DNA of 27,417 nt from a bacterium (GTDB taxonomy: Bacteria; UBP14; UBA6098; 4484-93), in NCBI GenBank assembly GCA_021158465.1, contig JAGGUN010000009.1:1-27417 (forward strand). Reading direction: 5' to 3'. Each line of letters opens with the position of its first letter. The first letter of the stretch is position 1. The notes below the pieces were generated by a model that had not been told where the DNA came from, ran no database searches, and saw only the letters and a program-made list of their open reading frames with translations. Of this stretch, positions 1 to 27,417 are shown piece by piece. The translations under genes were made by a program, and so were the position numbers.

Positions 1-128
1 GATTGGACACATCCGGATACACCTATCCCATTCTGCTGGGAGTTCTACATAGCAGGCACAGGCATCGAGGAGGCAGCGGCAACGCCCGAGGGATTCGGGA
101 TAAAATCGATTAAGCCTAATCCGTTCAA
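1..128 (+). repeat. Near-identical direct repeat shared with 1636-1763 (tandem paralogues)
   Basis: Bases 1-128 match 1636-1763 with only two visible differences (48 C versus 1683 T, silent; 83 C versus 1718 T, Thr versus Met). Identity stops abruptly inside the Asn codon of PNPFN, and the sorting domains beyond it are clearly different sequences. The repeat probably extends upstream beyond the window edge. It marks a recent duplication or gene conversion between the two adjacent genes. Confidence 0.9.
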
Positions 129-357
129 CTCCAGAGCAGAAATAAAATTTGAACTCGCAAAAGAGGCAGAGGTTAGCATCACGGTCTATAATGTTCAGGG
201 TCAGAAGGTAGAAAGCCTGATGAAGGAGAAAGCTCTTGCCTCGGGTAGCCATTCTGTGGTCTGGAATGCTAATGATAGAACTCCAACGGGGATATACTTC
301 ATTAAGCTTTTTGCTGGTGCTTTCGAGGATGTTAAGAAGGTGATACTGCTGAAGTAG
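1..357 (+). CDS. C-terminal end of a secreted protein with a PNPFN-type sorting domain (5' truncated by window edge)
   Basis: The reading frame is open from base 1 and ends at TAG 355-357, giving 118 residues of a longer protein. Residues 1-38 are almost identical to residues 408-445 of the complete paralogue just downstream. PNPFNS begins at residue 39 and opens an ~80-residue domain that ends in KKVILLK, with a predicted beta-sandwich pattern (VYNVQGQKV, HSVVWNAND, PTGIYFIKL). This resembles the T9SS type A / FlgD-like C-terminal sorting domain. From family knowledge, such domains direct export across the outer membrane and are often cleaved. The passenger part lies outside the window, so the function of the whole protein cannot be stated. 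The N-terminal part visible here contains the PIPFCWEFY stretch also present in the paralogue. Confidence 0.85.
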   Translation, partial: DWTHPDTPIPFCWEFYIAGTGIEEAAATPEGFGIKSIKPNPFNSRAEIKFELAKEAEVSITVYNVQGQKVESLMKEKALASGSHSVVWNANDRTPTGIYFIKLFAGAFEDVKKVILLK

Positions 358-370
358 TGAACAACCAACA

Positions 371-393
371 GGGGAGGGGACATTCCCCTCCCC
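371..393 (+). other. Strong G+C hairpin between the two paralogous secreted-protein genes
   Basis: GGGGAGGGGA (371-380) pairs perfectly with TCCCCTCCCC (384-393) around a 3-base CAT loop. It lies 13 bases after the upstream stop codon and just before the ribosome binding site of the next gene (AAGGAG 402-407). No T-run follows on the + strand, so it is not a textbook intrinsic terminator. It could be a U-less terminator or an mRNA 3'-end stabiliser. Confidence 0.6.
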
Positions 394-414
394 TCACAAA
401 AAAGGAGATATAAA

Positions 415-1989
415 ATGAGGAAAGTGGTTATTATTCTGGCTTTTCTCCTCTGTTCTTCTCCACTTCTCCCGCTGGAGATTGAATTGATTGAACCAGAAGG
501 GCTTGGTCCAATAACCGGCGAGCGCTCTGGTGATCCGGCGATCGAACTATTCCCAGTGTTTGATGATAGCGGTCATGTCATAATGTGGATTGCTGGCATT
601 GTAACGGATAATACCACATCGGATGTATTTCAGCCGTTTACATTCAGGATTACAAGTGATGAAGAAATTGACTGGTCAACGCTGATATTTGGGGTAGTTT
701 CCCGGGGAGGCGATTTCATTTATCCTCCGGGTTCTACTCGTGATCCCTGGTGGCGCTTTTGGCTAGGCATCAGGGACATGGGGGACGAAGATGCGTTAGA
801 TACCCTGTATGCGGCAAGCGAGCTATCCTATGATTGGTGGATAGACACCTTATCAGATTCTTGCTGGGAAGTGCACATCTTTCCTGGCCCAAGGGTAAAC
901 CCGATGGGCTTTGTCCATCTGGATCACTGTAGTATGTATTCTCCTCATCAGTATTCCGATCACTATGTTGGTGACCCTGGTCCCTGTTATTATGCAGGAC
1001 CCGTATGGTTTATTACAGGTGACACTATTTCTCCTAGCCTGGGGCAGGCTTTCTATCCCATTGAGTTCTTTCTGGCTCCCCTCCCGGGGCTCATATCTCT
1101 CTGGGTCGAAGATGTATCCGGGGGAACAGCGGAGTTTTGGATGGAAGGTTTTGGGATAGACTATATTGGTCCTGTTGCATCAGATCCTTATCCATCAGAT
1201 GGCAGCCAGGTCTACGATTCTCTGTTAGAGATACGGGTTGTTGTATTGGATACTTACTCGTACGATTACTATCCATATCCCGATACAGATGGCACAGGAC
1301 CGCCCACAGAGCCTCGGTGTTACAGCTACTTTATCCCCGCTATCCCCGATAGCACCCACAGAGAATGGGGGGAATGGGTGGATTACCCATACTGTGTTCC
1401 TTGGATGGTCTACCGTTCCAAAATCGATACCACCTCCATCCGCCTGTCTGTCAATGAGAGAGAATATACCATTTCATCTCCCGGTATGCACTGGCTACAC
1501 GATTCCCTGCTCGTTCTCAATACAGGAGAAGCTGGCTTAACATTCGAGCGAGGAGAAACCGTCCGTGTCTGCCTCGAGGAGGCAACAGACAGAACATCTC
1601 TTGGTTATGGTCCCAATCATCTTGGTCGGCGCTGGGATTGGACACATCCGGATACACCTATCCCATTCTGCTGGGAGTTCTATATAGCAGGCACAGGCAT
1701 CGAGGAGGCAGCGGCAATGCCCGAGGGATTCGGGATAAAATCGATTAAGCCTAATCCGTTCAATTCATCGGTTGAGATAACTTATACTATCCCAGAAGAT
1801 GTTAGCGATAATATCGAGCTTGCAATGTTCGACATCCTCGGCAGGAGGGTTGAGAGCTTGCCAGTCGAAAAAACCAGAGGAGAGCATTCCGTCATCTGGC
1901 AACCGCGGGATGTATCGAGCGGGATGTATTTTGTCAGAATGAGAGCCAGCGGTCAGGTAGTAACCAAGAAGCTGATTTTGCTGAGGTAG
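415..1989 (+). CDS. Exported protein of unknown function with a C-terminal type A-like sorting domain
   Basis: A 524-residue protein. The ATG start is supported by AAGGAG at 402-407 and by an immediate Sec signal peptide (MRKVVIILAFLLCSS, then polar sequence after about residue 20). The middle part (~25-430) is rich in Tyr, Trp, Asp and Pro and matches no family I can name. It contains scattered Cys and Trp-rich stretches such as YDWWIDTL, and a beta-rich segment at ~330-430. PNPFNSS starts at residue 446, and the last ~79 residues form the predicted beta-sandwich sorting domain (FDILGRRVESL, SSGMYFVRM, KKLILLR). Its upstream neighbour is a paralogue with a nearly identical junction region. 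The gene ends only 10 bases from the 3' end of the convergent tRNA-Leu, leaving no room for an intergenic terminator. Extracellular or surface location is inferred; no enzymatic motif is visible. Confidence 0.85.
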   Translation: MRKVVIILAFLLCSSPLLPLEIELIEPEGLGPITGERSGDPAIELFPVFDDSGHVIMWIAGIVTDNTTSDVFQPFTFRITSDEEIDWSTLIFGVVSRGGDFIYPPGSTRDPWWRFWLGIRDMGDEDALDTLYAASELSYDWWIDTLSDSCWEVHIFPGPRVNPMGFVHLDHCSMYSPHQYSDHYVGDPGPCYYAGPVWFITGDTISPSLGQAFYPIEFFLAPLPGLISLWVEDVSGGTAEFWMEGFGIDYIGPVASDPYPSDGSQVYDSLLEIRVVVLDTYSYDYYPYPDTDGTGPPTEPRCYSYFIPAIPDSTHREWGEWVDYPYCVPWMVYRSKIDTTSIRLSVNEREYTISSPGMHWLHDSLLVLNTGEAGLTFERGETVRVCLEEATDRTSLGYGPNHLGRRWDWTHPDTPIPFCWEFYIAGTGIEEAAAMPEGFGIKSIKPNPFNSSVEITYTIPEDVSDNIELAMFDILGRRVESLPVEKTRGEHSVIWQPRDVSSGMYFVRMRASGQVVTKKLILLR

Positions 1990-1999
1990 TCATATCTTG

Positions 2000-2082
2000 T
2001 GCCCGGGGCGGGATTTGAACCCGCACAGGCTTTGCCCACATGGCCCTCAACCATGCGCGTCTGCCATTTCCGCCACCCGGGC
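2000..2082 (-). tRNA. tRNA-Leu (anticodon GAG)
   Basis: Read on the minus strand: acceptor stem GCCCGGG pairs with CCCGGGC; the D-arm has GCG/CGC flanking a loop with GG; anticodon stem CATGG/CCATG encloses loop TTGAGGG (anticodon GAG, reading CUC/CUU); a long variable arm (~14 nt) gives the type II form expected for Leu; T-arm GCGGG-TTCAAAT-CCCGC; discriminator A at 2000. CCA is not encoded (the next bases are CAAG). Its 5' base (2082) is also the last base of the secG stop codon, so it is almost certainly cut out of the glycolytic operon transcript by RNase P. A secG-tRNA-Leu(GAG) neighbourhood also occurs in Escherichia coli (secG-leuU). Confidence 0.97.
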
Positions 2083-2420
2083 TATTCCCCCTGAGGAGGT
2101 TGAGGAGGTGCCGGTTGTTCTGCTCCACCTGGAGCCATCGGCTGACCTGCCTCTTCCCTGATAACAGATTTCGCTTTCCTCCCCGGTGGACTGGCAATAT
2201 ACATATTTATTCCTATGCAGAGGAGAACGAATATTATTGCAAGCACCGTTGTAACCTTGGTCAGGAACTCCTGTGCACCTCTTCCACCGAACACAGCGCC
2301 ACCAGCAAATGAGTCTCCAAATGCTCCAGCAAGCCCCTCACCTCTACCAGATTGCATGAGAATGGAAACCACCATTGCGGCGGCTACTATGATGAAAAGT
2401 ACTACAAGAACTGTGAACAT
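2082..2420 (-). CDS. secG: Preprotein translocase subunit SecG
   Basis: A 112-residue inner-membrane protein, the accessory subunit of the SecYEG translocon. TM1 is at ~2-22 (VLVVLFIIVAAAMVVSILMQ). It is followed by the conserved cytoplasmic SGRGEGLAGAFG-type segment, then FGGRGAQEFLTKVT leading into TM2 at ~58-77. A Pro/Gln-rich C-terminal tail of ~30 residues is longer than in minimal SecG proteins. A purine-rich GAAGGGGG lies about 8 bases upstream of the ATG. It follows tpiA by 61 bases, the widest gap in the operon, and its TAG stop shares its final G with the first base of tRNA-Leu. The tpiA-secG-tRNA-Leu order is common in bacteria. Confidence 0.95.
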   Translation of the reverse strand: MFTVLVVLFIIVAAAMVVSILMQSGRGEGLAGAFGDSFAGGAVFGGRGAQEFLTKVTTVLAIIFVLLCIGINMYIASPPGRKAKSVIREEAGQPMAPGGAEQPAPPQPPQGE

Positions 2421-2482
2421 CCTTTGTTTCCCCCTTCAACAAGAATTAGTAAAATATCAAAATACCCAGTTTCTTCGTTTTG

Positions 2483-3241
2483 TCAACAAGAATGTGCTGC
2501 CTCGATAATCCGTATGAATTTTCCTGCGTCGAGGCTCGCTCCCCCGACAAGTCCACCGTCTATTTCTGGCTCAGGGAAAAGTGTTTTAGCGTTCTCCGGT
2601 TTGATGCTACCGCCATATAGGATGCGCGTCTTTTCCGCTATATCTTTTGAATATCGTTCTGTGAGGATGGTTCGGATGAGCCTGTGAACGGATACCACCT
2701 GTTCAGGTGTGGCAGTTTTTCCCGTCCCGATAGCCCAGACAGGCTCATAGGCAATAATGAGGTTATCACCGGTTAGGTGAACACGGTCAAGCGATTCGGT
2801 TAGCTGTGTTCTTATGACATCGGATGTAATGTTCTGTTCCCTCTGCTCGATTGTTTCTCCGACGCATAGGATAGGCACAAGCCCTGCATTCAGGGCGGTT
2901 TGGATTTTCTTGTTGATTAGTTGATTGTCCTCGCCGAACAGTCTTCTTCTCTCGGAGTGCCCCAGGATAACCAGTTTGCAACCGCAGGAGATAAGCATTG
3001 TTGCTGAGATCTCGCCAGTGAAGGCACCGGAGCTTTCATAGTGCACATTCTGGGCGCCAAGCAGGATCTTTGTTTCCTGGATCTCCCTGTGGACGGGAGA
3101 GAGTGATGTGAACGGTGGGCATATAGCGATATCAACATCACTGTATCTATTGAGACCTTCCTTTAGTTGGCGGACAAGCTCGACCGATTCAGGGACGGTT
3201 TTATTCATTTTCCAGTTGCCTGCTACAAGTTTTCTTCTCAT
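2483..3241 (-). CDS. tpiA: Triosephosphate isomerase
   Basis: A 252-residue TIM-barrel enzyme interconverting dihydroxyacetone phosphate and glyceraldehyde 3-phosphate in glycolysis and gluconeogenesis. All hallmark residues are present: GNWKMN with Asn9 and Lys11, the electrophilic His95 in LGHSERR, the catalytic base Glu166 in AYEPVWAIGTGK (with the flexible loop 6), YGGSIKPEN and GLVGGASL for phosphate binding. Length is typical (~250). Its ATG overlaps the pgk TGA stop as ATGA (3238-3241), implying translational coupling to pgk. It is the fourth gene of the minus-strand operon and is followed by secG. Confidence 0.98.
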   Translation of the reverse strand: MRRKLVAGNWKMNKTVPESVELVRQLKEGLNRYSDVDIAICPPFTSLSPVHREIQETKILLGAQNVHYESSGAFTGEISATMLISCGCKLVILGHSERRRLFGEDNQLINKKIQTALNAGLVPILCVGETIEQREQNITSDVIRTQLTESLDRVHLTGDNLIIAYEPVWAIGTGKTATPEQVVSVHRLIRTILTERYSKDIAEKTRILYGGSIKPENAKTLFPEPEIDGGLVGGASLDAGKFIRIIEAAHSC

Positions 3242-4419
3242 TTTTCCGGGAGGACCTCCAGTCCTGGCAGTTTTGCCCCGCCTATAAACTCCAGTGACGC
3301 TCCTCCACCCGTGGACACATGCGAAAACGATTCCTCAGAGATCCCCAGTCTGTTCATAGCTGCAAGTGTGTCCCCACCTGCAATCACAGTGAACGCACCC
3401 GTTTTCGTTCTCTCTGCTATAGCAAGCAGCACCTCTCTTGTTCCTACACTGAACTTCTCAATCTCGAACAGCCCCACCGGTCCATTCGCGAAGATGGTCT
3501 TTGCCCTCGATATCTCCGATGAGAGCATTTCGATTGTGCTTGGACCGATGTCATAGATAGCTGCATCCCTGGGCATGGAGTCCCAGTTTACGGTGATGGG
3601 TTCTGCTGTCTCGGGCTTTTCAGATGATGCCACAGAATCCACAGGCAACAGTAGTTTCTTCTCGAAGAGCTTTTCCTGCTTTATGATCTCCGATGCGAGC
3701 TCGACGGATTTCTCGTCCACCGGAGTTTTGCCCACATCTACTCCGAGAGCCCTGAAAAACGCACATGCCATCAACCCCCCGATGAAGACAGTGTCTGATT
3801 TGTCCAGCAAACTGTTTATTGCGCCGATCTTTGAGGAGACCTTTGCTCCGCCTATAATGGCGAGAAACGGATGCTCAGGCGCGGAAAGAAGATGCGACAG
3901 GTTCTTAACCTCTTCTATTAAAAGATATCCTGCTGCAGGTTGATCGAATAGCTCCGGTAATGCAACCACCGATGCATGCTTCCTGTGAACAACACCGAAC
4001 GCATCGTTGATGTAGCTATCCCCAAGCCTGGAGAGCTTCTTGGCAAACCGCTTATCGTTTCTTTCCTCACCGGGATGAAATCGGATGTTTTCTAACATGA
4101 CTATGCTCTCTTTCTTAAACCTAATCTCCCCGTCAAGGTAATCGGAGATAAATGAGACTGGATACCCGATAAGCTTCTCAAGATGGGAGGCAACGGGTGT
4201 GAGTGAAAGCTCGGAAACGATCTTCCCCTTTGGTCTCCCGATATGCGAAATAATGACCGGCATTCCACCCCTTTTTAGAACTGCCTTTATCGTTGGGAGG
4301 GATTTTCTTATTCTCGTGTCATCTGCTACCTTGCCCTCTGATAGTGGGACATTGAAATCGACCCGTAAAATAACCCTCTTGCCCGCAGGATCGAGGTCAT
4401 CAATAGTTATCTTACTCAT
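3238..4419 (-). CDS. pgk: Phosphoglycerate kinase
   Basis: A 393-residue cytoplasmic enzyme that transfers the acyl phosphate of 1,3-bisphosphoglycerate to ADP. Diagnostic segments are RVDFNVPL near the N-terminus (substrate-binding Asp and Asn), ISHIGRPKG, ENIRFHPGEERND, GGAKVSSKIG, the ATP-site ANGPVGLFE and the C-terminal GGDTLAAMNR / STGGGASLEF. I place the start at ATG 4417-4419 rather than the in-frame TTG at 4425. AGGAGA (4426-4431) sits 6 bases before the ATG but would abut the TTG. It starts 12 bases after the gap stop codon, whose TAA runs directly into the SD as TAAAGGAG. Its own stop overlaps the tpiA start. Confidence 0.97.
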   Translation of the reverse strand: MSKITIDDLDPAGKRVILRVDFNVPLSEGKVADDTRIRKSLPTIKAVLKRGGMPVIISHIGRPKGKIVSELSLTPVASHLEKLIGYPVSFISDYLDGEIRFKKESIVMLENIRFHPGEERNDKRFAKKLSRLGDSYINDAFGVVHRKHASVVALPELFDQPAAGYLLIEEVKNLSHLLSAPEHPFLAIIGGAKVSSKIGAINSLLDKSDTVFIGGLMACAFFRALGVDVGKTPVDEKSVELASEIIKQEKLFEKKLLLPVDSVASSEKPETAEPITVNWDSMPRDAAIYDIGPSTIEMLSSEISRAKTIFANGPVGLFEIEKFSVGTREVLLAIAERTKTGAFTVIAGGDTLAAMNRLGISEESFSHVSTGGGASLEFIGGAKLPGLEVLPEK

Positions 4420-4431
4420 AAGCAATCTCCT

Positions 4432-5427
4432 TTACATTTTCTTTAGCATATCGACCATTCTGCAAGAGAATCCCCACTCATTATCATACCAGGAGAATGT
4501 CTTAACGAACCTTCCATCAATGACATTCGTCAGAAGAGAATCGAATATTGATGAGTGTGGATTTCCGATAATATCAGTGGAGACGAGCGGCTCGGTGGAG
4601 TATTCGAGTATCCCTCTCATACTTCCCTCAGCAGCCCTTCTGAACGCTTCGTTCACCTCCTCAACGGTTGTTTCCTTCTTCACCTCACATACGAAGTCAA
4701 CAATGGAGCCGTCCGCTGTAGGGACGCGAATGGCAACACCATCAAGTTTTCCCTTAAGATGCGACAGGACAATTCCGACGGTCTTTGCGGCGCCTGTTGT
4801 TGTTGGTATCTGAGAGATTCCAGCAGCCCTCGCACGACGTAGATCCCTGTGAGGCAGGTCCATAAGCCGCTGGTCACTGGTGTAAGAATGAACGGTCGTC
4901 ATGAACCCATGAACTATCCCGAAATTGTCGTCGAGCACCTTTACAACCGGAGCAATACAGTTGGTAGTGCAAGAACCTATGGAAAGCACCTTGTCGTCCG
5001 GTCTGTATTCATCATCGTTGACCCCGAAAACGATGGTCGGAACATGGCTTTTCCCCCTCGCGGGCGCAGAGATTAACACCTTTTTTGCGCCAGCGAGCAA
5101 GTGTTTCTCAGCCTGCTCTCTCTCCCTGAACCTTCCTGTGCATTCTGCCACAACCTCAACTCCGAGCCTTTCCCATGGGAGTTTCTCCGGTTCCCTTTCA
5201 CAGAATACTGGAACCCTCTTGCCATTGGCAATAAGCTCGTTTCCGTTGACCTTGACATCCCCCGGAAACCTTCCGTGGATGGAGTCGTATTTGAGGAGGT
5301 GTGCGAGCGTCTCGGGGGTAGTTATGTCGTTGATTGCGACAAACTCGAGATCAGGAAAGTTAAGCCCTCTCCTGAAGACGAGCCGTCCTATCCTTCCAAA
5401 TCCGTTTATGGCAATCCTCTTTGCCAT
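4432..5427 (-). CDS. gap: Glyceraldehyde-3-phosphate dehydrogenase (NAD-type, phosphorylating)
   Basis: A 331-residue enzyme oxidising glyceraldehyde 3-phosphate to 1,3-bisphosphoglycerate. The Rossmann motif INGFGRIGR is at residues 7-15, and the Asp at ~34 (AINDI) favours NAD over NADP. The catalytic Cys153 lies in SCTTNC, with its partner His180 in TTVHSYT. The C-terminal substrate/NAD loop is WYDNEWGFS. The start is supported by AAAGGAGAGGG just upstream. It is the second gene of the operon, 11 bases after the phosphofructokinase stop codon, again with the stop fused to the SD (TAAAGGAG). Length and motifs are typical of class I bacterial GapA. Confidence 0.98.
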   Translation of the reverse strand: MAKRIAINGFGRIGRLVFRRGLNFPDLEFVAINDITTPETLAHLLKYDSIHGRFPGDVKVNGNELIANGKRVPVFCEREPEKLPWERLGVEVVAECTGRFREREQAEKHLLAGAKKVLISAPARGKSHVPTIVFGVNDDEYRPDDKVLSIGSCTTNCIAPVVKVLDDNFGIVHGFMTTVHSYTSDQRLMDLPHRDLRRARAAGISQIPTTTGAAKTVGIVLSHLKGKLDGVAIRVPTADGSIVDFVCEVKKETTVEEVNEAFRRAAEGSMRGILEYSTEPLVSTDIIGNPHSSIFDSLLTNVIDGRFVKTFSWYDNEWGFSCRMVDMLKKM

Positions 5428-5438
5428 TTCCCTCTCCT

Positions 5439-6491
5439 TTATTTTATTGGTTGGAATAGTTCTGTAAGCTCTGCCAAATCAGGTGGAACAGTTCTCGTTT
5501 CGAGTATCTCATCGGTCATCTCCACACCGACGACCTCTGTTCCACGCAGGGCTGCTATCCTCCCGTATTCACCGTTTGCCACCAGCTCCGCTGCCTTTAG
5601 TCCGTACCTTGTTCCCAGCCATCTATCGAACGCCGACGGTGTACCACCCCTCTGAAGATGCCCGAGAACAACACTCCTTGTCTCGATACCCGTCTTCTCC
5701 TCGATAGCCTTTGCCACTGCCTTGCCAATTCCGCCGAGACGAACATTCCCGAATGCGTCTTTGACTATGTCCTGAACGACGACATCCGATGTTCCGTTCT
5801 CAAGCTTCAGCCTTGCACCCTCAGATATTGCAATGATTGCATGCCGCTTGCCGCTCTCGTACTTCTTGACGAGGAGGTTGCACAACTCATCGAGATTGAA
5901 CGGTTTCTCTGGAATAAGCACAGCATCTGCTCCTGCGGCAATTCCGGACTCGAGTGTTAGCCAGCCTGCATGTCGTCCCATAATCTCAACAACTATCGTC
6001 CTTTCGTGGGAAAATGCAGTGGTCTTCAAGGAATCCAGCGACCTTGTTGCAATATTCACAGCTGTGTCAAAACCAAATGTCTTGTCAGTCAGGGCAACAT
6101 CGTTGTCTATCGTCTTCGGCACACCAACAACATTGAACCCTTCCTTGGACAGTTTGTATGCAACAGAAAGGGTATCATCCCCACCGATAGCAATGAGCGC
6201 ATCGAGGTTCAGCTTTCGTAGGTTCTCTCGTAGAAGCTCAGCCGTCTTTTTGTCCTTGTATGGGTTGGTTCTCGATGTCTTGAGGATGGTCCCGCCCAAG
6301 CTCACGATATCGAAGACATCGTCTGGTGTCAGTGGACGAGTGAGCATCTCGAGAACGCCTTTCCATCCCTTCTCGATCCCGATTGTCCTGAATCCGTATC
6401 GCTTTGCCCCAGCAATCGCTATCGCCCTTATTACTGCGTTTAACCCAGGACAATCGCCTCCTCCTGTCAATACCCCAACTCTTTTTGCCAT
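5439..6491 (-). CDS. pfp: 6-phosphofructokinase, probably diphosphate (PPi)-dependent
   Basis: A 350-residue PfkA-superfamily protein phosphorylating fructose 6-phosphate to fructose 1,6-bisphosphate; the first gene of the glycolytic operon. N-terminal TGGGDCPGLN is the phosphoryl-donor loop. GGDDT (103-107) has Asp106 where ATP enzymes have Gly (E. coli G104), and PKTIDND (125-131) has Lys126 where E. coli has Gly124. From published work on this family, Asp plus Lys at these sites is the mark of PPi-dependent enzymes, in which the reaction is reversible. The catalytic Asp129 and the MGRHAGWL substrate segment are present. I choose ATG 6489-6491; the in-frame GTG at 6497 is part of the SD itself (AAGGAGGTG, 6495-6503). 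Length (~350) fits the short bacterial/archaeal PPi group rather than the long plant-type enzymes. Confidence 0.9.
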   Translation of the reverse strand: MAKRVGVLTGGGDCPGLNAVIRAIAIAGAKRYGFRTIGIEKGWKGVLEMLTRPLTPDDVFDIVSLGGTILKTSRTNPYKDKKTAELLRENLRKLNLDALIAIGGDDTLSVAYKLSKEGFNVVGVPKTIDNDVALTDKTFGFDTAVNIATRSLDSLKTTAFSHERTIVVEIMGRHAGWLTLESGIAAGADAVLIPEKPFNLDELCNLLVKKYESGKRHAIIAISEGARLKLENGTSDVVVQDIVKDAFGNVRLGGIGKAVAKAIEEKTGIETRSVVLGHLQRGGTPSAFDRWLGTRYGLKAAELVANGEYGRIAALRGTEVVGVEMTDEILETRTVPPDLAELTELFQPIK

Positions 6492-6526
6492 ACGCACCTC
6501 CTTGAGGCAAACTTCAAAGGAGTAAA

Positions 6527-6551
6527 ATTATAAAAATAAAAGCAATGTCAA
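6527..6551 (-). promoter_or_regulatory. Possible promoter of the glycolytic operon (imperfect spacing)
   Basis: On the minus strand a perfect TTGACA (6546-6551) is followed by TATAAT (6527-6532), but only 13 bases separate them, shorter than the usual 16-18. An overlapping TAATTT gives a 15-base spacing. It lies just upstream of the pfp SD in the only gap large enough for a promoter of this operon. The exact -10 is therefore uncertain. Confidence 0.45.
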
Positions 6552-6553
6552 GA

Positions 6554-6571
6554 GGTTTTTACCCAAAAACC
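6554..6571. repeat. Inverted repeat in the divergent promoter region
   Basis: GGTTTTT (6554-6560) and AAAAACC (6565-6571) form a perfect 7-bp inverted repeat around ACCC. It lies immediately upstream of the minus-strand TTGACA and about 30 bp upstream of the plus-strand -35 box. It could be an operator serving one or both divergent promoters, or chance in an A+T-rich stretch. Confidence 0.35.
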
Positions 6572-6600
6572 ACGGGTTGAGCCAAGCAACGGTATTTTTC

Positions 6601-6629
6601 TTGACTTTCTTCTGGCTTCTGACTAAATT
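6601..6629 (+). promoter_or_regulatory. Candidate sigma70-type promoter for the 1775-residue surface protein gene
   Basis: TTGACT at 6601-6606 and TAAATT at 6624-6629 are separated by 17 bases, 33 bases before the ATG at 6662. The SD AGGGGGAG (6651-6658) precedes the start. Confidence 0.5.
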
Positions 6630-6661
6630 TTAAAAATATAAGACCAAATCAGGGGGAGACA

Positions 6662-9600
6662 ATGAGAAGATTTGCGTTTGCATTTATGCTGATTTTGATT
6701 GCTCTGCCTGTTTTCTCGCAAGGAACGAGCCATCTTGTTACGGTCCGTGTTCACTCGTCGGGTGGCGGGTATCCGGAGAACGAGTGCATCACCTTCGAGG
6801 CTTACATACTTTCCCGTCCGGGGGAGATACTGACCCAGGATGATGTCGGCTGCACATACTCCGATTCCCTCGTCGTTGTCAATACAGGCAATTTCCCTAC
6901 TCCTTGGTCGGTTGGGGATACGCTCGTTATCGATATTTCCGACACCTGCACAGGTGAAGAGGGGACTGTCTCCGGTGAGCTGACATCCGATGTTATGCAG
7001 GAGCTGGACGAGGTAACGCTTGAACCTGCGGAAACAACGAGCATAACGGTTCTCTTCCCGAACGGCGGAGAACTGCTCTATTTCGATGAGACACAGCTTA
7101 TAGAGTGGGAGAGTGTGGGGGAGGTTGAATCGGTCGGAATAGCCATCTCGACAGATGGTGGAAGCAGCTGGAGTACGGTAATTGAATCCTGTCCGAATAC
7201 AGGCGGTTTCGTTTGGACGGTGCCGTCGGTTCCGACACGGGCTGGACTTGTGAAGATATTCGATATCGCCGATACGACGGTTTTCGATGTGAGCGATTCA
7301 TTCTTCACCATAGTGGAGTTCGACACGGTTCCTCCTGCTGCAATCACCGACCTTGTGGCTGAATGCACAAGCGAGACAACTGCAAACATCACCTGGACAG
7401 CTGTTGGCGATGACTCAACCCATGGGATGATGTCCGGGTTTATCATCAAGTATGCCTACTATCCGATAACCGAGTCTAACTGGGAGGAGCTACCTTTTGC
7501 AGACACTGCGAATGTCTGCTTTATTCCGGGAACGGTTATCGATACCTGTGTATCTGGTCTTTATCCCGGTATGACATTTTACTTCGCCGTTAGGACATTC
7601 GATGAGGCGGGGAACCTCGCACCGCTCTCGAACATTGCATCCTGCACGACACCTGCGGCGCCGGACACGGTTCCTCCTGCGAGGATACTCATTCATCTCG
7701 AGGATTATTCGTCCGATAGGATACAGATAAGCTGGTATTCGACAGGTGATGATGGATGGGTCGGCACAGCCTCCGAGTATGACATAAGATACTCGACCGA
7801 GTATATAACGGAGGATAATTTCATCTTTGCCGAGCATATAGATGACCCGCCGGAGGTGCTGCCTGCCGGGAGCTTCCAGAGATATACAATCGAAGGGCTG
7901 ACCCCGGGAGAGGAATACTGGGTTGCTCTGAGAGTTCGTGATGATGCTTACAACTGGTCGAAGATATCCAATGTTGTCGGTGCGAGGCTCGAAACTGCAG
8001 ACACTACACCTCCAGGGAGAATAGATGACCTCTCGATTGTCGATGAGTCGACGGACGGGATAATAATCGGCTGGAGCGCACCCGGTGATGACGACTTTAT
8101 GGGGCAGGCAGAATCGTATGAGATTCGCTACTCCACAGGGTATATAACAGAGGATAACTGGGATGATGCGATACCTGTTCCCGACCCACCGATGCCTCTT
8201 TCTGCTTACACATATCAGGAGGACACAATCTATGGGCTTGCCGAGGGGTATGTCTATTACTTCGGGATAAAGGCAACAGACGATGAGGGGAATATATCCG
8301 CTCTCTCCAACATTGTTGAGGGAGCGACAATCGGCAGGATTGGTCATCTGCCAGACACGACGGTTTGTGAAGATACGCCTCCGTTTGTCCTTTGTGACCT
8401 CGAGGATGTGTTCTACCCTGCAGGGGTTGAATATTTCGTGTCAGATGACCAGCCGGCTGTCCATCCTTACATTGAGGGACACTATTTGTGGGTATCTGTT
8501 GACGAGAACTACAATGGCACATCGCATATAGTTGCCTGGTTCGTCTGGGGTGCGCATACATTTGCCGACACGATGACGCTTGTGGTTGAGCCTGTCAACG
8601 ATGCTCCCGAGTTTGTTACTTTCCCGAGGGATACGATAGCCGTTCAGGGCTTGCTTTTCCTCTACGATGCGGATGCAGTCGACCCAGACGGTGACGGGAT
8701 AAGATACTCGCTTATTGTTGCCCCGACAGGGATGACGATAGACAGTGCAACCGGTGCTGTGAACTGGACTCCGGGTAGCGAACTCGAGGGAATAATCCCT
8801 GTGAGGATTGTGGCAACGGATGGTGTGGATGAGACGGTTCAGGAGTTTAATCTCGTTGTTTATAAGTTCACCTCGAGGATATTTGCACCGGGGAGTCTCT
8901 CCGCTGAGGGTGGATTCAACAACTCTGTCCCTTTGACCTGGGAGCTTCCGGAGATATTTTCGCTCTATTCCAAGCGTGACCTCGTCCTGTCGGGATACAT
9001 CGTCTACCGTAGCGAGCTTTACTATGGTCCGTATTCGGTCATCTGCACGACGGCGACCACATATTTCAACGACATATCCGCTGGCAACGACACGACATAC
9101 TACTATAAGGTTCGGGCAATATATTCTTCTCCTGCCTTTGTCAGTGCATACTCGCCGATAGCCTCTGCTACCCCGCTTGCCAGTGAGTTTATCTGTGTCG
9201 ACTACGACGAGGGGTATGCGCCCGAGATTGACGGAGTGCTCTCCGAGCGTGACCTTGCAGAATGCACCGAGGTTGTAGTTGAGCCAACTCTTTCCCTCTT
9301 TTTCAAGCACAACGGGATTTATCTATACCTTGCTGTTCGCTCCACTCTGCCTGTGCTCGAGACAAAATTCTTCTTCGATGATGACTATTCGCGCAGCTGG
9401 GACGCATCGACGGAATCCGATGAGGGATACTACTTCTTCGGCTTCGATGGTGAGGATGTAAATCTGCTTTTCCGCAGTATAGGGATGCCGGATGGTCTCT
9501 GGATGGGCGACCCCGTTCCGACGGGTAATGTTCTGGCGGAGGTGACCTACTCTGATGGGGAGTTTGTCCTTGAAGCAAGGCTCGGTATGAACGACCCGAA

Positions 9601-11989
9601 TGAGTTCGAGTGTGGTTTTGGCGATTCTGTCGGGGTTGCGTTCACATTCCTAAGGACAGGTCTCCCTGAGACTCGCTGGCCGTATGATGTCGAGCCACTC
9701 GAGCCGGAGGGCTTCGGGACACTCGTCTTGTTTGGAGCGCCAGGCTCATTCTTTGTGTATCCGTTGAGTTTTTCCGCTACGCTGGAGGAAGGATACACCA
9801 CGAACAGGGTTTTGCATATCGATAACCTTGGTGCCGGACCTGTCAACTGGTGGCTTTTTGAGGACGCATCCTGGCTTGTCCCAGGGGTGGAATCCGGCAC
9901 TATTCCGTCGTTCGGGCACCAGGACATACAGCTTACCTTCAGTGCAGAACTTCTGGATGTCGGTGTCTATACCGAGGATATCTTCATAACGACGACAGAC
10001 CCTACATTGCCAGAGATATCTGTTGCCTGCACACTGACGGTAACATATCCATCTCCTTCTCGTTTTCTCTGGCTGACACCACCTGCTGCCACATTCGGGC
10101 ATCATGGCGAGTATGTTGATGTGCCGATTGTCCTCGGTGAGCTTTATGATAACGAGATATACTCCATCCGGTTCACCGTTTGGAGCAACCCTGATGTGAT
10201 AAGACCGATATCGGTTGAGAGGGGAGAGGTTTACCCCTCTGACTGGTCTGACCCTGTGGCGGAGCTTGTGACCTCCGATGCGATAATTGTTAACCTTTCT
10301 GGAGTAACGCCATTTGCCTCCTCCGGCGAGATTGTCAGGGTGCGTTACTTCGTTCGTGAGACTGCCCCAGAAGGTGCTTCTTCGCCTGTCCAGATAAGGA
10401 GCATCGAGTACAACAGAGGAGAAGAACCTGCACCAATGCCTATGACGAGAGACGGCACATTCATCGTCGGGGATTATGGAGAGTTGACCTGGGGTGTGAG
10501 GCTTGAGGTCTGGACATCGGATGGGACATTCGTGAAGGAGCTGACATTCGGGACGGCGGGTGGCGCCTCAGATGGGTTCGACACCGGACTCGACAGGGAG
10601 TCACTGCCCGTTATGCCGGGGCTGGCAAACGCATTCTTCCTTAGTCCGGTCGATGCTATGCCGCTGTCCAGGGATATAAGAAGCGAGGCTGATACGATAA
10701 TTGTTTGGAATATCGTTGCAGCGGGCGGTTCCGGTGTTCTCCGTTGGGACCCGGTAGATGTGCCAGCCTTCACATTCATAAACGGTGAATTCGATATGCA
10801 GGTGATATCCGAATTTGCGTTTTCGGTCGGGGATACAATCGAGATAGCTTACCAGCGAGCGCCAGAAATGGAGTGGACAGTTACGCTCTCTCGTGGCTGG
10901 AACCTCGTTTCCTCTCCGATAGTTGTTGGAACGGGCGGAGTGAGGGACTATTTCCCCACCGTCGTTGGTGACGCATACTGGTATGACCCAGCTGAACGCC
11001 GGTATCTCCCAAGGAGAAGTATTGAACCGGGGAAAGGCTACTTCGTTCTTGCTCTCGAGGATACAACATACACCCTGACAGGCTATCCGGTGACGAGCTT
11101 TACACTTACGCTCGATGAAGGGTGGAATATGGTCGGGGCACCTGCCTCGGATTATCCGTTTGCTGCTGTGGATGAAAGACCTGAGGGGGCGATAATAGAC
11201 GGCAGCTTATTCTGGTATGACGCTGAGAGAGGAACATATGTAAATTCGGATTTCCTCTATCCTGGCAGGGGGTTCTGGGTTTGCACATTTGAACCTTGCA
11301 CAGCGAGCGTTATAGGGAGTGATTTGTCCAAGCCAGAGGCAAGAGGCTACGATGTCACGGAGCTGATCCGGTTTGTCTTCTCGTTCGGGGAGCTTTCCGT
11401 TGCTCTGTCGGATGAGGCGACGGATGGGTTCGATGAAGGGCTGGATATCCCCTGTCCACCCGAGCCGCCAAATTCTCTACAGGAAGCGTTCATCGAATCG
11501 GACTTCCTGCCGCTTGTGAGGGATGTCCGAGCGTTCGGGGAAAAGCGATGGAGAATTCATGTCCTGTTGGACGAGGATGAGACGGTCGGGCTCGAGAAGG
11601 TTGCCGATTATCCGATAACCATCCTCGTGGATGGGGAGGAAACAGCTAACCAAAGAAGCATACCGCTTGCCAGAGGTGAGCACACGATAGTTGTAATTCT
11701 CCTGCCTTTCGAGAAATTTGCCCTATTGGGAAGCTCTCCCAATCCGTTCAACGCGGAGACTCACCTCAGTTTCCTGCTCGAAGGGAACCAGGAGGCGTCA
11801 CTTGAGATTTACAACATAAAGGGTGAGAAGATAAGGGAGTTCAAAATAACCCCAGATTCCCCCGGCAGATACGATGTTGTCTGGGACGGAAGGGACAAAG
11901 AAGGTGTATGTGTGTCCACAGGGACCTACCTTGTCCGACTGCGGCAGGGAGAAAACGAGACAACGGGGAAATGCCTCCTCTTGAAGTAG
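6662..11989 (+). CDS. Giant modular secreted protein (FN3, cadherin-like, CBM9-like, cohesin-like, GWN module, sorting domain)
   Basis: A 1775-residue exported protein with a Sec signal peptide (residues 1-20, ending VFSQ). Domains in order by motif reading: three FN3 domains at ~222-332, 335-446 and 447-558 (each PPxxIxDL-type start, SWxxxGDD, RYSTxYITEDN, YYFxxRAxD, LSNI); a cadherin-like/Ig segment ~561-733 (VNDAPEF, DPDGD, INWTPG-like VNWTPG); a fourth FN3 ~747-840; a CBM9/DOMON-like domain ~847-1023 (EIDGVLSERDL, IYLYLAVR); a BACON-like Ig domain ~1030-1130; a cohesin-like domain ~1143-1270; then the module shared with two downstream proteins: SDGFDTGLD (~1305), SRDIR, GWNLVSS (~1411), GWNMVG (~1488), ATDGFDEGLD (~1587) and PNPFN (1693) opening the terminal sorting domain, ending CLLLK. 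It is probably displayed on, or released from, the cell surface and may bind carbohydrate or protein partners; no catalytic motif was seen. It ends 4 bases before the Omp85 gene. Confidence 0.85.
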   Translation: MRRFAFAFMLILIALPVFSQGTSHLVTVRVHSSGGGYPENECITFEAYILSRPGEILTQDDVGCTYSDSLVVVNTGNFPTPWSVGDTLVIDISDTCTGEEGTVSGELTSDVMQELDEVTLEPAETTSITVLFPNGGELLYFDETQLIEWESVGEVESVGIAISTDGGSSWSTVIESCPNTGGFVWTVPSVPTRAGLVKIFDIADTTVFDVSDSFFTIVEFDTVPPAAITDLVAECTSETTANITWTAVGDDSTHGMMSGFIIKYAYYPITESNWEELPFADTANVCFIPGTVIDTCVSGLYPGMTFYFAVRTFDEAGNLAPLSNIASCTTPAAPDTVPPARILIHLEDYSSDRIQISWYSTGDDGWVGTASEYDIRYSTEYITEDNFIFAEHIDDPPEVLPAGSFQRYTIEGLTPGEEYWVALRVRDDAYNWSKISNVVGARLETADTTPPGRIDDLSIVDESTDGIIIGWSAPGDDDFMGQAESYEIRYSTGYITEDNWDDAIPVPDPPMPLSAYTYQEDTIYGLAEGYVYYFGIKATDDEGNISALSNIVEGATIGRIGHLPDTTVCEDTPPFVLCDLEDVFYPAGVEYFVSDDQPAVHPYIEGHYLWVSVDENYNGTSHIVAWFVWGAHTFADTMTLVVEPVNDAPEFVTFPRDTIAVQGLLFLYDADAVDPDGDGIRYSLIVAPTGMTIDSATGAVNWTPGSELEGIIPVRIVATDGVDETVQEFNLVVYKFTSRIFAPGSLSAEGGFNNSVPLTWELPEIFSLYSKRDLVLSGYIVYRSELYYGPYSVICTTATTYFNDISAGNDTTYYYKVRAIYSSPAFVSAYSPIASATPLASEFICVDYDEGYAPEIDGVLSERDLAECTEVVVEPTLSLFFKHNGIYLYLAVRSTLPVLETKFFFDDDYSRSWDASTESDEGYYFFGFDGEDVNLLFRSIGMPDGLWMGDPVPTGNVLAEVTYSDGEFVLEARLGMNDPNEFECGFGDSVGVAFTFLRTGLPETRWPYDVEPLEPEGFGTLVLFGAPGSFFVYPLSFSATLEEGYTTNRVLHIDNLGAGPVNWWLFEDASWLVPGVESGTIPSFGHQDIQLTFSAELLDVGVYTEDIFITTTDPTLPEISVACTLTVTYPSPSRFLWLTPPAATFGHHGEYVDVPIVLGELYDNEIYSIRFTVWSNPDVIRPISVERGEVYPSDWSDPVAELVTSDAIIVNLSGVTPFASSGEIVRVRYFVRETAPEGASSPVQIRSIEYNRGEEPAPMPMTRDGTFIVGDYGELTWGVRLEVWTSDGTFVKELTFGTAGGASDGFDTGLDRESLPVMPGLANAFFLSPVDAMPLSRDIRSEADTIIVWNIVAAGGSGVLRWDPVDVPAFTFINGEFDMQVISEFAFSVGDTIEIAYQRAPEMEWTVTLSRGWNLVSSPIVVGTGGVRDYFPTVVGDAYWYDPAERRYLPRRSIEPGKGYFVLALEDTTYTLTGYPVTSFTLTLDEGWNMVGAPASDYPFAAVDERPEGAIIDGSLFWYDAERGTYVNSDFLYPGRGFWVCTFEPCTASVIGSDLSKPEARGYDVTELIRFVFSFGELSVALSDEATDGFDEGLDIPCPPEPPNSLQEAFIESDFLPLVRDVRAFGEKRWRIHVLLDEDETVGLEKVADYPITILVDGEETANQRSIPLARGEHTIVVILLPFEKFALLGSSPNPFNAETHLSFLLEGNQEASLEIYNIKGEKIREFKITPDSPGRYDVVWDGRDKEGVCVSTGTYLVRLRQGENETTGKCLLLK

Positions 11990-11993
11990 ATTT

Positions 11994-13616
11994 ATGAAGG
12001 TTTCCTCGTTTTTCATTGTGGGGGCGATAGCTTTTCTGGTTGCCCCCATTTTGTTTTCCGCTCCACGGGTGAAGGAGATTGTTGCTTCCGGGAATGATTA
12101 CTTTCCCGAGGATGAGCTAAGAGAGGCTCTCAATATCGAGACGGGAGAAGAATTTTCACCTGCTCTCATTGATACCGTTATGCATCGTCTCAACCGTCTC
12201 TATGAGGGTGAGGGTTTTCTCGATGCAAGGTTTTCCGACTCTGTTTCCTTTTCCACCGACTCATCCGAGGTAACTGTTTTCCTCCAAATATCCGAGGGGA
12301 AACAGACTATCCTTACATCCGTTATCCTCTCTGGTGTGGATTCCTGTGATTCCTCCGTTGTGATGAACAGGTTTTTACCCCTTTTCGGGAGACCATACAG
12401 GAAGGATGAGCTTGCCGTTGCGTTCGATGGGATAATATCCTGTATGGAAAACAGGGGATACCCGTTTGCTTGCATCGTGGTTGACTCAGCTCATTTCGAC
12501 GATGGTAAGGTTCTTATCTTTGGGAAGTTCTCGACCGGTGAGCTTGTCCGGCTGGATTTTCTGGATGTTCAGGGGCTTACCAGGACGCACCGTTGGGTTG
12601 TTGAAAAGCAGTTCCTGTTCCGAAGAGGGGAATTATTCCGGAGGGAGGAGGTCGAAAGGCAGCTCTCTCGTGTGAATAGGAAAGGGACAGTTTATGTGAG
12701 CGGGTATGAGATAGCGGTTCATCCTGATGGTGAATACGGGCTCACGCTTCTTGTTAGAGAGGCTCAGACGAACTTTGTTCTTGCAAATCTCGGCTTTGGG
12801 GAGGAGCTCTTTGGCTCGGCAGACCTCAACTTCAGAAACCTATTCGGCACAGGCAGGATATTTTCACTCCTCTGGGAAAAGACAGGCGGGGATAGGACAG
12901 TTTTGAAGCTGCACTATACGGAGCCTTTTGTCCTTGGTATGCTCTCGGTTTCACCAAGGTATCTCTTCGAGAAGACAAAAGGACGGTATCTAAAGCGCTC
13001 CTTTGGTATTGGGGTAGGGTATCCCGTTTCCTCTGCCTTCGAGATTGAGGGTGGATATGAGCATTCGACCATCGAATACGAGCAGGCATCCGCTGTCTAT
13101 ATGAACTCGGTCGAGCTTCTCGGCAGTCTCGATGCGATAGAAGCTTCGTTCCTGCCGAGAAGGGGCGAAGAACTCTCCATTTCTGTCCGCGGTTCCAGAG
13201 CCGAAAAGACGGATTTCCTGAGGACAAAATTATCCTTCAACGGGTTCTTCCCACTCGCCGAAAAGAATGTAATCCACAATAGAATCCTTTTCGATAGGAT
13301 CTTCTCCAAATATGAGATACCCGAGAGCGAGCTTATACGGTTTGGCGGAGCAAATCTTTTGCGTGGATATAAGCAGGAGCAATTCGAGACAGAATCGCTT
13401 CTGTTCGGGACGCTCGAATACAGGCTGCTCCTCGACAGGAAGACTGCTCTTGTTCTGTTCTCCGATGCAGCATACTCACAGCAATTCCTTGCCTCATACG
13501 GGATAGGTGTCAGGCTCGTTGCGCCGTTTGGCGGGCTTGGCGTCGATTATGCTGTCCCCCAGGAGGGTAATCTGCTCTCTGGGAAGGTGCATTTTGTATA
13601 TCAGAACCGCTTTTAG
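11994..13616 (+). CDS. Omp85-superfamily outer-membrane protein (three POTRA domains, TamA/BamA-like barrel)
   Basis: A 540-residue protein with a signal peptide (residues 1-23). POTRA-like repeats at ~25-104, 105-184 and 185-260 show the beta-alpha-alpha-beta-beta pattern (VKEIVASGNDYFPEDELREAL, shortened here to VKEIVASGNDYF; RLNRLYEGEGFLDARF; LDFLDVQGLTRTH). A predicted 16-strand barrel follows (~261-540) with LRGY at 456-459, matching the conserved loop-6 (V/L)RG(F/Y) motif of Omp85 proteins, and a C-terminal aromatic residue (NRF). Three POTRAs plus a compact barrel give the layout of TamA (577 residues in E. coli) rather than five-POTRA BamA. It starts 4 bases after the stop of the giant FN3 protein, with no clear SD, suggesting translational coupling. 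Omp85 proteins insert or translocate proteins at the outer membrane; a dedicated role for its neighbours is inference. Confidence 0.85.
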   Translation: MKVSSFFIVGAIAFLVAPILFSAPRVKEIVASGNDYFPEDELREALNIETGEEFSPALIDTVMHRLNRLYEGEGFLDARFSDSVSFSTDSSEVTVFLQISEGKQTILTSVILSGVDSCDSSVVMNRFLPLFGRPYRKDELAVAFDGIISCMENRGYPFACIVVDSAHFDDGKVLIFGKFSTGELVRLDFLDVQGLTRTHRWVVEKQFLFRRGELFRREEVERQLSRVNRKGTVYVSGYEIAVHPDGEYGLTLLVREAQTNFVLANLGFGEELFGSADLNFRNLFGTGRIFSLLWEKTGGDRTVLKLHYTEPFVLGMLSVSPRYLFEKTKGRYLKRSFGIGVGYPVSSAFEIEGGYEHSTIEYEQASAVYMNSVELLGSLDAIEASFLPRRGEELSISVRGSRAEKTDFLRTKLSFNGFFPLAEKNVIHNRILFDRIFSKYEIPESELIRFGGANLLRGYKQEQFETESLLFGTLEYRLLLDRKTALVLFSDAAYSQQFLASYGIGVRLVAPFGGLGVDYAVPQEGNLLSGKVHFVYQNRF

Positions 13617-13636
13617 CCTCAGGCTTTCAATCTCTC

Positions 13637-13664
13637 TTGACATTTCTAAAGATAGTTATATCAT
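13637..13664 (+). promoter_or_regulatory. Candidate sigma70-type promoter for the first VWA gene
   Basis: A perfect TTGACA (13637-13642) and TATCAT (13659-13664, 5/6 to consensus) are separated by 16 bases in the 78-base gap after the Omp85 gene. The SD AGGGGG (13684-13689) follows, about 20 bases downstream of the -10. Confidence 0.6.
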
Positions 13665-13694
13665 ATTATTAGAAAAGAAAAGCAGGGGGATAAT

Positions 13695-16600
13695 GTGCGA
13701 AAATGGATAACAGGATTTTTCTTTTTTATCCTTCTTTTCTCGTCTGTTCTGGCGGACACGAGCAATGTCTGGCTGGAGAACTTTTCTGTATCAGCCTGCT
13801 CTGTTGTTACCGTTGATGTCTGTGTTACCGATTCGCTCGGGCATTATGTCAGAGGGCTTGGGCTCTCCAATTTCAACTTTGTGGAGAACGATTCCCTTAT
13901 TCCAACGCCTCCTCTTGCAATTCTCTCCGATTGTCCGCCCTGTACTACCTGTGTAGATATAGTCATATTTATCGATATGTCGACGAGTATGGATGACGAT
14001 GTTGCACGACTGCGTGCGGAGATACCGAGGTTCGTCGCGGGTATATCAGGGACCGACTACAGGATATCCATCATCCGTTTCAACGGCTGCTCGGCTTACA
14101 ACAGACGGATAATCAGGACAGATTTTTCCTCATCTTTTTGCCATTACGAGGAGGCAGGTCCCGACCTCTGGGCGACGAGCGAGGATGAGTTCTCCTGCCT
14201 GTTCGATGCCTCCTATGATGTCTACTGGGGTTCCGGATACGAGGACCAGTATGGTGCTATGGTTATGGCGACAGATTCACTCGATTTCCGCGACGGGTGT
14301 CGGGTATGCTATCTCCTCTTCACCGATGAGCGTCCGCAGACAGATACAGGCTGCGAGCCGTATCTCGATGAATCGGAGGAGTCACTCGAATGGATTATTG
14401 CCTACCTCAATGAGCATGGAATAGATTGCTTCCCTATTACCCCGCACGACGGTGAGTTCGAATACTGGTGGTCTGGTGGAGAATCCCCCGAGAGACGCTA
14501 CTACACAGGATACTACCGTCTCGGTCCCGAGACAGGCGGAGGATGGTTCTACCTCTACTCCGAGGATTTCGGCGCATTGGTGGACAGTATAACCGCATCC
14601 ATTTCTTCTGAGCCCTGCTGCTATGCCTTCTCATACATAACAAGAGAAATCTGCGAGGATACGACTGCTCTCCTTGTCAATGTGGTCTTCCCCGGTGGTG
14701 TTGGAAGCGTCGATACTATGTATCTTTCTCCCTGCCCTCCGACACCGACAGAGTATATTCCGTATCCTTGCGGTGGCATAACGACCTGCTCCGAACAAGA
14801 GATCTCAGTCCTGCTGCCCGAGGTGGCTCACATAGATTCTGATGCGGTTGTCCTTCGGGTGGACTCGAGCGATTACACCATACGGGATACCGAACTTACT
14901 ATATTGGATAGGAACAGGCTGCTTTTTGTTCCGTCCACGCCGTTTGAGAACGGTGATACCGTTGCCTTCTCTGTCCCTTCGGCGGTGGACATCTTCTCCT
15001 GCGAGGATGAGATGGATGTGTGCAGGTTTATCGTCGATACCGAGCCACCCTATGTTGTAAGCACATATCCTGAGGAGGCAGAGACGCTCCGTGTTCCACC
15101 CGATAGTATAGTTTTTGTCATTGCGGATGATATAGCAGGAATCGACGCATCCTCGGTATCCGTCGATGATTTCACACTCATCATTCGTGGTGATACTATC
15201 CGGGATTTCTCGCTCTCATACAGCGATGGTATGGCTCTGCTCTCCGATTTCCCTGGACTCTCAGGGGATTACACTGTCTGCATCAGAGGGGTTCTCGATG
15301 CGCCCACTTACACATACTGCCCCCCGAACGAGATGGATGAGTTCTGCTTATCGTTTACCACCCGTCTCGTCACGATGGATGAGTATCTTCCTGTTATATT
15401 CGCGAGGGCAATGGATACGATATTCGTTCCACTCATATCATCATCGTCCGAGGGTGAGGAGATAGCATCGCTTCATCTTTTGTGGGGTGTAAGCCCTGAT
15501 GTGGCTTTTCCTATCGGTGCAACGGTTCTCTTGCCGGACTGGACAATAGATTCGCTTTTCATCGATGAGGATGCTGGAACGCTGTATCTCGAGGCAGCAG
15601 GTTCTCCGGTGATGGTCGACGATGGGGACACGCTTCTTTTTGTTATGGCAAGGGTGCGTCAGGATGTTTCAGGCGGTGATTTCTCACCGCTTTACCTTAT
15701 GGATGTTACATTCAACGACAACTACCCGTTCACGAGGCTCTACAACGGGCTTGTGTATATCGACTGGAACCTCGTTCCCTGGATGGTGGATTTGGTCTTC
15801 AACAGGGTTCCTCCGACACCGCAGGAACTCACGCTTACCTTTGGGGTATCCTCCGCCGGGACAGATGGGTTCGACTGTGGTCTCGATGTTATAAGATTGC
15901 CTCCTATGCCGGACAGGGTAAACGCATATTTTTTAATCGACGATTCGCTCTTCTGGGCTCTGTCGAGGGATATCCGCTGTGATACCTGCGGATTTCCTGT
16001 TGTCTGGACGCTCGTTACCGAGGGAGAGGAGGATGCACGGTTTGAGTGGAACCCGGAGCTATTCCCCGAGGGCGAGTTCTTTATAAACAACTGGTTCGAT
16101 ATGCGTCGTGATGGGACATCCTTTGAATTCGGGCTCGATGAGACACTTACTATCAGCTGGACACAGCCAGCTATCGAGGAGGGGAGAGTCGAGCTCTTCC
16201 GCGGATGGAACCTTGTCTCGTTCCCGCTTTTCCCGACGGTCGATGACTGGCATCAGCTCTTCCCGGAGTCTCCTGCCGCCGGCTTTCTATATGACCCGGA
16301 ATATGGACGGTATATCTCCGATGCCGACATTCTGCGAGGAAAAGGCTACTGGGTGCTATCTCTTGTCGATACATTCTATATTATCCCTGGCGAGAGGCAG
16401 GATGGATACAGGGTGCAACTGTTCGATGGGTGGAATATGATATCTGCTCTCTCCGATACGGTGGAGTTTGCGCCGACAACATCGCCGCCGGGAGCGCTCG
16501 TATTCGATGAGGCATACTCATTCGACCCGGTTGGAAGGAGATATGTCTCATCCGATACGCTTATCCCTGGGAAAGGCTACTGGGTGCTTGCTGCCTCCAA

Positions 16601-17264
16601 TTGTATTCTGAGCATAGGGACAGGAGAACTGCACAAGAGAGGTTCTTCACCTGTATGGGTTGGAGAGGTAAGTTGTGGGAAGGATGTGGTGGAGTTCGGG
16701 TACTCGCCGGATTCTAAGGATGGACCGGATAGAAACGATGTCCCTATTCCGCCGATGCCCCCAGAAACGGTAGAGGGAAATAGGTTGCACTTCATTCGAG
16801 GAGAAATCTCTCTTGCAAGGGATATATCCCCCGATGCTGAATTTCTCCTCTATTACCCTGGAGGAGACGGTAAGCTTGTGCCACCGCCCGAGACGGTTGT
16901 AAAACTGCTCGAAGGAGATAAGCAGATATTTTCTGCCAGCGAGGTTAAAGAGTTTGAGCTTCCGGAAGGGAGATACAGACTGCTTGTGGAGATACTGCCA
17001 GATGAACCTCTTATTCTCTTCCCAGCCTATCCGAACCCGTTTAATTCATCTGTTACCATATCCTGGTTCCAGAACGGAAATGGTAAGGTAAACCTTTCGC
17101 TCTACAATATTCTCGGTGAGAAGGTGTTGAACTGGGAAATCGAAGGTGAAAGAGGGAATAACCAGTATCTTTTTTCACCCGATGGGCTCTCGTCTGGTAT
17201 CTTCTTCTATCGTGTGAAGTTTGACGGGCATTCACGGACAGGGAAGATGCTTTTTGTAAAATAG
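13695..17264 (+). CDS. Secreted VWA-domain protein with Ig-like, cohesin-like, GWN module and type A-like sorting domain
   Basis: A 1189-residue exported protein. It starts at GTG 13695 (AGGGGG 5 bases upstream; signal peptide WITGFFFFILLFSSVLA). An out-of-frame ATG at 13693 opens only a five-codon ORF. The VWA domain ~86-306 has the metal-binding MIDAS motif D94-M-S96-T-S98 (FIDMSTSMDDD) and is Cys-rich (CPPCTTC, RFNGC, EPCC). Ig-like domains follow at ~352-556 (GGITTCSEQ, ADDIAGID). A cohesin-like domain lies at ~563-692. The shared module has TDGFDCGLD (~722), SRDIRCDTCGFPVVW, GWNLVS (837), GWNMIS (912), a TDG-like FGYSPDSKDG (~1001) and PNPFNSS (1113), ending KMLFVK. The VWA half is a close paralogue of that of the gene at 20945. 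The role is inferred as metal-dependent adhesion or surface assembly. Confidence 0.88.
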   Translation: MRKWITGFFFFILLFSSVLADTSNVWLENFSVSACSVVTVDVCVTDSLGHYVRGLGLSNFNFVENDSLIPTPPLAILSDCPPCTTCVDIVIFIDMSTSMDDDVARLRAEIPRFVAGISGTDYRISIIRFNGCSAYNRRIIRTDFSSSFCHYEEAGPDLWATSEDEFSCLFDASYDVYWGSGYEDQYGAMVMATDSLDFRDGCRVCYLLFTDERPQTDTGCEPYLDESEESLEWIIAYLNEHGIDCFPITPHDGEFEYWWSGGESPERRYYTGYYRLGPETGGGWFYLYSEDFGALVDSITASISSEPCCYAFSYITREICEDTTALLVNVVFPGGVGSVDTMYLSPCPPTPTEYIPYPCGGITTCSEQEISVLLPEVAHIDSDAVVLRVDSSDYTIRDTELTILDRNRLLFVPSTPFENGDTVAFSVPSAVDIFSCEDEMDVCRFIVDTEPPYVVSTYPEEAETLRVPPDSIVFVIADDIAGIDASSVSVDDFTLIIRGDTIRDFSLSYSDGMALLSDFPGLSGDYTVCIRGVLDAPTYTYCPPNEMDEFCLSFTTRLVTMDEYLPVIFARAMDTIFVPLISSSSEGEEIASLHLLWGVSPDVAFPIGATVLLPDWTIDSLFIDEDAGTLYLEAAGSPVMVDDGDTLLFVMARVRQDVSGGDFSPLYLMDVTFNDNYPFTRLYNGLVYIDWNLVPWMVDLVFNRVPPTPQELTLTFGVSSAGTDGFDCGLDVIRLPPMPDRVNAYFLIDDSLFWALSRDIRCDTCGFPVVWTLVTEGEEDARFEWNPELFPEGEFFINNWFDMRRDGTSFEFGLDETLTISWTQPAIEEGRVELFRGWNLVSFPLFPTVDDWHQLFPESPAAGFLYDPEYGRYISDADILRGKGYWVLSLVDTFYIIPGERQDGYRVQLFDGWNMISALSDTVEFAPTTSPPGALVFDEAYSFDPVGRRYVSSDTLIPGKGYWVLAASNCILSIGTGELHKRGSSPVWVGEVSCGKDVVEFGYSPDSKDGPDRNDVPIPPMPPETVEGNRLHFIRGEISLARDISPDAEFLLYYPGGDGKLVPPPETVVKLLEGDKQIFSASEVKEFELPEGRYRLLVEILPDEPLILFPAYPNPFNSSVTISWFQNGNGKVNLSLYNILGEKVLNWEIEGERGNNQYLFSPDGLSSGIFFYRVKFDGHSRTGKMLFVK

Positions 17265-17267
17265 TTG

Positions 17268-17296
17268 TTGAAGTTATGAGGTTTTGACTTTATATT
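17268..17296 (+). promoter_or_regulatory. Possible promoter for the second VWA gene
   Basis: TTGAAG (17268-17273) and TATATT (17291-17296, 5/6) are 17 bases apart in the 68-base gap. A second -35-like TTGACT lies at 17284 but has no good -10. The SD AAAGGGGG (17321-17328) precedes the GTG start. Confidence 0.4.
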
Positions 17297-17332
17297 ATGT
17301 GAGATAACAAGTAAAAAAACAAAGGGGGAAAT

Positions 17333-20300
17333 GTGAAAAAGGGGCTTGTTCTGTTTTTTGTCCTTGTTCTGCCGTCTGTTCTTCTTGCCGGAAATGGGCT
17401 TGAGTTCAGGGCACTTCGTTTTCAGAGGGGTGCCGAGGTACAGGAGGTGAAATTTCCCGAGGATGTCTATCTCGGGGTTGGTTGCCGGACGGACACGGGA
17501 GCGGTCGATATTGTCTTTGTCGTCGATGTCACAGGGAGTATGTCCGGCGAAATCCGGGGGGTTGTGGAGAATATGTCCGATTTTGTCGATACGATGGACT
17601 CGTACGGTTATGAGTATGCGTTCGGGCTTGTCGTGTTTGGCGATACTGTCTATTTCAGGCATGGTTACGAGCTGACAACATCCCCGGATACCATCCATTC
17701 ATGGATTGCTGCACTGACATCGAGCGGAGGGGGAGATTTTCCCGAGGTCTCGGCGGATGCTATAGATAGCGCCCTTGCTGCCTATCACTGGCGTCCGGGA
17801 GCTTTGAAGGTTATCATTATGATAACCGATGCCTCTTTCCACTATCGTGGGGATGGGAGACCATACTCGCATGTGCTCCCCGAGGAGGTGCTGGAGGATA
17901 TACTTGATGCTGGTGCAGTGGTGTTCATTGTCAGCGAAGACAGAGATAGGACGGGAGATTACTGTTTCGACTGGTATATGACATTCTGCGACTCGAGTGG
18001 TGGGAACTGGTTTCTGCTTGGAACACCGTTCTTCTCCATACTCGATTCTATCGCTGACAGGATGGGCGAGTTCACACTCATATCCGCTCTCCTTATGAAC
18101 TCGACGCCGGATACACTCGACACCGTTGGAGCGATGCTTTTCCCTGGCTCCTGCATTGAGATTCTATACGGGGATAATCCGCAGTTCCGATACGATGTTG
18201 CCCCGGGTGATTTCATAGATATCACCTGGCGTATGAATGTTCTCTGCACAGGACCGGAGGACTGTTTCAGGATAGTAGCATACAGCGGAGATTATTCTGA
18301 CGATGTTTCGGGTTGTCTGCATTTTGGCGATGACTGCCAATGCGTGGGACCCGTTCCTGAGATTATCTATCCGCCGGATGGGACGATAACCGCCTGCGAT
18401 GACCAGGGGTTTGTTGCAACAATCGTGGATGACAGGGACGAGCTGGATGTCGGAACGATCCAGGTGGAGGTGAACGGTGTCCGCTACCTATACCCTGAAA
18501 ACCTGGTATTCTCCAACGATACCCTGTATTTCACACCTGATACCAGCTGGGAGCACGGTGATACCGTATCTTACGCTGTCGTTGGTGGAGATGATTTCGA
18601 TGGCTGCGAGATGGAGGATTTCGACGAAGGATATTTTGTTGTTGACCTCCTGCCGCCAGTTATCTCCGGCACATTCCCGGCTGATGGTGAATTGATTGTC
18701 GATACACTGCTTGTCGTCGGCTTCGATGTAGCGGATGACATCGCAGGGGTGAACTTGGATTCAGTTTATATCACAGTAAACGGTGTGGACTATCATATCG
18801 ATTCGCCGGAGGTTGCATATACCGGTGATGAGTCGGGCGGGCATTTTGTCTTCTCTGCGCCGGTATTCGATATTATCAGCTCCCCGGTAGATACGATATT
18901 TATCGCTGCTCACTCAGCTGACAATGTATCGACTGAATTCTGCGGTCCTAATATCTCCGAACCTGTTGACTGGGTTCTCTTTGTCAATTTTGTGACGGTG
19001 GATATCTCGGCTCCCACTATAAGGGCAACAGCAGGTGAGAGTATAGATGTTCCTGTCACAGCGACGACAACTGCTGGCTGGGGTGTCGACTCGGTGACAT
19101 TCGCACTCGAGTTCGACCCGCAGGTTCTATCGATTGATACGGTCTCCTTCGCTGGAACGGCGATGGAAGGGTTCAGCATCGTTTCGTATCTTGCGGACAA
19201 CGCATCGGGTGTGATAGAGTTTACGGCGACTGGTGATGGGTTTTCGATACCATCCCCAGAGACAACGCTTGTTTACCTTCTTTTCAATGTGAATAGTGCA
19301 GCCCGCGGCGGGATGTTCTCTAACCTCGATTTTGTGGATGTAATCTTCGGTCAGGGGTTACCGGAGACTGTTTATCACAATGGGTTTGTCTATGTTGACT
19401 GGAATGTTATCTCCTGGATGAAGGATATAATTGTGAACAGGGAGGAGTCGCCTGGTGTCGATGTCGTGTTGACCTTTGGTGCGTCTCCTTCCGCTACGGA
19501 CGGCTACGACCCTGAGGTCGATATTATCCAACTTCCACCCGTGCCCTCAGCTGTGAACGCATACTTCGAGATAAACGACCCAGAAAACCCGCTTTTCCAT
19601 GAGTTTTCCAGAGATATTCGCTGCGACACTTGCGGCTTCCCTGTTGTATGGCACATAAGGACATGGGATGAGCCATCGGGTATCCTGAGCTGGACGACCG
19701 ACGGCTTTCCTGAGGGGGATTTCCTGCTCGCAAACAGCGTCGATATGAGGCGGACAAGTGAGTATCATTTTGGGCTGAACGAGGATATAACCATCGCCTG
19801 GGACCAGCCAGCTATATCGGATGATAGGGTTTCACTCAAGGCTGGTTGGAATATGGTGTCACTCCCGAGGCTGCCCACAGTCAACGATTGGGAACTTCTC
19901 TTCCCCGACCTTATGAGCGATGTCTGGACATTCGACCCAACTACCCGAACATACGGAACAGCAGGATACCCAGAAAGGGGCAAAGGCTACTGGATGCTCT
20001 CCGGGGAGGACACAACCTATACCATCGCAGGAATGGAGATTCCGTTCTACCAGATTGCTCTTCCTGCCGGCTGGAATATGGTGGGGACCATCTACGATAC
20101 GGTCTCACTCGGCGAGATTTCCGCTGACCCACCCGAGGCTATATGTACCCCATATGTGTTCTGGTATAACCCTTCGACCAGAGGGTATGATATGGATACC
20201 AAGCTTGTCCCTGGGAAGGGTTACTGGGTGCTTCTGAGCGAGGACGCAGTTCTCACCGTTCCAGGAGATGGGGGGTATATGAAACAGGCTCCCTGTCCTG

Positions 20301-20929
20301 ATTGGGTAGCAAGCCTTTCGTGCGATGAAGAGGAGTTTATGTTTGGATACTCTGCCTCGTCAAGCAGTGGTCTGGATGCACTCGATATCCCTATTCCGCC
20401 CGATGCGCCAGAGGACGCTTCGAGCCCAGCTATATTTTCATCGACAGAGTTGACCCGCCTCTCCAGAGATATAAAGCCGGTGAACAACTGGGAGTTTAGT
20501 TTTGCAGGTGGAAATCTTGAGTACTCGCTTCCTGCGGGGATGGAGTTTGTTATTGTCTCGCCTAATGGAGAAAAGATGTCTATCCGTGGAGAAGGCACTC
20601 TTGACTCTCTTCCCGGTGGGTTCTGGCGGATAAGAGCTGTTGAGGAGGTTTCGAAAGGGTTTAAACTGTTTCCTCCTGTGCCGAACCCGTTCAACTCGGA
20701 GGTGCAGATATCCTGGAACCAGCCAGGCTCGGGTGATGTAACTGTTACTATCTACGATATCCTCGGTAGAACTGTTAGAAAAGAGCCCTTTTCTGCTCAT
20801 AGTGGAAGAAACAGCATAGTATGGGACGGCAGGGACGAAAACGGGTCTTGTGTCCCTTCTGGATTATATTTCTATACAGTTAAGTTTGCCGGGAACAGGA
20901 AAACAGGAAGGATGCTCTTGCTGAAGTAA
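17333..20929 (+). CDS. Secreted VWA-domain protein with Ig-like, cohesin-like, GWN module and type A-like sorting domain
   Basis: A 1198-residue exported protein. It starts at GTG 17333 (SD AAAGGGGG; signal peptide KKGLVLFFVLVLPSVLLAG). The overlapping ATG at 17331 is followed directly by TGA. The VWA domain at ~59-245 has MIDAS D65-V-T67-G-S69 (VVDVTGSMS) and belongs to a different VWA subtype from its two neighbours. Ig-like domains lie at ~340-545, the first with TACDDQG at ~353 and the second with VADDIAGVNLDSVYI. A cohesin-like domain lies at ~559-690 (VPVTATTTAGWGVDSVTF, FDPQVLSI). The shared module has ATDGYDPEVD (~720), SRDIRCDTCGFPVVW, GWNMVS (838), GWNMVG (913), FGYSASSSSGLD (~1004) and PNPFNSEV (1117), ending RMLLLK. 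It is followed after 15 bases by the third VWA gene, probably in the same transcript. No catalytic residues were recognised. Confidence 0.88.
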   Translation: MKKGLVLFFVLVLPSVLLAGNGLEFRALRFQRGAEVQEVKFPEDVYLGVGCRTDTGAVDIVFVVDVTGSMSGEIRGVVENMSDFVDTMDSYGYEYAFGLVVFGDTVYFRHGYELTTSPDTIHSWIAALTSSGGGDFPEVSADAIDSALAAYHWRPGALKVIIMITDASFHYRGDGRPYSHVLPEEVLEDILDAGAVVFIVSEDRDRTGDYCFDWYMTFCDSSGGNWFLLGTPFFSILDSIADRMGEFTLISALLMNSTPDTLDTVGAMLFPGSCIEILYGDNPQFRYDVAPGDFIDITWRMNVLCTGPEDCFRIVAYSGDYSDDVSGCLHFGDDCQCVGPVPEIIYPPDGTITACDDQGFVATIVDDRDELDVGTIQVEVNGVRYLYPENLVFSNDTLYFTPDTSWEHGDTVSYAVVGGDDFDGCEMEDFDEGYFVVDLLPPVISGTFPADGELIVDTLLVVGFDVADDIAGVNLDSVYITVNGVDYHIDSPEVAYTGDESGGHFVFSAPVFDIISSPVDTIFIAAHSADNVSTEFCGPNISEPVDWVLFVNFVTVDISAPTIRATAGESIDVPVTATTTAGWGVDSVTFALEFDPQVLSIDTVSFAGTAMEGFSIVSYLADNASGVIEFTATGDGFSIPSPETTLVYLLFNVNSAARGGMFSNLDFVDVIFGQGLPETVYHNGFVYVDWNVISWMKDIIVNREESPGVDVVLTFGASPSATDGYDPEVDIIQLPPVPSAVNAYFEINDPENPLFHEFSRDIRCDTCGFPVVWHIRTWDEPSGILSWTTDGFPEGDFLLANSVDMRRTSEYHFGLNEDITIAWDQPAISDDRVSLKAGWNMVSLPRLPTVNDWELLFPDLMSDVWTFDPTTRTYGTAGYPERGKGYWMLSGEDTTYTIAGMEIPFYQIALPAGWNMVGTIYDTVSLGEISADPPEAICTPYVFWYNPSTRGYDMDTKLVPGKGYWVLLSEDAVLTVPGDGGYMKQAPCPDWVASLSCDEEEFMFGYSASSSSGLDALDIPIPPDAPEDASSPAIFSSTELTRLSRDIKPVNNWEFSFAGGNLEYSLPAGMEFVIVSPNGEKMSIRGEGTLDSLPGGFWRIRAVEEVSKGFKLFPPVPNPFNSEVQISWNQPGSGDVTVTIYDILGRTVRKEPFSAHSGRNSIVWDGRDENGSCVPSGLYFYTVKFAGNRKTGRMLLLK

Positions 20930-20944
20930 CATAGGCAGCAGAAG

Positions 20945-23569
20945 ATGACGATTAGATCTATAAAGGGGCTTTGCCTGATAACGCTTGTTCTCTTAATGGT
21001 GAAGCCCCTTTTTCCGTTTTCACCGCAGGATACCGCAGTCGGTGTGACTGTTCACGAGCCTTACATAATCGATTGCGATTATTTCTACTTTACCGTTTGT
21101 GTCAGGGATTCGGCAGGCTATTTTGTCCGTGGGCTCTCCATAGATGATTTTGGGATACAAGAGAATGGGGAAACCGTTGTTCCGCCTGCTCTCGAGATGC
21201 TCTCTGATTGCCCGATAGAGTCGTTGAAGGTGGATATCGTTATGCTTATGGATATGTCATCGAGTATGGACGATGACCTTGCCAGGCTTGCTGTTCAGGT
21301 GCCACGGTTTGTCGCCGGGCTCACCGGAACGGACTACCGGATTTCCATCATCCGCTTCAACGGATGCAGCTCCACCGATAGGGTGATTATCAAAACGGAC
21401 TTCTCGCTTTCCTCCTGCCGATATATATCCACAGGACCCGATATGTGGGCGACAACAGAGGATGATTTTTCCTGCCTGTACGATGCTGCTATGACAGTCT
21501 CTCATGGCTCAGGGCATGAAGACCAGTATGGTGCTATGGTCTTCGCCGCCGAGAACCTGACATTCCGTGCAGGAGCATCAGTTTTCTTTATCTTGCTCAC
21601 CGATGAGCGACCTCAAACGAGCTACGGCTGCTCACCCTATCTGGATGAATCGAGGGGGTCATACGAGTGGATAAGAGATTATCTCAACTCTCATAATATC
21701 CACTGCATACCGGTAACCCCGCACGATGGGGAGTTCGAATACTGGTGGTCGGGTGGCGAATCCCCCGATAGGCGCTTCTATGACTGGTATTACGACCTTG
21801 GACCGGAGACAGGCGGCGCATGGTTCTATCTGTACTCCGATGATTATGGTGAGCTGGTCGACGATATAACAGGGACGATTGTCTCTACCCCCTGCTGCTA
21901 CCATTTTCGATACCCGCTTGTCAATTTCTGCACGGAGGCGAACACGCTCTATGTTTCTGTCGATGACTATGGTGAGGCGGAAACAACATATGTCCCGCCC
22001 TGTCCACCTGTATTATCAGTGCTTGTCCCACCCTTCCCCCGTGGGGTTACTACCTGCAGAAATCAGCCTGCTGTTTTCCTCTTCGATAGGGGAGGAGTGG
22101 ATACGAACACAATCATCCTTTCTGTCGATGATTCTCTTATAAGCATTTCATCATCCGGCGGAGATATAACATTCTACCAGGACACACTGAGATACATCCC
22201 TTCTGTTCATTTCGCACACAACGAGACAGTAAGTGTTGCTCTATTCTCTGCATCCGACACATTCGGTTGCCCGATAGATACCGTATCCACCGTTTTTGTT
22301 GTGGATACGCTCCCACCGGAGTTTTTGTCTCCAGCACCAACAGGTGTGGTTCACACTGCAACTCCGGATATATCTGTTCGGATAGTCGATGCCCCTGCTG
22401 GTGTCGACCCGGCGACGGTTACTCTCGGGAATACGGAAGTCTCTGTCAACTCCTCACCTGTTGCAGGGTATAGCATCTCTTGGGATGGGGAAATCTTGCA
22501 TTTTCTCGGGCTCGAATTCTCCGACAGGGATACCGTTCGCATCTGTGTGAGCGGTATAGCGGATGACCCGGACTATCTCTTCTGTCCGGCGAATGTGGCA
22601 GATGAGTTCTGCTGGAGCTTCTTCGTATCGCTTCTGGGACCGGTTGCGAGAAACATCATTCCGCTGGATAGCACATATACTGCCTGCGATGATCAGGGTA
22701 TAAAGATTGTCATCAGCGACCCCGATGGTATATCCCCTGAGACCGTTCTGCTCGAGGTGGCAGGAAGGGAGTATAGTTTATCATCACCCGAGATAGATTT
22801 TTCAGGGGATACCCTCATCTTCACTCCGAGTGTGCTCTTCACGGATGCTGAGACGGTTACCGTTCGGCTTATCCACATCGAGGATATATACGGCAACCCG
22901 AATGCCGATACCCTCACCTTCTTGTTCATAGTTGACCTGACACCGCCTGAGATTGCTTACATCGAGCCGGCTGTTCCTATGGTGCGCGACAAGTCGCCGA
23001 GAGTGCTTTTCGAGGTATACGATGCCTTGTCTGGTGTTAATCTCGACTCTATCAGGTTCGAGTTGAACGGTAGACGGTTCAGCCCGGCACAGCTCACAGT
23101 TACCCCGGTTTCACATAACAGGTTCATTGTGCTGTTCGACCCGGCTGCCTTGGGGCTCGAGTTCAGCGATGGTGATACATTGACATTTACCCTTTACAGC
23201 TGTGACTCGCCCGACTACTGCCCTCCAAACTGCTCGAGCATCTCTGGACACTTCATGATAGAGCCGATCGTATCCTGCCTCGCCTTCCCGAACCCGTTCT
23301 CGCCGAACGGTGACGGCTACAACGATGTCGCCGTTTTCAACTACCAGTTTATGTTCTCCGAGACAGCAAAGATAAGAGTATTCAACCTCCGAGGGGTGCT
23401 TGTCTGGGAAAAGGATGTCGAACCGCTTCGCTCTATCTACGACTATAGTGCCCGCTCATGGAACGGAGAGGATATGAACGGCAACCCGCTCCCTGAAGGG
23501 CTGTATCCATTTACAATCGAAGTCAATGGGCAGATTATCTGCCAGGGAACGGTTACGCTGGCAAGGTGA
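20945..23569 (+). CDS. Secreted VWA-domain protein with Ig-like repeats and a type B-like (gliding-associated) C-terminal domain
   Basis: An 874-residue exported protein with a signal peptide at ~6-27 (GLCLITLVLLMVKPLFPF). VWA ~95-315 has MIDAS D103-M-S105-S-S107 (LMDMSSSMDDD). It is strikingly similar to the 13695 protein (shared PRFVAG, TDYRISIIRFNGC, EDQYGAMV, LTDERPQT, TPHDGEFEYWWSGGESP). Ig-like repeats follow at ~360-765: the first resembles the 13695 protein (GVTTC at ~366), and a later one resembles the 17333 protein (TACDDQG at ~579). It has no cohesin-like or GWN module. The C-terminus from residue 782 (PNPFSPNGDGYNDV, then a FlgD-like fold, ending GTVTLAR) resembles the T9SS type B / CHU_C gliding-associated domain. 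The SD before ATG 20945 is weak, and the 15-base gap suggests coupling to the upstream gene. Confidence 0.88.
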   Translation: MTIRSIKGLCLITLVLLMVKPLFPFSPQDTAVGVTVHEPYIIDCDYFYFTVCVRDSAGYFVRGLSIDDFGIQENGETVVPPALEMLSDCPIESLKVDIVMLMDMSSSMDDDLARLAVQVPRFVAGLTGTDYRISIIRFNGCSSTDRVIIKTDFSLSSCRYISTGPDMWATTEDDFSCLYDAAMTVSHGSGHEDQYGAMVFAAENLTFRAGASVFFILLTDERPQTSYGCSPYLDESRGSYEWIRDYLNSHNIHCIPVTPHDGEFEYWWSGGESPDRRFYDWYYDLGPETGGAWFYLYSDDYGELVDDITGTIVSTPCCYHFRYPLVNFCTEANTLYVSVDDYGEAETTYVPPCPPVLSVLVPPFPRGVTTCRNQPAVFLFDRGGVDTNTIILSVDDSLISISSSGGDITFYQDTLRYIPSVHFAHNETVSVALFSASDTFGCPIDTVSTVFVVDTLPPEFLSPAPTGVVHTATPDISVRIVDAPAGVDPATVTLGNTEVSVNSSPVAGYSISWDGEILHFLGLEFSDRDTVRICVSGIADDPDYLFCPANVADEFCWSFFVSLLGPVARNIIPLDSTYTACDDQGIKIVISDPDGISPETVLLEVAGREYSLSSPEIDFSGDTLIFTPSVLFTDAETVTVRLIHIEDIYGNPNADTLTFLFIVDLTPPEIAYIEPAVPMVRDKSPRVLFEVYDALSGVNLDSIRFELNGRRFSPAQLTVTPVSHNRFIVLFDPAALGLEFSDGDTLTFTLYSCDSPDYCPPNCSSISGHFMIEPIVSCLAFPNPFSPNGDGYNDVAVFNYQFMFSETAKIRVFNLRGVLVWEKDVEPLRSIYDYSARSWNGEDMNGNPLPEGLYPFTIEVNGQIICQGTVTLAR

Positions 23570-23576
23570 ATTTCCG

Positions 23577-23604
23577 TTGACAAATTGGTGAAAAATTGTA
23601 GATT
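23577..23604 (+). promoter_or_regulatory. Candidate promoter upstream of tRNA-Pro
   Basis: A perfect TTGACA (23577-23582) and TAGATT (23599-23604, 4/6) are 16 bases apart, just after the last VWA gene. A transcript from here would include the duplicated tRNA fragment, the A+T hairpin at 23700 and the full tRNA-Pro at 23736. Confidence 0.45.
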
Positions 23605-23669
23605 ATTGGATGAAATCTCCTACGATGGTTGAACTGGTCTCTTGGTGTAGTGAAGACGACCTGATAAGC

Positions 23670-23693
23670 AATACTCGGGGTGTAGCGCAGATG
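23670..23693 (+). repeat. 24-bp direct repeat: duplicated leader plus first 18 nt of tRNA-Pro
   Basis: Bases 23670-23693 are identical to 23730-23753, exactly 60 bp apart. Each copy has 6 leader bases (AATACT) followed by the first 18 bases of tRNA-Pro (CGGGGTGTAGCGCAGATG). The upstream copy stops inside the D-loop and the rest of the tRNA is absent, so it is a 5' tRNA fragment rather than a functional gene. Integrase att duplications normally carry the 3' end of a tRNA, so this is more likely a small tandem duplication or the scar of a rearrangement. Confidence 0.9.
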
Positions 23694-23699
23694 ATGCCA

Positions 23700-23718
23700 G
23701 GATAAATAAAATTTATCC
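23700..23718. repeat. Perfect A+T-rich inverted repeat between the tRNA fragment and tRNA-Pro
   Basis: GGATAAAT (23700-23707) and ATTTATCC (23711-23718) form an 8-bp perfect stem with an AAA loop. No T-run follows on either strand, so it is not a standard terminator. It lies wholly within the 60-bp repeat unit. Confidence 0.6.
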
Positions 23719-23735
23719 ATAAAAAATAGAATACT

Positions 23736-23808
23736 CGGGGTGTAGCGCAGATGGTAGCGCGTGCGGTTCGGGACCGCAAGGTCATGGGTTCGAATCCCAT
23801 CACCCCGA
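23736..23808 (+). tRNA. tRNA-Pro (anticodon CGG)
   Basis: 73 nt. Acceptor CGGGGTG pairs with CACCCCG; the D-arm is GCGC...GCGC; anticodon stem TGCGG/CCGCA encloses loop TTCGGGA (anticodon CGG, reading CCG, with the G37 typical of Pro tRNAs); T-arm ATGGG-TTCGAAT-CCCAT; discriminator A. CCA is not encoded (the next bases are GTCGG). Confidence 0.97.
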
Positions 23809-24029
23809 GTCGGCAAGCGCCGTCAGGCGACCCAGCTGAGCCTGGCAGAAGAACATGAATTGCAAGACCCCATAAGCTTTCTCTCTAATTTTGCGTTTCA
23901 CCAAACAAAAAGGGTAGGTTCTACTATCCCAGCTAAGCCAGATAATTCCAGTAAAATGAGTTATGCACTTTTTCACTTGAAAAAGGAGAAAAAATTATTA
24001 AATTGAAAAAATTTAAAAAAGGATAGGAT
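23809..24029 (+). other. Intergenic leader between tRNA-Pro and rpmH
   Basis: No gene is supported here. The first ~40 bases are G+C-rich with small self-complementary stretches (CGCC/GGCG and CAGGC/GCCTG). The last ~50 bases are very A+T-rich and lead into the rpmH ribosome binding site (GGATAGGAT). A -35-like TTGAAA is at 23977 without a convincing -10. Together with 23570-23735 this is the longest stretch in the window without a protein gene (460 bp including the tRNA). Confidence 0.5.
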
Positions 24030-24191
24030 ATGAAAAGAACATATCAACCAAGCAGGATTAGAAGAAGCAGAACTCACGGGTTTCGCGCTCGTATGAGGAC
24101 GAGCTCCGGTAAAGGTATACTTGCAAGGCGCCGGAGAAAGGGGAGAAAGAGGATCGCTGTTATGATCTCGTCGAAGGGGAGAGCGTATTAA
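24030..24191 (+). CDS. rpmH: 50S ribosomal protein L34
   Basis: A 53-residue, highly basic protein of the large ribosomal subunit. It matches the L34 signature from the first residue ([37 protein letters not shown]). Typical L34 is 44-46 residues; this one has a short extra tail ([11 protein letters not shown]). The DNA encoding the tail also carries the SD and the start of rnpA, which may explain its retention. The start is ATG 24030, preceded by GGATAGGAT. It is the first gene of the rpmH-rnpA-yidD-yidC-mnmE cluster. Confidence 0.98.
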
Positions 24192-24519
24192 AAAGTTCTC
24201 TTTTCCCAGGAACCGGTTCATTCGGAAGAAGCGTGAATTCGATCTCCTAAAAAGGTTTGGCAGAAGGATTGATGGCGATGTTCTTTCGGTAGTCTTTGCC
24301 AGATGGGATAATCCGACGCGCTTCGCCTTGATTGTTCCAGGGAGGGTAGGTACAGCGGTGAGGAGAAATCGGATGCGTCGTGTGATCAGAGAGCATCTCA
24401 GAACGGCTCGAAACTGGAAGGAAGGGTATGCAATACTTGTTATCGTCTCCAGATATGCAGAAGCACGACAGATAAGGGAAGAGCTCGATTCACTCTTTGC
24501 CAAGATTTTCACCGAATGA
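24187..24519 (+). CDS. rnpA: Ribonuclease P protein component, apparently with an AUU start codon
   Basis: The protein partner of RNase P RNA, which matures tRNA 5' ends. The frame encodes the full family: [16 protein letters not shown] at the N-terminus, [28 protein letters not shown] (the conserved RNR RNA-binding helix) in the middle, and a C-terminal helix to TE. Between the upstream in-frame TGA (24163) and the end of the conserved N-terminus there is no ATG, GTG or TTG; the first is a TTG at 24328, which would delete over 40 conserved residues. ATT at 24187-24189 gives 110 residues, the normal length, and is preceded by GGGGAG (24176-24181) with a 5-base spacer. It overlaps the rpmH stop by three bases (ATTAA). 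Its TGA overlaps the yidD start (ATGA). A sequencing error is the main alternative. Confidence 0.85.
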
Positions 24520-24752
24520 AGAAAATTTTTATGAATATTATTCGGTTTTACCAGAGATATGTATCTCCCCTTAAGGGTTCAACCTGTATCTACTATCCTA
24601 CATGCTCCGAGTACACTCGGATCTCGATAGAGAGGTTTGGGGTTATTAAGGGCAGTTTTTTGGGTATTAAGAGAATTCTGCGGTGCAACCCTCTGTTCAA
24701 GGGTGGTTATGACCCGCCTCCGGAGAGAGTGAGTCGGTATGGGAAAGAATGA
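24516..24752 (+). CDS. yidD: Membrane protein insertion efficiency factor YidD
   Basis: A 78-residue YidD (UPF0161) protein, a small amphipathic membrane-associated protein that assists YidC/Sec-dependent insertion. Diagnostic motifs are the N-terminal [26 protein letters not shown] (Cys-containing) and the C-terminal [14 protein letters not shown]. Its ATG overlaps the rnpA stop (ATGA at 24516-24519), and its end overlaps yidC by 14 bases, so translation is probably coupled on both sides. Confidence 0.97.
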
Positions 24753-26382
24753 GATAATCGGGCTTGTCATTATTGCGATTATCGTTATGCTCACCCCGCT
24801 CATCCAGTATAAGATGATGGGGAAGAAGGAGGCTTCTCCCAAGCAAGCTCAGACCGGTGTTGGAGAGATGGATACGGCACAGGCTGTCATCGGGGAGCAT
24901 CCACCTATCCCTGCCGAAAGCCTGCTTGCTGCCCTTCAGGATACAGCCGCATCGGTTAAGAATGTCAAGGTGGAGACCGAAAACTATATAGCATATTTTT
25001 CAACTCAGGGTGCCGATATTACGAGGTTTATCCTCAAGAAGTATGCTACTGGTGATAGGCTCGTTAATCTGATCCACGAAGATACCATCCCGACATTTCC
25101 ATATAACTTTCGTGTTGCCTCTATTCCGATATCGACAAGGGATATTGTCTTCTCCTGCGATATCGATTCGGTCTCGCTTGCTGCTGGACATTCTGGGTCG
25201 ATAAGGTTCAGTGCGAACCTCCCATCAGGGGTTCGCATCCTCCGTGATTTTGCCTTCGTCTCTGGGAGCTATGATATAATAGAGGAGATTTGTGTCGAGT
25301 CTGACTCCCTGCCGATATCCTCAGGAGAATTGCTGTTCGACCGAGTGCTTTATCCAACAGAATCCGACAAGCGGAAAGCCTTGGGATATGAGGCAAGGTA
25401 TCAAATAGTAGGCAAAGCGAGCAAGGTAAAACCTGCTTCGCCTGGTAAGGATAGAAAGATTGATATCCCTGCTCCTGTGGATTGGATGGCTTCGTCGATA
25501 AAATATTTTACCGTCTTGGTTGCCCCGATAGCAAAGGATAATGTAGCATCTGGAAGCATCCTTGCCACGACCGATAGCGTATATTTTGAGGGGGAGAATG
25601 TCACACTGCCCAAGTTCACACTCACCGTCTCTGTTCCCTGTAGTTTGAACGGTTTTACAGCGAAACACAGGCTATATCTCGGTCCGAAGAACTATTTTGG
25701 TTTAAAGGAGTATGGAAAAGGGTATGAAAACCTTGTTAGTTTTGGCTGGGGTTGGTTGCGTCCGATTGCTCTTGCATTCCTGTGGCTCTTTGTGAAGCTG
25801 TATTCTGTGCTTCACAACTATGGGCTCGTCCTTATTGTATTCTCTGTCATCTTGAAGATAGTTCTACTGCCGACGACCCATTCCTCGATGCGCTCTGCCC
25901 GCCTGATGCGTGAATTGCAGCCAAAATTGAAGGAGCTTCAGAAGAAATACAAGAACGACCAGAAGCGGCTCACAGAAGAGACATTGAAGCTCTACAAGGA
26001 ACATAAAGCGAGTCCGACAGGTGGATGCCTGCCACTCCTGCTGCAGATGCCGATATTCATTGCTCTGTTCGGTGTCCTGTCCAACACCGTGGAGCTTCGA
26101 GGACAGCCGTTTATCCTCTGGATACACGACCTCTCCCAGAAAGACCCATACTACATCCTGCCACTGGTTATGAGCCTGACAATGTTTCTGAGCCAGAAGA
26201 TGACCATCACTGACCCCAAACAGAAGATAATGGCGTATGTTATGCCAGTTGTTTTCTTCTTTATATTCGGCGGAATGCCGTCCGGGCTCGTTCTGTACTG
26301 GACGACATTCAACATCCTCTCACTCGGGCATCAATACCTCTTCGAGCGCTCCTGTGAAAAAGCAAATGCCTCTGAGAAGTGA
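24739..26382 (+). CDS. yidC: Membrane protein insertase YidC
   Basis: A 547-residue Oxa1-family insertase of the inner membrane. There is an N-terminal TM (~5-22), a large beta-rich periplasmic domain (~60-325, the Gram-negative form), then the conserved five-helix core. [11 protein letters not shown] carries a Lys at the position of the groove Arg366 of E. coli YidC. The coiled cytoplasmic hairpin is [47 protein letters not shown] and PSGLVLYW are all family signatures. Its start lies inside the 3' end of yidD and lacks a strong SD, implying coupling. Its 3' end overlaps the proposed mnmE start by 17 bases. It would insert SecYEG clients and tail-less small membrane proteins. Confidence 0.98.
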
Positions 26383-27417
26383 CACAATCTGTGCCGTCGC
26401 TACACCTCCCGGTAGGGGAGCAATAGGTATCGTTCGTGTTTCGGGGAAGGAAGCGTTCAGGATAGTTGGCTCCGTCTTTCGGGCGAAGCTCCCTTTCGAT
26501 AAGCTCTTGGAGAGAACAGTTTATCTTGGCGGGCTCTACGATGGCAAGAAGTTTGTCGATGAGGTGCTTCTCGTTAAGTATGTTGCACCTGCTTCCTACA
26601 CCGGCGAGGATATGGTGGAGATATTCGCTCACGGTGGGGCACGGATACTTTCCTGGATAACAGACCTCCTTCAAAGGAGGGGGGCATCCCCTGCTCTGCC
26701 CGGTGAGTTCACATTCCGCGCAGTCTCAAACGGCAAGATGACAATCGAGAAGGCAGAATCTATCAACGAGATGATAACCTCCCGAACGAGAAGGGGGCTT
26801 GAACTCGCTCAGAGGAAATTTACCGGGAGTTTTAAGAGGTTTACCTTGCCGCTTGAGAGCAACCTCAAAGAGGCTCTTGTGAACATCGAGGCATCCATCG
26901 ATTTCCCTGAACAGGGCATAGAACCCGCTGATGTGTCCAGAATACAGCAAACAATTGCATCGGCTATCTCCAGTATCGATGAGATGCTCGAGAAGAGCGA
27001 AAGATGTAATCTTCTCCTCGATGGTGCTGAGGTAATCCTCTGCGGTGCTCCGAATGTCGGCAAAAGCAGTATCTTCAATATACTTGTTCGTGATGAGCGT
27101 GTGATTGTGTCCGATGAGCCGGGCACGACGAGGGACCTTGTCGAAGCGACGCTCAACATAGCAGGTGTTCCGGTCAGGCTCTACGATTCCGCCGGGATTA
27201 GAACAAGCGGCAACAGTATCGAGCTGGAGGGTGTGAGACGCACCTGGCACAAGATAGAGCGGGTTGACCTTATCCTCCTCGTCGTCGATGTCTCGAAGCT
27301 CATATCGGATGTGGAGAAGAAGGTTATCGGTGAGCTCTCGGACAGAGAGCCGTTTTTTCTGCTCAACAAGGCTGATTTAGGTGTGAACGAGGAGACAGTC
27401 TCCGCCTTTCCCGAGGA
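26366..27417 (+). CDS. mnmE: tRNA modification GTPase MnmE (3' truncated by window edge)
   Basis: 350 residues visible of a usual ~450. The protein works with MnmG in forming 5-carboxymethylaminomethyl-type modifications at U34 of certain tRNAs. The N-terminal formyl-THF-binding domain starts with [22 protein letters not shown] and contains LPGEFTFRA and KAESI. The G domain shows G1 GAPNVGKSS (227), G2 PGTTRD, G3 DSAGI (274, Ser in place of the usual Thr) and G4 NKAD (334). The C-terminal CxGK motif lies beyond the window. The start is put at ATG 26366, overlapping yidC by 17 bases; an in-frame GTG at 26354 is possible but adds only four residues and has no better SD. Confidence 0.95.
   Translation, partial: MPLRSDTICAVATPPGRGAIGIVRVSGKEAFRIVGSVFRAKLPFDKLLERTVYLGGLYDGKKFVDEVLLVKYVAPASYTGEDMVEIFAHGGARILSWITDLLQRRGASPALPGEFTFRAVSNGKMTIEKAESINEMITSRTRRGLELAQRKFTGSFKRFTLPLESNLKEALVNIEASIDFPEQGIEPADVSRIQQTIASAISSIDEMLEKSERCNLLLDGAEVILCGAPNVGKSSIFNILVRDERVIVSDEPGTTRDLVEATLNIAGVPVRLYDSAGIRTSGNSIELEGVRRTWHKIERVDLILLVVDVSKLISDVEKKVIGELSDREPFFLLNKADLGVNEETVSAFPE

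Follow-up and report, generated by a model that had tools for sequence, protein, structure and literature searches.

The gene rnpA encodes the protein part of RNase P, an enzyme that trims the ends of tRNAs. In the stretch of bacterial DNA analysed here (27,417 nucleotides; hereafter the window), this gene lies in an operon with the order rpmH, rnpA, yidD and yidC, followed by a frame resembling the start of mnmE (Table 1). The locus raises the question of where translation of rnpA begins, as no ATG, GTG or TTG (hereafter canonical start codons) occurs in its frame between the TGA that closes the frame upstream and TTG 24328. The codons following the TGA are TCT CGT CGA AGG GGA GAG CGT ATT AAA AAG TTC TCT TTT, and the ATT among them is the sole near-cognate start downstream of this stop and ahead of the conserved domain. 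A first-pass annotation of this DNA had placed the rnpA start at this AUU, overlapping the rpmH stop codon, and had noted that the in-frame TGA bars any upstream extension; the TGA was read directly, and the AUU is most probably the start. Our best explanation, drawn from sequence comparisons, is that rnpA is very probably translated from this AUU by re-initiation coupled to rpmH, with the weak codon keeping RnpA scarce.

Table 1 Features of the rpmH–rnpA junction and the surrounding operon in the window
Feature	Position	Strand	Description
rpmH, ribosomal protein L34	24030..24191	+	53 aa; ATG start; TAA at 24189-24191; TIGR01030, 68.9 bits; PF00468, 71.2 bits
TGA in the rnpA frame	24163..24165	+	Read directly; closes the frame upstream
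AAGGGGAG, Shine-Dalgarno-like	24174..24181	+	Ends 5 bases before ATT; contains GGGGAG (24176-24181)
ATT, proposed rnpA start codon	24187..24189	+	Shares its last base with the start of the rpmH TAA (ATTAA)
rnpA, RNase P protein component	24187..24519	+	110 codons and TGA; 110 aa; includes the RNR motif region
yidD	24516..24752	+	ATG overlaps the rnpA stop (ATGA); TIGR00278, 88.1 bits; internal control for a canonical start
yidC	24739..26382	+	ATG; TIGR03592, 210.5 bits (cut-off 84.3); TIGR03593, 93.5 bits (cut-off 58.25); internal control

The rnpA frame is intact, carries the conserved motifs, and is present in single copy in a genome that is 97.6% complete. It matched PF00825 with 62.1 bits over profile positions 1–108 of 109 (24202–24507) and TIGR00188 with 40.4 bits, above the family cut-off of 38.35, in agreement with the conservation described in the first-pass annotation. 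Translation from TTG 24328, the first canonical codon, would remove 47 residues (a loss of more than 40 had been claimed) and leave a 63-aa protein that scores 27.8 bits against the same cut-off, so that gene callers restricted to canonical codons would truncate rnpA, as had been anticipated. Thus, the full conserved RnpA is not obtainable from any in-frame ATG, GTG or TTG, which makes rnpA a probable case of a gene with a non-canonical start. A start further downstream, at ATT 24220 or at this TTG, would require the N-terminus to be dispensable, for which a parallel exists in Helicobacter-like relatives, whose short N-termini begin some 10 codons ahead of the conserved Phe. Nevertheless, such a start is very unlikely here, since the TTG product falls below the rnpA cut-off and ATT 24220 lies just 6 codons before this Phe with no obvious Shine-Dalgarno (SD) sequence, whereas ATT 24187 precedes it by 17 codons, close to the 18 codons found in a small phylum described below.

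Because rpmH, yidD and yidC all begin with ATG, rnpA stands apart within the operon. At the rpmH–rnpA junction, the assembled sequence is ATTAAAAAGTTC, in which the C-terminal extension of rpmH carries both the putative ribosome-binding site of rnpA and the proposed start. This KG-containing extension of L34 is common to relatives in the phylum and aligns with those of two families (f2 and f4), and the rpmH frame is therefore trustworthy almost to its stop. The GGGGAG previously noted 5 bases ahead of ATT 24187 was read there, within a putative SD sequence with presumed complementarity to the anti-SD. Folding of the junction RNA showed nothing notable (z −0.17) and so lends the AUU start no support. 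The occurrence of some ATT within about 13 codons is, taken alone, also unremarkable, with a chance of about 1 in 5. What goes beyond chance is that an intact essential gene has no canonical start, together with the conservation of the same arrangement in other phyla.

Comparison of the junction with those of related genomes, proposed in the first-pass annotation as a check, covered the phylum of the window's organism (17 genomes). Canonical starts do lie nearby in the same phylum, an outcome that the first-pass annotation had named as refuting, but they come from different genera and families with different junctions: TTG or GTG adjoins the rpmH stop in family f4, the rnpA GTG overlaps the rpmH end in f2, and rnpA lies apart from rpmH with a possible ATG start in f3. 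The rnpA start is thus evolutionarily mobile in the phylum. The AUU junction of this lineage is known from one genome, other families of the phylum using TTG, GTG or ATG, and these canonical starts show the AUU to be lineage-specific; they do not show it to be false. The only congener, G001, gave no match to the junction DNA, to RnpA or to the L34 family, which is uninformative because that genome is 80% complete and in about 130 contigs.

A point beyond the first-pass annotation is that, judging from the aligned loci, an AUH start (AUU, AUC or AUA) of rnpA is no lone curiosity but is kept in at least three further groups of phylum rank. The first is a small phylum of nine genomes in four genera, where all eight rnpA genes found have an ATT overlapping the rpmH stop, in the context CC-ATT-TTA or CC-ATT-CTR and beginning within the last-but-one sense codon of rpmH; an in-frame TAA lies just two codons upstream of ATT in two of the eight, and canonical codons are also present far upstream in one of the eight, that of genome G068. 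In the second phylum, 15 of 18 rnpA genes have AUH (12 ATT and 3 ATC); a sister family has ATG.

The third group, presumably Campylobacterota to judge from protein sequences, genome sizes and the spread of genera, was represented by 79 loci and includes single-contig genomes; its rpmH start, taken as a control, was canonical in 79/79. When ten loci of family f44, which have TTG or GTG at or near codon +3, just inside the domain, were set aside from 68, the remaining 58 loci, from ten families and with no nearby canonical start, had AUH at codon −3 without exception (54 ATT, 2 ATC and 2 ATA; usual context, TAG AAA AAG ATT). At the other positions from −6 to +4, AUH occurred in at most three loci, except at codon 0 (28/67). 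Moreover, rnpA has moved off rpmH in several members of family f224, and ATT or ATC is retained at the same codon, 3–21 bases past the rpmH stop, where the codon is free of rpmH coding. The rpmH codons spell xxA-TTR, creating the ATT, in 50/50 loci without another rnpA start versus 9/29 with one (Fisher p 4e-12, with kinship among loci ignored); within family f160 alone, the counts were 3/3 and 0/4. GC-richer members of this group have CGA TTG at this place, even though their other Arg codons are mostly CGC and CGT. The possibility that ATT arises by chance from AGA-TTR codons of rpmH is disfavoured for this Campylobacterota-like group by the AUH codons outside rpmH and by the codon-constraint comparison.

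In a broad bacterial draw of 162 rnpA genes, 25 had no canonical codon in a span reaching 30 codons upstream and 3 codons downstream of the first position of the domain, some of them with Thermus-like starts far upstream, while the rpmH start was canonical in all 151 evaluable loci of this control. Over the 256 loci read altogether, which included clades followed up for absent canonical starts and hence give totals of biased frequency, a canonical start was nearby in 163, only far upstream in 13 and absent in 80. AUH was present in the search interval in 73 of these 80, to which three short genes of family f270 are to be added, their ATT falling outside that interval. A long overlap with a nested rpmH is possible in the 13 of 256 loci with a canonical start only far upstream. 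Three further rnpA genes, L135 (G308), L160 (G326) and L189 (G372), had neither a canonical start nor CTG or ATH near the domain start; ACG, frameshifting or assembly error are candidate explanations. In three loci of family f104 from three genera, L106 (G246), L122 (G358) and L141 (G124), the CTG of rnpA overlaps the rpmH TGA (CTGA), and in two of these loci an ATG is present far upstream as well. In L092 (G357) and L097 (G245), from genomes of about 0.8–0.9 Mb, the rpmH frame starts with QPSKIK behind an in-frame stop, possibly a TGA read as Trp, as in mollicutes.

These comparisons also bear on a sequencing or assembly error, by which a true canonical start would have been turned into an artefactual AUU. 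The junction comes from one assembly of 54 contigs, and several single substitutions in the first rnpA codons could yield a start. However, rpmH reads in the right frame as far as the conserved KG in its extension, ATG in place of ATT would destroy the rpmH stop, and indels in the short remaining stretch would bring no canonical start into frame unless the two genes fuse. Moreover, dozens of unrelated genomes, many of them single-contig, have kept this arrangement, and the canonical rpmH starts of the loci in other phyla make assembly error unlikely as a general explanation, so that we regard such an error in the window as very unlikely. Conservation of the oddity in at least three other bacterial groups instead suggests a deliberately weak start over a sequencing slip. 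Still less probable is a ribosomal frameshift close to the end of rpmH that would append RnpA to L34 without new initiation. The two frames do overlap, and the SD-like sequence 4 bases ahead of UAU UAA loosely resembles the +1 frameshift site of prfB, but tRNA-Tyr on UAU re-pairs poorly with AUU. The window would require a +1 shift and the other groups a −1 shift. In several relatives, moreover, the frame is closed by a stop a few codons ahead of AUH, or AUH lies past the rpmH stop, so that no single frameshift mechanism fits all groups. Decay of rnpA in this genome, to which loss of the canonical start would be one route, is hardly credible for an intact, single-copy frame with its conserved motifs in a nearly complete genome.

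Under the leading explanation, re-initiation at the AUU, we infer that rnpA translation starts at AUU itself, is coupled to rpmH, has a low output and is probably sensitive to IF3. Ribosomes would end rpmH at the overlapping UAA, and AAGGGGAG just upstream would help the terminating ribosomes to re-initiate at AUU (termination-reinitiation coupling). The weak AUU would keep RnpA, of which few copies are required, far under L34, and IF3, which disfavours AUU, would probably affect the output of rnpA. AUH initiation is plausible in these cells, since infC has starts of the AUA, AUC or AUU type in the same genomes: in the window's own genome (L200; G000:C24, near 59435), GGAGG is followed by GTA ATA ATC, and in the congener G001 (L199) by GTA ATA ATT, with no canonical start before the IF3_N domain in either case. 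In the small phylum of nine genomes, infC has ATA.

Precedents for the separate steps are available. The start codon of infC is AUU in E. coli and AUC in Streptomyces, and IF3 feedback hinges on this codon; sigR, with GTC in Streptomyces, is another gene whose non-canonical start is repressed by IF3, as is that of infC (PMC5472188 and references therein). In E. coli, the AUU start of pcnB limits expression (Binns and Masters 2002, via PMC13009471), and S. aureus cvfC1 and ccpN, with AUU and AUA, respectively, give lower output than with AUG (PMC13009471). Re-initiation in E. coli employs initiator tRNA together with IF2, and excess IF3 lowers it (PMC2268962). Low RnpA and a response of rnpA to IF3 are plausible because they are consistent with what is known of infC, pcnB and sigR.

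The likeness to each of these systems is partial. As in infC, the AUH start of rnpA appears to be kept over long distances, but the gene is another one, which adjoins rpmH and cannot autoregulate IF3. Like rnpA, pcnB encodes an RNA-processing enzyme with an inefficient AUU start, but no overlap between it and a gene for a ribosomal protein is known. The starts of cvfC1, ccpN and sigR are likewise non-canonical, clade-conserved and SD-supported, but each was reported in a single clade, in contrast to the pattern of rnpA in several phyla. In Thermus, rpmH and rnpA overlap and rpmH is nested in rnpA, both genes starting with AUG (PMC9841429). Overlapping frames are thus translated there too, but nesting of this type is ruled out in the window by the TGA, as the rnpA frame is not open from near the rpmH start. 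Our search of open-access papers, with subscription journals and database annotation outside its scope, returned no report of rnpA with an AUU or other non-canonical start. The best reading is that rnpA probably joins the genes with AUH starts, such as infC and pcnB, as a new and recurrent case.

AUU-type starts are documented for few bacterial genes, mostly in single clades. If a core enzyme gene kept AUU, AUC or AUA and avoided ATG, GTG and TTG in many families, this would provide strong natural evidence that weak starts are selected. It would also connect the supply of RNase P with the synthesis of ribosomal proteins and perhaps with IF3, and standard gene callers would mis-start or miss rnpA in these groups. 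A wider and rather doubtful extension is that the AUH start of rnpA serves regulation, whether it is ancient or has evolved repeatedly, and ties the output of RNase P protein to L34 translation and IF3 activity. The capacity for tRNA maturation might thereby track the initiation machinery in several phyla, and rnpA might follow infC as the second AUH-start gene with broad conservation.

Two other features of the window were observed. The region 20945–23569 encodes an 874-aa protein with a weak match to a VWA domain, the C-terminus of which scores near the cut-off for a type IX secretion sorting domain (33.1 versus 35 bits). A 24-base exact direct repeat occurs at 23670–23693 and 23730–23753; its unit consists of the first bases of tRNA-Pro(CGG) (23735–23809) and 5 upstream bases, and the copy 60 bases upstream is a truncated tRNA.
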